Source of the DNA: Treponema bryantii
GTDB lineage: Bacteria > Spirochaetota > Spirochaetia > Treponematales > Treponemataceae
Length of the DNA: 64,000 nucleotides
Reading direction: 5' to 3'
Assembly: GCA_015061465.1 (NCBI GenBank)
Contig: SUWN01000006.1
Coordinates: forward strand, 1 to 64,000
Position numbers and translations under genes: made by a program. Below the pieces are notes generated by a model. That model was not told the DNA's origin, did not search any database, and worked only from the letters and a program-made list of their open reading frames with translations. Shown here in pieces: positions 1 through 64,000 of this stretch. Position 1 is the stretch's first letter. Each line of letters starts with the position of its first letter.

Positions 1-425
1 TGAGTGGTCGCGGGTATATGCCAATGCGTTTAACTCACTGGAAAGCTGAATGGATGCAAAAAAATGGTTCTTTTGATTGGGAATATCCTCAGTGGCCTGG
101 AATGGAATGTGATGGTCGCAAATGGTGTCGCGAAGAATTGCTTGATTTTTATAAACCTTGGAAAGAAATGGCAGATGCGGGAAACATAGTTCACATTGGT
201 GAATGTGGATGTTATAATAAAGTTTCTAACGAAACAGCCCTTGCTTGGTACAAAGATTTCTTTAGCGTTATGAACGAACTTAATTTTGGTTATGCTCTTT
301 GGAATTTCCGCGGTCCTTTTGGAATTGCAGAACATGGTCGGGAAGGAACAAACTGGGAAATAAAAAACGGAATTAAGTTTGATAAAGATTTGTACAAACT
401 TTTTGTTGAAGGAATGAAAAAATAA
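1..425 (+). CDS. GH5-family cellulase, C-terminal part (partial)
   Basis: The gene begins before the window; the frame is open from base 3. About 140 residues remain. The segment HIGECG (Glu codon at 201-203) fits the strand-7 catalytic nucleophile of a glycoside hydrolase family 5 (beta-glucanase/cellulase) TIM barrel, and ALWNFRGPFG fits strand 8 with its substrate-binding Trp. The protein ends shortly after the barrel, so no C-terminal carbohydrate-binding module is present. It would hydrolyse beta-linked plant polysaccharide outside the cytoplasm. A second, distinct GH5 gene lies near the other end of the window. Family is fairly certain; substrate is not. Confidence 0.85.
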   Translation, partial: SGRGYMPMRLTHWKAEWMQKNGSFDWEYPQWPGMECDGRKWCREELLDFYKPWKEMADAGNIVHIGECGCYNKVSNETALAWYKDFFSVMNELNFGYALWNFRGPFGIAEHGREGTNWEIKNGIKFDKDLYKLFVEGMKK

Positions 426-445
426 AAAAACAGGGAAATTTTTTT

Positions 446-1825
446 ATGGGAAAAGCATCTATGACTAACACAAAACTTTCAATTTTTTCTGATAAAGCGT
501 TTTTATCAAAATTATTGCACATTACATTGCCTTTGGCTTTTCAAAATTTGATGCTTGCTTCGGTGGCTGCTGCCGACGCAATGATGTTGGGATTTTTTAA
601 TCAAAACTCAATGTCGGCAGTTTCTTTGGCAACTCAGATTCAATTTATTCAGAATATGATTGTTTTTGCAATTGTTTCTGTTGAATCAATTTTGGGTGCG
701 CAATATTGGGGTAAAAAAGACAAAAAATCTGTTAGCAAAGTTTTTGCCCTTTCTTTAAAACTTTCTGTTGCAACTTCTTTTTTATTTTTTATTGGTTGTG
801 AATTTTTTCCTCGCCAATTAATGTTGATTTTTACAAATGAAGAAGAATTAATTTCTTTGGGAATTGAATATTTAAAAATTGCTGGCTGGTCATATTTGCT
901 CACAGGAATTTCTCAATGTTATTTAACTTTGATGAAAGTAACTGATCATCCTGGGCGTACAGCAACAATCAGTTCTACAGGCGTAATTATCAACATTCTT
1001 TTGAACGCTGTATTTATTTTTGGGCTTTTTGGATTTCCTGCAATGGATGTAAAAGGTGCTGCCCTTGCAACTTTAATTGCCCGAATTATTGAACTTCTTT
1101 GGTGTGTGGTTATTTCTTACAAAAAAGATTACATACATCTAAATTTTAAACATTTATTTTCTATTAACAAGTTGCTTTTTTCTGATTTTATGAAGTGTTT
1201 GTATCCTTTGGTTGGTGCAAGTTTATTCTGGGGCGTTGGATTCACTTCTTACACAGCTTTTATGGGACATTTGGGAATAGACGCTGCAGCAGCTAATTCG
1301 GTGGCGGCGGTAGTGCGGGATTTGCTTTGTTGTCTTTGTAATGGAATTTGTAACGCCGCAGGAATTATGGTTGGAAATGAACTTGGAGCTGGCGACTTAG
1401 AAAAAGGAAAACTTTACGGCGACAGAATCTTTAAGCTTTCTATGATTTGTGGATTAATTATTACAGCTTTAACTTTTGCTTCTACTCCACTTTTAACTTT
1501 ATTTGTAAAATTAACCGACACTGCAAAAGATTATTTTGTACAAATGATGATTATTATGAGTATTTACATGTTTGGTCGAACTGTAAACACAATCATCATC
1601 AACGGGATTTTTGCTGCAGGAGGCGACACAATGTTTGATATGTACAGTCTTGCAGTTTGTATGTGGGGATTGGCAGTTCCACTTGCCGCACTTGGAGCTT
1701 TTGTCTTCCACTGGCCAATTTACTTAGTTTACGCCTGCACTTGTATTGATGAAGTTGGAAAAATCCCATGGGTAATTCATCACTACAAAAAATACAAATG
1801 GGTAAAAGATTTGACTAGAGAATAG
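446..1825 (+). CDS. MATE family multidrug/cation antiporter
   Basis: A 459-residue polytopic membrane protein of the size expected for MATE (NorM/DinF) transporters, which use a Na+ or H+ gradient to export organic cations and drugs. Two homologous six-helix halves are visible. The first starts with TLPLAFQNLMLASVAAADAM, containing the proline/asparagine pattern of MATE helix 1. The ATG follows a GGGAAA sequence; an in-frame ATG 15 bases later (461) is an alternative. It lies 20 bases after the GH5 gene. The strong terminator at 1950-1993 follows about 125 bases downstream. Substrate unknown. Confidence 0.9.
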   Translation: MGKASMTNTKLSIFSDKAFLSKLLHITLPLAFQNLMLASVAAADAMMLGFFNQNSMSAVSLATQIQFIQNMIVFAIVSVESILGAQYWGKKDKKSVSKVFALSLKLSVATSFLFFIGCEFFPRQLMLIFTNEEELISLGIEYLKIAGWSYLLTGISQCYLTLMKVTDHPGRTATISSTGVIINILLNAVFIFGLFGFPAMDVKGAALATLIARIIELLWCVVISYKKDYIHLNFKHLFSINKLLFSDFMKCLYPLVGASLFWGVGFTSYTAFMGHLGIDAAAANSVAAVVRDLLCCLCNGICNAAGIMVGNELGAGDLEKGKLYGDRIFKLSMICGLIITALTFASTPLLTLFVKLTDTAKDYFVQMMIIMSIYMFGRTVNTIIINGIFAAGGDTMFDMYSLAVCMWGLAVPLAALGAFVFHWPIYLVYACTCIDEVGKIPWVIHHYKKYKWVKDLTRE

Positions 1826-1876
1826 GGGCGCAGTCTTCTGTGCATATTTTACCGTAAATGAGTTCTGCCTGCGCCT

Positions 1877-1899
1877 CCAGTTTTGCGTAGCAAAACTGG
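1877..1899. repeat. Perfect 10-bp inverted repeat with 3-nt loop
   Basis: The arms CCAGTTTTGC and GCAAAACTGG are separated by GTA, downstream of the MATE gene. No T-run follows, so it is not a standard intrinsic terminator by itself. It may be a 3' mRNA stabiliser or a remnant element. Function unknown. Confidence 0.6.
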
Positions 1900-1913
1900 T
1901 ACGTGATTTTATA

Positions 1914-1943
1914 AATTCAGAATTCGGAATTCAGAATTCAGAA
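1914..1943. repeat. GAATTC-type heptamer tandem repeat
   Basis: Tandem copies of a 7-base unit (GAATTCA/GAATTCG) fill the gap between the MATE gene and the terminator. The same units in a different order and opposite orientation occur at 57371-57400, and a related AATTCTT array occurs at 10102-10129. Confidence 0.7.
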
Positions 1944-1949
1944 GTATGC

Positions 1950-1993
1950 ACACCTAGTATATTTTTTTACAGAAATATGCTGGGTGTTTTTTT
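1950..1993 (+). terminator. Intrinsic terminator; left copy of a 44-bp direct repeat
   Basis: ACACCTAGTATAT pairs with ATATGCTGGGTGT (13 bp with G-T wobbles) around a loop of about 13 bases, followed by seven T. It terminates rightward transcription from the MATE gene. The whole 44 bases recur without mismatch at 7128-7171, in the same orientation, so the pair brackets the repressor/DGR module. Confidence 0.85.
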
Positions 1994-2003
1994 GTTTAAA
2001 GTT

Positions 2004-2378
2004 TTATTGTGTGTTATTTATTTCTTGTACTAGTGCAATTAATGATTTTTGAATGTTTTCTGGCAATTTTTCAAAATTATCTATTAATTCATAATATTTT
2101 ATATATTTTTTACTGCGCTCAATAACTTCTGAATTTATTTTTGTTTTTTGAGTTTCTTGAGATGATTGTATAGTTTGAGATTCTCCGCCTAGAAGCAAAT
2201 ATTCAACAGAAACACCTAATACTTTTGCAATTCTATAAGCAACATCGGCGGCAGGAATGCTTCCGCGAGCAATACCGGTGGAAATACAATTTAATGAAAA
2301 CCCAGCTTCATAAGCTAGTTCTTTTCTTGAAAGATTTTTATATTCTCGTTCAGAATCAACTGTTTCCCAAAAAGTCAT
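2004..2378 (-). CDS. XRE/Cro-CI-type HTH repressor
   Basis: About 124 residues from the ATG at 2378; a longer frame from a TTG at 2396 would run into the operator. Residues about 8-65 form an XRE helix-turn-helix domain (SRKELAYEAGFSLNCISTGI, then the VAYRIAKVLGVSVEYLLLG ending usual in phage-like repressors). The C-terminal 55 residues are polar and predicted helical, probably for oligomerisation. The gene is divergent from the FRG-DGR operon, with four palindromic sites between them. It is therefore inferred to repress that operon and itself. There is no LexA-type autocleavage domain. Confidence 0.85.
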   Translation of the reverse strand: MTFWETVDSEREYKNLSRKELAYEAGFSLNCISTGIARGSIPAADVAYRIAKVLGVSVEYLLLGGESQTIQSSQETQKTKINSEVIERSKKYIKYYELIDNFEKLPENIQKSLIALVQEINNTQ

Positions 2379-2389
2379 GTTTATAGAAT

Positions 2390-2403
2390 AACACAATTGT
2401 GTT
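2390..2403. promoter_or_regulatory. Operator-like palindrome O1
   Basis: AACACAATTGTGTT is a perfect 14-bp palindrome just upstream of the repressor start and upstream of the -35 box of the divergent operon. It is the best match among four related sites in this gap, and the likely target of the XRE protein. Confidence 0.7.
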
Positions 2404-2413
2404 GTGTTATTGT

Positions 2414-2442
2414 TTGACTTAACAATAATGTGTTTGTATAAT
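2414..2442 (+). promoter_or_regulatory. Sigma-70-type promoter of the FRG-DGR operon
   Basis: TTGACT (2414-2419), a 17-base spacer and TATAAT (2437-2442) give a near-consensus promoter reading toward the FRG gene, with the start expected near 2449. One operator-like site lies in the spacer and another on the predicted start point, which fits direct repression. Confidence 0.75.
2421..2434. promoter_or_regulatory. Operator-like site O2 in the promoter spacer
   Basis: AACAATAATGTGTT matches the O3 site at 12 of 14 positions and lies between the -35 and -10 boxes. It is the weakest palindrome of the four. Confidence 0.5.
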
Positions 2443-2447
2443 TATAT

Positions 2448-2461
2448 AACACAAATGTGTT
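2448..2461. promoter_or_regulatory. Operator-like palindrome O3 at the predicted start point
   Basis: AACACAAATGTGTT differs from O1 at one central base and covers the predicted transcription start of the rightward operon. Confidence 0.65.
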
Positions 2462-2477
2462 TTTAAGGTAAAAGAAA

Positions 2478-2489
2478 TCACAATTGTGA
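2478..2489. promoter_or_regulatory. Operator-like palindrome O4
   Basis: TCACAATTGTGA is a perfect 12-bp palindrome sharing the core CACAATTGTG with O1. It lies in the leader just before the FRG start. The four site centres are spaced about 31, 27 and 29 bp, close to three helical turns. Confidence 0.6.
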
Positions 2490-2504
2490 GTAAAGAAATA
2501 GATT

Positions 2505-3599
2505 ATGGATGAATTAAAATTTGAATCAGTAAAATTAAAAAAGAAATACTTATATCAAGAAGCAGAAATAAAACTAAATGATAATAAATCACCTATGTTA
2601 TCTTTGATAGATTTATTTTATAGACCAAAAGAAGTTTTGGGAGAAGAAATATTTTATAAAATTTTTTTGTCGGATATAGATACAGAAGAAAACCATAAAA
2701 GAATAATAGAAAATAGAAATAATTTTCCGTGGAATGGTTGGGTTTTTAGAGGTTTGTCAAATTCTTCTTATGCCCTAAAGACTTCTATTGAAAGACTTTG
2801 TTTTTATCAAAAAGGTGAGGTAGATATTTTTCAAATAGAACAGGGCTTGATTAGAAATTTTAAGAGAAATTTGAGAGCATTTCATCCAAATTTAAGCTAT
2901 ATAAAAGATGATGATATTTATGAACACATGGCTATGTTGCAACATTTTGGTGGAGCAACAAGATTTTTAGATGTTACGTATTCATTTTTTGTTGCGTTAT
3001 TTTTTGCCACATATAATTTGAAAATAGAGAATGATAATAAAAAAGAAAAAAAATCCTTTTCTATTTGGTGTTTTAACAGAATGTGGATAGAAAATAAATA
3101 TAAAAAATTTTTACCTAAAAAAATTCTTAACATGTACAATGAATATGATAAATTTGGTAAAGATGTAAGAATTCAAAAAGAGGTGATAAATTATATACCA
3201 GAGTTAGTAGCATCTCATTCCAATCTAAGTGATGAATTTCTTTCCGTTATTAACATGTCGCCTTTTTATTCTAATACTAGAATGATCCGCCAACAAGGAA
3301 TGTTTTTGATGCCTACAAATCCTTTCCGCACATTTGAGGATAATCTTTTTAATATGGTTGAAGGCGAAGATGATTCATGGAGGATTCTTAAACTCTCTGT
3401 TCAATATGATGACAAGTCTTTGTTAGAAATAAAAAAAAGCTTAAATGATATGAATATAAATAAATTTGTGTTATTTGATAATTTGGATGGTCTTTGTGAA
3501 TCAATAAATGAAAAGATTAATTTTCCAAATGATTCATTAGCTGTGTCTCCAAATGCAGGGATTTCTTACCCGTCAAATAATTTCTTAGGAGGAAAATAA
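2505..3599 (+). CDS. FRG domain-containing protein
   Basis: A 364-residue cytoplasmic protein, first gene of the DGR operon. Residues about 75-170 carry the FRG signature: GWVFRGLSNSSYALKTSIER, then MLQHFGGATRFLDVT and a VALFFA-type helix. FRG is a domain of unknown biochemical function, often found near mobile and defence genes. The rest shows no recognised motif. The TAA stop is one base from the TTG start of the variable protein, whose Shine-Dalgarno lies inside this gene, so the two are probably translationally coupled. A direct role in retrohoming is not indicated by known DGRs; a regulatory or host-interaction role is possible. Confidence 0.85.
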   Translation: MDELKFESVKLKKKYLYQEAEIKLNDNKSPMLSLIDLFYRPKEVLGEEIFYKIFLSDIDTEENHKRIIENRNNFPWNGWVFRGLSNSSYALKTSIERLCFYQKGEVDIFQIEQGLIRNFKRNLRAFHPNLSYIKDDDIYEHMAMLQHFGGATRFLDVTYSFFVALFFATYNLKIENDNKKEKKSFSIWCFNRMWIENKYKKFLPKKILNMYNEYDKFGKDVRIQKEVINYIPELVASHSNLSDEFLSVINMSPFYSNTRMIRQQGMFLMPTNPFRTFEDNLFNMVEGEDDSWRILKLSVQYDDKSLLEIKKSLNDMNINKFVLFDNLDGLCESINEKINFPNDSLAVSPNAGISYPSNNFLGGK

Positions 3600-3600
3600 A

Positions 3601-4416
3601 TTGAAAAAACTTATTCTAGTATTATTAATGATGTTTATTACATCAGCAATATACGCTCAAAAGTCAATAGCTGTTTCAACTTTTGATATTATGGGTGGTG
3701 CAGTTACTAAAGATGAAGCTGAAGCAATAACAGAATTATTTATTTCTGAACTTGTTTCAACTGGAAAAGTTAATGTTGTAGACCGAGCAAACTTTGACAA
3801 ATTAATTGAAGAAATGAAATTTCAAAATTCAGACTTCTCAAATAGCGAAAAGACTGTTGCATTAGGGAATGCAGTAAATGCCAATTTGGTAATTCGTGGA
3901 AAAATTATGAAAGTTGGTAGTAGTATGTATTTATCTTCTACTGTTATTGACTTAAACACAGCAAATGTTCTTTCAAGTGCAAGAGAACAGTTTAATTCTA
4001 TAGACGATATTTTTGGCTTACTTACAAAATATGCAAAAAAAACAGTTGAAGGGCTTTCGTTAAAGATAGGTGATATTGGGCCAGGCAGTGGAATTGTATT
4101 CTATATTGAAGGTAAAAAAGCCTATGAAGTTAGTGAAATCCTTGGGGATGCAGACTGGGAAACAGCAAAGTCAATGGCAAAGAATTTTAGAGGTGGTGGA
4201 TATGATGATTGGTATTTACCTACAAAAGATGAATTAAATCTAGTGTATGAAAATTTAAGAAAGACAGGAATAATTTCTGGAGATTCTTGGTACTGGTCGT
4301 CGTCGCAGTGCAATGGTAATAATGCGTGGTATCAGAGATTCAGTGACGGTTATCAGGACAACCACAACAAGGATTATACCTATTCTGTTCGTGCCATTCG
4401 GGCTTTTAACAATTAA
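3601..4416 (+). CDS. DGR variable protein: exported CsgG-like + DUF1566/C-type-lectin-fold protein
   Basis: A 271-residue protein starting at TTG, supported by AGGAGG at 3587-3592 and a signal peptide from the first residue (cleavage near IYA-Q). Residues about 22-150 resemble the CsgG/LpoB-type domain (AVSTFD start, VVDRANFDKLIEEMKFQ). Residues about 158-271 resemble DUF1566/Lcl-type domains, a C-type-lectin-like fold (DWYLPTKDELN, WYWSSS, SVRAIRAF). The variable repeat encodes about residues 232-268. Nine residues differ from the template, all at Asn codons (at 237, 239, 244, 251, 253, 255, 258, 259, 261). There is no lipobox, so it is periplasmic or surface-exposed. It is the target of the adjacent retroelement, probably a variable ligand-binding protein. 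Confidence 0.9.
   Translation: MKKLILVLLMMFITSAIYAQKSIAVSTFDIMGGAVTKDEAEAITELFISELVSTGKVNVVDRANFDKLIEEMKFQNSDFSNSEKTVALGNAVNANLVIRGKIMKVGSSMYLSSTVIDLNTANVLSSAREQFNSIDDIFGLLTKYAKKTVEGLSLKIGDIGPGSGIVFYIEGKKAYEVSEILGDADWETAKSMAKNFRGGGYDDWYLPTKDELNLVYENLRKTGIISGDSWYWSSSQCNGNNAWYQRFSDGYQDNHNKDYTYSVRAIRAFNN
4293..4408 (+). repeat. DGR variable repeat (VR)
   Basis: This stretch aligns without gaps to the template at 4984-5099 (offset 691). Twelve differences fall on template adenines: 4309, 4310, 4315, 4316, 4330, 4351, 4357, 4363, 4372, 4375, 4380 and 4381. One further difference, G in the template and C here at 4403, is at the 3' edge beyond the invariant block CTGTTCGTGCCATTCGGG, which is the likely initiation-of-mutagenic-homology region. 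Eleven of the twelve change the amino acid. Confidence 0.97.
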
Positions 4417-4438
4417 ACTATTTAACTATTTATTTTTT

Positions 4439-4454
4439 ACCGCCGTAAGGCGGT
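4439..4454 (+). other. Hairpin downstream of the VR (candidate retrohoming cruciform)
   Basis: ACCGCC-GTAA-GGCGGT is a perfect 6-bp GC-rich stem with a GNRA-type tetraloop, about 30 bases after the end of VR homology. In the Bordetella phage DGR a GC-rich hairpin 3' of the VR promotes retrohoming; this is the equivalent position in an otherwise AT-rich gap. The 3' arm also overlaps the purine stretch before avd, so an effect on avd translation is an alternative. Confidence 0.6.
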
Positions 4455-4463
4455 CGTAAAGAT

Positions 4464-4808
4464 ATGGCTTTGTATTATGATTTACCTGTGTTTAAGGAAA
4501 CTTATGCACTTACATTGAGACTTTTTGAATTAACTCAAAATTTTCCTAGAGAATATAAATTTACTCTTGGTCAGGATATAAAGCATGATTGCATAAATTT
4601 AGTACGTAGTATTTATAGGGCTAATAAATGTAAAGATAAAGCAATTTATCTTGAACATTTTTTAGATAATTTTGAAGTACTCAAGTTAGAAATTCGTCTT
4701 TGTAAAGATTTGCATCTTTTGAGTATAAAACAACAGTCCAATATTGCTGTTCAGATGGATAGCATTGGAAAACAGATTACAGGCTGGAGAAATTCTGTCC
4801 GTGTCTGA
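4464..4808 (+). CDS. avd: Avd-like DGR accessory protein (four-helix bundle)
   Basis: A 114-residue helical protein of the four-helix-bundle family related to Avd and to proteins encoded in 23S rRNA intervening sequences. Features are the FELTQNFPREYKFTLGQDIK segment and basic C-terminal helices ending QITGWRN. Avd forms a positively charged pentamer that binds the DGR reverse transcriptase and is required for mutagenic retrohoming. The order variable protein, avd, template, reverse transcriptase is the classic DGR order. The ATG at 4464 follows the 4439-4454 hairpin; no stronger Shine-Dalgarno is visible. Confidence 0.92.
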   Translation: MALYYDLPVFKETYALTLRLFELTQNFPREYKFTLGQDIKHDCINLVRSIYRANKCKDKAIYLEHFLDNFEVLKLEIRLCKDLHLLSIKQQSNIAVQMDSIGKQITGWRNSVRV

Positions 4809-4983
4809 TATGCCAGAATTCTTAGTGCTAAGGTGTTAAGAAGTGTGCAAGGTTTTTGTGTAAAAGCGATACAACTGCCAATATTACTGCTATTAAGCCT
4901 TTTGTTGGAATACAATTTGCCTATGAATGTTCACAATAGTGCAAAAGAACTGTTGTCTAATTAGCGGTACGTTGAAAGTTTTT

Positions 4984-5099
4984 CTGGTCGTCGTCGCAGA
5001 ACAATAATAATAATGCGTGGAATCAGAGATTCAGTGACGGTAATCAGAACAACAACAACAAGAATAATACAAATTCTGTTCGTGCCATTCGGGGTTTTA
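4984..5099 (+). repeat. DGR template repeat (TR)
   Basis: The template for the variable repeat at 4293-4408. It carries runs of AAC/AAT codons where the variable protein has varied residues, and about 40 adenines in the aligned part; only 12 differ in the present VR. Asn codons maximise amino-acid diversity under adenine mutagenesis while avoiding stop codons, the usual DGR template design. Homology starts at CTGGTCG and breaks after TTTTA. Confidence 0.97.
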
Positions 5100-5100
5100 C

Positions 5101-5117
5101 ACAAAAACCATTTTTGT
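5101..5117 (+). other. Short hairpin directly 3' of the TR
   Basis: ACAAAAA-CCA-TTTTTGT is a perfect 7-bp inverted repeat starting two bases after template homology ends. It could mark the 3' boundary of the template RNA, but A/T arms of this size also occur by chance here. Confidence 0.35.
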
Positions 5118-5127
5118 TAGAGATTTT

Positions 5128-6315
5128 ATGGATATTCAATATAATGTACCTATAGAAGATGTTTTCTCTGCATATTACGATTGTCGTAAACACAAACGTA
5201 ACAAAATAGGAGCATTATCTTTTGAAGTAGATTTAGAAAATAATTTAATTCAGTTGTGGGATGATTTACGGACAAAAAAATATAGAATATTACCTTCTAC
5301 GGTTTTTATCGTTGAAAAACCTGTAAAACGAGAAATCTTTGCTGCAAACTTTCGTGACAGAATTGTACATCATCTTCTTCTAATGTATTTGAATCCGTAT
5401 TTTGAAAAATATTTTATTTTTGATTCTTATTCTTGTAGGGTTGGAAAAGGTACGCATTTTGGTATTAAACGTGTAAATCATTTTATCCATAAATGTTCAG
5501 AAAATGGAAAATTAAACTGTTGGATTTTAAAATTAGATATTCAAAGTTTTTTTATGAACATTGATAAAAGAATTTTATATAATCGATTGATTGATTTTGT
5601 TAATTCTTACTATAAGGAAACAAATATTGATTTTGTGAAATATTTAGTAACTGTAATATTGTGGAATAATCCTACAGAAAATTGTATTTTTCATTCTCCA
5701 AAATCAAAGTGGGCTGATTTAAAATTTGGAAAAAGTTTGTTTGATGTTGATTTAAATCATGGTCTTCCTATTGGTAATTATACAAGTCAAGTTTTTGCTA
5801 ATTTTTATCTTTCACAGTTAGACCATTATTTGAAACATGAAAAAAAAATTGAATTTTATGGTCGTTATGTAGATGATTTTGTGATTGTTCATAAGTCAAA
5901 AACTGTATTAAGAAAACTTATCCCTGAAATAAATAATTTTTTATATGCTAATTTAGGTTTACAGTTAAATCCTAAAAAATTATATTTACAACCATATTAT
6001 AATGGAGTTAAATTTTTAGGATTTTTTATCAAGCAAAATCATATTATTGCGAATCCAAGAGTTTATCAAAATTTTGAAAAAACAATAGTAAAAAACAATT
6101 ATATAGTTCAGCAACATAAACCTACTAAAGAGGAACGAAATCATTTTATTTCTTCTGTGAATTCTTATTTAGGAATACTAAAACATTATAAAACATTCAA
6201 TATTCGTTCGGAAATAATCAAAAATAAAATATCAAAACTATGGTTCAAACAGATTTCAATTTACGGTAAATCTGAAAAAATAATCAAAACCTTAAAAGGA
6301 GCAATCAAAAAATGA
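5128..6315 (+). CDS. DGR reverse transcriptase
   Basis: A 395-residue reverse transcriptase without maturase, endonuclease or RNase H domains. Fingers/palm blocks are in order: RIVHHLLL (79-86), LDIQSFF with first catalytic Asp137, GLPIGNYTSQ (212-221), the motif with Gln that characterises DGR enzymes, and YVDD (247-250) with the other two Asp. The thumb follows to the C terminus. With Avd it would copy the template RNA and misincorporate opposite adenines. The TGA stop overlaps the ATG of the next gene (ATGA). All catalytic residues are intact, so the element looks active. Confidence 0.95.
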   Translation: MDIQYNVPIEDVFSAYYDCRKHKRNKIGALSFEVDLENNLIQLWDDLRTKKYRILPSTVFIVEKPVKREIFAANFRDRIVHHLLLMYLNPYFEKYFIFDSYSCRVGKGTHFGIKRVNHFIHKCSENGKLNCWILKLDIQSFFMNIDKRILYNRLIDFVNSYYKETNIDFVKYLVTVILWNNPTENCIFHSPKSKWADLKFGKSLFDVDLNHGLPIGNYTSQVFANFYLSQLDHYLKHEKKIEFYGRYVDDFVIVHKSKTVLRKLIPEINNFLYANLGLQLNPKKLYLQPYYNGVKFLGFFIKQNHIIANPRVYQNFEKTIVKNNYIVQQHKPTKEERNHFISSVNSYLGILKHYKTFNIRSEIIKNKISKLWFKQISIYGKSEKIIKTLKGAIKK

Positions 6316-7115
6316 AAAAACTACTTACACTAATCTTATCAATGTTTGTTACATTATCTGTTTCTGCCCAAACCGTGGCAGTTTTTGACTTTGACTGTGA
6401 TGATTTTGCTTTTTACGACAAAGTTTCTACAATGACAGACCTTTTGTGTCATCAACTTGTTCAAGATGGAAATGTTACTTTGGTAGAACGTAAAAATCTT
6501 GATAAAGTAAAAGATGAAATGAAGTTTCAAATGGAAGGTTGGACTGACGCTGCTACTGTAAAGCAAGCTGGAAAAATGCTTAATGCGGATTGTATAATTG
6601 TTGGTAGTGTGGCTGTTTTAGGGTGTCCTCTTTATATTACGGCAAGAATGATTGAAGTTGAAACAGGAAAAATTCTTCATTCTGCAAAAATGAGTCTTGA
6701 TGTATGGAGCGATTACGAAAAACAACTTCCTAAATTTGCAAAAGATTGTGTAGAAAAAATGCCGGTTCCAGATTATTTTGCAGGAACATGGCAAACTTCA
6801 GTTTCTATGGGTTCTGCTGATTATGATTATGAAATCAAATTGGAAAAAAATGGAAAATGTTCTGTAAAAGTTGTAACTTACGATAGTGCTGGAACAGAAA
6901 AAACACAAACTGCAAATGGAACGTACAGTCATGACAAAGATTTTTTCCGATTAAACGTAAACTTCCGAAATGCTTCCATAGAAAACCTCCGAAAACTTGC
7001 TTGGCGTAGTGTTTATGTTTTTAATAAAGATAAATCTTCTTTTAATATTTTAATTCCTGCAACTAATGCGGAAACTTCTGCAAATACTAGAATAACTTTA
7101 GTAAAAGTGGAATAG
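6312..7115 (+). CDS. Exported CsgG-like protein, non-variable paralogue of the DGR target
   Basis: A 267-residue protein with signal peptide (cleavage near VSA-Q). Its N-terminal domain (about 21-150) is homologous to that of the DGR target: AVFDFD start and LVERKNLDKVKDEMKFQ against VVDRANFDKLIEEMKFQ. The C-terminal domain (about 155-267), starting YFAGTWQTS, is predicted all-beta and lipocalin/immunoglobulin-like in appearance; it has no template homology. The start overlaps the reverse transcriptase stop and follows AAAGGAG. Inference: it may partner the variable protein through the shared domain. The terminator at 7128-7171 closes the operon. Confidence 0.8.
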   Translation: MKKLLTLILSMFVTLSVSAQTVAVFDFDCDDFAFYDKVSTMTDLLCHQLVQDGNVTLVERKNLDKVKDEMKFQMEGWTDAATVKQAGKMLNADCIIVGSVAVLGCPLYITARMIEVETGKILHSAKMSLDVWSDYEKQLPKFAKDCVEKMPVPDYFAGTWQTSVSMGSADYDYEIKLEKNGKCSVKVVTYDSAGTEKTQTANGTYSHDKDFFRLNVNFRNASIENLRKLAWRSVYVFNKDKSSFNILIPATNAETSANTRITLVKVE

Positions 7116-7127
7116 TTTTGTTATTAT

Positions 7128-7171
7128 ACACCTAGTATATTTTTTTACAGAAATATGCTGGGTGTTTTTTT
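7128..7171 (+). terminator. Intrinsic terminator; right copy of the 44-bp direct repeat
   Basis: Identical over 44 bases to 1950-1993, ending in eight T. It terminates the DGR operon ahead of the convergent M20 gene. Sequence outside the 44 bases is unrelated at the two sites. Confidence 0.9.
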
Positions 7172-7182
7172 TATATAAATTC

Positions 7183-8562
7183 CTACGCAAGCGCTTCTAA
7201 TAGATTTGCGTAAAATTCTACGGTTTTAATCAAAATTTCTGTGCTGATTCTTTCGTTTTTACCGTGAATCATGGCGCGTTCTTCTTTGGAAAGGAACATT
7301 CCACTGAATCTGTAAACTTTGTCTGAAATTGCACAATAATGTCGGCTGTCGCTGCAAGCCATCATCAAATATGGTGAAACTAAAATTTCTGGCCAAGTTT
7401 TATTTATCACGTCGCAAAGTGTTTTCCATTGTTCGCAATTTGTGTCAGAAACTAACGATGGATTGTTTCCTTGTAAAATTTTTGTAGAAATCTTTGCGTT
7501 TTTGCCAAGAACTTTTTTTGCGTACTTTAGAATTCTATTTTCGGCGTTTTGAATTGTGTCTTTTCCAAGCAAACGTAAGTTTAAGCCGATTTTTGCTTGC
7601 GAAGGTAAAACGTTGTAGGCTTTGCTTCCTTCCATCATTGTTACTGCGCAAGTTGTGTGAAGCAAAGCAAAAAGTTCGCCACCGATGATTTTTGAAGCCA
7701 AACTTACTAAAGGTTTTGTAATTGTAAGGTTACTGAACAAAAAACGTAACGCTGGATTTTTGTTGTTTGGTCCCATCACATTAAAAAGTTCTTTTACAGG
7801 TTTTGTAAATTCTGTTTTACAAGTGTGTTTTTCAATTTCTGTTACAACTTTGCTTGCAAGTCCCACTGCCGAATTTTTGGAAGGCGCAGAAGCATGGCCC
7901 GCTTTTCCTTCTATTATAACGTCCATATTTATAAAACCTTTTTCGGCAGTTCCAACCATTGCACAACGTTTGGAAACTCCCGGGAACGCATTTTCTACAA
8001 TTGCGCCACCTTCATCAAGAACAAATTCCACGTTTATATTTTGATTTTTGAACCATTGAACAATTTCGCTAGTTGTATCGCCAGAAATTTCTTCTTCGCC
8101 CGAAAAACACAAATATAAATCAGTTTTTGGAAGCCAGCCTTCTTTTAATTTGATTTCCACCGATTCCATAATCGCGCATAAAGTTCCTTTTGTGTCCAAC
8201 GTTCCTCTTCCGCGAATAAATTCTCCTTGTGCAGTTTGAACAACGTCGCCACAAAAAGCTGGAAAATCCCATTCTTCCTGAACAGCCGGAACAACATCGT
8301 AATGAGCCATCAAAACCTTTGCGCATTTATTTTGTGTTTCCGCATTTTTTCCTGAAATTTTATGAACTAAACCCGTTTTTCCTACTTTAAAAAAATCGCA
8401 CTTTTGATAAATCGTCGGAAAGTTTTGGCGCAAAAGATTCTGGAATTTTTCATATTGCGACCAATCCACAAGTTCATCATCTTGATAAGAAACAGTCGCG
8501 CATTGAATCATTTTGCACATATCATCAATAATTTTTTCTTTTGTTTCCGTAGTAAAATTCAT
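7183..8562 (-). CDS. M20 family metallopeptidase (carboxypeptidase/deacylase type)
   Basis: About 459 residues from the ATG at 8562, preceded on the mRNA by GGAG; an upstream TTG extension to 8622 is unlikely. M20 di-zinc motifs are present: MAHYDVVPA, GRGTLDTKG, FSGEEEISGD and a VLDEGGAI segment, with a central dimerisation domain after about residue 200. Relatives include yeast carboxypeptidase S and ArgE/DapE, which cleave amide bonds at free carboxyl ends. It has no signal peptide, so it acts in the cytoplasm. It is convergent with the DGR operon. Confidence 0.9.
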   Translation of the reverse strand: MNFTTETKEKIIDDMCKMIQCATVSYQDDELVDWSQYEKFQNLLRQNFPTIYQKCDFFKVGKTGLVHKISGKNAETQNKCAKVLMAHYDVVPAVQEEWDFPAFCGDVVQTAQGEFIRGRGTLDTKGTLCAIMESVEIKLKEGWLPKTDLYLCFSGEEEISGDTTSEIVQWFKNQNINVEFVLDEGGAIVENAFPGVSKRCAMVGTAEKGFINMDVIIEGKAGHASAPSKNSAVGLASKVVTEIEKHTCKTEFTKPVKELFNVMGPNNKNPALRFLFSNLTITKPLVSLASKIIGGELFALLHTTCAVTMMEGSKAYNVLPSQAKIGLNLRLLGKDTIQNAENRILKYAKKVLGKNAKISTKILQGNNPSLVSDTNCEQWKTLCDVINKTWPEILVSPYLMMACSDSRHYCAISDKVYRFSGMFLSKEERAMIHGKNERISTEILIKTVEFYANLLEALA

Positions 8563-8747
8563 AAAAACTCCAAAAGGTGATTTATACAGTTTAATCATAG
8601 AAGAATAAATTCTAGGTGTCAAATATAAAATAAAGATTCAGACTTTTGTTGGATTCTCATTTAATAGAAAAAATCTGATATAAAAAAAATATCTTTTAAA
8701 AAAAATATATGTTAAAATAGATGCTAGATGTTTTATGGGAGTGTATT

Positions 8748-9725
8748 ATGTTTTCTATTAGTAAAAAAGTTATTTTTAGTTTTGTAGTTGCTTTTCTTAT
8801 GGTAATAGTTTCTTTTGCAGATGAAAAAGAAAATTCTGACTTGTTTTATATTCCAACTTATGATGAGTTTGATTATTTTGTAAATTATATGAATTTTTTA
8901 CAAGCCTGGGAAAATGATGAAGTTCAAGTTTCTGATGAAGTGTTTGAAAATATTTATAAAGAGCAAATAGGGAGTTTTTATTTTTCCTCTAAAATATTTG
9001 AAATGTATTTTAAAAGTACAAATAATCCAAAAATAAAATCTCAAATAAAAAACTATATTCAAAAAAATAATCTGAATGATGAATATGCAAAAGCATTGTT
9101 AAAAAAAATCGATTCTGTAAGAATTGAACGGAAAGAAAATGAAAAAGTACTGAATCAATATGTGTACAACGATGAAGAATATGATGAAAATATAATTTTA
9201 TCTTCACTTACAGAAATACATCCTTTTGATGATGAATTTGGAATGCTTTTATTTGATAATGATTATAATGTTTTAAGATGGGAAAATTTTAACAACGAAA
9301 AAGTTTCTGATTCAGATGAAAAACAATTTTATTTGATGACTGGTGGTGGAACAAATTCGATGTTAATAAATTTAAAAGAATATTTAAATGTTGAGAATGA
9401 AGATTCAGTAAAAGAATTATTTAATTTGGGATATTTCGAAAATAAATATAAAGAAAATTGGTTTTTTACAGAATTGGAACAAAAAGGGGTTCTATCAAAT
9501 TGTGGAGTTGAACACTATTATATCGGATATGGAATAGGTCCTGATATTATACCAGAAATATCTTGTGGAGATTTTGTTGCCTTTTTATACAGTGAGAAAT
9601 TAAAAAAAGTTTTTATAGTGGATATATTTATGAATTTCTCAAAAATTAACATAAATTATGAAATACGAAATCAAATATACGATTATTTGAAATTTTTTAC
9701 ATTGTTTTGTTATTGTGATTCATAA
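8748..9725 (+). CDS. Secreted hypothetical protein
   Basis: About 325 residues from the ATG at 8748, chosen because GGAG lies upstream and a signal peptide begins there (basic start, hydrophobic stretch to about residue 23, cleavage near SFA-D). The mature part is very acidic and Asn/Tyr-rich with no motif I recognise. No Cys lies at the cleavage site, so it is periplasmic or exported rather than a lipoprotein. It is monocistronic and convergent with the ArsC-like gene. Very A/T-rich codon use may suggest a lineage-specific gene. Confidence 0.7.
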   Translation: MFSISKKVIFSFVVAFLMVIVSFADEKENSDLFYIPTYDEFDYFVNYMNFLQAWENDEVQVSDEVFENIYKEQIGSFYFSSKIFEMYFKSTNNPKIKSQIKNYIQKNNLNDEYAKALLKKIDSVRIERKENEKVLNQYVYNDEEYDENIILSSLTEIHPFDDEFGMLLFDNDYNVLRWENFNNEKVSDSDEKQFYLMTGGGTNSMLINLKEYLNVENEDSVKELFNLGYFENKYKENWFFTELEQKGVLSNCGVEHYYIGYGIGPDIIPEISCGDFVAFLYSEKLKKVFIVDIFMNFSKININYEIRNQIYDYLKFFTLFCYCDS

Positions 9726-9730
9726 TTAAT

Positions 9731-10090
9731 TTATTTCCAGGTTTCCCAAGTTTTTGGTTCAAGGCCAACTGTTGCGGCGGTTTTTCCGTTGCGTACAATT
9801 GGTTGTTTGAGTAAAGTTTGATTTTCAAAAAGTTTGTCTTCAATGTCGCTGTCGTCAAGGTAAGCAATAGAAGCATAATCTTTGCTTGTATTATCTATCA
9901 TTTGTAAAATTGCGTCTTGGCGGTTTCCTGCTGTTTTTGCAATTGCCTGAACAACAGAATCAAATTCGCCACGGCTCATATCTTTTTCTTTTAAATCAAC
10001 AAATTGAAAAGGAATGCGTCTTTCTTTAAACCACATTTGCGCCTTTTTACAATCAAAGTTTTTGTTTGTCCCAAAAATCTGAATAGCCAT
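9731..10090 (-). CDS. ArsC/Spx-family thioredoxin-fold protein
   Basis: A 119-residue protein of the ArsC/Spx/YffB family: thioredoxin-like start FGTNKNFDCKKAQMWFKER with a single Cys (position 14), then the helical insert and LLKQPIVRNGKTAATVG. The motif is one Cys rather than the CxxC of Spx, so an ArsC-like reductase or a YffB-like protein of unknown role is more likely. The gene follows the GNAT gene with a heptamer array between them. Confidence 0.8.
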   Translation of the reverse strand: MAIQIFGTNKNFDCKKAQMWFKERRIPFQFVDLKEKDMSRGEFDSVVQAIAKTAGNRQDAILQMIDNTSKDYASIAYLDDSDIEDKLFENQTLLKQPIVRNGKTAATVGLEPKTWETWK

Positions 10091-10101
10091 ATATCCTCCA
10101 A

Positions 10102-10129
10102 AATTCTTAATTCTTAATTCTTAATTCTT
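10102..10129. repeat. Four tandem AATTCTT heptamers
   Basis: Four exact copies of a 7-base unit lie between the GNAT and ArsC-like genes and run into the last codons and stop of the GNAT gene. Units related to it recur at 11571-11650. Confidence 0.85.
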
Positions 10130-10611
10130 TTATATTCCGCTTTTCCTACTGTAAAAGGTAAGTGTTCGTATTTTTCTGTTCCTTTGTGAACAAAATCATT
10201 TTTTATGTACCAGTTTTTTAATTCTGTGTGCTCTTCAATAAAATCTACAAACAAGATTTCTGCGCCAAGTTCTTTTGATTTTTGTTTTGTAAAATCAAGG
10301 AGCATTTTTCCATACCCATTTTTTCTTAATTCTGGCAGAACACACAAATTATGAATTGAAAGAACATTTTCACGGTCTGGAATTTTGCTTAAAGAAACGT
10401 AACCACACAATTTTTCTTGCTCATCAAAAAGCCCGAACATTAAAAATCCCCAATCCCAAAAACGTTGCAATTTTTCCAGTGGCATAAAACTTGTGTGCCC
10501 AGGACAATTTTCTTGAGTAAAACCAAGTTTATCCGCCACAGTTTTAAAACAAACGTGAATTAATTCCAAACATTCTTCAAGTTGATTTTGTTCTATAGGT
10601 TTTATTTTCAT
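10114..10611 (-). CDS. GNAT family N-acetyltransferase
   Basis: A 165-residue Gcn5-related acetyltransferase. Motif B/A elements are visible: GYVSLSKIPDRENVLSIHNL on strand 4, then VLPELRKNGYGKMLLDF, containing the acetyl-CoA pyrophosphate loop in the R-x-x-G-x-G position (RKNGYG). Substrate cannot be deduced. Its C-terminal codons are formed by the heptamer array. Confidence 0.85.
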   Translation of the reverse strand: MKIKPIEQNQLEECLELIHVCFKTVADKLGFTQENCPGHTSFMPLEKLQRFWDWGFLMFGLFDEQEKLCGYVSLSKIPDRENVLSIHNLCVLPELRKNGYGKMLLDFTKQKSKELGAEILFVDFIEEHTELKNWYIKNDFVHKGTEKYEHLPFTVGKAEYKRIKN

Positions 10612-10725
10612 ATATTTACTTTTAATTTGCCCCTAAATTTCGAATTTTTATAAGTATATCAATTTTTTTCTCTAATAAACAGTGTATTTGACGCCTACAA
10701 AAAATTGAAGTATAGTTTTTTTATT

Positions 10726-11577
10726 ATGAAAATTTCAGTTCTTGTGGAAAATACAGTTTCAAAAAATCAGGCGGTAAAAAATCTTCCTTTGCAGGCAGAA
10801 CACGGATTAAGTCTCTTTATTCAAACTCAAAATAAAAATATTCTTTTTGATATGGGGCAAACAAATCTGTTTTCAAAAAATGCAAGCCTACTTGGAATTA
10901 ATTTACAATCAGTTGATTTTGCAATTTTGTCACACGGACATTATGATCACGGTGGGCTTCCTTCTTCGCAAAATGAATTTTACGGAATTGAAGAATTTAT
11001 CAATTTAAATAAAAACGCACCAATTTTTATAAACAAAAATGCTTTTTGCCAAAATTACAATGCTTCTCAAAAATATATCGGACTGAATCAAAATCTTTTG
11101 CAAAATAAAGAACTTTCTTCGCGCCTTGTTTTTGTTCAAGACGAACATCAAATTACGCCGAACATTTCGCTTCATTCTTGCAATGAATACAAAAAATCAG
11201 TTCCAACAAATCCTTATGGATTAATGCAGTTGCAAAATGGCGCTTTTATCCCAGACAATTTTAATCACGAACATTATCTTTTAATTCAAGAAGGCGACAA
11301 AAAAATCTTAATAAGCGGCTGTTCTCACAAAGGAATTTTAAACATTGTAGAATGGTTTAAACCTGATTTTTTAATTGGTGGATTTCATTTTAAATCAATT
11401 AATATAGAAGAAACTTTACAAAAAGAAGAATTAATTACTTACGCCAAAAAACTTTCAGAATACGACACAAAATTTTTTACATGCCATTGCACAGGAACCG
11501 AACAATTCCAAATTTTAAAATCAATAATGAAAGAAAAACTCGAATACATCGCAACTGGCGATAAAATCGAATTATGA
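10726..11577 (+). CDS. Metallo-beta-lactamase-fold hydrolase
   Basis: About 283 residues from the ATG at 10726; a TTG 21 bases upstream lacks support. The di-metal motif LSHGHYDHGG (HxHxDH) follows a FDMGQTNLF Asp motif. ISGCSHKGILN supplies a later His, and the C-terminal FFTCHCTG another. The pattern matches the subgroup annotated as 7,8-dihydropterin-6-methyl-4-(beta-D-ribofuranosyl)-aminobenzene-5'-phosphate synthase-like or MBL phosphodiesterases. It has no signal peptide. Specific substrate unknown. Confidence 0.85.
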   Translation: MKISVLVENTVSKNQAVKNLPLQAEHGLSLFIQTQNKNILFDMGQTNLFSKNASLLGINLQSVDFAILSHGHYDHGGLPSSQNEFYGIEEFINLNKNAPIFINKNAFCQNYNASQKYIGLNQNLLQNKELSSRLVFVQDEHQITPNISLHSCNEYKKSVPTNPYGLMQLQNGAFIPDNFNHEHYLLIQEGDKKILISGCSHKGILNIVEWFKPDFLIGGFHFKSINIEETLQKEELITYAKKLSEYDTKFFTCHCTGTEQFQILKSIMKEKLEYIATGDKIEL

Positions 11578-11650
11578 ATTATGAATTAAGAATGATGAAT
11601 TATCGAAAACATTTAATTCTTAATTCTACATTCTTAATTCTTCATTTGTT
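11571..11650. repeat. AATTC-rich inverted and tandem heptamers between convergent genes
   Basis: Units such as GAATTAAGAAT occur first and ATTCTTAATTC later, so the transcript can fold into an A/U-rich hairpin. It may act as a weak bidirectional terminator for the MBL-fold and metA genes. The units match the array at 10102-10129. Confidence 0.55.
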
Positions 11651-12562
11651 TTAGTCTACATAATTAAATGGGGTTGCTTGGTAAACGTAATAGTTGAGCC
11701 AGTTTGAGAAGAACAAATGCGCTGTACTTCGCCAGTATGATGAAGGTGGCAAGTTCACGTTGTTGTTTGGGTAATAATTTTTTGGAAGAGGAACTTTGAG
11801 TCCTTTGTTTGTGTCACGCCAATATTCTTCAGAAAGTGTTGATGTGTCGTATTCCAAATGTCCTGTCATGAAAATTTCACGGTTGCTCTTAGATTTTACG
11901 ATTGTAACTCCGGCTTCTGGTGAATTTGCCAAAATAATCAAATCATCATTTGCCAAAATATCTTCTTTTTTAATAGTAGAATGTCGTGATTGTGGAATTG
12001 GGAATGTGTCGTCAAATCCTCTTAAAAGTGGATCGTTTTCTGTAAGTTGTTCATTCATAAAGATTCCAGATAATTTTTTTTCTAACGGATATTTTGGAAT
12101 ATTATAATGATGATTTAATCCTGCAAACGCGCCCCAACAAATGTATAAAGTTGAAAAAACGTTTTTTCGCGCGTAATCCATAATAGCGCAAAGTTCATCC
12201 CAATAATCAACTTTGTCAAAATCCATTCTTTCAACTGGAGCGCCTGTAATAATCATTCCGTCAAATTTTTTCTTAAATAAATCGCTTGAAGGAATATAAA
12301 ATTTGTCTAGATAATCTTCGCCTGTATTTTTAGAAACGTGATTTTCCATTTTTACCAACGAAATTTCAATTTGTAGAGGAGTGTTTCCAAGTAATCTTAA
12401 AAGTTGAGTTTCTGTTACTTCTTTTGTAGGCATCAAATTTACAATTGCAATTTTTAGAGGACGAATATCTTGTGTCATCGCTCGTTTTTCTGTCATAACA
12501 AAGATGTTTTCTTTTTCCAAAATTGAGCATGCAGGTAAATCTGATTGAATTTTTATAGGCAT
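11651..12562 (-). CDS. metA: Homoserine O-acyltransferase MetA (predicted acetyl-CoA type)
   Basis: A 303-residue MetA of standard length that activates homoserine for methionine synthesis. The catalytic Cys142 (LYICWGAFAG), His235 and Glu237 (GHLEYD) are present at canonical numbers. Residue 111 in GAPVERMDF is Glu. In this family Glu111 directs acetyl-CoA use and Gly111 succinyl-CoA use, so O-acetylhomoserine is the predicted product. The protein is cytoplasmic. No SAM riboswitch is visible in the short upstream gap shared with the divergent hydrolase gene. Confidence 0.95.
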   Translation of the reverse strand: MPIKIQSDLPACSILEKENIFVMTEKRAMTQDIRPLKIAIVNLMPTKEVTETQLLRLLGNTPLQIEISLVKMENHVSKNTGEDYLDKFYIPSSDLFKKKFDGMIITGAPVERMDFDKVDYWDELCAIMDYARKNVFSTLYICWGAFAGLNHHYNIPKYPLEKKLSGIFMNEQLTENDPLLRGFDDTFPIPQSRHSTIKKEDILANDDLIILANSPEAGVTIVKSKSNREIFMTGHLEYDTSTLSEEYWRDTNKGLKVPLPKNYYPNNNVNLPPSSYWRSTAHLFFSNWLNYYVYQATPFNYVD

Positions 12563-12622
12563 ATAAAGTCTCCAGTTGGCTTCATAGTAGCAGAAATTAA
12601 GGGAATTTGCTATATTTATTTT

Positions 12623-13618
12623 ATGACTAACGACAGAAAAGGCGCTTTAAAAAAACTAAAATCTTTATGTTTTTCATCCAAATCAAATTTAGAAAATTTT
12701 CGCAATAATTTAGATTCATCATTTTCTTCTTATTTTTTGCCAAACGGTGTGGAACAATCTGAATATAATTACGGCGGAATTTCTTGCGATGTTTTGGCTC
12801 CCGAAATTTACGCTTCAAATCGTGTAATGCTTTATATTCACGGAGGAAGTTTTGTCGGCGGTTCTAGAAAAAGTTGGCGCAATTTTTGTGCTTCGTTGGC
12901 AAGTAAATGTTTTTGTAGAGTTGTTGTTCCAGAATTTAGACTTGCGCCAGAAAATCCGTATCCAGCAAGTATCGATGATATTCAAAGTGTTTTTCGCGCA
13001 CTTTTTACAGAAGAACAAGTTTCGTGTTCTTTAAATGCGACAGAAGGCGAAAAACCTCTTGTTCCAGAAATTATTATTGCGGCAGATGGTTCGGGCGCTT
13101 CTTTAGTTTGTGCGTTTTTGTTTAATTTGCGCGAGCGTTACAGAAAATGTATTAAAAATGTTGTGTTCTTTTCACCTTGGTTAAATGTTTCTCCAGATTC
13201 TAAAATTCTTACAACAAAAAGAATGAGTGATGAATTAATCAACGGTGATGTTTTGCGAAAAAGTTCTATGATGTACACTGAAACTGAAAATACAAAGTTG
13301 CCTTTTGTTTCACCAATTTTTGCAACGGACGAACAATTACAAGGTTTTCCGCCAGTTTATATTCAAATGGGTGCAAAAGAAATCCTTCTTGAAGATGCAA
13401 AAGAATTTACAAATAAATTAATTGAATCTGGCAACAAATGTTTTCTTGATGTTTGGGAAAATATGATGTTTATGTTCCAAATGGCAGATGAGTTTTTGCA
13501 TGAATCACATTTGGCGCTTGATAGAATTGGTCAAATCGTTACTCAAAATCTTGCCGGTTTGGAAGAAATTAAAATCGAAAACCAACCAAAATTAGAACAT
13601 AGTTTAAAATCTGAGGCA
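12623..13618 (+). CDS. HSL-family alpha/beta hydrolase, probable pseudoenzyme
   Basis: About 331 residues from the ATG at 12623; the longer frame back to 12545 would overlap metA. The oxyanion-hole motif YIHGGSFVGGS (71-81) and FRLAPENPYPA identify the hormone-sensitive-lipase/acetylhydrolase family. Two catalytic positions are abnormal. The nucleophile elbow, normally GDSAG, reads DGSGA around Ser157. The His of the usual G-M-x-H-x-F motif is Phe283 (MMFMFQM). Hydrolysis is therefore doubtful. The stop lies a few bases before the U32 gene, whose Shine-Dalgarno is in its last codons, so they form an operon. Confidence 0.8.
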
Positions 13619-13622
13619 TAAA

Positions 13623-15083
13623 ATGGAATTATTATCTCCTGCAGGAAATGTTGAAAAATTATCTTACGCTTACGCTTATGGCGCAGATGCAGCTTATATT
13701 GGTTTAAAGAAATTTTCGTTGCGTATAAAAGCGGACAATTTTTACGAAGATGAATACAAAAAAGTTGTTGAACTTAAAGAAAAATACAAAGGAAAACGTC
13801 TTCATTGTGCGCTAAATATTTCTTTTCACGATAGCGACATTGATAATCTAAAATCAAACCTCGATTATTTTAAACAATATCCAATTGATGCGTTCATCGT
13901 TCAAGATATTGGAATTGTTCCTTTACTGCAAAAACATTTTCCAAACACAGAACTTCATTTAAGTACACAAGCGTCTTGTGTAAATAGTGAAGCGGTAAAA
14001 ATGTACAAAAATCTAGGTTTTAAACGAATTGTTTTGGGGCGCGAAGTTTCTTTAGATGAAATAAAACGCATTAAAGATTCTGTGCCTGATATGGAATTAG
14101 AAGCATTTTGTCACGGTGCAATGTGTATTGCTTATGCCGGTCGTTGTTTGATGAGCGCGTATTTAACTGGAAGAAGTGCGCAAAGTGGATTTTGTTCACA
14201 CACTTGCCGATGGGAATACGATGTTTTATCCAAACCAAATGGCGCAAAAGAGTTGGCAGAAAGCGGTCGTTTATTTTTAAGAGAACACCAACGCCCAGAT
14301 GAATTGTTCCCAGTTTACGAAGGTGAAGATTTTACGGCGGTTCTTTCAAGTAAAGATTTGTGCATGATAAATCATCTTCAAGATATGAAAAACGCCGGAA
14401 TTGATTCATTAAAAATTGAAGGGCGCATGAAAAGTATTTATTACGTTGCTCTTGTAACTCGCGCTTACAGAAAAGCCCTTGATGCTTTGGAAGGAAAAAT
14501 CACTCAAGAAGAAGCGGCTTCTTTTATTGCTGAATTAGAAAACGTAAGTCACCGTGAAAGTACAACAGGTTTCTTCTATAATAAAGCTGAAGCTGATAAA
14601 ACTGCAATTGGTGCTTCTGATAGTAAATATTTGCTTGCAGCAGAAGTAGGGCAAGAAATCACAGGTGAAGAATTTGATGCAATTTATAACGCTGGTCAAA
14701 AAAGTTTTAATGATTTTTCGCAAAAGTTGGAAACTCTTCATCCAGCTGCAAAAGAAGTTCGCTTAAAAGATATTGCAGAACATCCTGACAGAAACGTAGT
14801 TCCTTTTGAAAAAAAAGACGGCTGGAATTTATACAAATGTGTTGCTTTGAACAAAATTGATGCTTCAATGGATATAGAATTTGTTTCGCCAGATTTTGTG
14901 AGCATTACAGCAAAAAGTGGAGAATGGCAATTTATTGAGCCAGAAGAAGGAACAATCTTAAATTGGGTTTGCGACAGTCATCCGTGTGTGATTTACACAA
15001 AATACAAATTGCCTTCTTCTACATTGTTACGCGTAGTTGATCCTGATTATGTAGAAGGTGCAATTCGTAATACGGGGCGATAA
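13623..15083 (+). CDS. U32 family protein, TrhP/YegQ-like tRNA hydroxylation protein
   Basis: A 486-residue U32 'peptidase' family protein. MELLSPAGNVEKL at the N terminus and the signature EAFCHGAMCIAYAGRCLMSA (about 160-180) are diagnostic, with the following Cys pair in SGFCSHTCRWEY likely to bind an iron-sulfur cluster. TrhP/YegQ proteins work in prephenate-dependent 5-hydroxyuridine formation at tRNA position 34; RlhA and UbiU/V are relatives. Length and the C-terminal domain favour TrhP. It overlaps the hydrolase operon with a GAGG site 7 bases upstream. Confidence 0.88.
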   Translation: MELLSPAGNVEKLSYAYAYGADAAYIGLKKFSLRIKADNFYEDEYKKVVELKEKYKGKRLHCALNISFHDSDIDNLKSNLDYFKQYPIDAFIVQDIGIVPLLQKHFPNTELHLSTQASCVNSEAVKMYKNLGFKRIVLGREVSLDEIKRIKDSVPDMELEAFCHGAMCIAYAGRCLMSAYLTGRSAQSGFCSHTCRWEYDVLSKPNGAKELAESGRLFLREHQRPDELFPVYEGEDFTAVLSSKDLCMINHLQDMKNAGIDSLKIEGRMKSIYYVALVTRAYRKALDALEGKITQEEAASFIAELENVSHRESTTGFFYNKAEADKTAIGASDSKYLLAAEVGQEITGEEFDAIYNAGQKSFNDFSQKLETLHPAAKEVRLKDIAEHPDRNVVPFEKKDGWNLYKCVALNKIDASMDIEFVSPDFVSITAKSGEWQFIEPEEGTILNWVCDSHPCVIYTKYKLPSSTLLRVVDPDYVEGAIRNTGR

Positions 15084-15093
15084 AATTCGTTAA

Positions 15094-16869
15094 TTATTCG
15101 TTCCAAGAAACGTCGATGCTTCTTTGTTCTTTATTTTGAATTCTCTGATAAGTCAAACAATCTGCACGATGAACAGAAACGCCTTTTATTCTAGAAATGT
15201 AGCCGACAATTGGATCTGGATATTTTGGATTACAACATTTTGCCAGCGTAAATAAAAAGTTTATAGAACCATCAATTCGCACTTTTCTTGTAGTTTGTTC
15301 TTCTGGAATTGGGCGCGCATCTGATTTTACACGTTTTTTCTTCTGATGAACAACAATTTCCGCATTTTCTTTTTGTTGCTGAATTAATTTATCGCTAAAA
15401 GTTGGGTCGTTTGTTGCCAACCACGAATGAATCTTTTGGTGAGCTTTAGATGTTTTTACAACTTTCAGTTGATTTTCAGTTGGATGAGCCTGTGGATTTG
15501 TAATTACTTCTATTATCTGCGTATTTTTTAGAGGTTCAGTCAGTGGAATTATTTTTCCATCGGCTTTTGCTGCAACAATTTTTTCTCCAATTGCCGAGTG
15601 AATTGAATAAGCAAAATCGATTGCGTTTGAGCCGGCAGGAAGTTTTTTTACATCGCCTTTTGGTGTAAAAACATAAATTTCGTCGCCTAACAATTCATTT
15701 TTTAAAGTCTTAAAAAAGTTTTCGTCAGTGATGTGAGATTCTTTTAATTCCTGCAATTTGTTGAACAATTCCAATTTTTCTGGTTCAACCAAATCGTGAT
15801 TTGTTCCTTTTTTATACAACCAGTGACTTGCAACTCCGTGTTCAGCCATGTTGTGCATTTCGTAAGTTCTGATTTGAATTTCCAAAGGTCTTCCGTCGCA
15901 CATTACAGTTGTGTGAAGTGATTGATAACCGTTTGCTTTTGGCATAGCGATGTAATCTTTAAAACGTCCGTCCAAAGGCTTCCACAAACTGTGAACAATT
16001 CCAATCAAAGTGTAACAATCAGCATTTGTATTACATAAAATTCTGAGCGCAAATAAATCAAAAAGTTCGCCAGCTTCTTTGTTGCGTTTTCTCATTTTTT
16101 GGTAGATTGAGTAAAAATGTTTTGCTCTACTTGTGATTGTAATTTGCAAATTGCTTTTTTGCGCGCTTTGTAAAATACTTTGAGTTGCTTTTTCCAAATA
16201 ATTTGCGCGTTCATCTTTTTTTTGTGAAACAATCGATTTTATCTGCTGAAAAACAGCCGGATTTGTATATTTTAAACTCAAATCTTCAAGTTCATTTTTT
16301 TCAGCTTGCATACCAAGTCTGTCTGCTAAAGGCGCCCAAATATCGATGATTTCTTCTGCCACCGAATGTTGTTCTTCTTCAGTTAAACTCTTTGCGTTTC
16401 TAATTCTGTCTAATTTATCTGCAAGTTTGATTAAAATAATTCTAACATCATCAACCAAAGCAAAAAGCATTTTTCTGATTGCGTCAGATTGTTGCAAAGT
16501 ACGCGAACTTTGAGAAACTGTCATTATTTTAGAAGTTTGTTCTACAATTGAAGCAACTTCTTTTCCAAATTCTTTTTGAATATCTTCAATAGAAAAATGA
16601 ATTGGTTCTGGCGCATGAAAAAAACACGCAAGAATTGTTGTCGCATCCAATTTGCTTTGTGCCAAAATATTTGCGACTCTAAGTGGATGCAAATAAAAAG
16701 GTTCGCCACAAGGACGCGTAATTTGCGAACTTAATTCAACAAGCCGTTCCCACGCTTTGGTAATAAGTTGAACATCATCGGCAGAATAAAAATCATTCAT
16801 TTCAAAAAATTCATTAATCAAATTTTTTGTGTCATTTGCATCTGAATTAAATGTTTTATCAACACTCAT
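15094..16869 (-). CDS. RelA/SpoT-family (p)ppGpp synthetase with degenerate hydrolase site
   Basis: About 591 residues from the ATG at 16869, which follows GGAGG; the frame upstream is a TTG extension through that site. Domains: HD-like (about 30-200), synthetase (about 245-350, RFKDYIAMPKANGYQSLHT), TGS (about 400-460) and a Cys-containing segment (LAKCCNPKYPD) near the end. It stops without the usual C-terminal ACT domain. The HD hydrolase motif HDxxED is replaced by HAPEP (85-89), so hydrolysis is probably lost although KLADKL is kept. The synthetase has RFKD, the form normal for bifunctional Rel rather than RelA. Confidence 0.9.
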   Translation of the reverse strand: MSVDKTFNSDANDTKNLINEFFEMNDFYSADDVQLITKAWERLVELSSQITRPCGEPFYLHPLRVANILAQSKLDATTILACFFHAPEPIHFSIEDIQKEFGKEVASIVEQTSKIMTVSQSSRTLQQSDAIRKMLFALVDDVRIILIKLADKLDRIRNAKSLTEEEQHSVAEEIIDIWAPLADRLGMQAEKNELEDLSLKYTNPAVFQQIKSIVSQKKDERANYLEKATQSILQSAQKSNLQITITSRAKHFYSIYQKMRKRNKEAGELFDLFALRILCNTNADCYTLIGIVHSLWKPLDGRFKDYIAMPKANGYQSLHTTVMCDGRPLEIQIRTYEMHNMAEHGVASHWLYKKGTNHDLVEPEKLELFNKLQELKESHITDENFFKTLKNELLGDEIYVFTPKGDVKKLPAGSNAIDFAYSIHSAIGEKIVAAKADGKIIPLTEPLKNTQIIEVITNPQAHPTENQLKVVKTSKAHQKIHSWLATNDPTFSDKLIQQQKENAEIVVHQKKKRVKSDARPIPEEQTTRKVRIDGSINFLFTLAKCCNPKYPDPIVGYISRIKGVSVHRADCLTYQRIQNKEQRSIDVSWNE

Positions 16870-16994
16870 AAAATCAACCTCCAAAAAGCGTTTTTCTATC
16901 TTTATTTTTATACTATATACAAATAAAATAAAAAAATATACAGGTAATAAAAATTTGTTATTTGTATATAAAATGATGAAATAACAGTATTTTT

Positions 16995-17023
16995 TTGAAC
17001 AAATAAATGTTTATTGATATAAT
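16995..17023 (+). promoter_or_regulatory. Promoter of the RND efflux operon
   Basis: TTGAAC (16995-17000), a 17-base spacer and TATAAT (17018-17023). The expected start near 17030 lies downstream of the ATG at 17007, which argues for translation from the TTG at 17049. An 8-bp inverted repeat TGTTATTT/AAATAACA (16956-16963, 16979-16986) just upstream is a possible regulator site. Confidence 0.7.
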
Positions 17024-17048
17024 GACGATATATAAAAAGAGGTTTATT

Positions 17049-18335
17049 TTGAAAAAAACGATTTTTTTATCCGCACTTTTGTTGTTATTTTGTGAAGTTG
17101 TTTTTTGTCAGGAAGAAGTAAGACAACTCACAATTGATGATGCTGTTATTTTGGCAGCAGATAATAATTTATCTTTAAAGAGAAATCAACTTGCGTTAAA
17201 TCAATTAGAGTTAAAAGATAAATATTCTTGGAATAGTGTAAGTCCATCTATTGGAGCAAGTGCGCAATTTGGAAATGGGTTGCAAGAAAATTCAACAAGT
17301 CTTTCTATTTCTGGAAATGTTTCGTTTAGATTGACTCCTTCACTTTATTCTTCTATAAAATCTGCTAAATTAAATTACGAAAATGGAATTACTTCTTACG
17401 AAACTGCTGTAAAAACGGTAGAAAAAAATGTTCGTCAGATTTTTTATAGTTTGATTTATTCTAAAGAAAATCTTTCTTTATTAAATAGAAACTTAGAAAC
17501 TGCAAAACAACGTTATGATTTGAGCCAGGAAAAATTTAGTCGCGGGCAACTTTCTGAATTAGATTTACTCACAACTCAAATGAATTACGAAAGCTTAAAA
17601 CCAAGTTACGAATCTGCTGAAATTGCGTACGAAAATAGTATTGCGAATTTTAAACAATTGTTGGGAATTAATCAAAATGAACAAATTGATTTGATTGGAA
17701 ATTTGGACGAAATGATGAACGTTTCTATTAATCAAGATTTGCTCGAATATAATATAGAAGAACTTCCAACTGTAAAAGAAATCAAATCAAAAATTGAACT
17801 TGCAAAAACAAATCTTCTTGCTACAAAATTTTCTGCTTGGGGACCATCTCTTTCACTTGGCTATAATGCTTCTAAGGCGGGACAAGACATGACAGGAGAA
17901 TTTGCGTGGGCAGATTTTAAACAAAGTGTTTCTGTTGGTGTTTCTATTCCGTTAGATGGATATTTGCCTTGGAGCAACGGAAGTTTAAGTGTTTCTGCAC
18001 AAAAAAGCAATTTGGAAGATTTAAACCTTCAACTTGAAAACGAAAAAACAACAGTTGAATTAACTATCAAAAAATATATTAAAGAAATCAATCAGGCAAA
18101 AAGTCAATTATCATCTTTGCAAAATAATGTTGCTTTAGCACAAAAAACTTACGATATGACACTTAATGCTTATAATTATGGTTCGCGAGATTTGCTTACT
18201 TTGCAAAATGCCGCAGATTCTCTTTTAAAATCAAAAAATCAATTACAATCACAAGTTTATAATTTGATTTGTAAAATTATGGATTTGGAATTTACACTTG
18301 GGTTACCATTAGGCGCTTTAACTGCTGCTGAATAA
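17049..18335 (+). CDS. TolC-family outer membrane efflux protein
   Basis: About 428 residues from a TTG at 17049, chosen because AAAGAGG lies 6 bases upstream, a typical signal peptide begins there (cleavage near VFC-Q or just after), and the promoter starts after the upstream ATG. Two OEP repeats are seen: LTIDDAVILAADNN helix start, KFSRGQLSELDLLTTQMNYE, and in the second half NAYNYGSRDLLTLQNAADSL. It forms the trimeric outer-membrane channel of the RND pump encoded next. Confidence 0.9.
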   Translation: MKKTIFLSALLLLFCEVVFCQEEVRQLTIDDAVILAADNNLSLKRNQLALNQLELKDKYSWNSVSPSIGASAQFGNGLQENSTSLSISGNVSFRLTPSLYSSIKSAKLNYENGITSYETAVKTVEKNVRQIFYSLIYSKENLSLLNRNLETAKQRYDLSQEKFSRGQLSELDLLTTQMNYESLKPSYESAEIAYENSIANFKQLLGINQNEQIDLIGNLDEMMNVSINQDLLEYNIEELPTVKEIKSKIELAKTNLLATKFSAWGPSLSLGYNASKAGQDMTGEFAWADFKQSVSVGVSIPLDGYLPWSNGSLSVSAQKSNLEDLNLQLENEKTTVELTIKKYIKEINQAKSQLSSLQNNVALAQKTYDMTLNAYNYGSRDLLTLQNAADSLLKSKNQLQSQVYNLICKIMDLEFTLGLPLGALTAAE

Positions 18336-18358
18336 ATATAAAATAGAAGGAAAATCAA

Positions 18359-19303
18359 ATGAATCAAGAAGAAACAAAATCATCAAACTCTAAAGCAAAA
18401 ACTGCTGTTATTTTTATTTTAATTCTTATTATAACAGCTGCAATTTGTTTTTTTATTCTTAAAAGCAAAGATAAAAAAGGTGCAAATCCTTGGGCAAATA
18501 TGCCAAAACAAGAAGTTATTTATTCTGTAAAAACTCAACTTGGAGAACCAACTACAATTACAGATTTTGTTGTTACAAGTGGTGATGTTCAAACTCAAAG
18601 TTCAATCGAAGTTTTCCCTTCTATTGGTGGAAAAATCGTTCAGATGAATGTAACACTTGGTTCTTCTGTAAAAAAAGGCGACGTTATTGCAAAAATCGAC
18701 GCGTCTGAAGCCGGAAGTTATTACACTCAAAGCCCTGTTATTGCTCCAATCAGCGGAAGTATTTTATCAAGTCCTGCAAAACTTGGCGCAAAAGTAAGTG
18801 CAAATTCAGTTATTACAACAATTGGTGATATAGATAATCTTCAAATTACTACAAGAATTCCTGAACGTTATGTTGGTGAACTTGCAATTGGTCAAAAAGC
18901 AGAAATCTCTTTAGAAGCATATCCAAACGTAATTTTTATGGCGACAGTTTCAAGAATCTCTCCAGTTTTGGATGCAGCAACTAGAACAAAAGAAGTAATT
19001 CTTAATTTTGATGAAAAAGATTCTAGAATTAATGCGGGAATGTTTGCAAAAGTAAAATTATACACAATCGATTATTCAAATCACATTGTAATTCCGCAAG
19101 ATGCGCTTGTTACAAATAATGATGACAAATACGTTTTTGTTACAAAAGAAGATAATACTGTAGAAAAAAGAGACGTTACTGTTGGAAAAAATATCGCAGG
19201 TCAGATTCAGATTTTATCAGGGGTAGAATTTGGCGAAAAAATTGTTGTGGAAGGTATGTTATCTTTGTATAACGGTGCAAAAATCAACGATATTACAAAA
19301 TAG
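18359..19303 (+). CDS. RND efflux periplasmic adaptor (HlyD/AcrA type)
   Basis: A 314-residue membrane-fusion protein with an N-terminal membrane anchor (about 16-33), split lipoyl/barrel-sandwich motif (SIGGKIVQMNVTLGSSVKKG and APISGSILSSPAKLGAKV), beta-barrel domain and membrane-proximal domain (VEKRDVTVGKNIAGQIQILS). The coiled-coil hairpin is nearly absent: the two lipoyl halves are only about 20 residues apart. It bridges the permease and the TolC-like channel. GAAGGA precedes the ATG; 23 bases after the TolC-like gene. Confidence 0.92.
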   Translation: MNQEETKSSNSKAKTAVIFILILIITAAICFFILKSKDKKGANPWANMPKQEVIYSVKTQLGEPTTITDFVVTSGDVQTQSSIEVFPSIGGKIVQMNVTLGSSVKKGDVIAKIDASEAGSYYTQSPVIAPISGSILSSPAKLGAKVSANSVITTIGDIDNLQITTRIPERYVGELAIGQKAEISLEAYPNVIFMATVSRISPVLDAATRTKEVILNFDEKDSRINAGMFAKVKLYTIDYSNHIVIPQDALVTNNDDKYVFVTKEDNTVEKRDVTVGKNIAGQIQILSGVEFGEKIVVEGMLSLYNGAKINDITK

Positions 19304-19314
19304 GAAGAATTGGT

Positions 19315-22300
19315 ATGGGACTTTCAAGACAAACACTTAGACATCCTGTCCTTGTTTTAATTTTCTTTGTATTATTAGGCTCTTTGGGACTTTTTACATT
19401 TAATAAATTGGCATTGGCTCTTTTTCCAGAAACAGAAAATCCTTTTGTAATGGTTATGACTTCCTATCCAAATGCGGGGCCAGAATCTGTAGAAACAACA
19501 ATCACTCAACCTGTAGAAAGCGCGCTTGTTAGTTTGAATGGGTTAAAAAGTATGTTTTCTCAATCATCAGAAGGAAGTTCAACTGTTTCTTTGGAATTTG
19601 AATACGGAACTGATTTAGACGTTGTTGTTTCTGATATTCGAGAAAAATTGGAACGTGTTTCGCGTGGTTTACCAGATAACGCAAGTTCTCCTTCTATCAT
19701 GCGTTTTAATGGAAATTCAAGTTCTGTAATGCGAATCCTTGTGCGTGGAAATCGTTCTGTAAACGATTTAAAACTGATTGCAGAAAATACAATCGCTGAT
19801 GTTTTGGAACAAGCCGACGGTGTAGGGGAAGCCGATGTTTCTGGTGGTAGAACTGCGCAAGTCATGGTTGAAGTAAGTCAAAATCGTTTGGAAGCATACG
19901 GTTTTACAGTTTCTACAATTGCTAGTGCTCTTTCTAGACAAAATCTTGAACTTGGCGGCGGTAAACTTACAGATGGAAACCGAAATTACATTGTAAGAAC
20001 AACTGGTGAATATACAAGTTTGGATCAGATTAATAATACTGTAATTTCTACAATAAATGGTTACGACGTAAAATTGAGCGATGTTGGTAACGCATATTTA
20101 GGATATGCAGAAGCAACTAGAGAAGCTTATATCAATGGGGAACCTGGCGTTTATATCAGTATTACAAAGCAATCAGATGCAAATACTGTAAGTGTTGCAA
20201 ACGGGGTTTACAAAAAAATCGATCAATTAAAAACTCTTTTGCCTCCTGATATTACAATGGAAATTATTGCAGATGATACAGTTTCTATTCGCGAAACAAT
20301 TAATACTCTTGTAGAATCTGCATGGATGGGACTTGTGCTTGCGGTTCTTATTTTGTTCATCTTCTTACAGAATTTCAAAAGTACAATCATCATTTCCATT
20401 TCTATTCCGTTGTCAATCATCATTACATTATTCTGTATGAATATGTTTGGAATTACTCTAAACATGATGACTTTGACAGGGCTTATTTTGGGTGTAGGTA
20501 TGATTGTAGATGCGTCTATCGTAATGATTGATAATATCTACACCTACAGGCAGCGAGGAGCCCGTCCAAAAATTGCGGCGATTTTGGGTAGTGAAGAAAT
20601 GCTCATGTCTGTAGTTTCTGGAAACTTAACTACAATTTGTGTATTTATTCCGTTCTTATTCTTTACAAAAGAACTTGGAATGATGGGGCAAATGTTCAAA
20701 GGAATTATTTTTACAATTGTAATTTCACTTGTTTCTTCACTTGTCGTTGCTATTTTCTTAGTTCCTGTTCTGGCCGGAAAATTCTTACCTTTATCAAATC
20801 GTGAAGAAAAACCTGTAAATAGTCGCATCTTAAAAGGGATTTATGGTTTCTTCCAAAAAATAATTGATTTCTTTACAAAAGTTTATTCTAAAATGCTAAA
20901 AGTTGCTTTAAGAAATAAGCTTGTTACAGTTACAATCGCGGTTTCTCTTTTAGTAATTGCGTTCTCATTTATTCCAACAATGCAACTTAATTTGATGCCA
21001 CGTGGGCGTTCGGATTCAATCAGATTATCAATGAATCTTCCAATCGGAACTCCAATGTCTGAATCAAAACGAATTATGCTTGAATTGGAAGATTTTATTA
21101 ATAAAGAAGTTACTGGTTTTGATTCAATTACAACAACAATTGGTGGCGGCGGCAGAAACGGTTCTTCTTCACATCGAGGAACAATTGAACTTACTTTGAC
21201 CGACGATGCAGATTCTATGGCGATGGAAAATCAAATCCGTACTCAGTTTGATAAATATCCAGGTGCTCAATTCTACTTTAGAGGTGGTTTCCGAGCTCAG
21301 ATGATGGGTGATGATATTGATATTGCAATTCGTTCAAAAGACTTGGATTTAGCGTTGGATGTTGCAAATCAGATTATGGAAGTTATTTCAACTCTTCCTT
21401 CTTGTTCTGAACCGACGATTGATACAGAAGAAGGTTTGCCACAAGTAGAAATTGTAATTGATCGTGAACGTGCATATACTTTTGGTGTTGATGTTTCTAC
21501 TGTTGCTTCCGAAATCAACGCGGCAATTAATGGAAAAACAGCTGGAACTTATAGAAAAGAAGGAAATGAGTATAGTGTAGTTGTAAGTTATAGACCAGAA
21601 GATAGACAAACTGTAAATGATTTGGATTCTATTTATGTTCGAGGTTCTAAAGGAATGGTTAGTGTTGCAAACTTTGCGACTGTAAAAAAAGGTTATGGAC
21701 CTGTTACAATTAGACGTGATAACCGCACTCGAATTATTCACGTAAAAACAAATATTCTTACTCAAGATAACGCAAATGTTATTGAAAAACAGATTCAAGA
21801 TGCAATTAATAATACATTCATTATTCCAGACAGCGTTTCTGTAAGTTATGAAGGTTCTTGGCAAGATACAACAAGTCAGATGAAGTTGTATTTAAAGATT
21901 GTTGCAATGGCAATTATTCTTGTATTTGGTGTAATGGCTGCAACTTATGAAAGCTTCAAAGCTCCATTAATCAACTTACTTACAATTCCATTTATTGTAA
22001 TCGGTGTTGCATTCTTGTATAAAATTACAGGGCAACCAATTTCATTAATGGCGATGGTTGGTTTGATTATGCTTGTTGGAATTGTAGTAAACAACGGTAT
22101 CATTCTTGTCGATTATACAAATCTTCTTGTTGGTAGAGGCGTTCCTTTAATGGACGCTTGTTGGCAAGCTGGTGTAAGCCGATTTAGACCTGTATTGATG
22201 ACAACTTTAACAACAATTTTAGGTATGTTACCAATGTGTTTTGCAACAGAAGGACAGGCTTTGCTTGTTCAACCAATTGGTATTGCTGTTGTTGGTGGAT

Positions 22301-22410
22301 TAACTTCTAGTACATTTATTACTTTGTTTGTTATTCCTGTAATTTATTCAGTTGTAATGAAACAAAAAGCAACAAAAACTGCAAATATTCAAATTAAATA
22401 CGAGGGATAG
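19315..22410 (+). CDS. RND family efflux permease
   Basis: A 1031-residue resistance-nodulation-division pump of normal length, 12 membrane helices with two large periplasmic loops. Near the N terminus HPVLVLIFFVLLG is helix 1, followed by the pore-domain segment NPFVMVMTSYPNAGPESVE. Helix 4 reads LTGLILGVGMIVDASIVMID, with the proton-relay Asp in the expected place, and helix 10 region GLIMLVGIVVNNGIILVDYT is standard. It exports drugs, bile-like compounds or lipids by proton antiport; the substrate cannot be set. AGGA precedes the ATG. Confidence 0.95.
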   Translation: MGLSRQTLRHPVLVLIFFVLLGSLGLFTFNKLALALFPETENPFVMVMTSYPNAGPESVETTITQPVESALVSLNGLKSMFSQSSEGSSTVSLEFEYGTDLDVVVSDIREKLERVSRGLPDNASSPSIMRFNGNSSSVMRILVRGNRSVNDLKLIAENTIADVLEQADGVGEADVSGGRTAQVMVEVSQNRLEAYGFTVSTIASALSRQNLELGGGKLTDGNRNYIVRTTGEYTSLDQINNTVISTINGYDVKLSDVGNAYLGYAEATREAYINGEPGVYISITKQSDANTVSVANGVYKKIDQLKTLLPPDITMEIIADDTVSIRETINTLVESAWMGLVLAVLILFIFLQNFKSTIIISISIPLSIIITLFCMNMFGITLNMMTLTGLILGVGMIVDASIVMIDNIYTYRQRGARPKIAAILGSEEMLMSVVSGNLTTICVFIPFLFFTKELGMMGQMFKGIIFTIVISLVSSLVVAIFLVPVLAGKFLPLSNREEKPVNSRILKGIYGFFQKIIDFFTKVYSKMLKVALRNKLVTVTIAVSLLVIAFSFIPTMQLNLMPRGRSDSIRLSMNLPIGTPMSESKRIMLELEDFINKEVTGFDSITTTIGGGGRNGSSSHRGTIELTLTDDADSMAMENQIRTQFDKYPGAQFYFRGGFRAQMMGDDIDIAIRSKDLDLALDVANQIMEVISTLPSCSEPTIDTEEGLPQVEIVIDRERAYTFGVDVSTVASEINAAINGKTAGTYRKEGNEYSVVVSYRPEDRQTVNDLDSIYVRGSKGMVSVANFATVKKGYGPVTIRRDNRTRIIHVKTNILTQDNANVIEKQIQDAINNTFIIPDSVSVSYEGSWQDTTSQMKLYLKIVAMAIILVFGVMAATYESFKAPLINLLTIPFIVIGVAFLYKITGQPISLMAMVGLIMLVGIVVNNGIILVDYTNLLVGRGVPLMDACWQAGVSRFRPVLMTTLTTILGMLPMCFATEGQALLVQPIGIAVVGGLTSSTFITLFVIPVIYSVVMKQKATKTANIQIKYEG

Positions 22411-22412
22411 TT

Positions 22413-22700
22413 ATGTATAAAGTAGAAATTATTTCAAATCAATCTGTTCAAGATGATATTGTAGAACTTTTGGAACAAGAAATTCCGAATATCGAATACA
22501 CAATTATTCCTGTTGTATACGGAAAAGGTTTGTCTTCTAAAAAACTTGGTGATACAGTTTGGCCTGAACAAAATTTTATGTTGTTTTCTTATGTAGAAGA
22601 TGAAGAAACAGCAAAAAAAATTAAAATGATTATTACAGCCATAAGACAAAAATTCCCACGAGAAGGAATTTCATCGTTCTATTACAAAGTAGAAGAATAA
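22413..22700 (+). CDS. Small PII-like transporter-associated protein (PG0541-like)
   Basis: A 95-residue cytoplasmic protein starting two bases after the RND permease stop, with GAGG upstream. Its pattern (MYKVEIISNQSVQDDIVELL, then an aromatic strand with WPEQNF) resembles the PII-like fold proteins encoded beside RND pumps and named PG0541 family transporter-associated proteins. It may sense a ligand and regulate the pump; the function is not established. It ends one base before the convergent prmC. Confidence 0.65.
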   Translation: MYKVEIISNQSVQDDIVELLEQEIPNIEYTIIPVVYGKGLSSKKLGDTVWPEQNFMLFSYVEDEETAKKIKMIITAIRQKFPREGISSFYYKVEE

Positions 22701-22701
22701 A

Positions 22702-23607
22702 CTAATTTTGAATTATTTTTACCACGCGGAGTTGCTCGGCTAAATCCTTGTAAATCTGTGTGGAATTAAAGCCCATTTCCTTTGCGATTTGGGCTGTTTT
22801 TTTTGCGTTATATTCACCAGTTTCTAAAATCAAAGTGCCATTTTGAAGAAGGATTTTTTTGCTTTGTTCAATTAATCGTTTGATTATAGCAAGTCCCTCT
22901 TCATCACTTTTTTTATTTATTGCGGAATCAAAATCTCCATCAAGAGCAAGACGAGGTTCGTTTCTTCCGTCCATCAATAATTCGTCTACCATGTAAGAAG
23001 GAATGTACGGAGGATTTGAAACTATTAAATTGTGATTTGTTTTATTTTCAAAAACAGTTAGTAAATCACCTTGTAAAAAAGAAAATTGATTTTGAAATTC
23101 TTTTGGAATTAGATGATTTACATTCTTTTTGGCAATTTCGAGAGCCTTTGGACTTATATCCGTAAGAAAAACTTTTGGGCAAGAATTTGTTTTTTCAATT
23201 ATTTGTAAAGCAATGCTGATTCCAACACATCCGCTACCTGTACAAACGTCGGTAAAGAAAAAATCGTTATTTTTGTAAAAAGAATTGTTCCAAATAACTT
23301 CCAAAGTTTTTTCTACAAGAATTTCTGTGTCTGGTTTTGGAATTAAAACGTCTGGAGTAACAAAAAAATCGTAACCATAAAATTCTTTGTGGCCTGTAAT
23401 ATAAGCAATTGGAAGTCCAGTTTGTCTTTTTTTTATCGCTTCTAAAAAATCTGATTCTTGTTCGGTTGATAACTCATTTTTTGAATTTAATAAAAGTTGG
23501 GTTTTGGAAAATCCAGTTATATATTCTAGAATGCAATTTACATCAAGCGATGTTGTAGGAGAATTAATTTCTTTATTTCCAAATTGTTTGGCTTCAAAAA
23601 TCGTCAT
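22702..23607 (-). CDS. prmC: Peptide chain release factor N5-glutamine methyltransferase
   Basis: A 301-residue PrmC/HemK. The N-terminal helical domain is followed by a Rossmann methyltransferase (FFTDVCTGSGCVGIS, SAM-binding) and the NPPY motif in LIVSNPPYIPSY that binds the glutamine side chain. It methylates the GGQ glutamine of release factors. Cytoplasmic; head of a leftward cluster of cell-wall and translation genes. Confidence 0.93.
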   Translation of the reverse strand: MTIFEAKQFGNKEINSPTTSLDVNCILEYITGFSKTQLLLNSKNELSTEQESDFLEAIKKRQTGLPIAYITGHKEFYGYDFFVTPDVLIPKPDTEILVEKTLEVIWNNSFYKNNDFFFTDVCTGSGCVGISIALQIIEKTNSCPKVFLTDISPKALEIAKKNVNHLIPKEFQNQFSFLQGDLLTVFENKTNHNLIVSNPPYIPSYMVDELLMDGRNEPRLALDGDFDSAINKKSDEEGLAIIKRLIEQSKKILLQNGTLILETGEYNAKKTAQIAKEMGFNSTQIYKDLAEQLRVVKIIQN

Positions 23608-23633
23608 CTATAAAACAAACCTTTTTTAGAAAT

Positions 23634-24494
23634 CTAAAATTCCGTCGTTTTTTTCCATTCATCTATAAATTCAATCATGAATTGTTGAATATTTCCAAAC
23701 CATTTTTTTTGAAAAGCACAAGCTTCTTTTCCAATGTAACGATAGTGCCAACTTTCCCACCGGTATCCAGTTACATCTTCGTAACCTTGTGGAAAACTAA
23801 GCGACCACCCAAAATTTGCTGCATTTTCTTCTAACCATTTGCTTTGGTCTGTAAGTGCAAAATCATCGTCAATTGTTCCAAAGTCAATCGCTGCACCAAG
23901 TTGATGTTGGCTTGTTCCCGGTCTTGCCGATTCTCGTTCTGCTTCTTCCAAACCGTCCACGCTTACCCAATAATTGAATGTATTTTCTTGATATTGGTAC
24001 GAACGATAAGTTGAACTTACAACAAGTTTTACACCATCTTGTTGCGCTGCCTGTGCCATTTTGCGTAAACTTTCTTCAACATCAACCCGAAGCGAAAGAT
24101 TATTTTTTGTAATATCGTAATCCGAATTTTTTACTAATTTTACCAAATTTGTTGGCTCGTAGTCTTTTCCAACAAAATGTTTTTTATCAATCAAATAATA
24201 AAGGCTCAAATCATCTTGTGGAAAAGATTTTTCTGCTTGTAAAACAACTTGCAAATCATCTAAAAATTTTTGTGTTTTTATATTTGAAATTTCATTTTTT
24301 GCACGGTCGCTCATTTTTTCAAAAACGATATTTAATTTTTTCATTTCTGGTGAAATTTCTACTTTTTGTTCAATTTGTTTTTCAATTTGAACTTGTTCAT
24401 TCGTAGTTTCTATTTTTTTTTCTTTGTTTTTTGCGCAACAACAAAAAACAAAACTTAATAAAATTACAAAACTAATAAAAAATGTTTTTTTCAT
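23634..24494 (-). CDS. D-alanyl-D-alanine carboxypeptidase lipoprotein (M15B, VanY-like)
   Basis: About 286 residues from the ATG at 24494 (an ATG 12 bases upstream is possible). A signal peptide ends in a Cys cluster (FCCCAKN), indicating a lipoprotein. The zinc-peptidase motifs are SRPGTSQHQLGAAIDFG-like (ARPGTSQHQLGAAIDFG), with His and Asp ligands, and ESWHYRY with the third His. It would trim peptidoglycan stem peptides in the periplasm. The gene lies between prmC and an aminopeptidase gene, all leftward. Confidence 0.9.
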   Translation of the reverse strand: MKKTFFISFVILLSFVFCCCAKNKEKKIETTNEQVQIEKQIEQKVEISPEMKKLNIVFEKMSDRAKNEISNIKTQKFLDDLQVVLQAEKSFPQDDLSLYYLIDKKHFVGKDYEPTNLVKLVKNSDYDITKNNLSLRVDVEESLRKMAQAAQQDGVKLVVSSTYRSYQYQENTFNYWVSVDGLEEAERESARPGTSQHQLGAAIDFGTIDDDFALTDQSKWLEENAANFGWSLSFPQGYEDVTGYRWESWHYRYIGKEACAFQKKWFGNIQQFMIEFIDEWKKTTEF

Positions 24495-24508
24495 GATATT
24501 TCTCATCT

Positions 24509-25615
24509 TTAGATTTTTAAAATTCCGTTTTCTAAAATTATTTTTTTAGTTCCGTCCGAATATTCCAATTCGATAGTTGGGTCTTTTACAACGCCATCTA
24601 AATGAATCAAACTTGGAGCATCATTGTCGTAATTTTCGCCGATTGCAAAATGGCAAGTTCTAAACGCTTTTTCATCTTCAAGCATATTTCCTGTAATTCG
24701 TGCGGCAGGATTTAGACCAATTCCTAATTCACCAATGTTGCGCGCGTTCTTTTTGTAAACAATTCCCATGCCTTCAGGAAGTTTTTTTTCTTTTTCCATA
24801 AGAATTGCTTTATTTTCTGCGTCCGTAATTGTTTTTAATAAACGTTTTGCTTCTGCGTCTCCTGTGATTTCAGAAACAAATCCTTTTTCTACTTTACAAA
24901 CAATTGGGGTTTTTATAATTGAATCTCCATCAGCAAAAGTCATAGAACCGTCAAAAACAATTACGCCTTCAGTTCCGTTTTCTTCTTGCGAAGGAATTAA
25001 TGGGCTTATAAAAACTTCACCAGCAGGAATGTTTCCTCCAGTTCCAGGTTTAGAAAAATCTCCGTCATCAAAAAGCAATTCTCTGTTTTTTATAGGAATT
25101 TTTACATCCGTTCCTGCAGGCGCAGTTACGTGAACAAAATTTGCGTTTGTAAAAAGTTCTTTTAATTTTTTACAACGGTCGCCAAGTTCTTTATAATCAA
25201 TGTTTGCAGTTCGTTCCATCATATCAACTGTAATTCCTGGAGTCCAAGCTGCGCGCATTGTCTTTTTACCATCAAGCAAATAGTCAAAAATGTGAGTGAA
25301 TTCTTGTCCATCGTCTGTCTTGTAAGGATTTGCTGTCGCTTCTGGGTCTTTTCCAAGTTTAATTTCTGAAATTGAAAAACAAACATCAGGATTGGTTTTT
25401 ATACTTGCCAAAACTTCTGGCATCGCATTATCAAATGAAGTTCTGTTTGGCTGAAAAATCAATACCGGAAAAGCACCTTTTTCTTCGCTTGCTGAATATA
25501 AATCTTGTGCAATTTGAGTTGTTGCAGGATTTGCAATTATTAAAACTCTTTCGTTTTTCTTTATTTTCATTACGTCTTCAACAACTACTTGAGCCGAAGT
25601 TCTTTCTTTTTTCAT
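24509..25615 (-). CDS. AmpS/M29-like aminopeptidase
   Basis: A 368-residue cytoplasmic protein resembling leucyl aminopeptidase/aminopeptidase T-related proteins. Seen are the N-terminal NERVLIIANPATTQIAQDLY region and the C-terminal metal-site segments GNIPAGEVFISP, ELGIGLNPAAR and CHFAIGENYDND, which supply Glu and His ligands like those of M29 enzymes. It would release N-terminal residues from peptides. It sits 10 bases after rsmG in the leftward direction, so co-transcription is likely. Confidence 0.75.
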   Translation of the reverse strand: MKKERTSAQVVVEDVMKIKKNERVLIIANPATTQIAQDLYSASEEKGAFPVLIFQPNRTSFDNAMPEVLASIKTNPDVCFSISEIKLGKDPEATANPYKTDDGQEFTHIFDYLLDGKKTMRAAWTPGITVDMMERTANIDYKELGDRCKKLKELFTNANFVHVTAPAGTDVKIPIKNRELLFDDGDFSKPGTGGNIPAGEVFISPLIPSQEENGTEGVIVFDGSMTFADGDSIIKTPIVCKVEKGFVSEITGDAEAKRLLKTITDAENKAILMEKEKKLPEGMGIVYKKNARNIGELGIGLNPAARITGNMLEDEKAFRTCHFAIGENYDNDAPSLIHLDGVVKDPTIELEYSDGTKKIILENGILKI

Positions 25616-25624
25616 ATTGTATTC

Positions 25625-26278
25625 CTATTTTTTCACTATTACTAAATTTCGTTCACTATCTTCCAAGCCGGGAACAAAAAGTTTTTCGACGTTGTATTCA
25701 GGAACAATTTTATTTATAGCGTCCATTTCTGTTTTTATATTTTCTGATTTTGCTTTATATGCCGCCAAAAATCCGCCTGTTTTTGTAAGAGAAAGAAGTG
25801 TTTTTATCATCTTTTCATCCAAAGGTCTAAACGCTCTAAAAACACTTATATCAAAACTTTCTGCAGGAACTTTTTCGGCTTCTTTGTTCCAAACAGTAAC
25901 ATTTTTTAGTCCCAAAATTGCCGCGCAGTTTTCCAAAAAAGCACAACGTTTTGCCATTCGTTCTACAAGAAAAAAGTTGAACTGAGGAAAAGCCGCCGCA
26001 AGAGGAATTCCTGGCAATCCGCCACCAGAACCAATGTCCGCAATTTTTACATCAGGCCCAATTTTTTCCGCAATTTTTTTGATGTTTTGAGCTGCTGATA
26101 ATGAATCCAAAATGTGTCTTGTAACAAGTTCATCGTGGTCGCTTGTGTTTGTCAAATTGTAGGCAGAATTAAAAAGAATTAGTTCTTTTATGTAAGATTC
26201 CATTTTTTGACATAAAGAAGGAATTTCTTTATCCAAAAATCCGAATTCTTTTAATCCATTTTGTAATAATTCGCTCAT
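25625..26278 (-). CDS. rsmG: 16S rRNA (guanine527-N7)-methyltransferase
   Basis: A 217-residue RsmG (GidB). The SAM-binding loop IADIGSGGGLPGIPLA is diagnostic, followed by FFLVERMAKRCAFLENC. It methylates N7 of G527 in 16S rRNA; its loss gives low-level streptomycin resistance in several bacteria. The start codon overlaps the stop of the upstream gene (TAATG), so they are translationally coupled. Confidence 0.95.
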   Translation of the reverse strand: MSELLQNGLKEFGFLDKEIPSLCQKMESYIKELILFNSAYNLTNTSDHDELVTRHILDSLSAAQNIKKIAEKIGPDVKIADIGSGGGLPGIPLAAAFPQFNFFLVERMAKRCAFLENCAAILGLKNVTVWNKEAEKVPAESFDISVFRAFRPLDEKMIKTLLSLTKTGGFLAAYKAKSENIKTEMDAINKIVPEYNVEKLFVPGLEDSERNLVIVKK

Positions 26279-27165
26279 TAGTTGTTTCCTTGTTGGTCAA
26301 TATCCAAAAGAATATCTATTTGAAAATCGTTGCTCAAATTATTAAAAACAATTAAATTTCCTGTTTTTGTGGCGGTTAGATTTTTCTTTTGCGAAAGTTG
26401 ATATAAATAAGATTCCGTGTTTTCTTTGTCTTGCATGATTGTCGGAATTACTTCGTATTTTACAGTTGAACCGTTATTTTTTTGAGTTTTGAATAAAAGA
26501 TAAATTGTTTCGTAATGATTTTTACCGTTTTTGTTTAATTTTCTGTCCGCTGTAAATAAAAAAGTTCCGTCTGGTTCTAACGTGCTTATAAAAACAGAGC
26601 CCAATGAATCTAAAAAGTTGTGATTTTTCAACTTGAATCGCAAAATGTTAGGATTTCTTGTTTTAAAAATCGCATTGTCAGACTGATGATTATCTAAATC
26701 GTGTTTTTGGCTTAAAGAAAGTTTTTTTTGTTCGGCTTTTAATTCTTGCAAACTTTTCAAAATTTCTTTTAATAAAACATCCGAAGTTTGTTTGTTACTT
26801 GTAGAATTTAACAACGATGATAAATCAGAAAATGAACCTGAATCATACAAAGATGTAATGTCATTTGAAGATAAAATATTATTTGATTTTATAAATTCCG
26901 AAAGAAACTCGTTTGTTGGAGTTCCGTCTGTTAAAATTGTTTCGTTGTTTGTTTCTGTGCTTTCAGTTTTATTTTTTTCAGTTGTTTTTTTTGTAGTAGG
27001 CGAGTAGGGAATAGAAGGTCTGTAAAATGAGCCGCCTAATTCTGGTGCCGAAATTTCTGGCATTTCAGGCATTGCTGGCATTTGAACAGATTGAGCGCCA
27101 ATCAAACTACAAAAAAGAGAAAAAAATCCAGCTACAAAAAACGATTTTTTATTACAAACTGGCAA
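26278..27165 (-). CDS. Exported hypothetical protein with Met/Pro-rich N terminus
   Basis: A 295-residue protein with signal peptide (cleavage near IGA-Q) followed by a short Met-Pro-Glu repeat (MPAMPEMPEISAPELGG). The middle is Ser/Thr/Asn-rich and low complexity with a helical segment (LLKEILKSLQELKAEQKKLS). The last 120 residues look all-beta (FTADRKLNKNGKNHYETIYL). No known family recognised. It overlaps the upstream HEXXH gene by 14 bases and rsmG at its end, so it belongs to that operon. Confidence 0.7.
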   Translation of the reverse strand: MPVCNKKSFFVAGFFSLFCSLIGAQSVQMPAMPEMPEISAPELGGSFYRPSIPYSPTTKKTTEKNKTESTETNNETILTDGTPTNEFLSEFIKSNNILSSNDITSLYDSGSFSDLSSLLNSTSNKQTSDVLLKEILKSLQELKAEQKKLSLSQKHDLDNHQSDNAIFKTRNPNILRFKLKNHNFLDSLGSVFISTLEPDGTFLFTADRKLNKNGKNHYETIYLLFKTQKNNGSTVKYEVIPTIMQDKENTESYLYQLSQKKNLTATKTGNLIVFNNLSNDFQIDILLDIDQQGNN

Positions 27166-27967
27166 GACTTTCCTCCACTATTTCAAGGCGTTGGGTTAAT
27201 TGTGAAATTGTTCTTTCCAATCTAGTTTTTTCTTTTTCAAGTTTTGTTTTTTTATCGTCTTGTTTTGCACTTTGTGATTTTTGTTTCATTAATTCACGCA
27301 CAGAACTTGGACTTTTGTTTCCTTCCAAAAATTCTTGTTCAACTTCGGCTCTTTGGTCTGGCTTTTTAACTGAAGCAACAACTTTCATATTTTCAAAACC
27401 AATCGCAGGGTTTACAGGAACAGCGCCAACTTTTCTAATATCTTTTTCTGCGTTACGAGGTAAACACAAAACTCGGTCAATGTAATCTTCATAACGAATG
27501 TCGGCTTCTTTACATAATTCCCATGCTTTTGCAAGTTTTTTGCCAAATTCCTGCATGAGTTCGCCGTTTTTTTCCAAATAATTTTTCTTAATATCTTCAG
27601 TTAATTCTTTTAATTCTGGTGAATCTTGCCAACCAATTCTGTAATAACCTTTTTCTTCTGCGATAGAAAGCAAATTGCCAAATTTTGCCCAAAATTCCTG
27701 TGTATGAACTTTACAACCGCCCATCGCAGCCGCAGGATTTAGTTCTTGTTTTTCAATTGTCACAAGATGATGTGTGTATTCGTGAATTGCAGTATAAATT
27801 AATTGATTTTCTGATTTAAAATTTGCGTTGTGCAAAAAAATCTCATGTGTGTCTGGTTTATAAAATCCATTTACACGTTTGCTTTCTTTGCCTGTTTGAA
27901 TTACAGAAAAATCTATACTCGATTCTTGTATGTCCAAAAGCATTGTTTTTATTTTTTCGTTATCCAT
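27152..27967 (-). CDS. HEXXH-motif putative metallopeptidase with C-terminal coiled coil
   Basis: A 271-residue cytoplasmic protein. TAIHEYTHHLV contains a zinc-binding HEXXH, with a preceding GFYKPDTHEIFLHN strand like that of SprT/ImmA-type proteins, and a possible third ligand further on. The last 35 residues are a heptad-rich coiled coil (LEKEKTRLERTISQLTQRLE). Substrate unknown. The gene is between rsmE and the exported hypothetical; it overlaps the latter by 14 bases. Confidence 0.72.
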   Translation of the reverse strand: MDNEKIKTMLLDIQESSIDFSVIQTGKESKRVNGFYKPDTHEIFLHNANFKSENQLIYTAIHEYTHHLVTIEKQELNPAAAMGGCKVHTQEFWAKFGNLLSIAEEKGYYRIGWQDSPELKELTEDIKKNYLEKNGELMQEFGKKLAKAWELCKEADIRYEDYIDRVLCLPRNAEKDIRKVGAVPVNPAIGFENMKVVASVKKPDQRAEVEQEFLEGNKSPSSVRELMKQKSQSAKQDDKKTKLEKEKTRLERTISQLTQRLEIVEESLASL

Positions 27968-27985
27968 TTTTTTTGCGTCCTTTTT

Positions 27986-28714
27986 TTATGAATGAATTAT
28001 TAACGCTCCGGCAACTGTGGCGGCGGTTTCAGTTCTCATGATTCTTTCTCCCATTCCACTTCTGATGTAGCCAAAACTTTCCAAAAGATTTCTTTCTTTA
28101 TCTGTCCAGCCACGTTCACTTCCGATGGCAGCAACAACAGATGAAATATTATCATTTTTTTTATTTTTAAGCACGTTGTTTAACGAATCCGTTGGATTTA
28201 TATTGTCCAAAGCAATTTTTAATGAAGATGAATTGTCTGCTTCTAAAAAATCCAAACATTCTTTTAGCGTTTGATGAAGAAATAATTCTGGAACGTGTGT
28301 ACTTCCGGCTTGAACAGTTCCGTCCAAAAGCATTTTATAAGCGTTCCCTTTTTCTACCAAAGTTGATTTCATGTATGATTTTTCGCCTAATTCAGTTCCT
28401 GTAAGATGAACTTCGCAAATTCCTAGCGCTGCAATATCACGTAATAATCTTTTTAATTGAATTGGGCGCGGAAATCCAATAATCATTTTTACAGGATTTA
28501 GAGGTTTTCCATCACTTGTTGCTTTAAATGAAAAATAGATTTTTTCAGAATCAATCTTTGTAATTGTAGCAATTCCAGCTTTTTCGCCGATTACGCCGGC
28601 TGTAAATGTGTCACCTTCTTTTTTGTGAAGAATTTTTATTAAATGAGTTGCACGCTCATCAGATAACAAAAGAGGCGAATCTATTTCTTGAGAAGTAAAA
28701 AGACAAATATTCAT
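27986..28714 (-). CDS. rsmE: 16S rRNA (uracil1498-N3)-methyltransferase
   Basis: A 242-residue RsmE of the SPOUT class. The C-terminal knot is clear: AAIGSERGWTDKERNLLES, then RSGMGERIMRTETAATVA. The N-terminal PUA-like RNA-binding domain contains DERATHLIKILHKKEGD. It methylates U1498 of 16S rRNA. Three bases separate it from the TPR-Mrr gene upstream. Confidence 0.95.
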   Translation of the reverse strand: MNICLFTSQEIDSPLLLSDERATHLIKILHKKEGDTFTAGVIGEKAGIATITKIDSEKIYFSFKATSDGKPLNPVKMIIGFPRPIQLKRLLRDIAALGICEVHLTGTELGEKSYMKSTLVEKGNAYKMLLDGTVQAGSTHVPELFLHQTLKECLDFLEADNSSSLKIALDNINPTDSLNNVLKNKKNDNISSVVAAIGSERGWTDKERNLLESFGYIRSGMGERIMRTETAATVAGALIIHS

Positions 28715-28717
28715 TTT

Positions 28718-30073
28718 TTACGAGAACATATTAATTTTCTTTAAGATTTTAGACAACTGGTCTTTTTCAATTAAATCGATAGGTCGTCCTTCTGCATGTT
28801 TGTGCGCACTTTCTGAGAATGAACCCATTGTTACACAAAAACCTGCATCACATCTTAAATCGCGCATTTTTGAGTGGAATTCTCTAACAGGCATATCACC
28901 AATAACAGTTTGAGACCTATAAAATCTAAAGATTTCTTTTGTGTCCCATTTTTGATTTTCTATTGAACAAATAATTTCTACGTGACCAGAATCAACAGAA
29001 ACGTCTTCTACTTTTACAAATGAGTTGTCGTAGAATGTAGAAATGAATTTTCGACAAAGTGCAACAAAATCACTTGTTCCTGACATCAAATATGTCTGAA
29101 GATTTTTGTTTTTATTCAATTCCTGATATCTTGCAACAAGAGTATCAACATCTTTGTAGCCAGCGTGTGAAAGTTGAATTTGTTTGAGCAAATCCAATCC
29201 TTTTTGAATATCATTCAACGCAATATAAGAACTTGCACATCTGTATTTGATTTGTGTTAAAATCTGGTCAGGAACATTTTGAAGTTTTAATGCAATGGAA
29301 TAATCTTGAATTGCAGCCTGAAAATTCTTTTGGCGTTCATGCATTTTTCCGGCTTCCAAACAAGATTGTGCACCAAATTGTGGGTCTGGTCGAAGGTGAA
29401 CGAATATTTTTAGTGCTTTATCGTTTATATTACATTCAGATAAAGAAATAGCCATGTAGAATAGTAATTCTTTATTTTCAGGATGTTCGTCCAAAACTTT
29501 TTTTAAGTAAGGAAGTGCATCTTTGTATTTTTTAGATTTGTAATAAGATAATGCCAAAAATTCATTTGGTTCAGAATTTTCAGGAGCAATTAATTTGCTT
29601 TTTCTAAAACAATAAATTGCTTTTTCGTAAATTCCTTTTTTGTAAAAAGCTTTTCCTAAATAAAAGTTTGCATCAAAAACTTCAGGTTCTTTTTTTACAG
29701 AAAGCAACAGATAATTTACAGCGTCTTCTAGTTTTTCTAAATTGTATGCCGAAATTCCTAAACATAGAGCAGCTTTAGCAATATTGATTTCTACGTGAGC
29801 CGCTGAAATATCGTATAAAGTCTTGTAGATTTTATATGATTCTTCCCAGTTTTGGTCACTAAAATAAAGTTCACCTAAAGTTTCGAGAGATTGCACGTTA
29901 TGAGGATCGTGAGCAAGTTTTTTTTCTAATTCTTTGATGACTGCGTTTTTTCCCTTTTTTTGAATAGTTGTATTTACTTTGTTACGTTTCTCTTTTGAAG
30001 AACCTTTTACAAACATCAGAATTACAACTAAAAGTGCTGCAATAATAATCGCAATAAGAATAGGAATTAACAT
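28718..30073 (-). CDS. Membrane-anchored TPR protein with degenerate Mrr-like nuclease domain
   Basis: A 451-residue protein: one N-terminal membrane helix (about 2-22), a basic linker, TPR repeats (about 45-310; FYLGKAFYKKGIYEKAIYCF and similar) and a C-terminal domain (about 335-450) resembling Mrr-type restriction endonuclease domains. The late Mrr pattern is retained: MPVREFHSKMRDLRCDAGF, VTMGSFSESAHKHAEGRPID, LIEKDQLSKIL. The expected catalytic Asp and Gln-x-Lys are replaced (EIFRFYRS), so cleavage is doubtful. The domain would face the cytoplasm. GAGGA precedes the ATG. Confidence 0.78.
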   Translation of the reverse strand: MLIPILIAIIIAALLVVILMFVKGSSKEKRNKVNTTIQKKGKNAVIKELEKKLAHDPHNVQSLETLGELYFSDQNWEESYKIYKTLYDISAAHVEINIAKAALCLGISAYNLEKLEDAVNYLLLSVKKEPEVFDANFYLGKAFYKKGIYEKAIYCFRKSKLIAPENSEPNEFLALSYYKSKKYKDALPYLKKVLDEHPENKELLFYMAISLSECNINDKALKIFVHLRPDPQFGAQSCLEAGKMHERQKNFQAAIQDYSIALKLQNVPDQILTQIKYRCASSYIALNDIQKGLDLLKQIQLSHAGYKDVDTLVARYQELNKNKNLQTYLMSGTSDFVALCRKFISTFYDNSFVKVEDVSVDSGHVEIICSIENQKWDTKEIFRFYRSQTVIGDMPVREFHSKMRDLRCDAGFCVTMGSFSESAHKHAEGRPIDLIEKDQLSKILKKINMFS

Positions 30074-30111
30074 TGTCTACGTCCTCATAAAATTTTTAAA
30101 ACAATTATGCT

Positions 30112-31281
30112 TTATTTTCGACAAGATTTAACAAATTCTGCAATGTTTTCCATTGCTGTTTTAATTTTGTTAATGTCTGTAGCATAACAACAACGAATAA
30201 ATCCTTCGCCTGCTTCTCCAAAAGCAGAACCCGGAACAACAGCTACTTTATATTTTTCTATGAGTTGAGTTGCAAAATCATCACTTGATAATCCTGTAGA
30301 ACGAATATCAGGGAACATATAGAATGCGCCTTGTGGTTCAACAACAGGAAGTCCCATATCATTAAATGCTTTGTACATAAGATTGCGACGTTGGCGATAA
30401 CTTACACGCATTTTTTCAACTTCTGACCAACCGTTTCTTAAACCTTCGATAGCACCGTATTGGCTAAAAATTGGAGCACAAATTATGTTGTACTGATGAA
30501 GTTTGTGAAGTTCACTTACCAATTCCTTTGGTGCTGCCAAAAATCCAATTCGCCAACCTGTCATAGCAAAAGCTTTTGAAAATCCATTTAACACAATTGT
30601 GTAATCTTTCATTCCAGGGAAACTTCCAATAGAAACGTGTTCGTTATCGTCGTAAACAAGTTCACAGTAGATTTCATCACTAATACACCAAATTTGATGT
30701 TTTTTTACAAGTTCAGCAATTTTTTCTAATTCGTCAGCTGGACACATTCTTCCAGTAGGATTGCTTGGTGAACAAAGCATAATTGCTTTTGTTTTTGGTG
30801 TAATTACTTTTTCAAGTTCTTCTGCGGTAGGATAAAATCCAGTTTTGCTTGTATCAAAGTGAATTACTTTTGCATCACAAAGAGTTGTTAATGGCTGATA
30901 AGAAACATAGCAAGGTTCACAAATGATTAATTCATCACCAGGATTTAGAATTGTTCTTAAAACAGCATCAACACCTTCTGAAGCACCAACTGTAACTAAA
31001 ATTTCGTTTGTTGGATTATAATCAAGATTGTATTTTGTAAGATATTTTGCAATTTCTTCTCTTAATTCTAACAATCCCCAGTTTGAAGTGTAAGAAGTGT
31101 GACCTTTTTCTAAGTGATAAAAAGCTTCTTCTCTAATTGTCCAAGGTGTAGAAAAATCAGGTTCTCCAACACCAAGTGAAATTATATCATCATGCCCAAT
31201 ACACAAATCAAAAAATTTACGAATTGGTGATGGTTGTGTTTGCAACATCTTTTCTGAAAATCTATCTTTTCTTGTATTCAT
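30112..31281 (-). CDS. PLP-dependent class I/II aminotransferase
   Basis: A 389-residue fold-type I aminotransferase. GVGEPDFSTPWTIREEA, the cofactor Asn/Asp/Tyr residues (SPSNPTGRM, WCISDEIYCELVY), the Schiff-base Lys in LNGFSKAFAMTGWRIGF and the C-terminal Arg in EGFIRCCYAT are present. Aromatic, aspartate or alanine amino groups could be the substrate. It starts directly at the end of the Lrp gene, which carries its Shine-Dalgarno, so the regulator probably controls or senses the amino acid involved. Confidence 0.92.
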   Translation of the reverse strand: MNTRKDRFSEKMLQTQPSPIRKFFDLCIGHDDIISLGVGEPDFSTPWTIREEAFYHLEKGHTSYTSNWGLLELREEIAKYLTKYNLDYNPTNEILVTVGASEGVDAVLRTILNPGDELIICEPCYVSYQPLTTLCDAKVIHFDTSKTGFYPTAEELEKVITPKTKAIMLCSPSNPTGRMCPADELEKIAELVKKHQIWCISDEIYCELVYDDNEHVSIGSFPGMKDYTIVLNGFSKAFAMTGWRIGFLAAPKELVSELHKLHQYNIICAPIFSQYGAIEGLRNGWSEVEKMRVSYRQRRNLMYKAFNDMGLPVVEPQGAFYMFPDIRSTGLSSDDFATQLIEKYKVAVVPGSAFGEAGEGFIRCCYATDINKIKTAMENIAEFVKSCRK

Positions 31282-31767
31282 TTATGCGGTTACTCCTTCG
31301 CGATTATCTCTTTCATCTTCGACATATACAATGTCATTTTCTTTGTAAGTTTTTAATACAAAGTTTGTTTTTGTAGAACGAACTCCTTCCAAAGTGGAAA
31401 GTTTTTGAGAAACGAATAACGCGACTTCTTGCAATGATTCACCTTCAATCATTACTTTTAAATCATAACCTCCACTCATTAAATACAAAGAACGTACTTG
31501 TGGAAATCTATAAATTTTATCAGCTAATGCATCAAATCCATGTTCACGTTCAGGTGTTACTTGGAGTTGGATTTCTGCACATACTTTTTCTTTTACATCT
31601 ACTTCTTTTGCAGGATTTACAATAGCTGTATATTTTAGAATTACACCATCCGCTTCTAATTTCGCGATAATCGCGGCGACTTCTTCAGTAGTTCTTTTTG
31701 TCATAGCGGCGATGTCTTGTGGGGAAAGACGAGCATTTTGTTTAAGTAAATCAAGAATTTCTTCCAT
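31282..31767 (-). CDS. Lrp/AsnC family transcriptional regulator
   Basis: A 161-residue regulator: N-terminal winged helix (LSPQDIAAMTKRTTEEVAAI) and C-terminal RAM ligand-binding domain (VRSLYLMSGGYDLKVMIEG). It is abutted by the aminotransferase gene, with a GGAGG site 10 bases before its own ATG. It probably responds to an amino acid and regulates its operon. Confidence 0.9.
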   Translation of the reverse strand: MEEILDLLKQNARLSPQDIAAMTKRTTEEVAAIIAKLEADGVILKYTAIVNPAKEVDVKEKVCAEIQLQVTPEREHGFDALADKIYRFPQVRSLYLMSGGYDLKVMIEGESLQEVALFVSQKLSTLEGVRSTKTNFVLKTYKENDIVYVEDERDNREGVTA

Positions 31768-31912
31768 AAAAATAATCCTCCAAAATATAGAACAATTTTA
31801 ATATGTTTTGATTGCTATATCAACCATATTATAGAATAAATTGCATATTCAATAAAAATAAAAAATCAGTTATAAAAGAATTTAATATATCAAAGTTAGG
31901 AGGTGAACTAAA

Positions 31913-33148
31913 TTGATTTTAAGTTGGTCTGTTTATGCTTTATTAATCGTTTTAATTCTTTTTGGATGCAAATTTGCGTGGCGAAAAAATGAATTTAATG
32001 ATGATTTTTTAAGTTTGGATGTTACAAAAAGTTTACGAGGATTAGCCGCAATCGGTGTAATTTTGCATCATATTTCACAAGAAAGTGCTTTTCAAAAAGT
32101 AAAAGAATTAAGTCCTTTTGTAAACGCAGGATTTTATTTTGTTGCAATCTTTTTCTTTTGTTCAGGATTTGGATTAATCAAAAGTTTAAAAACAAAAGAA
32201 AACTATTTGGATGGATTCCTTAAAAAACGTGTGTTAAAAACAATTGTAATTCCTTTTTATGTTTGTGTCTTGCTTTACGGAATTTACAAATTGATTATGG
32301 GCGTAAAAATGCCTTTGGCTCATTGGATTACAAATCTTTTAGGCTTAACTTTAATGAATGATTACGCTTGGTATCCAATTGTTTTGACAATTTTGTATGT
32401 AGCATTTTATTTTATTTTCAAATATGTAAAAAATCGAAAATTGTGTTTTGTATTAATGTTTTTAGTGATTTTTGCACAAGGTGTTTTCTTTGCTTTTAAC
32501 GGACATTTTGCTTGGTGGGCAGGAAAATCAAATTGGTGGATGCAACCAAATGGTTGGGCAAATGCAAAATGGTGGATGCATCAAAAAATAATTTGGTTCT
32601 TCGGTGAGTGGTGGGTAAATTCATCAATTGCTTTTTTTATTGGAATGATTTACGCAAATTTTGAAGAAAAAATTGTAGCTTGGTTCAAAAAATGTTATTG
32701 GATAAAACTTGTAGCTCTTTTAGCTTTGTGGTTGATTTTCAACTTTGTTTCTGGAATGGCACAATGGAAACTTGGTTATTGGTCTGAATATAGCGGAAAA
32801 GGTCCTGGAATTTTAAACAAATTTGTTTGTTATTTGTCGCAATTACCACAAGTCACATTCTTTGTTTTGTTTTCTTTTACAATAATGATGAAATTTTACA
32901 GTGTGAATCCAATTACAAAATTCTTTGGAAACCTTTCTTACGAAACTTACATGATGAATTTAATCGCAATAGAAGTGTTCAGATTCTTGATTTATTCAAA
33001 CAATTCTACAGGAGGATGGCCAGTTCCAATCTACAAAACGGGCAATTATAACCTTGCAATTTACGCGGGCGCGGTTTTAGCTTCATCAATTTTACTTGGG
33101 ATTGTTTATAAATATCTAAATAAACTGTCAACAAAGTGGATAAAGTAA
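31913..33148 (+). CDS. Acyltransferase family 3 membrane protein
   Basis: A 411-residue polytopic protein starting at TTG, justified by TAGGAGGTGA just upstream. The N-terminal KSLRGLAAIGVILHHISQ with the Arg/His pair is the Acyl_transf_3 signature; about ten membrane helices follow, with a Trp-rich loop (about 195-240). Relatives O-acylate surface polysaccharides, peptidoglycan or lipids. It is divergent from lrp and followed by a terminator. Confidence 0.88.
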   Translation: MILSWSVYALLIVLILFGCKFAWRKNEFNDDFLSLDVTKSLRGLAAIGVILHHISQESAFQKVKELSPFVNAGFYFVAIFFFCSGFGLIKSLKTKENYLDGFLKKRVLKTIVIPFYVCVLLYGIYKLIMGVKMPLAHWITNLLGLTLMNDYAWYPIVLTILYVAFYFIFKYVKNRKLCFVLMFLVIFAQGVFFAFNGHFAWWAGKSNWWMQPNGWANAKWWMHQKIIWFFGEWWVNSSIAFFIGMIYANFEEKIVAWFKKCYWIKLVALLALWLIFNFVSGMAQWKLGYWSEYSGKGPGILNKFVCYLSQLPQVTFFVLFSFTIMMKFYSVNPITKFFGNLSYETYMMNLIAIEVFRFLIYSNNSTGGWPVPIYKTGNYNLAIYAGAVLASSILLGIVYKYLNKLSTKWIK

Positions 33149-33200
33149 AACGATTAACATAAAAATAAAGAAAACGTTTTCGTAAAATTTGTTAAAACGC

Positions 33201-33224
33201 ATAGGGGAAATCCCCTATTTTTAT
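33201..33224 (+). terminator. Intrinsic terminator after the acyltransferase gene
   Basis: ATAGGGGA/TCCCCTAT stem around a very short A-rich loop, followed by TTTTTAT. Confidence 0.75.
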
Positions 33225-33244
33225 ACAAAAAAACACGATTTTTT

Positions 33245-33272
33245 TTGCATAAAAATAAAAATCAAATATAAT
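33245..33272 (+). promoter_or_regulatory. Promoter of the sugar ABC operon
   Basis: TTGCAT (33245-33250), 16 bases and TATAAT (33267-33272). The expected start near 33279 is at the first of two inverted repeats. Confidence 0.6.
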
Positions 33273-33280
33273 AAAATGTA

Positions 33281-33318
33281 GTCATTAAAAATGACTAAAA
33301 AGTCAATGAATTTTGACT
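33281..33318. promoter_or_regulatory. Two tandem TGACT-type inverted repeats in the 5' leader
   Basis: GTCATTAAAAATGAC (33281-33295) and AGTCAATGAATTTTGACT (33301-33318) share the GTCA half-site and lie 3' of the -10 box. They could be a repressor operator at +1 or leader hairpins. The regulator is not encoded nearby. Confidence 0.5.
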
Positions 33319-33349
33319 AAAAAAAACTATTTACAAAAAGAGGAAGACA

Positions 33350-34696
33350 ATGAAAAAGATTCTTTCAGGATTACTCGCTCTTGTACTTGCAGGTGCTTTA
33401 TTTACATCTTGCGGTGCAAAACAAGAAGACAAAGTTATTAACTTATGGTCATTCACAGATGAAGTTCCAGGAATGGTTGAAAAGTATTTAGCTGCTAACC
33501 CAGACCTCGGATACACATTAAACACAACAATCATCGCTACAACAGACGGTGCTTATCAGCCAGCTCTTGACCAAGCTTTACAAGCTGGTGGAAAAGATGC
33601 TCCAGATATCTACTGTGCAGAAGCAGCTTTCATCTTGAAATATTCAAAAGGTGATATGCAAGATTATGCTATGCCATACAAAAACTTAGGTATCGATATT
33701 GACAAAGCATTAAAAGATTCAGAAATTGCTCCATATACATCAGAAATTGGATCAAACACAAATGGTGAAGTTGATGCTTTAGGTTACCAAACAACAGGTG
33801 GATGTTTCATCTATCGTCGTTCAGTTGCAAAAGAAGTATTTGGAACAGATGATCCAGCTACAGTACAAGCAAAAATTGGTGGTGGATCAGGAAACTGGAA
33901 TGCTTTCTGGAAAGCTGCTGAAGAATGTGCTGCTAAAGGTGCTGCTATCGTATCTGGAGACGGAGACGTTTGGCACGCTGTAGAAAACTCATCAGACAAA
34001 GGTTGGATCGTTGATGGAAAACTTTATCTTGATCCAAAACGTGAAAAACTCCTTGACTACTCAAAAGCTTTAACAGACAACGGTTGGTCAAACGGAACAC
34101 AAGACTGGTCAGATGCTTGGTTTGCTGATATGAAAGGTGCTGGTGCAAAACCTGTATTAGGATTCTTTGGTCCAGCTTGGTTAATCAACTATACAATCGC
34201 TCCAAACTGTGGTGGATCTAAAGTTGGTGAAGGTACATACGGTGACTGGGCTGTTTGTAACTCTCCTGTAGGATTCTTCTGGGGTGGTACATGGCTTTTG
34301 GCTAACGGAAAAACAAAAATGTCTGCTGAAAAGAAAGAAGTTGTTAAAGGTATTATCGAATGGATTACACTTGATACATCTAACGACGGTCTTCTTTACA
34401 AATGGGCTAACGGTACTTTGAACGGTGAAGGTGGAACAAAAGATACAGTTGCTTCTGGTGTAGTAATGGCTAAATCTAACGGTGAATTACCATTCCTCGG
34501 TGGACAGAATATGTTCGACTACTTCGTAGCAGCTAACAAATATGCTAACGGTAAAAACCTTACACAATACGATGAAGGTATCAACTCTATCTGGCGTGAC
34601 CAAGTTCGTGCTTATGCTAACGGATCTAAATCACGTGAAGATGCTATCAAAGACTTCAAACAAACAGTTTCTGATACATTAGGAATTGCATACTAA
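33350..34696 (+). CDS. Sugar ABC transporter substrate-binding lipoprotein
   Basis: A 448-residue extracytoplasmic binding protein. The signal peptide ends in FTSCG, a lipobox, with Cys as the lipid-modified residue. INLWSFTDEVPGM at the start and NAFWKAAEECAAKGA in the middle match family 1 (maltose/oligosaccharide) binding proteins. Codon use is noticeably biased to a small codon set (GCT, GGT, AAC), as in highly expressed genes. AGAGGA precedes the ATG. Two permease genes follow; no ATPase gene is present, so a shared MsmK/UgpC-type ATPase is inferred. Confidence 0.93.
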   Translation: MKKILSGLLALVLAGALFTSCGAKQEDKVINLWSFTDEVPGMVEKYLAANPDLGYTLNTTIIATTDGAYQPALDQALQAGGKDAPDIYCAEAAFILKYSKGDMQDYAMPYKNLGIDIDKALKDSEIAPYTSEIGSNTNGEVDALGYQTTGGCFIYRRSVAKEVFGTDDPATVQAKIGGGSGNWNAFWKAAEECAAKGAAIVSGDGDVWHAVENSSDKGWIVDGKLYLDPKREKLLDYSKALTDNGWSNGTQDWSDAWFADMKGAGAKPVLGFFGPAWLINYTIAPNCGGSKVGEGTYGDWAVCNSPVGFFWGGTWLLANGKTKMSAEKKEVVKGIIEWITLDTSNDGLLYKWANGTLNGEGGTKDTVASGVVMAKSNGELPFLGGQNMFDYFVAANKYANGKNLTQYDEGINSIWRDQVRAYANGSKSREDAIKDFKQTVSDTLGIAY

Positions 34697-34717
34697 TAAT
34701 CAGTAGTTGATTATTAT

Positions 34718-34755
34718 ATAGGGGCTGACATTTTATTTGTAAGCCCCTATTTTTG
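34718..34755 (+). terminator. Intercistronic stem-loop after the binding-protein gene
   Basis: ATAGGGGCT and AGCCCCTAT form a 9-bp stem around a 15-base loop, followed by TTTTG. It probably stabilises or partly terminates the mRNA, giving more binding protein than permease. Confidence 0.7.
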
Positions 34756-34807
34756 TTTAGATTAAAATATGTAAAAAAGTAGATATACAATTTTTGGAGT
34801 ATACGAC

Positions 34808-35920
34808 ATGGAAAAAAAAGATCGTAGCATAAAAAAAACAAAAGGTGTTGATAAAGAAACAAAAACAGTTCTAAAAAAGAAATCTACTGTTAGTTATGCT
34901 AAATACGGATATATATTTAGTATTCCTTTTATTGTAGCTTTCTTAATTTTTTCACTTTATCCAACTTTATATACAGCAATTCTTGGTTTTACTGATTTAA
35001 GAGGTGCTGGAAAAACTAGTTTTAATTTTCTTCCGTTTAAAGAACTATTTTCAAACTACAAAAGTATTCTTATTGATAATCCAACTTTTAGAATTTCGTT
35101 AGGTAATACTATAAAACTTTGGGTTTGTAACTTTATTCCTCAGATGATTCTAGCACTTTTGCTTGCTGCATGGTTTACAAATAGACGTGTAAGTGTTCCT
35201 GGTGAAGGTGCTTTTAAAGTTCTATTCTATATGCCAAACATCATTACAGCTGCTACTGTAGCTATTTTGTTTAATGCGTTGTTTGCAGATCCAATAGGAC
35301 CTATAAATAACATTTTACAAAAAATAGGTGTTCTTGGAGTAGATCCAGCTACAGGAGAAAAAGAAGTAATAAAATTCTTACAATCCAAGAGCTGGTCTCA
35401 AGGTATTGTAATCTTTATTCAAACTTGGATGTGGTACGGATACACAATGATTATTATGATTTCTGCTATTTTAGGTATCAGCCCAGATATCTTTGAAGCT
35501 GCAGACATTGATGGTGCATCTGGTATTCAAGTTTTCTTCAAAATTACTATTCCAAATATCAAAACAATTTTGTTATTCACATTAGTAACTAGCCTTATTG
35601 GTGGTTTGAATATGTTCGATATTCCTCAACTTTTCAATAATGCTGGTCCAGACCGTTCTACAATGACTACAAACGTATTCATTTATCGTCAAGCATTCAG
35701 TGGTGGATATTTGTATAATAAAGCTTCTGCTGCAAGTATGCTTATGTGGATTTTGATTGTAGCTTGTTCTGCTGTTATGTTCTTTGCAATGAGAGATAAA
35801 GAAGAAGTTGCTATTGCAAAACAAAAGAAATTAGAAAAAAAAGAAGCAAAGCGTGCATTAAAAGAAGCTAAACTTGCTGAAAAGAATTCAAAAGAAGGAG
35901 TTGTGTCAAATGGAAAATAA
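34808..35920 (+). CDS. Sugar ABC transporter permease (MalF-type)
   Basis: A 370-residue inner-membrane permease with six helices. The EAA loop, DIFEAADIDGASGIQVFFKI, is the coupling motif to the ATPase. The basic N-terminal cytoplasmic tail is followed by the first helix from about 34. The C terminus is Lys/Ala-rich and charged (about 335-370), an unusual tail. GGAG precedes the ATG. Confidence 0.93.
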   Translation: MEKKDRSIKKTKGVDKETKTVLKKKSTVSYAKYGYIFSIPFIVAFLIFSLYPTLYTAILGFTDLRGAGKTSFNFLPFKELFSNYKSILIDNPTFRISLGNTIKLWVCNFIPQMILALLLAAWFTNRRVSVPGEGAFKVLFYMPNIITAATVAILFNALFADPIGPINNILQKIGVLGVDPATGEKEVIKFLQSKSWSQGIVIFIQTWMWYGYTMIIMISAILGISPDIFEAADIDGASGIQVFFKITIPNIKTILLFTLVTSLIGGLNMFDIPQLFNNAGPDRSTMTTNVFIYRQAFSGGYLYNKASAASMLMWILIVACSAVMFFAMRDKEEVAIAKQKKLEKKEAKRALKEAKLAEKNSKEGVVSNGK

Positions 35921-36767
35921 ATTGAATCTTCACAATGGTGGTAAAACCGTTTATAAAACTCTTATTTTTGTATTCTGTATTTTTCTTTCAGTTTTGAGTT
36001 TGTTCCCTTTTGTTGTAATGATTGTAAACTCAACACGTTCTACATATCAAATTCAACAACAGGCTGTTTCATTGATTCCTTCTAAATATTTCTTAAACAA
36101 CTTAAGAATTTTGACAGGAAAAAGTTTTAATCCTCTTACTGGATTTGCTAACTCTTTGATTGTTTCTGTAGGAACAACAGTTTGTGCTTTGTATTTCTCA
36201 ACATTAACAGCTTATGCTATCGTAATGTATGATTGGAAAATGAAAAAAGCATTCTTTAGCTTTATTATGGCTGTAATGATGATTCCTGCACAAATTACAA
36301 TTATTGGTTTTGTACAGATGGTTTATAAACTTGGTATGACAAATAATTTCTGGATTTTGATTTTGCCAGCCATAGCTTCGCCATCTCTGGTATTCTTTAT
36401 GCGACAGTATATGAAGCCAGCAATTCCACCTTCATTAATTGAATCTGCACGTATTGACGGTTCTAAAGAATTCTTTACATTCAATGTAATTGCTTTGCCA
36501 ATTATGAAACCAGCTATTGCAACACAAGCAATTTTCTGTTTCGTAACAGCATGGAATGATTTGTTTAGACCATTAACAATTCTTACAAAATCAGATTATT
36601 ATACTTTGCCAATTATGGTATCTTTGTTAAGAGGAGATATTTACAAAACAGAATTTGGTAGTGTTTACTTAGGTTTAACTTTGACAGCGTTACCACTTAT
36701 TATTGTTTATCTTTTCTTATCTAAATATATCGTAGCTGGTGTTGCTATGGGTTCTGTAAAAGGATAA
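35910..36767 (+). CDS. Sugar ABC transporter permease (MalG-type)
   Basis: About 285 residues from the ATG at 35910, with AAGGAG upstream; it overlaps the preceding permease by 11 bases. Six helices, with the EAA-loop motif SLIESARIDGSKEFFTFNVI and the C-terminal FLSKYIVAGVAMGSVKG typical of MalG/LacG proteins. It pairs with the MalF-type subunit. Confidence 0.93.
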   Translation: MENKLNLHNGGKTVYKTLIFVFCIFLSVLSLFPFVVMIVNSTRSTYQIQQQAVSLIPSKYFLNNLRILTGKSFNPLTGFANSLIVSVGTTVCALYFSTLTAYAIVMYDWKMKKAFFSFIMAVMMIPAQITIIGFVQMVYKLGMTNNFWILILPAIASPSLVFFMRQYMKPAIPPSLIESARIDGSKEFFTFNVIALPIMKPAIATQAIFCFVTAWNDLFRPLTILTKSDYYTLPIMVSLLRGDIYKTEFGSVYLGLTLTALPLIIVYLFLSKYIVAGVAMGSVKG

Positions 36768-36790
36768 TTGAAATTATCTTAAACAAAAAA

Positions 36791-36820
36791 AACTCGGACT
36801 AAAATGTCCGAGTTTTTTTG
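36791..36820. terminator. Bidirectional intrinsic terminator
   Basis: AACTCGGAC and GTCCGAGTT form a 9-bp stem around TAAAAT, with A-runs to the left and T-runs to the right. It serves the ABC operon and the convergent TraB gene. Confidence 0.9.
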
Positions 36821-36837
36821 TTTTTAAAACCAATTTT

Positions 36838-38022
36838 TTATTTTATATTTGTACCTTGTTTAATTATATCTGCAAGTCCGATAAAAGTTCCGATTGAAGT
36901 TAGAAGGGAAGGAACAAAGAAAACAAGTAAAACTCTTAAAAGTCTGTTCTTATAAAAAGTTTTTAGATGGCAAATATCATCTTGAACAGTTTCTATGTCA
37001 CTTACTTTTGGTTTACAAATACATGCTTGTACAATTCCTGTTACAAAACCAACTCCTACAAAAGGGCTTAGCGTTGTAAATGGTGCAGATATAAAGGCTG
37101 CTAAAACTGTAAGAGGATGTCCTCCTGCTAAAATTGTTCCTATAACGGAAGGAAGCCCTGTCCAAAGAAACCAACTTGTTAACATTGCAGAACCAGCTTT
37201 TACTCCTCCGTAAATAAATCCGAATGCAATTAAACCTATGATACTTACAGGGATAATCCATTCCCAAATTCTGCCCCAAATTGTTTTTGGTGGAATTTGT
37301 GAAATTTCTTGGATGTTACTTTGTTTTTGTCCAGATGCAAATTGTTTTAAATGTTCTTCAACACCGTTTAAGTGTCCTGCACCTAAAACAGCAACTATGT
37401 TGTTTCCTTGGGCGTTCCAGATTTTTGTTGCAAGATATTCATCTCTTTCATCAATTAAAACTTGTTTGATAACAGGCATATAATCTGAAAGTTCCTGCAT
37501 CATAGAATCCATTTCGTTTTTTTCTTTTATTTGTTCAATGTCTTCTTCAGAAAATTCTTCTTTAGAAAATGCACTTGAAATTAAAGAGGCTAAAAGTTTG
37601 CATTTTCCCCAAAGCGAATTTTTTGCCCAAGCACGGCGCAATGTTGTTTGAATAGGTCTGTCTGCCATAACTGTTGGAATATTCATTTCTTTTGCAACAT
37701 TCATTGCAGCAAGCATTTCATCGCCTGGCTGAACTCCTACTTTAGAGCCCATTCTTCGTTGAAAAGATGAAAGAACAAGATTTGCCATCAATAAAAAGCC
37801 TTCGTTATTTTTTATAACTTTTACGATGTCCAAATCACGATATTTATCTTTATTTTCAATTGAATCCGCACGTTTATCGTCTAATTCAATTGCAACACAA
37901 TCTGGAGTTAATTCTTTTATTGTTGTTTCAACTTCTTTAATACTTTCTGCGGATACGTGTGCTGTTCCTACAAGAGTAATTTTTCGTCCATTTAATTCTA
38001 ATTCACGTTGTAAGTGACTCAC
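36838..38022 (-). CDS. TraB/PrgY family membrane protein
   Basis: A 394-residue TraB/PrgY-family protein. The N-terminal soluble part has VGTAHVSAESIKEVE, CVAIELDDKRADSI and VAVLGAGHLNGVEEHLKQF, matching the two GxxH motifs of the TraB/Tiki-like fold. Four membrane helices occupy the C-terminal 140 residues. PrgY limits peptide pheromone activity in enterococci and relatives are thought to be proteases; function here is unknown. The start overlaps the TPR lipoprotein stop (ATGA). Confidence 0.87.
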   Translation of the reverse strand: MSHLQRELELNGRKITLVGTAHVSAESIKEVETTIKELTPDCVAIELDDKRADSIENKDKYRDLDIVKVIKNNEGFLLMANLVLSSFQRRMGSKVGVQPGDEMLAAMNVAKEMNIPTVMADRPIQTTLRRAWAKNSLWGKCKLLASLISSAFSKEEFSEEDIEQIKEKNEMDSMMQELSDYMPVIKQVLIDERDEYLATKIWNAQGNNIVAVLGAGHLNGVEEHLKQFASGQKQSNIQEISQIPPKTIWGRIWEWIIPVSIIGLIAFGFIYGGVKAGSAMLTSWFLWTGLPSVIGTILAGGHPLTVLAAFISAPFTTLSPFVGVGFVTGIVQACICKPKVSDIETVQDDICHLKTFYKNRLLRVLLVFFVPSLLTSIGTFIGLADIIKQGTNIK

Positions 38023-39401
38023 TTTTCAATCCCCCATTCTGCAAGTCTGTATTCAAAAAACATTGGAGCTTGCATATTTGTTACTTTTACATAGAATTCT
38101 TTTGCGATTGTATCTGAACCATTTATTTCGTTGTAAAGTCCCATGTAAAAATTAAGTTTTCCTCTTTTATTCGAGTTATCTTCTTTTGCAATTTTTGAAA
38201 TTAACAAAGATTCTGCATTACGGCTATATGAATCATGATAAAATCTAACTAATTGAAATTCTGTTGAATTTTTGTCCATTGTTTTCATTAATGCGGCAAG
38301 GATTTTTTTTGCATTAAATGTATCTTTTTCTTGTAAATACATAGCTGCATTTAATAACGGATAAGAATAATTTTTGTTATATTCGTATGCTTTATCAAAC
38401 ATTTGTCTTGCAACTGGGAAATTTTTATTTCTGTATTCTAAAACTCCAGCAGCTTCGTAAGCGTAATAATATTTTGGATTTGTTTGAATCACTTTATGAT
38501 AATTTTCCAACGCAAGGTCAAATTCATTTTGTTCATCATAACAACCTGCTAAATATGCATAAGCCAAAAAGTAAGTTGGTTCTATTTCTGTTGCTTTAGT
38601 CCAAGCGTCGATAGCTTCTGAATATTTTCCTTGGTTTCTAAAATAATCACCTAAGTCCAAATAATAATCGTAATTTGTTGGATCAATTTTTATTGCTTCT
38701 TGAATATATTTTGTTGCTCTTAAATAATTCATGTCTTCAGCCGAAAGTTTTCCCATGTATGCTAGAGCAGGCGCGTGATATGAATCAATTTGTAGAATAG
38801 TTTCAAAATATGTTTTTGCAGAATCAATATCATCCAAATAATATGACATTTGTGCGTAACCAAAAAGTGCGTCTATGTTGTTTGGTTCTGTGCGTAGAGC
38901 TTTTCTGTAAGAATCTCTAGATAGTTTATATTTTTTGTTTAGAGCATAATCTTCGGCTTGAATGATATTTGCAGAAACATTGTATGGCTCAACGACTAAA
39001 ATTTGTTTTAGAATAGATTTATAATTTGTATTATCATTTTTTGCTCTATAAGTCAAAGAAAGAAGTTCTAATGCATCAATGTTTTCAGGATTTTCTGCTA
39101 GAATTTCATTTGCTACTTTTTCAGAATTGTCTAAATCACCAGATGAAATGTACAACGAAGCTAAAAGTAATTTTAAGTCTAAATCATCTTTTAGTTCATC
39201 AGGAATGTTTTGGAAATGTTCTATTGCTCCTGATAAATCATCTTGATTTAATTTGTCCTGTAATTGTTTTACAAAAAGAACGTTTGGAGGGTCTTTTGGT
39301 TCTTGATTACCGTTGGCTTGAGAAAGTGGCGCTGATGTACAAGAAGTAAAAAATCCTTGAACAACAAAAACAAGTATGATTAAAAAATTAATTTTTTTCA
39401 T
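38019..39401 (-). CDS. TPR-repeat lipoprotein
   Basis: A 460-residue lipoprotein: signal peptide with lipobox FTSCT, then TPR repeats across about 45-400 (typical SYYLDDIDSAKTYFETILQI and YSEAIDAWTKATEIEPTYFL). Such proteins are envelope scaffolds for protein complexes. The ATGA overlap with the TraB gene suggests the two act together. No partner is identifiable. Confidence 0.85.
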   Translation of the reverse strand: MKKINFLIILVFVVQGFFTSCTSAPLSQANGNQEPKDPPNVLFVKQLQDKLNQDDLSGAIEHFQNIPDELKDDLDLKLLLASLYISSGDLDNSEKVANEILAENPENIDALELLSLTYRAKNDNTNYKSILKQILVVEPYNVSANIIQAEDYALNKKYKLSRDSYRKALRTEPNNIDALFGYAQMSYYLDDIDSAKTYFETILQIDSYHAPALAYMGKLSAEDMNYLRATKYIQEAIKIDPTNYDYYLDLGDYFRNQGKYSEAIDAWTKATEIEPTYFLAYAYLAGCYDEQNEFDLALENYHKVIQTNPKYYYAYEAAGVLEYRNKNFPVARQMFDKAYEYNKNYSYPLLNAAMYLQEKDTFNAKKILAALMKTMDKNSTEFQLVRFYHDSYSRNAESLLISKIAKEDNSNKRGKLNFYMGLYNEINGSDTIAKEFYVKVTNMQAPMFFEYRLAEWGIEK

Positions 39402-39423
39402 TTTTGAATCCTTTTATTAATAG

Positions 39424-39452
39424 TTGAAATTCCCTTAATCATTAGCTAAACT
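39424..39452 (+). promoter_or_regulatory. Candidate promoter of the envelope operon
   Basis: TTGAAA, 17 bases and TAAACT. The start would fall near 39459, only a few bases before the ATG at 39462, so the mRNA may be nearly leaderless. No Shine-Dalgarno is seen. Confidence 0.4.
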
Positions 39453-39461
39453 ATACACACA

Positions 39462-41594
39462 ATGAACATGCGAATAATTAGAAAAGGTTTAGGTATTTTT
39501 TTAGTCGATATTGTTATTATAATCGGCATTTTTATTCTACAATTTAGAACAGATTCCTATATAATGAAGAAATTAGGAAATTTGCAGATTACTTTAGAAC
39601 AATCTGTATCAGAAGATAATATAACAAGTTTATTAAACAAATTACAAGTTACTTACAACGGTCTTTCTATATTTTGTGATGATGAAAATCCTGCAAAAAT
39701 TCGCCTAGAAGATAATTCAGAAAAAGAAATAAAATTTATTGAATATGAAGAAAAAGGTGATTTAGCTTGTAATTTGATTTTTGAAGATAATGTTGTTTTG
39801 TCGGCAAAATTATCTGATAATTCAGAAAACGCAGAACTTCAAATTTCTACTTCATATCCAAAAACAGTTTCCTCTTTTCAGATTCCTTACAAATATTCAA
39901 GAAATATGAATGTACAAGAATCTGAAGTTAACAAGTTGGTTTTGAATAATAAACAAAAAACTTGGGATTTTACAGCAACAAATATTCAAAATAATATTCT
40001 TACATTTCAATCTTCAACAGCTATTGCAAAATATAAAATTCATGATGAAAAACAAAAGTTTACATTTGAGAATATTGTTGATTTTGTAGCTGCGCAAGAA
40101 GACGTTTATTTAAGTACAACAAAAGCATTTAAAGATAAACTTATTTCGTCATTTACAGAAAATGCTGCTGTATCTTCATCTTTATCAGAACAAGCTGTTG
40201 TGTCTTATGTTGCTGCTATGGCAGAAAACGGAAAATATAAAAATGCATTAGATTTTGTTCCACAAAGTTTTAAACGGGTTACACAAAGAACTTATTTATC
40301 TGCTCCGTATTTTAATAGTTTAGCAGCAATGAATACCTCTCTTGATAAATATATTTCTGATATTCAAAGCAAAATTAAAGCAAGTGCTTCATCTACTTCT
40401 TTGGATATTTTTACAACAGAAAACCTTGCATTTAATTTGGCAATTTATTCAAATCCTGAAACCGTATTAAAAGTTTTGAGTAAAGTTGTTGGCTTAAATG
40501 TAGAAGCTCTTTCTTTAAATGTAGCAACAGGAATTTTAAAAACTTATCAAGATTTATTACCGTTGAACCAAGATTACGCAAATGTTCTTTTGCAAGCAGT
40601 TGAACCTTGTTTGGAACGAATTACGTTGGCTTGTAATATTGATGGTGAAAAACTTACACTTTCTGAAAATGACACATTCTTGCCTGTTTCTCAAGCTGTA
40701 AATACTGGAATTACTCTTATGAAATATGGTTTATTAACAAATAATTTGACATACATAAAAGGTGGTCGTTTGTTAGTAAATTCATATATTGCAGATAGTT
40801 CGTCTTTTGATTTAAATACTTTATCGATGTTGTATCCAATTATTGCTTATGATAACGTTCTTTATCCTCACTTCTCAATAATTGGTTCTCTAAAAGATAA
40901 AAAAGTATGGACATGGTCATGTTCGGAAGATATTAAATTTAATTTTGAAGATGAAGTTGTAACTTTGGAATTGGATTTTATTGATGAACAGATTCAACAC
41001 GTTATTTTCAAAGAAATACCTCCATTCACTTCAATTTATATTTATGATATTGCTTATAGAACTGACCCAAGATTTGAGACTTACAATTCTTCAGGTTATG
41101 TATATAAAAATGAAAATGGAACTTTGTTGCTAAAATCTAGACATAAATCTGAAAAAGAAATTGTAAAATTAGATTATAAACCGATTGTAAAAAAAGAAGT
41201 TGTACCAATTGTTCAGCCAACAGAAAAAGATGACGCAAATAATGTTCAAGAAGAACTTGTTGTAACAGAATCAGAAGAAAATGTTTCGGCTACTTCTCAA
41301 GAAGAAACTCTCTCATTGGCATCGGATGTTGTTGAAACAGAACAAATACCTGAGGTTGTTGAAGAACCAAAAGAAATTAAATATGCAGTGTATTTAGATT
41401 CATGTTCGTCAAAACGTAAAATGATAGGTGTATTAAGAGGAATTTTCCCTGGCATGAAACCAAATGATGCTGAAATATTCTTAAAAGATTTACCTAGACT
41501 TATTGATGAAAATGTAACACAGGAAAAAGCTGCTGAATTACAAAAGTCTTTAACAGAAGCATCTGGTACTGTAAGAATTGTGCAAATGCAATAA
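39462..41594 (+). CDS. Membrane-anchored hypothetical protein with L7/L12-like C-terminal domain
   Basis: A 710-residue protein with an N-terminal membrane helix (about 9-26). About 40-560 is a large extracytoplasmic region with no known motif. About 590-648 is an acidic linker (Glu, Val, Thr-rich). The last 62 residues resemble the C-terminal domain of ribosomal protein L7/L12: KMIGVLRGIFPGMKPNDAE, then VTQEKAAELQKSLTEASGTV. That fold is also used as a protein-interaction module. Start: ATG 39462 or 39468. The three following genes share its direction. Confidence 0.7.
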   Translation: MNMRIIRKGLGIFLVDIVIIIGIFILQFRTDSYIMKKLGNLQITLEQSVSEDNITSLLNKLQVTYNGLSIFCDDENPAKIRLEDNSEKEIKFIEYEEKGDLACNLIFEDNVVLSAKLSDNSENAELQISTSYPKTVSSFQIPYKYSRNMNVQESEVNKLVLNNKQKTWDFTATNIQNNILTFQSSTAIAKYKIHDEKQKFTFENIVDFVAAQEDVYLSTTKAFKDKLISSFTENAAVSSSLSEQAVVSYVAAMAENGKYKNALDFVPQSFKRVTQRTYLSAPYFNSLAAMNTSLDKYISDIQSKIKASASSTSLDIFTTENLAFNLAIYSNPETVLKVLSKVVGLNVEALSLNVATGILKTYQDLLPLNQDYANVLLQAVEPCLERITLACNIDGEKLTLSENDTFLPVSQAVNTGITLMKYGLLTNNLTYIKGGRLLVNSYIADSSSFDLNTLSMLYPIIAYDNVLYPHFSIIGSLKDKKVWTWSCSEDIKFNFEDEVVTLELDFIDEQIQHVIFKEIPPFTSIYIYDIAYRTDPRFETYNSSGYVYKNENGTLLLKSRHKSEKEIVKLDYKPIVKKEVVPIVQPTEKDDANNVQEELVVTESEENVSATSQEETLSLASDVVETEQIPEVVEEPKEIKYAVYLDSCSSKRKMIGVLRGIFPGMKPNDAEIFLKDLPRLIDENVTQEKAAELQKSLTEASGTVRIVQMQ

Positions 41595-41651
41595 GTAAAA
41601 AATGTGTGAATTGAGCGTTTTTTTACCGATATTTTAAATAAGGTAATTTTT

Positions 41652-42824
41652 ATGAAAAAATATTCGTTTTTATTTGTTATATTTTTATGCACATTTTTTT
41701 CTTGTAGTAAAAAAACTGAAAAAATTGAAATAACAGAAACTGTGCCTCAGATTGAGATTAAAGAAAAAAATCATAAATGGTTTTATTTTTCTTCTGACGG
41801 ATATTTTGAAACTTCTTCGCCAAAAAATGCCCCATTTGTTTTAAATTCACCTTGGACAGAAGCGATTAGAATTTCTTCTGCAAATAATTCTTCTTCAATA
41901 AATCAAAAAAAAGGTTTTGCGGTTGTAAATCGGCTTGGAATGATTACGTTTGACAATGAAAAAATAAATCTTGCTGTGGATATAAATCTGTTTCCTAATC
42001 GCACTTCAGGAAATTTAGTTTTTTTTAATGATGTTCCAATTTTTTCAGTTTTTAAAAGTTCTTTTTTTAATGATTCAATTTTGCAAGAAAATTATAAAAA
42101 TGATGATTCATTGCATTTGTTTTTAGTTCAATTTGATGATGAAGCAAAAATTTCTTATCCACTTGTAAATTGCAGTAATTTATCGCAAAAAAATAATTCC
42201 GAAGTAACAGATTTTTACTGGAATGGTGACGAATGGTTTTGTTGTATAAAAAGTGTAGAAGATGGGCGTGTATTTTTTGATTACGTAAAATGGACTTCTG
42301 CGTTACCATTAATGTCGTTGTCTCCTGCAATTGCTAGCGAAAATCTTACAGTTTTTGAAATTGAAGTAAATGCGTTTAGAGAAAAAAAACAATTGTTAGA
42401 TTATAAAAATGCGCCAGAACGAATCAAAAAAATGTTGAATGGTTTTGATAAAAATATTTCGTTTGATTTAAAAGTAAAAACTTGTGGCGGAAGTTCTCCT
42501 CGTGTTTTTTCTAACGACGTACAAAATTATTCAGGTCAAACTCTAAAAGCAAAATCAATTATAAGCCAGAATTGGAGTTGTGTAATTTTTGAAGATGGAA
42601 CTCTTTTTATAGAAGGTGCATTGGAAAATAAGCACATTTTAAGAAATGGAAAACCTGTTGCAATTCGTTTGCCAAAACTTCCTGCCGGCTTTGTTTATAC
42701 TGATTTTGTAATTTCTGGAACTTATCTTTACGTTGGTTGGGAAGAAACAGATTTTTATAAAGTTGGAAAAAGTGGTTTTATTCAAGTAAATCTTGAAAAA
42801 ACGTTGTATAATAAGATGTATTAG
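41652..42824 (+). CDS. Lipoprotein of unknown function
   Basis: A 390-residue protein with signal peptide and lipobox (FFSCSKK), after AGGT. The mature part has beta-rich segments such as KNHKWFYFSSDGYFETS and FVISGTYLYVGWEET, suggesting a propeller-like or repeated beta fold, but no family is recognised. It is 10 bases before the small outer-membrane-like protein gene. Confidence 0.75.
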   Translation: MKKYSFLFVIFLCTFFSCSKKTEKIEITETVPQIEIKEKNHKWFYFSSDGYFETSSPKNAPFVLNSPWTEAIRISSANNSSSINQKKGFAVVNRLGMITFDNEKINLAVDINLFPNRTSGNLVFFNDVPIFSVFKSSFFNDSILQENYKNDDSLHLFLVQFDDEAKISYPLVNCSNLSQKNNSEVTDFYWNGDEWFCCIKSVEDGRVFFDYVKWTSALPLMSLSPAIASENLTVFEIEVNAFREKKQLLDYKNAPERIKKMLNGFDKNISFDLKVKTCGGSSPRVFSNDVQNYSGQTLKAKSIISQNWSCVIFEDGTLFIEGALENKHILRNGKPVAIRLPKLPAGFVYTDFVISGTYLYVGWEETDFYKVGKSGFIQVNLEKTLYNKMY

Positions 42825-42833
42825 AGAGATTTA

Positions 42834-43433
42834 ATGAAAAAGATTTTTTATATTTTTTTAATTTTGTTTTTCTCAAGTTCAATTTTTGCAAAAGCATCTT
42901 TTTTTGTAGAATTAACACCATCACTTTTATTAAATACAGAAGATAAAAAATACAGCGCACCTTCTCCTATTTATTTTCCGTTGAGTTTGGGAATTCAAAT
43001 TGAAACTCCGTTTGCAAAAATAGAACCTTCTATAAGTTTGTGGACAAATTATTATTTGCTTGCTCACGATAAGGCTCTTATTTCTGAAATAGAAAACAGA
43101 ACTTCTTTGGCAATTTCTTCTATGATTAATATTCCTGTAAGTTTTTCTATTGGTAAAACAGGCCTTTCTATTTCTGCAGGATTTGCTTTTTTTCTTAGAT
43201 TTGCGTTGCCTTTAGAAGGAATAGAAGCGAGTGATGAAGTTTCTAAAATAAATGAATATTTTTGGCAAAAAATGAGATTTCTTTATTTGAGTACAGATGT
43301 TCAGTGGATGTTTGATTTGCCAAAAGTAAAAGCTGGGCCAATTTTGCGATTCTATTTACCGCTTGGTGGATTAATCAGCGACAAAAGTATGAATGCTTCT
43401 ATTTTTAATTTGGGATTAAAAGTTTGTTTCTAA
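42834..43433 (+). CDS. Putative outer-membrane or periplasmic beta-barrel protein
   Basis: A 199-residue protein with signal peptide (cleavage near IFA-K). The rest shows alternating strands ending in Phe (FFVELTPSLLL, IFNLGLKVCF), like small barrels. No family recognised. It is followed after one base by the radical SAM gene. Confidence 0.65.
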   Translation: MKKIFYIFLILFFSSSIFAKASFFVELTPSLLLNTEDKKYSAPSPIYFPLSLGIQIETPFAKIEPSISLWTNYYLLAHDKALISEIENRTSLAISSMINIPVSFSIGKTGLSISAGFAFFLRFALPLEGIEASDEVSKINEYFWQKMRFLYLSTDVQWMFDLPKVKAGPILRFYLPLGGLISDKSMNASIFNLGLKVCF

Positions 43434-43434
43434 A

Positions 43435-44328
43435 ATGAGTTATTATTCAGTTGGAGAATTTTATAAAGAAAAATTCGGGAGTAAAGTTTACAAAATCGCG
43501 ATTGATGCAGGCTGCACTTGTCCAACACGCGATGGAACTAAAGGAAATAAAGGTTGCATTTTTTGTAGCGCGAATGGGTCTGGCGATTTTGTACCTTCCA
43601 AAAAACTTTCGATAAGTGAACAAATCAAACAAGCAAAAGAAATTATTCAAAAAAAAGTAAAAAAAGAGATTAAATATATCGCGTATTTTCAGAATTTTAC
43701 AAATACTTATGGTGATGAAAAACTTCTTGTGCAAAAATACAACGAAGCAATAAATTGTGAAAATGTGTGCGGAATTTCTATTGCAACACGACCTGATTGT
43801 ATTTCATCTTCCATTTTAAAAGAAATTGCGGCTTTGTGTAAAAAAACGTTTGTGACAATTGAGTTGGGATTTCAGACTAGTAAAGAAGAATCTGCGGATT
43901 ATATAAGGCGTGGTTTTTCAAATCAAGAATATTTAGAAGCGGTTAAACGTATTCATCAAGCAGATTCAAGAATTCATGTTGTAACACATTTGATTTTTGG
44001 ACTTCCGGGTGAAAATCATGACGATATGATGAATAGTGTAAAATTCTGTTTGAATGCAAAAACAGATGGAATTAAATTCACTGTGCTTTACGTATTAAAA
44101 GGAACGGACTTAGAAAAGGATTATCAGGCTGGGAAGTTTGATGTTTTGGAAATGGATGAATATTTTGCTTTGTTGAAGTCAGCATTGGAATTAATTCCTC
44201 CAAAAATTGTAATTCATAGATTGACGGGCGATGGACCAAAAAAATTATTGATAGCTCCCATGTGGACAGCAAATAAAAAAAATGTTTTAAATGCAATAAA
44301 TAATTCAATTATAGGAATTCAAGTCTAG
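43435..44328 (+). CDS. Radical SAM protein, YhcC (TIGR01212) family
   Basis: A 297-residue radical SAM enzyme. The cluster-binding Cys are in AGCTCPTRDGTKGNKGCIFC (about 21-40). Downstream are the SAM-binding features SIATRPDCIS, VTIELGFQTS and VVTHLIFGLPGE. It matches the uncharacterised YhcC group. Cytoplasmic; the reaction is unknown. Confidence 0.9.
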   Translation: MSYYSVGEFYKEKFGSKVYKIAIDAGCTCPTRDGTKGNKGCIFCSANGSGDFVPSKKLSISEQIKQAKEIIQKKVKKEIKYIAYFQNFTNTYGDEKLLVQKYNEAINCENVCGISIATRPDCISSSILKEIAALCKKTFVTIELGFQTSKEESADYIRRGFSNQEYLEAVKRIHQADSRIHVVTHLIFGLPGENHDDMMNSVKFCLNAKTDGIKFTVLYVLKGTDLEKDYQAGKFDVLEMDEYFALLKSALELIPPKIVIHRLTGDGPKKLLIAPMWTANKKNVLNAINNSIIGIQV

Positions 44329-44412
44329 AAATAAAAAACATATTTTTATATACTAAAGATATCTTACACTGACGTTTTTTTAATTATCGTCATTCATAGA
44401 AGGAAAAAAATT

Positions 44413-46107
44413 ATGGCAAAATTAAAAGGTTCTCTTAAAATCAAACTTGCTCTAGGGCTTGTTGGTGAAATTCAGAAAAGCAAATTAAACAAAGCTTCTA
44501 AAGATGTAAAAAAATCTCAAGAAGTAACACTTAGACGCATTTTGGAATATGCGAAAGATTGTGAATGGGGTAAAGCTCACAATTTTGAAAAAATCCTTGC
44601 AGCAAAAAATGCTGATGAACTTTTCAAATTATGGCAAGAAAATGTAAAACCTCAGGATTATGAAGATCTTCGTGAATATGTTGAACGCCACAAAAACGGT
44701 GAAGAAAATATTCTTTTCCCAGGTAAACCAATGATGTATGCTACAACAAGTGGTACAACAAAAGAACCAAAATGGATTCCAATTACAGATGAATATTATA
44801 ACAATGCATATAGTAAAATGACAAAACTTTGGCTTCATTCATTCCAAATGCACAGACCAAAAGTTTTTGAAAATGTTTGTACATCAATCGTAGGAAAAGC
44901 TATTGAAGGTGAAGCTCCTGATGGAACTGTTTACGGTTCTGTTTCAGGTGTTACACGTCGTGACTGTCCAGAATTTATTAAAGGATTGTATGCAGAAGAT
45001 AACGCTGTTTTTGCAATTTCTGATTACAAAGCTCGTTATTATACAATTATGCGTACAGGTATTGAGCAGGATGTTCACTTACTTGTTACAGCAAACCCTT
45101 CTACAATTGTAGAAATGCAAAACAATGTAAATGAATTCTTTGATGAATACGTTAAAGATATTGAAAACGGAACTTTGAGCGAAACATTAAATATTGAACC
45201 AGAATTAAGAGCTCAAATAGCTGCTCGTTTTTCTCCAAACCCAGAACGTGCAAAAGAATTACGTGAATTAAAAGAAAAATACGGAACAGTTCTTCCAAAA
45301 CACTATTGGCCAAATATTCAAGTTTTAACAACTTGGAAATGTGGAAATACTCACGTTTACATGGAAAAATTTAAGAATTCGTTCCCAGAAAATATGCTTC
45401 ACCAAGAATTTGGTTACTTTGCAAGTGAATGTCGTGCAGGTCTTGTAATGAATGGTGCTGATGATACTGTTCTTTTCCCACATATGCATTACTTTGAATT
45501 TATTAGCGAAGAAGATTTAGGTAAAGAAAATCCAACATTCTTGCAATTACATGAACTTGAAGTTGGAAAACGCTATTGTATTTATGTAACAACATTTGCT
45601 GGTCTTTACCGCTACAATATGAACGACTTAGTAAAAGTAACAGGTTTCTATGGAACAATTCCAACAATTCAATTTATTCAAAAAGTAAACGGAATTATTT
45701 CTTTGACAGGTGAAAAACTTCATGAACGTCAATTTATTGAAGCTGTACAACAAACAGAAAAAGAAATGAATCTTTATACAAAATTCTTTGTTGGTTTTGC
45801 TGATGTTGAAAAATCTAATTACCAACTTTATTACGAATTTGCAGACAAATCTGTGGACCAAGCAAAAGCAGAAGAATTTACAAAAGTTGTAGATGCAAAA
45901 TTAAAAGAAATTAACATTGAATATGAAGCAAAACGTGCATCTTTCCGTGTAAAAGATCCTGAAACTCATATTCTTCAAGAAGAATCTTTTGAAACTTATA
46001 AAGCTCGTTGTATCGAACAAGGTTCAAGAGACGGTCAGTTCAAATTAAATCTTTTAATGCAAGATGAAAGACGCCACGCAATGTTCAAAGATTTGATTAA
46101 AAAATAA
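44413..46107 (+). CDS. GH3 auxin-responsive promoter-family acyl-adenylating protein
   Basis: A 564-residue GH3-family protein, named after plant acyl-acid amido synthetases such as JAR1. The ATP-binding motif MYATTSGTTKEPKWIPIT (about 110-128) is followed by GYFASECRAG and YRYNMNDLVKV, the other nucleotide-site motifs of the adenylate-forming superfamily. Bacterial members would link an acyl acid to an amine, but their substrates are largely unknown. GAAGGA precedes the ATG. Codon use is biased in the same way as the sugar-binding protein gene, so it may be well expressed. Confidence 0.88.
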   Translation: MAKLKGSLKIKLALGLVGEIQKSKLNKASKDVKKSQEVTLRRILEYAKDCEWGKAHNFEKILAAKNADELFKLWQENVKPQDYEDLREYVERHKNGEENILFPGKPMMYATTSGTTKEPKWIPITDEYYNNAYSKMTKLWLHSFQMHRPKVFENVCTSIVGKAIEGEAPDGTVYGSVSGVTRRDCPEFIKGLYAEDNAVFAISDYKARYYTIMRTGIEQDVHLLVTANPSTIVEMQNNVNEFFDEYVKDIENGTLSETLNIEPELRAQIAARFSPNPERAKELRELKEKYGTVLPKHYWPNIQVLTTWKCGNTHVYMEKFKNSFPENMLHQEFGYFASECRAGLVMNGADDTVLFPHMHYFEFISEEDLGKENPTFLQLHELEVGKRYCIYVTTFAGLYRYNMNDLVKVTGFYGTIPTIQFIQKVNGIISLTGEKLHERQFIEAVQQTEKEMNLYTKFFVGFADVEKSNYQLYYEFADKSVDQAKAEEFTKVVDAKLKEINIEYEAKRASFRVKDPETHILQEESFETYKARCIEQGSRDGQFKLNLLMQDERRHAMFKDLIKK

Positions 46108-46117
46108 AACTAATTAG

Positions 46118-46232
46118 AGCTGTCTAAAAAGTTTAAAATGTCATTCCCGTACTTGATGCGGGAATCTCTTTATAAAAAAAAGATCCCCGGGTCAAGCCCG
46201 AGGATGACATAGAGTCAACTTTTTGGATAGCT
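46118..46232. mobile_element. MITE/REP-like palindromic element, 115 bp
   Basis: Terminal inverted repeats AGCTGTCTAAAAAGTT (46118-46133) and AACTTTTTGGATAGCT (46217-46232) match at 14 of 16. Inside, two halves (46140-46167 and 46181-46208) are imperfect inverted copies of the widespread GTCATTCCCG...CGGGAATCT type, each also forming a small hairpin. There is no reading frame. GC content is clearly higher than surroundings. It ends 18 bases before the HAD gene start. Confidence 0.75.
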
Positions 46233-46249
46233 TTTTTTATAAGGGTAGT

Positions 46250-46951
46250 ATGTTTGACAATATTCACGCAGTAATTTTTGACTTTGACAACACTTTATAT
46301 AGCAACAAATCTTTACCAATTAGATTGATAGCCTCACTTCCAAAAGATATTTTAAAAATTTCGGCAGATAGAAAAGTGCGAAAATCTTTAAAAGGTTGTG
46401 ATTTTGAAGATGAAGAAAAATATCTAGAAGAATATTTTTTGAGAGTTTCAAACACAGTTAATATTTCTGAAGAAGAAGCAAGAAAATGGTATTTTGATGT
46501 TTATATTCCAACAATGTCACGTGTTTTAAGAAAAAAATATTCTGCACGTTCGCAAGCAAATGAAGTCATTGAAACCCTAAATAAAAACAATGTGAAAATT
46601 GCGATTTTTTCTGATTATCCAGATGTTGAACAAAAAATGAAAGATATAAAACTTTCCCAAAAAACAATAGATTCAGTAGATGGAATTTATTCTGCACAAG
46701 ATTTTGGAAGTTTAAAACCAGCCCCTCGTCCTTTTTTACAAATTGCAAAAGATTTGCAAGTAGAACCTTGTAATTGTCTTGTTGTTGGTGATAGAGACGA
46801 CACAGACGGTGAAGGGGCAAGAAAAGCAGGAATGGAATTCATTCAAATAAAAACTCACAAAACAAAAGTAAAAGAGCCAAATCATCCTTTGTGGACTTGG
46901 CAAGATTTTGCAACTTGGGTTTTACAAGGAATGAATCCAATTCAAGATTAA
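46250..46951 (+). CDS. HAD-superfamily hydrolase
   Basis: About 233 residues from ATG 46250 (AAGGG upstream); the longer frame from a TTG at 46223 would start inside the palindromic element. Motifs: VIFDFDNTLYSN (nucleophile Asp), AIFSDYPDVEQK (motif II), the Lys in FGSLKPAPRPF and motif IV VVGDRDDTDGEGA. A phosphatase subclass I with small helical cap; substrate unknown. Its TAA overlaps the convergent acyltransferase stop (TTAA). Confidence 0.9.
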   Translation: MFDNIHAVIFDFDNTLYSNKSLPIRLIASLPKDILKISADRKVRKSLKGCDFEDEEKYLEEYFLRVSNTVNISEEEARKWYFDVYIPTMSRVLRKKYSARSQANEVIETLNKNNVKIAIFSDYPDVEQKMKDIKLSQKTIDSVDGIYSAQDFGSLKPAPRPFLQIAKDLQVEPCNCLVVGDRDDTDGEGARKAGMEFIQIKTHKTKVKEPNHPLWTWQDFATWVLQGMNPIQD

Positions 46952-47766
46952 TCACCTTCTGCTTGCCAACAGTTTTGAACGATTCCTGCCATAGAAACAA
47001 TTTGTTGGTGAGTTTCTAATCTTAATTTATTTACAGCTTCTTTTGGAGAAAGTTCTTTATCAATCAAAAGTGGTTCACCAATAGTTAGTGTGATAAATGG
47101 ATTTTTTCTTCCAAAGAACGTTGCAATTTTTCCAGGTTTTCTGTACGAAATTGCACAAGGAATTACTGGTAAATCATAACGTTGTGCCATTGTGAATGCG
47201 CCTTTTTTGAACGGTCTGATTGGTTGGTAGAAATGCCAGTTTGCAGCTTCAGGAAAAACGTGAATCCATTTTTTCTTGGCATGAAGTTCATCAAATGCTT
47301 GATTAAAAGGACGAATTGCCGAAATTGATTCTGGAACAGGAATTCCGCCAGCTCCACGAATAAAATTCATATCGGAACCTTCCAAATTGTCTTTCCATGC
47401 AGGGAACCATAATCTACGATATTTTACAGCTTGAACAACAGCCAAAAAATCCCAGCGATAAACATGGTTTGAAATTGTTATTGCACCGTTTTTAAAAAGT
47501 TTGCGATTTTTTCTAAGATTTTTTCTACCTTTAATTTTGAGCCCGTACATAATTGGATGAACAATAAACATGATGGTAAAAATCCCTAGATAAACGCCCC
47601 AGTTTAATAAGCGGCCTTTAAAAGATTTATCGATGAACGGATAATTTTTGTCCACGATAACATCACGTAACTTTTTTTTCTCTAAAATATGAGCATCTGG
47701 TTGCTCTGGATAATTGATTCCTGTTTCTGGAATATAAACGTTTTCTTTTACAATATGTTCTCTCAT
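46948..47766 (-). CDS. 1-acylglycerol-3-phosphate acyltransferase-like protein
   Basis: A 272-residue PlsC-type acyltransferase: membrane helix about 54-75, then ITISNHVYRWDFLAV with the HX4D catalytic pair, and FPEAANWHFYQP in the FPEG motif position, with the Gly changed to Ala. It would transfer a second acyl chain to lysophosphatidic acid or a related lipid. Inner membrane. Divergent from the M16 gene. Confidence 0.85.
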   Translation of the reverse strand: MREHIVKENVYIPETGINYPEQPDAHILEKKKLRDVIVDKNYPFIDKSFKGRLLNWGVYLGIFTIMFIVHPIMYGLKIKGRKNLRKNRKLFKNGAITISNHVYRWDFLAVVQAVKYRRLWFPAWKDNLEGSDMNFIRGAGGIPVPESISAIRPFNQAFDELHAKKKWIHVFPEAANWHFYQPIRPFKKGAFTMAQRYDLPVIPCAISYRKPGKIATFFGRKNPFITLTIGEPLLIDKELSPKEAVNKLRLETHQQIVSMAGIVQNCWQAEGD

Positions 47767-47802
47767 TCTTATAATTATACAATATAAACGCTAACTTTGA
47801 AA

Positions 47803-47831
47803 TTGAAAAATCAAATTATATAAATTATAAT
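47803..47831 (+). promoter_or_regulatory. Promoter of the M16-like gene
   Basis: TTGAAA, 17 bases and TATAAT. The start would be near 47838, seven bases before the ATG at 47845. No Shine-Dalgarno fits, so a near-leaderless mRNA is possible. Confidence 0.55.
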
Positions 47832-47844
47832 CAAAATAGATTTG

Positions 47845-50628
47845 ATGAAAAGTTTTAAACATTTATTTTTTACAGTTTTTATTTTTTTTAATTTAACATT
47901 TAATTTAATTTGTTCTCCGTCCCAAAACGTAAAAGAATATTGTCTAGAAAATGGAATGCAAGTTTTTATTTTGCAAGATTTTTCTTCGGCAGTAGTTTCT
48001 GTGGAATTTTGTGTAAAGGCGGGTTTTTATCATCAATCTAAAGATACTGCAGGATTTTTTACACTTTATTCCCAACTTGTAAAAGCAGAAAATCCTTCTA
48101 TAAATTTTACAAATGTGGAATGTAACGCAGATTCTTCAAGTTACGCGCTTACAATTCCAAAATCGCAATTTGACAAAACAATGGATGATTTGTCGTCGGC
48201 AATTTTTATGCCTTCCTTTTCTAAAGAAGTTGTTACAAAAGAATTGCGAACGTTAAAAAATCAAGTTTTGCAGCGAACAAATGATGTTGGATATTTCATA
48301 AATTCTTCAATTGATTCAAGAGTTTTTGCAGATTCACCTTGGAAACACGATTCAGGAATTTATCCATCGATTTTTTCAAAAACAGATTATGAATCTGCGC
48401 TTGCAACTTTAAATGTGATTAACCAAAAATGGTACACGCCACAAAATAGTGCGATTTTTATTTGTGGAAATATCGAAATCAAAGAAGCACTTGATGTAAT
48501 AAAAGAAACCTTTGGGCGATTTTATTCAGCGGAACAAAATGTTGGAATTCAGGCGGAACAAAATCAAAATACAAAAAGAAAATTTGTTCTTCATCATAAA
48601 GAATTTTCTAAAGAAATGACGCAAATTGTAATGCAATATACAAGTTTGCAAAATGAAGAATGTGATTTGGCAGCGCAACTTTTTAACGCAAATAATTCGT
48701 CTGCAAAAAACGCGCTTGTTTATAATGAACTTTTAAATATTCCTGGTGGTGAATATTTGAATTTTGCTGGTGCTCACAAAAATGGAACTTCTAGATTGAT
48801 AATTCAGTCGCTTTTGTTAAAACCTGAAGCAAAGTCTAAACTAAATTCTTTTTTGCAAACAATGGAATTTGTTGAACAGATAAAAAATCAATTTGAAAAA
48901 ATTAATCAAGAAGAATTTTTGCATGCCAAAAAAATTCAATCTTTTGTAATGAACAGCATTTTGAACGATTCTGCAACTTTTATGAATTCCCTTTGTGATT
49001 TTTGGGCGATAGAAAAATATTATCCGAATTATCAAATGGAAGAAATTCAAAATTCCTTTTTGGCAACAAAATTGATGAATCGCGTTTTATGTTTGAACGA
49101 AATTTCTGAAGAACAGATTTTGCAGAAATTGCAGGCCGAAGAACCTTTTGTGTTCGTTTTGATAAACAGCGACGATTTTAAGAAAAATAAAAATGTGTTT
49201 TTGAAAAATGGATTTGAAGAAGTTTCTGTTTTAAATGGTTCGTGGCAAACTCAAGAATTATTTAAAAATATGCAACTTGCAGAACAAAAGTTGGCGAAAG
49301 AAGAAAAAGCAGAGTCAGAAAATATAGATTTGTTTTTGCAAAAAAGTAAAAATCAGATAAAAAAACAAAACTTAAAAAATAAAATTCCTTTGATTACAAA
49401 ATTTAATAAAAATTCTTCTACAACAACAATTTTGTTAAATATAAATGGCGGAAAAATTTCTTCGTGCGATAATCACGGGTTTGAAGAAGTGATGATTAAT
49501 ATTCTTGCAACAAATATTCAAAATGAAATTGAAAATCAAAAAATGTTGGGAAATATTCAATTTTTTCCGCAAGTTGATTTTGGTACAGGAATTACAACAA
49601 GTTACATTTTGATTGAATGTGAAAAGGAAGATTTTGAACCTTGTGTAAATGCAATTTCAAATGCGTTGATTTTTACAGATATAATTCCGTCTCAAGCGGA
49701 TAGGGCGGTTGTTTCAAGGCAACACAAAAAACGTTTGGAAAATGGCAGCGTTGTAAATCAAATGATTGGGCATTCTTACAAGTTGCTTTTTCCAAATTCT
49801 TCGTTAGAAAAAATCTTTGAATATAAAAATGAGATTTTGCAGGAAATTACATATAATCAGATTTTGCAAAAATATCCGTTGTTTTTAGACGCGGCAAAAT
49901 ATTCATTGATTGTGACAGGAAATTTTCCGGAAAATATAAAAGAGATTTTTGATAATTCAGTTGGAATTTTATCAAACTTAAAAATGAATAAATTTTCGCC
50001 AGAATATTTTGCAAAACAACTTGATAAAAAAACAACAAAAATTCAGGTGAATCATACTTTTTTGACAGATGTTCCAGCAGAAAAAGCAGGACCGATGCCT
50101 GCTATTTTAATTCCGACTACGGAATTTTTGGATCCAGTGGTTTTTTGTGTAAAATCGCCAGAAAAATTCACAAAGGAAGAAGCACTTTTTAAAGCGATGT
50201 TGTTGTATTTGCAAGAGGAATTAAAAACTCAAAATTACGATGTTCAAGTTCGTTTTGAAAATCCTCTTTGCGATGTTGCGTTTGTGATTTTTGAAAACGT
50301 GAAAAAAACAAAACAAATTGATTCTGCATATCAAAAGGTGCTTTTAAAAATCAAGAATGATTTTTCTTCATCGGCAAGTGTAGAAAAATCACTCGAAAAA
50401 ATAAAAAATATTTGGATTATGCAACAAATCAGTCAGACTCAAACAAATTCAGGAACGGCGCTTTTAATACAAAAAGGATTTGAATCTTCTGCAAAAAATC
50501 CAAATCCTTGTTTGTATTTAGATGAATATAATTTTATTCAAAATGCAAATGCAAGCGACTTTTTACAAACAATTGAGTTTGTAGAAAAATCGCTTCTTTT
50601 ATCAGTTTATTCCAAAGATAGCAATTGA
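47845..50628 (+). CDS. M16-family protein lacking the HXXEH zinc motif
   Basis: About 927 residues from ATG 47845, with signal peptide (cleavage near residue 24). The repeat architecture of M16 pitrilysins/processing peptidases is clear: VKEYCLENGMQVFILQDF, then RTLKNQVLQR and a NQKWYTPQNSAIFICGNIE segment, with a second half (ILLNINGGKIS). At the zinc site the expected HXXEH reads FTLYS (about 72-76, after KDTAGF). The protein is therefore predicted to be catalytically dead, perhaps a partner or chaperone in the periplasm. It overlaps pepF by 22 bases at the 3' ends. Confidence 0.85.
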   Translation: MKSFKHLFFTVFIFFNLTFNLICSPSQNVKEYCLENGMQVFILQDFSSAVVSVEFCVKAGFYHQSKDTAGFFTLYSQLVKAENPSINFTNVECNADSSSYALTIPKSQFDKTMDDLSSAIFMPSFSKEVVTKELRTLKNQVLQRTNDVGYFINSSIDSRVFADSPWKHDSGIYPSIFSKTDYESALATLNVINQKWYTPQNSAIFICGNIEIKEALDVIKETFGRFYSAEQNVGIQAEQNQNTKRKFVLHHKEFSKEMTQIVMQYTSLQNEECDLAAQLFNANNSSAKNALVYNELLNIPGGEYLNFAGAHKNGTSRLIIQSLLLKPEAKSKLNSFLQTMEFVEQIKNQFEKINQEEFLHAKKIQSFVMNSILNDSATFMNSLCDFWAIEKYYPNYQMEEIQNSFLATKLMNRVLCLNEISEEQILQKLQAEEPFVFVLINSDDFKKNKNVFLKNGFEEVSVLNGSWQTQELFKNMQLAEQKLAKEEKAESENIDLFLQKSKNQIKKQNLKNKIPLITKFNKNSSTTTILLNINGGKISSCDNHGFEEVMINILATNIQNEIENQKMLGNIQFFPQVDFGTGITTSYILIECEKEDFEPCVNAISNALIFTDIIPSQADRAVVSRQHKKRLENGSVVNQMIGHSYKLLFPNSSLEKIFEYKNEILQEITYNQILQKYPLFLDAAKYSLIVTGNFPENIKEIFDNSVGILSNLKMNKFSPEYFAKQLDKKTTKIQVNHTFLTDVPAEKAGPMPAILIPTTEFLDPVVFCVKSPEKFTKEEALFKAMLLYLQEELKTQNYDVQVRFENPLCDVAFVIFENVKKTKQIDSAYQKVLLKIKNDFSSSASVEKSLEKIKNIWIMQQISQTQTNSGTALLIQKGFESSAKNPNPCLYLDEYNFIQNANASDFLQTIEFVEKSLLLSVYSKDSN

Positions 50629-52418
50629 GATAATTCTGCAACTGTTTCTGCAAAAATATCGCACGCTGCTTGAATTGGTTCTGAACTTTCCATATCAACG
50701 CCAGCAACTTTTAGCGCTTCGATAGGATATCGTGAACCACCTGATTTTAAGAATGCAAAATAATCGTCTTTTTCTTTTTGCCCACCATTTACAACTTTTT
50801 TTGCAAGTGCCATTGCCGCAGAAATTCCTGTTGCGTATTTATAAACGTAGAACGAAGAATAAAAATGAGGAATTCTTAAGCCTTCCATATCGCTGTTATC
50901 TTCAAAATGCATTTCTGGTCCAAAATATAATTCCAAAAGTTCGCGATATGTTTTGCGTAATAATTCAGCTGTGAGAGGAATGCCTTTTTCTACAAATTCG
51001 TGTGTTTTTAGTTCAAATTCTGCAAACATTGTTTGCCTATAAAGAGTTGCCAAAATATCGTTTGCGTGATTTGCTAAAAGATACGCTTTCATCTCTTTTG
51101 TTTTTGCGTTTTTATATAAATATTGGAAAACAAGTTCTTCGTTGAATGTTGAGGCAACTTCTGCTTCAAAAATTGTGTAATCATAAGACAAGAACGGATT
51201 GTTATGAACAGCGTACCAACTGTGCATTGAATGTCCGCCTTCGTGTGCCATTGTAAAAACATCACGAATCGAATCTTCTTGATAATTCAACAAGATGAAT
51301 GGATCTCCAATAAAAGCACCACTTGAGAACGCGCCGCTTCTTTTTCCTACATTTTCGTATCTGTCTACCCATCCGTTTAATAAACCGTCGCACAATCTGT
51401 CTGTATATTCTTTGCCCAAAGGTGCAAGCGCGTTTCTACAAATTTCTACAGCTTCTTCGTAAGTTGTGTGTTTTTCCACGTCTTTTACAAGAGGAACGTA
51501 AACATCGTAATGACGCAATTCATCTACGCCCAAAACTTTTTTGCGAAGTGAGTAATAATCGTGTAAAGGTTTTAAGTTTTTGTGAACACAATCGATTAAA
51601 TTGTGATAAACAGCGAGTGGAACTTTGTCTGCATAAAGTGCGTGTGATAAAGATGATTCGTGGCCGCGTGCTTGAACATAAAAAACATCTTGATTTACAG
51701 AACCTGCGTATAAAGCCGCGATAACGTTTTGATTTTCTTCAAATTTTTTGTAGAATTGTTTGTATGCTTTTTCGCGAACAGTTCTATCTTGATTTGCCAT
51801 AAAAACAGACCAAGTTGATTGTGTTAATGGCATTTCTTCATTGTCCATATTGATTGAGCCAAAAGTTTTGTTCATATCAACGTTTGTAAGAACGCTGAAT
51901 GCAGTTTCGGCTGTGGAAGCTGATTGCATTTGTAAAGATAAAAGACGTTCTTCTTTTTCGCTCAAAACGTAAGGCTTAAAATGCAATATTTTTTCCAGAA
52001 AGATTTTGTAATCTGCAAATTCTGGAAGTAAAATCCATTCTTTTATTTTATTTTCATCAATTGATTGAATTTCTGGATTAAAGAAACTTGTTTCTGATGA
52101 CATTTTTGTGTACGCCATCATTGCACGACCTTCTTTGTCAGTTGCAGTTGAATCGTCTTCGTCCGCGTGATGTTGCAACGAAGCGTAATGATAAACTGTT
52201 TCTAATTTTAGTTGTGCTTGTTCCCATGCTTTTAAAGCGTCTAACAAAGTTTGGCTTGATTGAGCAAGTTTTCCTTTGAATTTAAGAACATTTTGGGTTA
52301 GAGATGGGAGCAAAGCTAAATCTGCTTCCCATTCTTCATCTGATTTGTAAATTGAAGATAAGTCCCATTTATCTTTTGCAGGGACATCTTTTCGTAATGG
52401 AATTTTTGAATTTGACAT
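50607..52418 (-). CDS. pepF: Oligoendopeptidase F
   Basis: A 603-residue M3B zinc peptidase of usual length. FTMAHEGGHSMHSWYA supplies the HEXXH motif and FEAEVASTFNEEL the third ligand region (Glu). It cleaves oligopeptides of about 7-17 residues in the cytoplasm. The ATG has no strong Shine-Dalgarno. Confidence 0.95.
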   Translation of the reverse strand: MSNSKIPLRKDVPAKDKWDLSSIYKSDEEWEADLALLPSLTQNVLKFKGKLAQSSQTLLDALKAWEQAQLKLETVYHYASLQHHADEDDSTATDKEGRAMMAYTKMSSETSFFNPEIQSIDENKIKEWILLPEFADYKIFLEKILHFKPYVLSEKEERLLSLQMQSASTAETAFSVLTNVDMNKTFGSINMDNEEMPLTQSTWSVFMANQDRTVREKAYKQFYKKFEENQNVIAALYAGSVNQDVFYVQARGHESSLSHALYADKVPLAVYHNLIDCVHKNLKPLHDYYSLRKKVLGVDELRHYDVYVPLVKDVEKHTTYEEAVEICRNALAPLGKEYTDRLCDGLLNGWVDRYENVGKRSGAFSSGAFIGDPFILLNYQEDSIRDVFTMAHEGGHSMHSWYAVHNNPFLSYDYTIFEAEVASTFNEELVFQYLYKNAKTKEMKAYLLANHANDILATLYRQTMFAEFELKTHEFVEKGIPLTAELLRKTYRELLELYFGPEMHFEDNSDMEGLRIPHFYSSFYVYKYATGISAAMALAKKVVNGGQKEKDDYFAFLKSGGSRYPIEALKVAGVDMESSEPIQAACDIFAETVAELSQLLSLE

Positions 52419-52442
52419 AATTATAGTATAACATAATTAAAT

Positions 52443-53798
52443 CTATTGTTCAAAAATTTTACATCCGCATCTTCCGTTCTCTTTTACTTTGTATAAAGCT
52501 ATGTCTGCTTTTTTGTATAAAGATTTGTAAGTTTCACCTTGTGTAAAGAATGAAATTCCGGCACTTAATGAACAAGATGGCATTTCTCGGCTAGGTAAAA
52601 TTAAATCTTTGTTTATGGTATTAATTCTGTCTACAATATAGTGGACGTTTTCTTCTGTTAAGTCAGGGAACCAAATTGCAAATTCATCGCCACCGATTCT
52701 TGAAACAAAATCATCGTTTCTAAAAGTTGAATTTAAAATATCTGCAATTTTTTTAAGAACTAAATCGCCCATTGCGTGACCAAAAGTATCGTTAATTTTT
52801 TTGAAATTATCCAAATCAATTAACATAAATGCACCTTTGTCTGTAGATGGACTTTTTGTATAATCTTTTACGTATTGTTCAAAAGCTCCGCGGTTTGCTA
52901 CACCAGTTAAGAAATCTAAATCAGCTTTGCGTTTTAAAGCTCGTAAATTATTGTTTTTATTTTCTGAAACAACATTGTACATATTTGCTAAATATTGAAG
53001 TTCAAAAACGCCTCTTGGTTTTAATTGTTTGTCTTTTGAAATATCTGTTACGTATTTTTGCAAAATTAAAACAACTTGAAAATATAAAATAACAAGAACA
53101 GCAATTATTACAAAAATACATGAAAGAAGGATAATTCGCTGAAAAATAATGGAAGAATTCATGAAATTTGTATATTCAGTTACAGTTACTTCTTCACGAC
53201 TTAATGATAATTGAATGTAATCATTAACACGATTATTTACATCATCTTTTAAAGTGTTGTACATTGTTCCAAAAATAATCTGTCTTGCTTTTTCTTGGCG
53301 CTCAGAAAATGAAAGTGATTTTTCTTCATCTGTAAGTTCAAAGTTTAATATTTCTTGAGGAATTCTAGTTCCAAAAAATTCATCAGGTAACATTAATTTA
53401 ATTGCATGAAATTCTTCGAGTAAAAGAGCGTCTGATTTAGCTTTTGCTAATTTTAAAAGTAAACGTTCATCATCAGAACTCGGAATCTTTTCTATAGCTT
53501 TTTCGCGTGTATTTTCTTTTAATTCATATATATATTCGTCCAAATAATCAGAATCGTTTGTTTCTACAAAATGTTGTACTGCTTTTGTCATTTTATTTGA
53601 AGCAGATTGAAATTTATACCCCAAACCTAAACCTTGTGAATAATTTATTTCTGCGTCTACTAATGATAAAAAAATTTTTTTTACTTGAACGTTTGAAAAA
53701 AATGCAAGCCCTGATAAAAGGATTGTTGTTATTGCGACAATAAAAATCAAATGTCTAATATAAATGCCTTTGTTTTTTGGTAAATCTGTTTCTATCAT
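52443..53798 (-). CDS. Membrane GGDEF diguanylate cyclase
   Basis: A 451-residue sensor: membrane helix about 14-33, extracytoplasmic helical sensor region to about 205, membrane helix about 215-240, then GGDEF domain (about 285-450). The active site is SRIGGDEFAIWF, and an RNDD I-site lies five residues upstream, allowing product inhibition. FMLIDLDNFKKINDTFGHAMG is the standard start of the domain. It makes cyclic di-GMP from GTP in response to an unknown periplasmic signal. Confidence 0.95.
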   Translation of the reverse strand: MIETDLPKNKGIYIRHLIFIVAITTILLSGLAFFSNVQVKKIFLSLVDAEINYSQGLGLGYKFQSASNKMTKAVQHFVETNDSDYLDEYIYELKENTREKAIEKIPSSDDERLLLKLAKAKSDALLLEEFHAIKLMLPDEFFGTRIPQEILNFELTDEEKSLSFSERQEKARQIIFGTMYNTLKDDVNNRVNDYIQLSLSREEVTVTEYTNFMNSSIIFQRIILLSCIFVIIAVLVILYFQVVLILQKYVTDISKDKQLKPRGVFELQYLANMYNVVSENKNNNLRALKRKADLDFLTGVANRGAFEQYVKDYTKSPSTDKGAFMLIDLDNFKKINDTFGHAMGDLVLKKIADILNSTFRNDDFVSRIGGDEFAIWFPDLTEENVHYIVDRINTINKDLILPSREMPSCSLSAGISFFTQGETYKSLYKKADIALYKVKENGRCGCKIFEQ

Positions 53799-53835
53799 AA
53801 ATAAAACTTTTCCTATATAAAACTTTATAAATAAA

Positions 53836-53874
53836 AAAAGGAAAATATCATATAAAAATGAACATTTTCCTTTT
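53836..53874 (-). terminator. Intrinsic terminator of the adenosine deaminase gene
   Basis: AAAAGGAAAAT and ATTTTCCTTTT form an 11-bp stem around a 17-base loop; on the minus strand a run of T follows. Confidence 0.75.
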
Positions 53875-53890
53875 CTTAATTATTTGTAAT

Positions 53891-54901
53891 TTAGTATGCT
53901 TCGTTTACTTGTTTAATAAAATCTTGTTTTTCAGCATCAGAAATAAAGCTCGCATTAAAACTGTTTATAATCAATTGTTTGATTTCATCTAACGAAAATC
54001 CTAATTCATTATGACAAATCCAATATTCGTTTAATAAATCAGTTTTAAAGAAAACTGGGTCGTCTGTGTTTACTGTAACAAAAACGCCTTTGTCAAAAAA
54101 AGCACGGATTGGATGTTCGCTTGCTTTTTGAACAATTTTTTTAGTAAAAGTATTACTTGTAATACAGATTTCCAATGGTAATTTAGATTTTGCTAATTCG
54201 TCGATGAGTTTTTCATCTTGAATTGCAGTAATTCCGTGTCCAACGCGTTGTGTATGTAAATAATTTATAGAATCCCAAATTGATTCTGGACCAACATCTT
54301 CTCCCGCGTGTGCTACAACTTTAAATCCATCTTTTATTGCTTGCTCGTAAACTGGGGCAAAGTCTTTTGCAGGACCTTTTTGTTCAGCTCCGCCAAGTCC
54401 AATTCCAATTACGTGGCTACATGGATATTCTTTTAGTAAGTTGTAATTGTTCATTGCGTTTTCTAATCCAAAAGTTCTAGAAACATCAAGAAGCAATTTT
54501 ACAGTAATATTATGTTCAGCTTTGATTTGTTCAATTTTTTTAGAGAAAACTTGAATCATTTTGGAGTAGTCAAAACCTTTTTTTAGGAAAGCAGTTGGAG
54601 CAAAAAATGCTTCACAATAAGAAACGCCGTTATTTACCAAATAATTGCTCAAATCATCAAAAACAAAGTTGAAGTCATCTTCGCAAACAAGTAAATCTTG
54701 AACTTTTAAGAAAGACTGAATAAATCCATTTAAATCTTCGTAAGAAAAAAGAGAATCTTGTTCTTCTTGAGACATTTCTTTTTCAAAACGATTTTTGTAA
54801 AGTTTTTTTACAGTATCGAGCGTAATAACAGCTTCGATATGAACGTGAATTTCTGCTTTTGGTATTTTTTTGAGATAGTTTTCAAATTCTTGCTTATCCA
54901 T
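53891..54901 (-). CDS. Adenosine/adenine deaminase family protein
   Basis: A 336-residue amidohydrolase. Zinc ligands are HVH (KAEIHVHIEAVI), His in VAHAGED, RVGHGI and Asp in VTVNTDDPVFF. The catalytic Glu is in HAGED. The normally Gly residue after HLHLE is Ala here. The choice between adenosine and adenine deaminase cannot be made confidently from motifs. Purine salvage, cytoplasmic. Divergent from pgk. Confidence 0.88.
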   Translation of the reverse strand: MDKQEFENYLKKIPKAEIHVHIEAVITLDTVKKLYKNRFEKEMSQEEQDSLFSYEDLNGFIQSFLKVQDLLVCEDDFNFVFDDLSNYLVNNGVSYCEAFFAPTAFLKKGFDYSKMIQVFSKKIEQIKAEHNITVKLLLDVSRTFGLENAMNNYNLLKEYPCSHVIGIGLGGAEQKGPAKDFAPVYEQAIKDGFKVVAHAGEDVGPESIWDSINYLHTQRVGHGITAIQDEKLIDELAKSKLPLEICITSNTFTKKIVQKASEHPIRAFFDKGVFVTVNTDDPVFFKTDLLNEYWICHNELGFSLDEIKQLIINSFNASFISDAEKQDFIKQVNEAY

Positions 54902-55018
54902 AATTTATAATACTCCAATTGTATTATCGATACAATTTTACTACAACTTTAAGTTTTTAGTAAGGGTAAATTTTCCTAAAATATGAAATAAAATGATTTT
55001 TTTTAATTTTTTGATACG

Positions 55019-55047
55019 TTGAAATTATGTTACTAAAATATTATATT
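55019..55047 (+). promoter_or_regulatory. Promoter of pgk
   Basis: TTGAAA, 17 bases and TATATT, giving a leader of about 60 bases; GAGG precedes the ATG. Confidence 0.65.
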
Positions 55048-55114
55048 GTAAAAGAATAATCAGTTTGATGATTCGGGCAATTTTTTTAATAAAATTTATA
55101 TAGAGGTAGTTTTT

Positions 55115-56383
55115 ATGATTAAGACAGTAAAAGACATCGACCTTAAAGGTAAACGCATTATCATGCGCGTAGACTTTAACGTTCCAATGAAAGACGGTGT
55201 TGTTCAAGATGACACACGTATTATGGCAGCACTTCCAACAATTCAATACATTTTGGAACAAGGTCCACGTTCTTTAGTTTTGATGAGCCACTTGGGTGAT
55301 CCAAAAAAAGATGTTAAAAAAGCTATGGAAAAAGCAGAAAAAGCTGGAAAAACATGGACAGATGAAGATTCAGAAAAATTCATCAACGGTAAAAACCGCA
55401 TGGCTCCAGTTGTAAAATATTTTGCAGAAAAACTTGGAAAAGAAGTTACATTCCTTCCTGATGCACTTGGACAAAAAGCAGCAATCGACGCTCTTCCAGA
55501 AGGTGCAGTTGCAATGTTGGAAAACACACGTTTCCACAAAGAAGAAACTTCAAAAGATGCTGCTGAACGCGACACAATGGCAAAAGAACTTGCTTCTTAC
55601 GGAGATATTTTTGTAAACGATGCATTTGGTACAGCTCACCGCGACCAAGCTTCAACAGCTTCTATTGCAAAATTCGTTGAAACAAAAGTTGGCGGATTCT
55701 TAATGGAAAAAGAAGTAAAATATATCCAACCAATGGTAACAAATCCAGAAAAACCAATGATTGCTATCATCGGTGGTGCAAAAGTTTCTTCAAAAATCGC
55801 TGTTTTGGAATCACTTTTGAAAAACGCATCTGCATTAGTAATTGGTGGTGGAATGGCTTACACATTCTTAAAAGCACAAGGTTACAATGTAGGAAAATCT
55901 TTAGTTGAAGATGACTTTATTGATACAGCTAAAGATTTGCTTAAAAAAGCAGAAGAAAAAGGTGCAAAAATCATTCTTCCAGTTGATCATGTTGGTGCTA
56001 CAGAATTCAGTCCAGATGCAGCTCCAGTTGCAATTGATTCAACAGACATCCCAGCTGATTTAATGGCAATGGATGTTGGTCCTAAAACAATCGAAATTTA
56101 CACAGACACAATTCTTAACGCAAAATCAATTGTATGGAATGGTCCAGTTGGTGTATTTGAATTTGATGCATTTGCAAAAGGAACAGAAAAAGTTGCTCGC
56201 TTAGTTGCAGAAGCTACAGCTAAAGGCGCTATGTCTGTAGTTGGTGGTGGTGACTCTGTTGCTGCTGTAAACAAATTCAACCTTGCAAGCCAAATGAGCC
56301 ACGTTTCTACAGGTGGTGGAGCTTCTTTGGAATTCCTCGAAGGCAAAACACTTCCTGGTATTGCATGTTTGGAAACAAAATAA
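55115..56383 (+). CDS. pgk: Phosphoglycerate kinase
   Basis: A 422-residue PGK. The signature [15 protein letters not shown] is at residues 14-28. Others: [36 protein letters not shown], the nucleotide loop WNGPVGVFE and [10 protein letters not shown]. It makes ATP from 1,3-bisphosphoglycerate in glycolysis. Monocistronic, with biased high-expression codons and its own terminator. Confidence 0.98.
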
Positions 56384-56400
56384 AGTTATAAACTAAGAGA

Positions 56401-56439
56401 AAAAAAATCCTCAGGATAACCTTGAGGATTTTTTTTTTC
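56401..56439 (+). terminator. Intrinsic terminator of pgk
   Basis: A-run, AATCCTCA and TGAGGATT arms around a GC-containing loop, then nine T. Confidence 0.9.
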
Positions 56440-56483
56440 GATTTATTTATATTTTTGGAAAATTGGATCAGAATAAATGCAAA

Positions 56484-57332
56484 TTATGAATCTTGTTGGA
56501 AAGAGGTTAGCCCTGCATTTATTTTTTCTATTTCGTCTAAAGAAAGACCTGTTGCTCTAGAAATAATTTCGGGAGCAATATTTTCTAATAGTAATTTTTT
56601 AGCAGTTTCAATGGCTTTTTGTTCAGCACCTTGGGAAATGCCTTTTTCAATACCCGAAGTTTCACCTTCTTGAAAAGCTTTTCTTGTAATATCTCTATCA
56701 TGTAAATTCATAGCTAAATACTCATTTTTGAATTTGTTATTAAGTTTATGTTCTTCAACTAACCGATGAAGCCTATCTGTAAAATTACTAGTTGGAACTT
56801 TAGTTTTAATATACTTCAAGAATGCAGAAATTTCTAGATTATTTTCCTTCTCGTAAGCTGAAGAGTTAAAAATTACTTTTGTAGTTCCATCGTTTAATTC
56901 TATGTTTTTATTTTCTAAACATAAATTCTTAAAAGTGTAACATGGTAAATCAGCGTTAAATGGGTCGAATTGACAAACAAAGATTACAAAACTATCGTTA
57001 AGTTGCGAATAATCTAATCCTTTTAATAAATCATCCATGTCTATCATAGATTGATAATAGCGAGTTCTTCTAGGTAGAGCGAGTTGAAAATCATTTTGAA
57101 TTTCAATATCAAAAACTCTATTGCTACCTTTTACATAAACATCTAAACGGACACCTTTACTCTCGTAAAATGAGCTGATTGATTTTTGTAATTCTGGATA
57201 TTCAACGTACTCTATTTGAATTCCTAACAAAGTTTCTAATAATGTTTTACAGATTTCTGGGTCACGTAAAACATAGCCAAACATGAAGTCGTCGGTAAAG
57301 GTCAGTTCTTCTACAGGTTTAATACTGTTCAT
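56484..57332 (-). CDS. Rpn/PD-(D/E)XK nuclease family putative transposase-like protein
   Basis: A 282-residue protein of the PDDEXK_2 (Rpn) family. ELTFTDDFMFGYVLRDPEI at the start and the core RLDVYVKGSNRVFDIEIQN (Asp, then Glu-x-Gln) are diagnostic, followed by RTRYYQSMID. A helical C-terminal tail has repeated Glu-Gly-x-Glu-Lys-Gly segments (about 225-240), which are typical and recombination-prone. Rpn proteins are DNA nucleases that promote RecA-independent recombination. There is no inverted repeat or target duplication, so it is not part of an insertion sequence here. GAGGA precedes the ATG. Confidence 0.88.
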   Translation of the reverse strand: MNSIKPVEELTFTDDFMFGYVLRDPEICKTLLETLLGIQIEYVEYPELQKSISSFYESKGVRLDVYVKGSNRVFDIEIQNDFQLALPRRTRYYQSMIDMDDLLKGLDYSQLNDSFVIFVCQFDPFNADLPCYTFKNLCLENKNIELNDGTTKVIFNSSAYEKENNLEISAFLKYIKTKVPTSNFTDRLHRLVEEHKLNNKFKNEYLAMNLHDRDITRKAFQEGETSGIEKGISQGAEQKAIETAKKLLLENIAPEIISRATGLSLDEIEKINAGLTSFQQDS

Positions 57333-57370
57333 TTTTTGTCCTCACTTTTTATAAAAATATTTTTCAATAA

Positions 57371-57400
57371 TTCTGAATTCCGAATTCTGAATTCTGAATT
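57371..57400. repeat. GAATTC-type heptamer tandem repeat
   Basis: Units TGAATTC and CGAATTC in tandem, the same as 1914-1943 but in reverse orientation and with the variant unit in a different place. It lies upstream of the Rpn gene. Confidence 0.75.
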
Positions 57401-57477
57401 TCTTCCTATAGTTAATATGTTCAAAAAAGATTTTTTCGGACCATTTTTTGAGAAAAAAGTGAGATTTTTTGAAGAAT

Positions 57478-58230
57478 TTATTTTTGTAAATCTATATATT
57501 CTTGACCTACGTTTTCTTTTTGCCAAGATTTTGTGATTTTGTAACCTAATTTGGAAAAAATCACTTCACAAAAAAGTTCAAAACATGCGGCTACAATTGA
57601 GCAAGCAAAAATCTGTGTCCAAGTCCAGCCAAAAAATACTTTGGAAACTACGGTTGCAAAAGTTAGATTATCTACAAATTGCGCAATGAATGTGGAAACG
57701 TATGAACGAATTGCGAACGAAGTAAAATTGTCCTTTTTTAGCAAAAGGCCAATTTTTCTATTTAAAAGCGCATTTATAATGGAAGAAATTAAAAAAGCAA
57801 GTGATGAACCTAAAACTATGTACCAAGACCCACCGAAAGTTTTGTTCAACGCGTTGTTTACGGTGCTGCCTGTTTGTGATGAATGTTCTAGCGCTGTGTA
57901 GAATTCGCCCCAATTTCCGCTTGTTTGGGAAAGAATGAAAAAACTTGCGCAAACTAAAAGATTTAGCGATAACGCATACACTGAAATTTTTACGCTGGCT
58001 TTTGCGCCCCATCTTTTACAAATCATGTCCATACATAAAAACATGACCCAACTAAAAGCAAAGCCGCAATCTAAAGCGATGTACTTGTAATTGATTAACT
58101 CTTTGTTTGCCATCAGATTTGCGCAAACTACGGAAAGAACAAAAATTGTAACAACAGGGGATGGAATGTTTCTAAAAAGAATTTTGTAATCTTCAAATTC
58201 TTTTTTTAAGAAGATAATTAAGTTTTTCAA
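57478..58230 (-). CDS. VUT family queuosine-precursor transporter (YhhQ-like)
   Basis: A 250-residue protein with about six membrane helices. LSVVCANLMANKELIN in helix 1, FSWVMFLCMDMICKRWGAKAS and the final VDNLTFATVVSKVFFGW segment match the VUT/YhhQ family, which imports queuosine precursors (preQ0/preQ1) through the inner membrane. No queuosine synthesis genes are near, and no preQ1 riboswitch was recognised upstream. Confidence 0.88.
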   Translation of the reverse strand: MKNLIIFLKKEFEDYKILFRNIPSPVVTIFVLSVVCANLMANKELINYKYIALDCGFAFSWVMFLCMDMICKRWGAKASVKISVYALSLNLLVCASFFILSQTSGNWGEFYTALEHSSQTGSTVNNALNKTFGGSWYIVLGSSLAFLISSIINALLNRKIGLLLKKDNFTSFAIRSYVSTFIAQFVDNLTFATVVSKVFFGWTWTQIFACSIVAACFELFCEVIFSKLGYKITKSWQKENVGQEYIDLQK

Positions 58231-58253
58231 AATGTCACTCTCTTTAAGGATTT

Positions 58254-58308
58254 TAATTTATATTGCGCAGTATTTTCTGAGATTCATAAACTGCGCAAAT
58301 ATAAATTA
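58254..58308 (-). terminator. Long stem-loop after the GH5 gene
   Basis: TAATTTATATTGCGCAG and CTGCGCAAATATAAATTA pair with one bulge around a 20-base loop. It lies between the GH5 stop and the VUT start. The T-run is weak, so a processing or stabilising role is possible. Confidence 0.6.
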
Positions 58309-58340
58309 TCGCATTTTAAGAAAGTGAACAAGTATTTTTT

Positions 58341-59582
58341 TTATTTTCGTTTGTAAACTTCTGCAATCGCTGGGTCTTCAAATCCAACGCAATTTCCGTC
58401 AGCGTCTTTTTTCTTTTTGAAGAAAGTGTTGCAATCCCAAAGGAATGATGCGTATTTGTATTTATCGCACGCTTGAACTACGCAAGAAAGCCAATCTTCC
58501 ATTCCGTCTTTTTTTACCCAACGGCCTCTTTCATCTTTTATTTGAGCAACTCCATATTCACCAACGATTACGCCGTAACCTTGACTTGTGAATTTTGTCA
58601 TTTTTGCAAAATCTTTATCTAAGGATTGTTTTTCGGCTTCGGTTCCCCAAGTTGTTGCAACTTTTCCCCAGTTTGCGTCTTCAGAAAGAATACAGTATGT
58701 TGATGGGGTGTAGTAGTGAACTGAAATTAATAGTTTTTGCACGTCAGGATTTGTGTTATCAACAGGCATAACGTAACTTGCCATTGTTGTTCTTGTAATG
58801 TCTGTGCTGTATCCAGGAATTAATAAAAAGCGTTTTGTGTTATTTCCGCCTTGAGCTCTGATTTTGTCTACAAAGCGTTGTCCTAAAAAAGTGATTGTTT
58901 TGTATTGGCTTCCAACGTTTAATCTTCCGTGAACGCCATCAACTGTATCGTTGAATCTATCGCCCCATTCTTCGTTTCCGGCTTCAAAAATTAATTTGTA
59001 TGAAAAATCTTTAAAGTAAGTTCCAACGGCGTCCCAAATAGAATCAAAAATCTGCAATGCTTTTTTTCTGTCGCTTCCAAAAAGTCCCCACCAACCGTTA
59101 TCCCAATGGTCGTTTATGATTACATAAAGGTCTGCGTCGAGGGCGTATTTTACAATAGTTGCAACTCGTTCTAGATAATTTTTGTTGATTTCAAAATCCC
59201 CGTTTCGCCAATCCATTGTGTTTGTCCACGCAACAGGAATTCTTACGCTATCAAAACCTGCTTTTTTGTAAGCGATAAAAACTTCTTTTGTTGTAACAGG
59301 TTGCCCCCACGCGGTTTCGTATTTAGAAGCATCTGCAAGATTAAAATTGCGCCAATTATTTGTTGCTTCCAAAGTGTTGCCTAAATTTATTCCGCGTCCC
59401 ATGTAATCCATCAAAGTAAGAGAATCCATGTTTTCTAAAAGACTGTCCGCCTGATTTGGATAAGCGGGAGCTGAAATGTAATTTTTTTGTTCTGTTGTTT
59501 CTTGATTCATAACAGACTCCTCTGAAAATAACATGCATCCACAAAATAAAAATACCATAAATGAAGAAAAAATTCTTTTCAT
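58341..59582 (-). CDS. GH5 family endoglucanase/cellulase
   Basis: About 413 residues from ATG 59582, with GAGG upstream and a signal peptide beginning there; it may be a lipoprotein (FLFCGC, relaxed lipobox). NLGNTLEA, GFDSVRIPVAW and IINDHWDNGW mark the family. The acid/base Glu is in FEAGNEEWG and the nucleophile Glu in VIVGEYGVAQ. It would cut beta-1,4-glucan or related hemicellulose at the cell surface. There is no carbohydrate-binding module. The Shine-Dalgarno lies inside a hairpin (59587-59620). Confidence 0.93.
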   Translation of the reverse strand: MKRIFSSFMVFLFCGCMLFSEESVMNQETTEQKNYISAPAYPNQADSLLENMDSLTLMDYMGRGINLGNTLEATNNWRNFNLADASKYETAWGQPVTTKEVFIAYKKAGFDSVRIPVAWTNTMDWRNGDFEINKNYLERVATIVKYALDADLYVIINDHWDNGWWGLFGSDRKKALQIFDSIWDAVGTYFKDFSYKLIFEAGNEEWGDRFNDTVDGVHGRLNVGSQYKTITFLGQRFVDKIRAQGGNNTKRFLLIPGYSTDITRTTMASYVMPVDNTNPDVQKLLISVHYYTPSTYCILSEDANWGKVATTWGTEAEKQSLDKDFAKMTKFTSQGYGVIVGEYGVAQIKDERGRWVKKDGMEDWLSCVVQACDKYKYASFLWDCNTFFKKKKDADGNCVGFEDPAIAEVYKRK

Positions 59583-59586
59583 AAAA

Positions 59587-59620
59587 AATACCTCGTAATT
59601 TGATAATATCACGAGGTATT
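59587..59620 (-). promoter_or_regulatory. Hairpin sequestering the GH5 Shine-Dalgarno (terminator/attenuator-like)
   Basis: On the minus strand AATACCTCGT pairs with ACGAGGTATT over 10 bp around a 14-base loop, then a T-run and the ATG. The 3' arm holds the GAGG Shine-Dalgarno. It can act as a terminator for the upstream serine-hydrolase gene and as a block on GH5 translation. Confidence 0.75.
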
Positions 59621-59672
59621 TTCTTTTTGTAAAAAAATATCTTTAATTTTTTAGACGATATTCTGCAAAAAA

Positions 59673-60932
59673 TTAGTTTTCTTTGCTAATCAAATAACTT
59701 GCAATTGCCTGATAAGCAGGAATTGAAAGAGGATCGAGTAATTTATTTGAAGAAAGTGGGTGAGAAGCAAAACGAACAATTACCATTTGGGCAGTTGGAT
59801 CAATGTAAATTGCTTGTCCGTGAACTCCGCGCGCCATGAAAGCTCCGTTTGCGTTGTTCGTAATCCACCACATATTATGATAACTCCAATTTGTAAGTTT
59901 TGGATATTCTTTTGATTTTTCAAATGCTTCTTTAGAGCCGCCTTTGCTTATTTCGATAGCTGCTTTTTCTGGAATAATTTGTGTGTCGTTTATTTTGCCT
60001 TTGTTTAAAATCATCATCCCAAATAAAGCCATATCTCGTAAGTTTAGATTTAATCCGCCACCAGCAAATGCTTTTCCAGAAGGATCAACTTGGTAATAAG
60101 CGTCGTAAGTTGTTCCAAGAGGAATCCAAATTTTTTGTGATAAAAGTTCGGTGATACATTTTCCTGTCACTCTAGAAATAATCCAGCCCATAACTTCAGT
60201 GTTGATTGTTTTGTAGCCGAATAATTTTCCGTGCTCGTTTCCGTGTTCTTTTTTTACAGTTTGCAAATATTCATAATAATTTTTGGGACCTTTGTATTTT
60301 TCGGGGCGGAAAGGATTGCCGGCTTCTGAAAAATCCCAGATTTCTGCTTTTGGATCAGTGTAATCTTCGCTATATTGAATTGCTGTTGTCATGTCCAAAA
60401 CTTGCTGAACAGTCGCTTCTGCAAATCCCGTTTTTTTTAGTTCAGGAAGATAATCTGTAACTAATTTGCAAGGTTCAATTTCGCGTTCAGCAATCAAAAT
60501 GCTTGCCAAAAGTCCAGTGAATGATTTACTAACAGACATTGCCGAATGTAAACCTTGTTGTGTTAATCCTGCAAAATATTTTTCGTAAACAATTTTATCT
60601 TTATGAACAATAATAATTCCATCAGTGTAATTTTTGTCCAAAGATTCTTTCCAAGTAATTGCAGAAGGCGAATCCCAAGGAATGAATTTTACTTCATCAA
60701 TTTTATCATCCAATTTTACTTTATGATGATAAAGTGAATGTTTGCTTGCAGGAACATTTCTTGTTGGATAAAATTCTCTCATATGATTCACGCTGTAACG
60801 CAACGCTGGAAAATCAAAAAAAGTTCCGTCTGCTGCAGAAACAATTTTATCATTTTCTGGTGGAAATCCGTTCATCCATTTTAGATTAATTGGATTTGAT
60901 TCATACGCATTTAATAAAGTTGTATTTTTCAT
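59673..60932 (-). CDS. Beta-lactamase-fold serine hydrolase
   Basis: About 419 residues from ATG 60932, with GAGG upstream. The serine-hydrolase (class C beta-lactamase/esterase) SxxK motif is in SAMSVSKSFTG, followed by VQQVLDMTTAIQYSED and NTEVMGWIISRVTGK. There is no signal peptide. It may be an esterase or an amide hydrolase; the substrate is unknown. It is divergent from the WD40 operon. Confidence 0.87.
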   Translation of the reverse strand: MKNTTLLNAYESNPINLKWMNGFPPENDKIVSAADGTFFDFPALRYSVNHMREFYPTRNVPASKHSLYHHKVKLDDKIDEVKFIPWDSPSAITWKESLDKNYTDGIIIVHKDKIVYEKYFAGLTQQGLHSAMSVSKSFTGLLASILIAEREIEPCKLVTDYLPELKKTGFAEATVQQVLDMTTAIQYSEDYTDPKAEIWDFSEAGNPFRPEKYKGPKNYYEYLQTVKKEHGNEHGKLFGYKTINTEVMGWIISRVTGKCITELLSQKIWIPLGTTYDAYYQVDPSGKAFAGGGLNLNLRDMALFGMMILNKGKINDTQIIPEKAAIEISKGGSKEAFEKSKEYPKLTNWSYHNMWWITNNANGAFMARGVHGQAIYIDPTAQMVIVRFASHPLSSNKLLDPLSIPAYQAIASYLISKEN

Positions 60933-61020
60933 AATATACCTCACATTTTTTTTATAAATAAAAAATACTAATAGTTGTGATTAGGTGGCAATGAAAATAA
61001 TAGTTTGTATATAAAAGCTA

Positions 61021-61048
61021 TTGACAGAATGGTTTTATATGGTATAAT
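61021..61048 (+). promoter_or_regulatory. Consensus promoter of the WD40-lipoprotein operon
   Basis: TTGACA (61021-61026), 16 bases and TATAAT (61043-61048): both boxes are exact consensus. The start is expected near 61055, leaving about 80 bases before the GTG at 61136. Confidence 0.85.
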
Positions 61049-61166
61049 AATGAATGACATATATTGTATTTTGTGTCGTGGGTGGAATTAATAAAGTTTT
61101 GGGGAAAATGGTTTTTATTTTATCTGAGGCATAAAGTGAATTTATCAAAAAGTGATTGTGTTATTA

Positions 61167-61175
61167 CCCCCCCCC
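61167..61175. repeat. C9 homopolymer tract (candidate phase-variation switch)
   Basis: Nine C between a well-placed GTG start (61136, TGAGG 6 bases upstream) and the signal peptide of the WD40 protein. With nine C the GTG frame ends at TAG 61193. Eight or eleven C would fuse it to the long frame. Confidence 0.8.
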
Positions 61176-61181
61176 TCCTCT

Positions 61182-62861
61182 ATGCATTTGTGTAGTAATA
61201 AACAATCTTTGAGACAATTTATTCTTCTCTTTTTCGTAATCCTTTTGTGTAATGCTAATGTGTTTGCTCAGGAACAATCTAATTCAAGGGATGATTTGGT
61301 TGCTATTACAGAAACAATTTGGGATGACGACGATAAACTTTTTGCAATTAGCGATAAAAAATCAGTTAGTATTTTTAATTCAGAAACTTTAGAGATTTTA
61401 GATTCATTTAGTTACTACAATGTTTTGGCATTATCGTTTTTAAAAGAAAAAGAAGACAATTTATTAATTATGTCAGTTACAGACGATAAATCTTTAAATA
61501 TTGCAGATGTAAATAAAGAATTAGGTGAAGAAAAAACATTTGAACCTTTAACAATTCCATTTTTAGAAGAAAGAAATATGGAATTGGCCGCATTTAGTAA
61601 AGACGGAAACTATAGTGCAGTTCTTTATGAAGACAATTCTGTAAATCTTTATTACCGCTTGCGTTATACACAGCAATTAATTAATAGAAAATTAGACGGT
61701 CACAAAAAAGAGATTTATGATTTAATCTTCAGCCCAGATGGAAAATTGCTTGCAACAGTTTCGGCAGATAAAACAATAAAAATTTGGTCTACAGTAAAAA
61801 GTTCATTTGAGGCAGAAATTTCATTTTATGCAAAAAATTATGCCAAAATGGATTTTACTTTAGATTCTACAAATGTAATTTGTGCAACAGGAAAAAATAA
61901 AGTCAGCGTAAAAGATTTTAGCAATAATGAAATTTATAGTTTTAATACAAAAGGAATTGTTGTAGATATTTTTGCTCGGCCAGAAAATAAAGTTGCAATT
62001 TTAACAGCGAATAATAATTTGGAATTTTACGATTTAACAACTGGTGAATATTTGGGAATGCTTCAATCTTGTAATTCGGGGCAAGTTACTTCGGTTGCTT
62101 TTAGTAATGATTCCAAATTTGTACTTTTAGGATATTCCGACGGTTCTGCATACAAAATCAACATTCAAGAAAAAATGATTTTAAAAGACCAAGAAATTCC
62201 AAAGGTTAGAATTGTTGATAAAAACGAAATTATTATAAAAGGATATCTTTATCAAGAAAATTTTGATACAACGCATGTTGTCACAACACGCGAATTTAAA
62301 TATTCCCCAACAAGCGGCCAAGCTTCAATCGATATTTTGGCAGAAAAAAAACAAGGTCTAAAAATTTCGGCAGGATATTCTGTTTTACCTCATCCTTATG
62401 CTTCGGGAACAAGAATAAATTTAGGTTATGTAAATAGCGATTGGATATATCCATTTTATGTTGGAATGGATGCAAGATTTTCGTTTGGATTTCCTAAAAA
62501 AGATTTTCCTTTTTCTTACACTGTGAATGGAAAAGAAACGTTGAATCCATTTTTAGTTTCTGCGGGGATGATTGTTCCTGTTGGATTAAAAATTGCGCCT
62601 TTTGCAAATGATATTGAACTTTTAACAGAACTTTCTGTAGGTTGTATGGCGCATTGTTTGTGGAACGCACAAAGTTCTGCAAATTCTGTTATGGGAAAAT
62701 TTTATCCAGCTTTTGTTGCTTCAATTTCGGTGGGCGCTGGGTACAAAGGAATCAGTTTAAAATTAAATGGTGATTATGACACACAAGTTGGTTTTGCATT
62801 CAGTGCCGATTTGGGATTTGTAATCAATTTTTCTAAAACAAAAACGGGAGGAACTAAATGA
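61182..62861 (+). CDS. Exported WD40-repeat protein with C-terminal beta-barrel-like domain
   Basis: From ATG 61182 about 559 residues; the frame is open back to about 61152. ATG 61182 has no Shine-Dalgarno. The only good site serves the GTG at 61136, out of frame by one base because of the C9 tract. A signal peptide follows (cleavage near VFA-Q). The middle has beta-propeller repeats (LDGHKKEIYDLIFSPDGKLL, then KIWS). The last 180 residues are barrel-like strands ending in SADLGFVINF, so the protein could be anchored in the outer membrane. It overlaps the next gene by ATGA. Confidence 0.8.
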   Translation: MHLCSNKQSLRQFILLFFVILLCNANVFAQEQSNSRDDLVAITETIWDDDDKLFAISDKKSVSIFNSETLEILDSFSYYNVLALSFLKEKEDNLLIMSVTDDKSLNIADVNKELGEEKTFEPLTIPFLEERNMELAAFSKDGNYSAVLYEDNSVNLYYRLRYTQQLINRKLDGHKKEIYDLIFSPDGKLLATVSADKTIKIWSTVKSSFEAEISFYAKNYAKMDFTLDSTNVICATGKNKVSVKDFSNNEIYSFNTKGIVVDIFARPENKVAILTANNNLEFYDLTTGEYLGMLQSCNSGQVTSVAFSNDSKFVLLGYSDGSAYKINIQEKMILKDQEIPKVRIVDKNEIIIKGYLYQENFDTTHVVTTREFKYSPTSGQASIDILAEKKQGLKISAGYSVLPHPYASGTRINLGYVNSDWIYPFYVGMDARFSFGFPKKDFPFSYTVNGKETLNPFLVSAGMIVPVGLKIAPFANDIELLTELSVGCMAHCLWNAQSSANSVMGKFYPAFVASISVGAGYKGISLKLNGDYDTQVGFAFSADLGFVINFSKTKTGGTK

Positions 62862-63958
62862 TTTTTAAGAAAGTTTATTTGTTCCTTTTAAGCGTTTTTG
62901 TTTTAACTTGTGTTTCTTGTAAACAAAATTTGAATTTTGATTCAGAAAGTGAAGATTCAAATAATTGTAGTGTAAAAATCTGCGTGGAAAATTTTTCTGA
63001 CGCAAGAACAATTGCGCCAGAAGTTCTTGATTTTTCATCAATGAGCGATTTGGAGAAAGAAAAATATAAATTTGTTTTAGAATATGTGAGCGGAAGAAAA
63101 ACTGTATCAAAAGAATTTTCTTACAATAATATTTCTAGCAGAAATGCTATTATTCGCAATCTAAAACCAGGGTTTTATTCATTCACATTAAAAGTAAAAC
63201 AAAACGACGTTGTAATTCTTTCTGGATCAAAAAGTGCGAATGTTGTTTCTGCAAATACACCAGTAAAATTTAAATTAACGCCATATGGTTTGGCTGGAAC
63301 TGGTTCTATTGATTTGAATTTTAAACTTCATGAAGACGATGTAAGGTTGCTTGGAACTGGCGTTACTTTTGATGTTCAAGTTATTTCCAAAAAATCTGGA
63401 ACTCCTTTAGAAGAAAAACAAGTTACAAGAGAATCTGATTCTTATAAATATGAAATAACCGAAGTTCCAGCAGGTTGTTATGTAGTAAAATTTTTAATTT
63501 CTGATTCAGGAAATAATTCATCTTCAGAAGATGATGATATTTTTGCTTGTTGGCAAGAAGACGCACTTTATGTAGAACCGGGGCGTGAAACTTCAAAAAC
63601 AATTGAATTACCAAAATTAATTTATTTGCCAACTTGGCCAGAAAGTTCAACTTTAACAGCTAATCCAAATTCAACAAATCCAAGTCAAATCAAATTTAAT
63701 TGGCCAAAGGTTCTTAATGCAAAATACGAATTACAAATAAAAGAAATTTTAGACGATGAAACAATTCCAACCAATGAATCTACATGGGATTCTTTAAGTG
63801 ATACAACGGGGCAAGCAATAAGTGAAATTATTAGTTGTGAATATATTTGGGAAGAAGCGGAAATTGGGAAAAAATATGTTGCGAGAGTTAGAGCAATAAA
63901 TATGTGCGGAAAATCTGAATGGAAATATCTAGCAGAAAAAGTGGGGGTAGCAGAATGA
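62858..63958 (+). CDS. Lipoprotein with fibronectin-III-like C-terminal domain
   Basis: A 366-residue lipoprotein (lipobox CVSCK). Residues about 120-250 contain repeated beta-sandwich-like segments; about 270-360 has KFNWPKVLNAKYELQI and YVARVRAINMCGKSEW, resembling a fibronectin type III domain. Many Treponema surface proteins have this layout; a role in adhesion is inference. Both ends overlap neighbours by ATGA, so it is coupled to the WD40 gene and the next gene. Confidence 0.78.
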   Translation: MIFKKVYLFLLSVFVLTCVSCKQNLNFDSESEDSNNCSVKICVENFSDARTIAPEVLDFSSMSDLEKEKYKFVLEYVSGRKTVSKEFSYNNISSRNAIIRNLKPGFYSFTLKVKQNDVVILSGSKSANVVSANTPVKFKLTPYGLAGTGSIDLNFKLHEDDVRLLGTGVTFDVQVISKKSGTPLEEKQVTRESDSYKYEITEVPAGCYVVKFLISDSGNNSSSEDDDIFACWQEDALYVEPGRETSKTIELPKLIYLPTWPESSTLTANPNSTNPSQIKFNWPKVLNAKYELQIKEILDDETIPTNESTWDSLSDTTGQAISEIISCEYIWEEAEIGKKYVARVRAINMCGKSEWKYLAEKVGVAE

Positions 63959-64000
63959 AAAAATTGATTTATTTTGTGACAATTCTTTTTGCGCTCTTTA
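63955..64000 (+). CDS. Start of an exported protein (partial)
   Basis: An ATG overlaps the preceding stop as ATGA. The 15 visible codons begin MKKLIYFVTILFALF, a signal-peptide start. It is the third gene of the operon and is cut by the window end. Confidence 0.7.
   Translation, partial: MKKLIYFVTILFALF

Follow-up and report, generated by a model that had tools for sequence, protein, structure and literature searches.

How a diversity-generating retroelement (DGR) chooses its target over its template is only partly understood, and a locus of Treponema bryantii raises the question of what, beside its variable repeat, could mark the target. The window, that is the whole stretch analysed (64,000 nucleotides, positions 1 to 64,000 of contig SUWN01000006.1, assembly GCA_015061465.1), holds at this locus what is almost certainly a chromosomal DGR that diversifies a secreted C-type-lectin domain, its target being marked on the 3′ side by an IMH mismatch, a hairpin and, in a putative role, a tandem octamer array. 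The features are the following.

3601-4416, plus strand: DGR target (variable protein), 271 aa, identified by Pfam and a structure model.
4293-4408, plus strand: variable repeat (VR), a 116-base direct repeat of the template repeat, 89% identical to it.
4403-4408, plus strand: IMH-like 3′ end of the VR, C (where the template repeat has G5094) and then TTTTA.
4405-4431, plus strand: tandem octamer array TTTAACAA TTAAACTA TTTAACTA TTT, a candidate target-site element.
4439-4454, plus strand: GC-rich hairpin ACCGCC-GTAA-GGCGGT, 30 bases behind the VR.
4464-4808, plus strand: avd, accessory variability determinant, 114 aa (Pfam bAvd PF22296, 2.3e-22).
4984-5099, plus strand: template repeat (TR), with 41 adenines and 14 AAY (Asn) codons out of 38 in the VR frame.
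5128-6315, plus strand: DGR reverse transcriptase (RT), 395 aa (PHROG 1423, 5e-95).

An earlier note, made from the sequence alone, had described these parts as a complete DGR in the classic order target-avd-TR-RT, which is confirmed by the family models, by an alignment of the RT to Bordetella bRT that supports its DGR identity, and by eight TR/VR pairs found in relatives. The note had also assigned the RT to the DGR type, with intact catalytic residues and a GxxxSQ motif. This assignment is right, since the RT is full length and carries LPIGNYTSQ and YVDD. The protein further matches Pfam RVT_1 (7e-19) and, in a phmmer search, the reverse transcriptase chain 8ub7_A (1.2e-28); nine related RTs match it at 47-56% identity, and it keeps every invariant residue. 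The avd product matches PHROG 3206 'Avd protein of DGR' (1.1e-25), shares 71-74% identity with the Avd of relatives and scores 71.9 bits against NCBIfam DivGenRetAVD, slightly below the cut-off of 80.

Compared base by base, the VR and the TR differ at 13 positions, 12 of which are TR adenines (5000, 5001, 5006, 5007, 5021, 5042, 5048, 5054, 5063, 5066, 5071 and 5072). With 41 adenines among 116 TR bases, such a concentration has a hypergeometric p of 1.1e-5, and the 75 TR positions occupied by other bases contain a sole mismatch, one G/C near the 3′ end (TR G5094, VR C4403). The claim that all 12 internal differences fall on template adenines is correct to the base, and the count of nine template Asn codons changed in the target is likewise borne out (four to Tyr, two to Asp, and one each to Cys, Gly and His). 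One VR/TR change is silent (T260), and this change together with the spread of the Asn codons appears as mutation would give, rather than selection alone. The AAY density of the TR compares with 13 of 230 codons in the target gene upstream of the VR. Scanning fourteen relative loci yielded eight further TR/VR pairs, in seven loci from relatives in the order, each with 14-21 adenine differences and with the differences concentrated at template adenines. Adenine-restricted transfer from TR to VR has thus taken place in this lineage, as the note had proposed. A DNA-similarity search of the same genome for other VRs returned only 4293-4408; further targets may have been missed, as the source is a single metagenome-assembled genome that is 83% complete. 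An Rfam search with the TR RNA gave no match.

The target gene starts with TTG at 3601, preceded by AGGAGG, and encodes a signal peptide, a CsgG/LpoB/FlgO-like part (approximately aa 40-132) and a C-terminal Lcl_C/C-type-lectin domain (approximately aa 153-271), with Pfam matches to Lcl_C (6e-12), CsgG (5e-6) and LpoB (1e-5). The VR lies at the 3′ end of the gene, inside the lectin-fold domain. Folding the target from its single sequence gave a pLDDT of 36, and we used instead an AlphaFold model built with 20 aligned sequences, in which pLDDT exceeds 90 across most of aa 170-270. Among PDB structures this model is closest to 8q4e (VIA Z 17, rmsd 3.5, 122 aligned), the C-terminal domain of Legionella Lcl, and many C-type lectins match the model at Z 9-11; the variable domain thus has a predicted C-type-lectin fold. 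The CsgG-like assignment is based on Pfam, because the N-terminal half of the target is poorly modelled. The signal peptide and the CsgG/LpoB-like part suggest that the lectin would act as a variable binder in the periplasm or at the cell surface. Another secreted protein of the CsgG/LpoB type is encoded directly behind the RT, at 6312-7115; it shares 34% identity with the target's N-terminal part and is likely a paralogue that lacks the lectin domain.

The flanking genes encode a MatE transporter and a peptidase-like protein, and the only phage-like gene nearby encodes a CI-like regulator (2004-2396, minus strand), a CI/RstR-like phage-type repressor divergent from a gene for an FRG-domain protein (2505-3599) that is related to the PADLOC candidate defence family PDC-S15 (2e-35). 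The FRG gene ends one base ahead of the DGR target gene and may share an operon with it; no FRG-domain gene turned up next to any of the other DGRs inspected. A terminator-like sequence of 44 bases occurs in identical form at 1950-1993 and 7128-7171, and nowhere else in the assembly. These repeats bracket the block HTH-FRG-target-avd-TR-RT-CsgG and may mark how it arrived; no empty site for an island between them was found, and relatives with the flanking peptidase lack the same neighbourhood.

Close RTs are rare, being present in 12 of 294 genomes of the order and 14 of 393 Spirochaetota genomes. The RT relatives among phage and plasmid records are all less than 60% identical, and a search with the single RT protein against genome contigs and viral contigs found no relatives. 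Broken RT remnants are present in three genomes of the genus, which indicates that such elements do die there. Lectin genes bearing the array described below lie near broken RT fragments, within approximately 1.3 kb in genomes G007 and G208 (contig 43) and approximately 2 kb away in G210. In genome G307 (L068, 1349-2185), the first half of avd is fused to the second half of the RT, with loss of the TR and of the first half of the RT, and this fusion sits between two CsgG-lectin target genes.

The 13th VR/TR difference had been regarded as a mere effect of the 3′ edge of the repeat. This view did not hold, as relatives have kept a mismatch between VR and TR there: in most of them the VR ends in CGGGC-TTTTAAC and the TR in CGGG(G or A)-TTTTACAC. 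We therefore read G5094/C4403 as an IMH/IMH* mark, and its position fits an IMH/IMH* boundary rather than edge noise. Such a mark is known from Bordetella (PMC12875486), and one has been proposed in T. denticola (PMC4891356). Hairpins with a 6-bp stem, a 4-nt loop and at least 4 GC pairs occur only twice within the 64-kb window, one of them behind the VR. The published DGR hairpin 3′ of the VR has a stem of 7-10 bp, a GRNA loop and a distance of 4-34 bp (PMC3240598); the hairpin described here, at a distance of 30 bp, lies outside this consensus in its stem (6 bp) and its loop (GTAA).

Between the VR and the hairpin runs the octamer array, with the unit (TTYARYNN)n, which overlaps the stop codon of the target gene (4414-4416). 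The pattern AACYATTYAACYATTT is found once in the 2.06-Mb assembly, and the VRs of relatives carry the same kind of array 3′ of them. The motif model alone is unspecific in this AT-rich window, where position 8048 scores higher.

We surveyed the array in 80 viral loci chosen by their RT alone, 70 of which yielded TR/VR pairs. The sequence 3′ of 76 non-redundant VRs shows an autocorrelation at lag 8 of 0.35 versus 0.268 after shuffling (z 11.3), and the period echoes at lags 16 and 24. In the same viral loci this signal is absent behind the TR (z -1.9), and there is none in the next 56 bases past the VR-adjacent stretch; upstream of the TR, lag 8 reaches z 3.5. The resulting motif model, TT-[TC]-[AG]-N-[TC]-N-N, is above threshold in 41 of the 76 VRs; constraint is strongest at its two T columns, and roughly one-third of the units have C in the third. 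Over 461 kb, the model, which was trained on the scanned loci themselves, matched at 45 VR ends, at 2 other places on the same strand and at 2 on the opposite strand; the two same-strand matches away from known VR ends resemble further VR ends. When the model was trained on half of the loci and scored on the other half, the matches numbered 16-27 at VR ends, 2 elsewhere and, on the opposite strand, 3-5.

An exact 19-mer search agrees on position. In the 294 genomes of the order it returned 11 sites, 10 of them behind a C-type-lectin gene (2 sites for the reversed control); in viral contigs, C-type-lectin genes precede 20 of the 63 sites, as compared with 1 of 61 sites of the reversed pattern. 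The total count in viral contigs is not above that of the control (56 versus 61 stretches), so that only position is special there. Mapped on the RT tree, presence of the array requires 8 changes versus 37 with shuffled labels, and thus tracks RT lineage. In the set led by BPP-1, no VR has the octamer array, and the periodicity was not seen in the BPP-1-like group, which comprises only 6 non-redundant sequences; the array is therefore not required by every DGR. Another DGR lineage in that set carries TCTGNNNN-type units with signals at lag 7 (z 8.2) and lag 8 (z 4.6), from 16 sequences. At L414-L442, a DGR lineage other than that of the window shows TCTG-type units in tandem, repeating every 7-8 bases, between the VR and a hairpin with a GATA, GACA or GGTA loop. 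The viral contig L099 contains, at approximately 5000-6800, at least 5 tandem lectin units at a spacing of 344 bases, all of them ending in VRAVRAS; four then carry the exact octamer motif, so that the whole looks like a series of DGR target cassettes.

Could the repeats have arisen in another way, or the cassette have fallen silent? Ordinary duplication, in which a lectin-gene end was copied and VR and TR then diverged, would agree with the TR being open in the VR reading frame, and yet its probability is close to nil, given that 12 of the 13 differences fall on adenines (p 1e-5) and that the pattern recurs in relatives alongside avd and RT. That the DGR is complete but silent, with the VR as a record of past retrohoming in a cassette no longer active, we regard as rather unlikely. 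Loss is common, as seen from the scarcity of close RTs among Spirochaetota and from the RT remnants in the genus, and one VR was found; against this, the element has retained an intact RT, Avd, TR, IMH and hairpin, and no non-A substitution is seen within the copied tract although such bases fill most of it. Because the RT keeps the residues invariant in its clade and the copied tract shows differences at A only, it is plausible, as judged from sequence, that the DGR is presently active.

For the array, one alternative is that it secures a translation stop in all frames and is not a target-site element. Since 8 mod 3 = 2, a stop triplet cycles through each frame; the array overlaps the stop codon here, and TTTAA yields TAA in shifting frames. 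This reading is weakened by the two T that form the strongest columns and are unneeded by a stop triplet, as well as by the frequent C in the third column, which breaks the stop, and the array also tracks RT lineage; we hold it to be very improbable. Nor do we expect, with somewhat less assurance, that the array is a by-product, its units added by slippage where the cDNA joins at the IMH end and kept only by descent. Its position does coincide with the joining point, and its inheritance goes with RT lineage; however, units within one array differ from one another yet keep the period and the TT, and the array persists among target ends that are less than 72% alike. We slightly favour a third cis-element beside IMH and hairpin, namely 7-8-base units of lineage-specific sequence, arrayed in tandem immediately 3′ of the VR and absent at the TR ((TTYARYNN)n here, TCTGNNNN-like elsewhere), which would aid targeting by RT, Avd and cDNA as well as the direction of retrohoming, and would mark remote or orphan targets. 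As such, the octamer array is a candidate new target-site element. We found no description of such an array in the DGR papers that could be searched openly, and an earlier account may exist elsewhere; the element itself is of a known DGR kind, and the novelty of the array is limited to the accessible literature.

Work on BPP-1 has described how RT-Avd makes cDNA from TR RNA, with adenine mutagenesis and hairpin-aided homing at the IMH (PMC12875486, PMC3240598). Following this Bordetella model, the avd-TR-RT transcript would serve as the template, the RT-Avd complex would copy the TR from its 3′ end, inserting random bases opposite adenines, and the cDNA would replace the VR, entering at the IMH end. 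The 41 template adenines would allow approximately 1e22 variants of the secreted C-type-lectin domain. The target would be distinguished from the template by the 3′ IMH mismatch, the (TTYARYNN)n array and the GC-rich hairpin, all absent at the TR, with the array presumably taking part in target recognition. If this is true, an array that is found at targets, not at templates, and that varies between RT lineages would make one part of target choice open to direct testing; as a finder of remote targets, it has revealed lectin genes in genomes with broken RTs. With this locus, a genus poor in close DGR RTs also gains a cellular DGR whose target is a CsgG-like/lectin protein.

The T. bryantii element shares with BPP-1 (mtd-avd-TR-brt) its gene order, adenine-restricted VR/TR differences, RT family and Avd, as well as a VR at the 3′ end of the target, an IMH difference and a hairpin 3′ of the VR (PMC3240598). 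The BPP-1 target is a phage tail protein, whereas the T. bryantii DGR is chromosomal and its target a secreted host protein. An octamer array separates VR and hairpin here and not in BPP-1, and the spacer between TR and RT measures 28 bases versus approximately 144, so that the spacer RNA, which primes synthesis in BPP-1, must be shorter or extend into the RT gene. The Treponema denticola DGRs (TvpA and others) are likewise from a spirochaete and cellular, with secreted targets and IMH-like 3′ ends, but have mostly lipoprotein targets, several per genome, and an accessory gene between TR and RT (PMC4891356). The T. bryantii DGR, unlike these, has one target found, with a CsgG-like part, and avd before the TR; inspection of this target by eye revealed no lipobox. 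Legionella Lcl and other Lcl_C proteins share the fold of the variable domain (8q4e; Pfam Lcl_C). Lcl is a collagen-like adhesin, whereas the T. bryantii protein joins a CsgG/LpoB-like N-terminal part to a lectin that is the target of a DGR.
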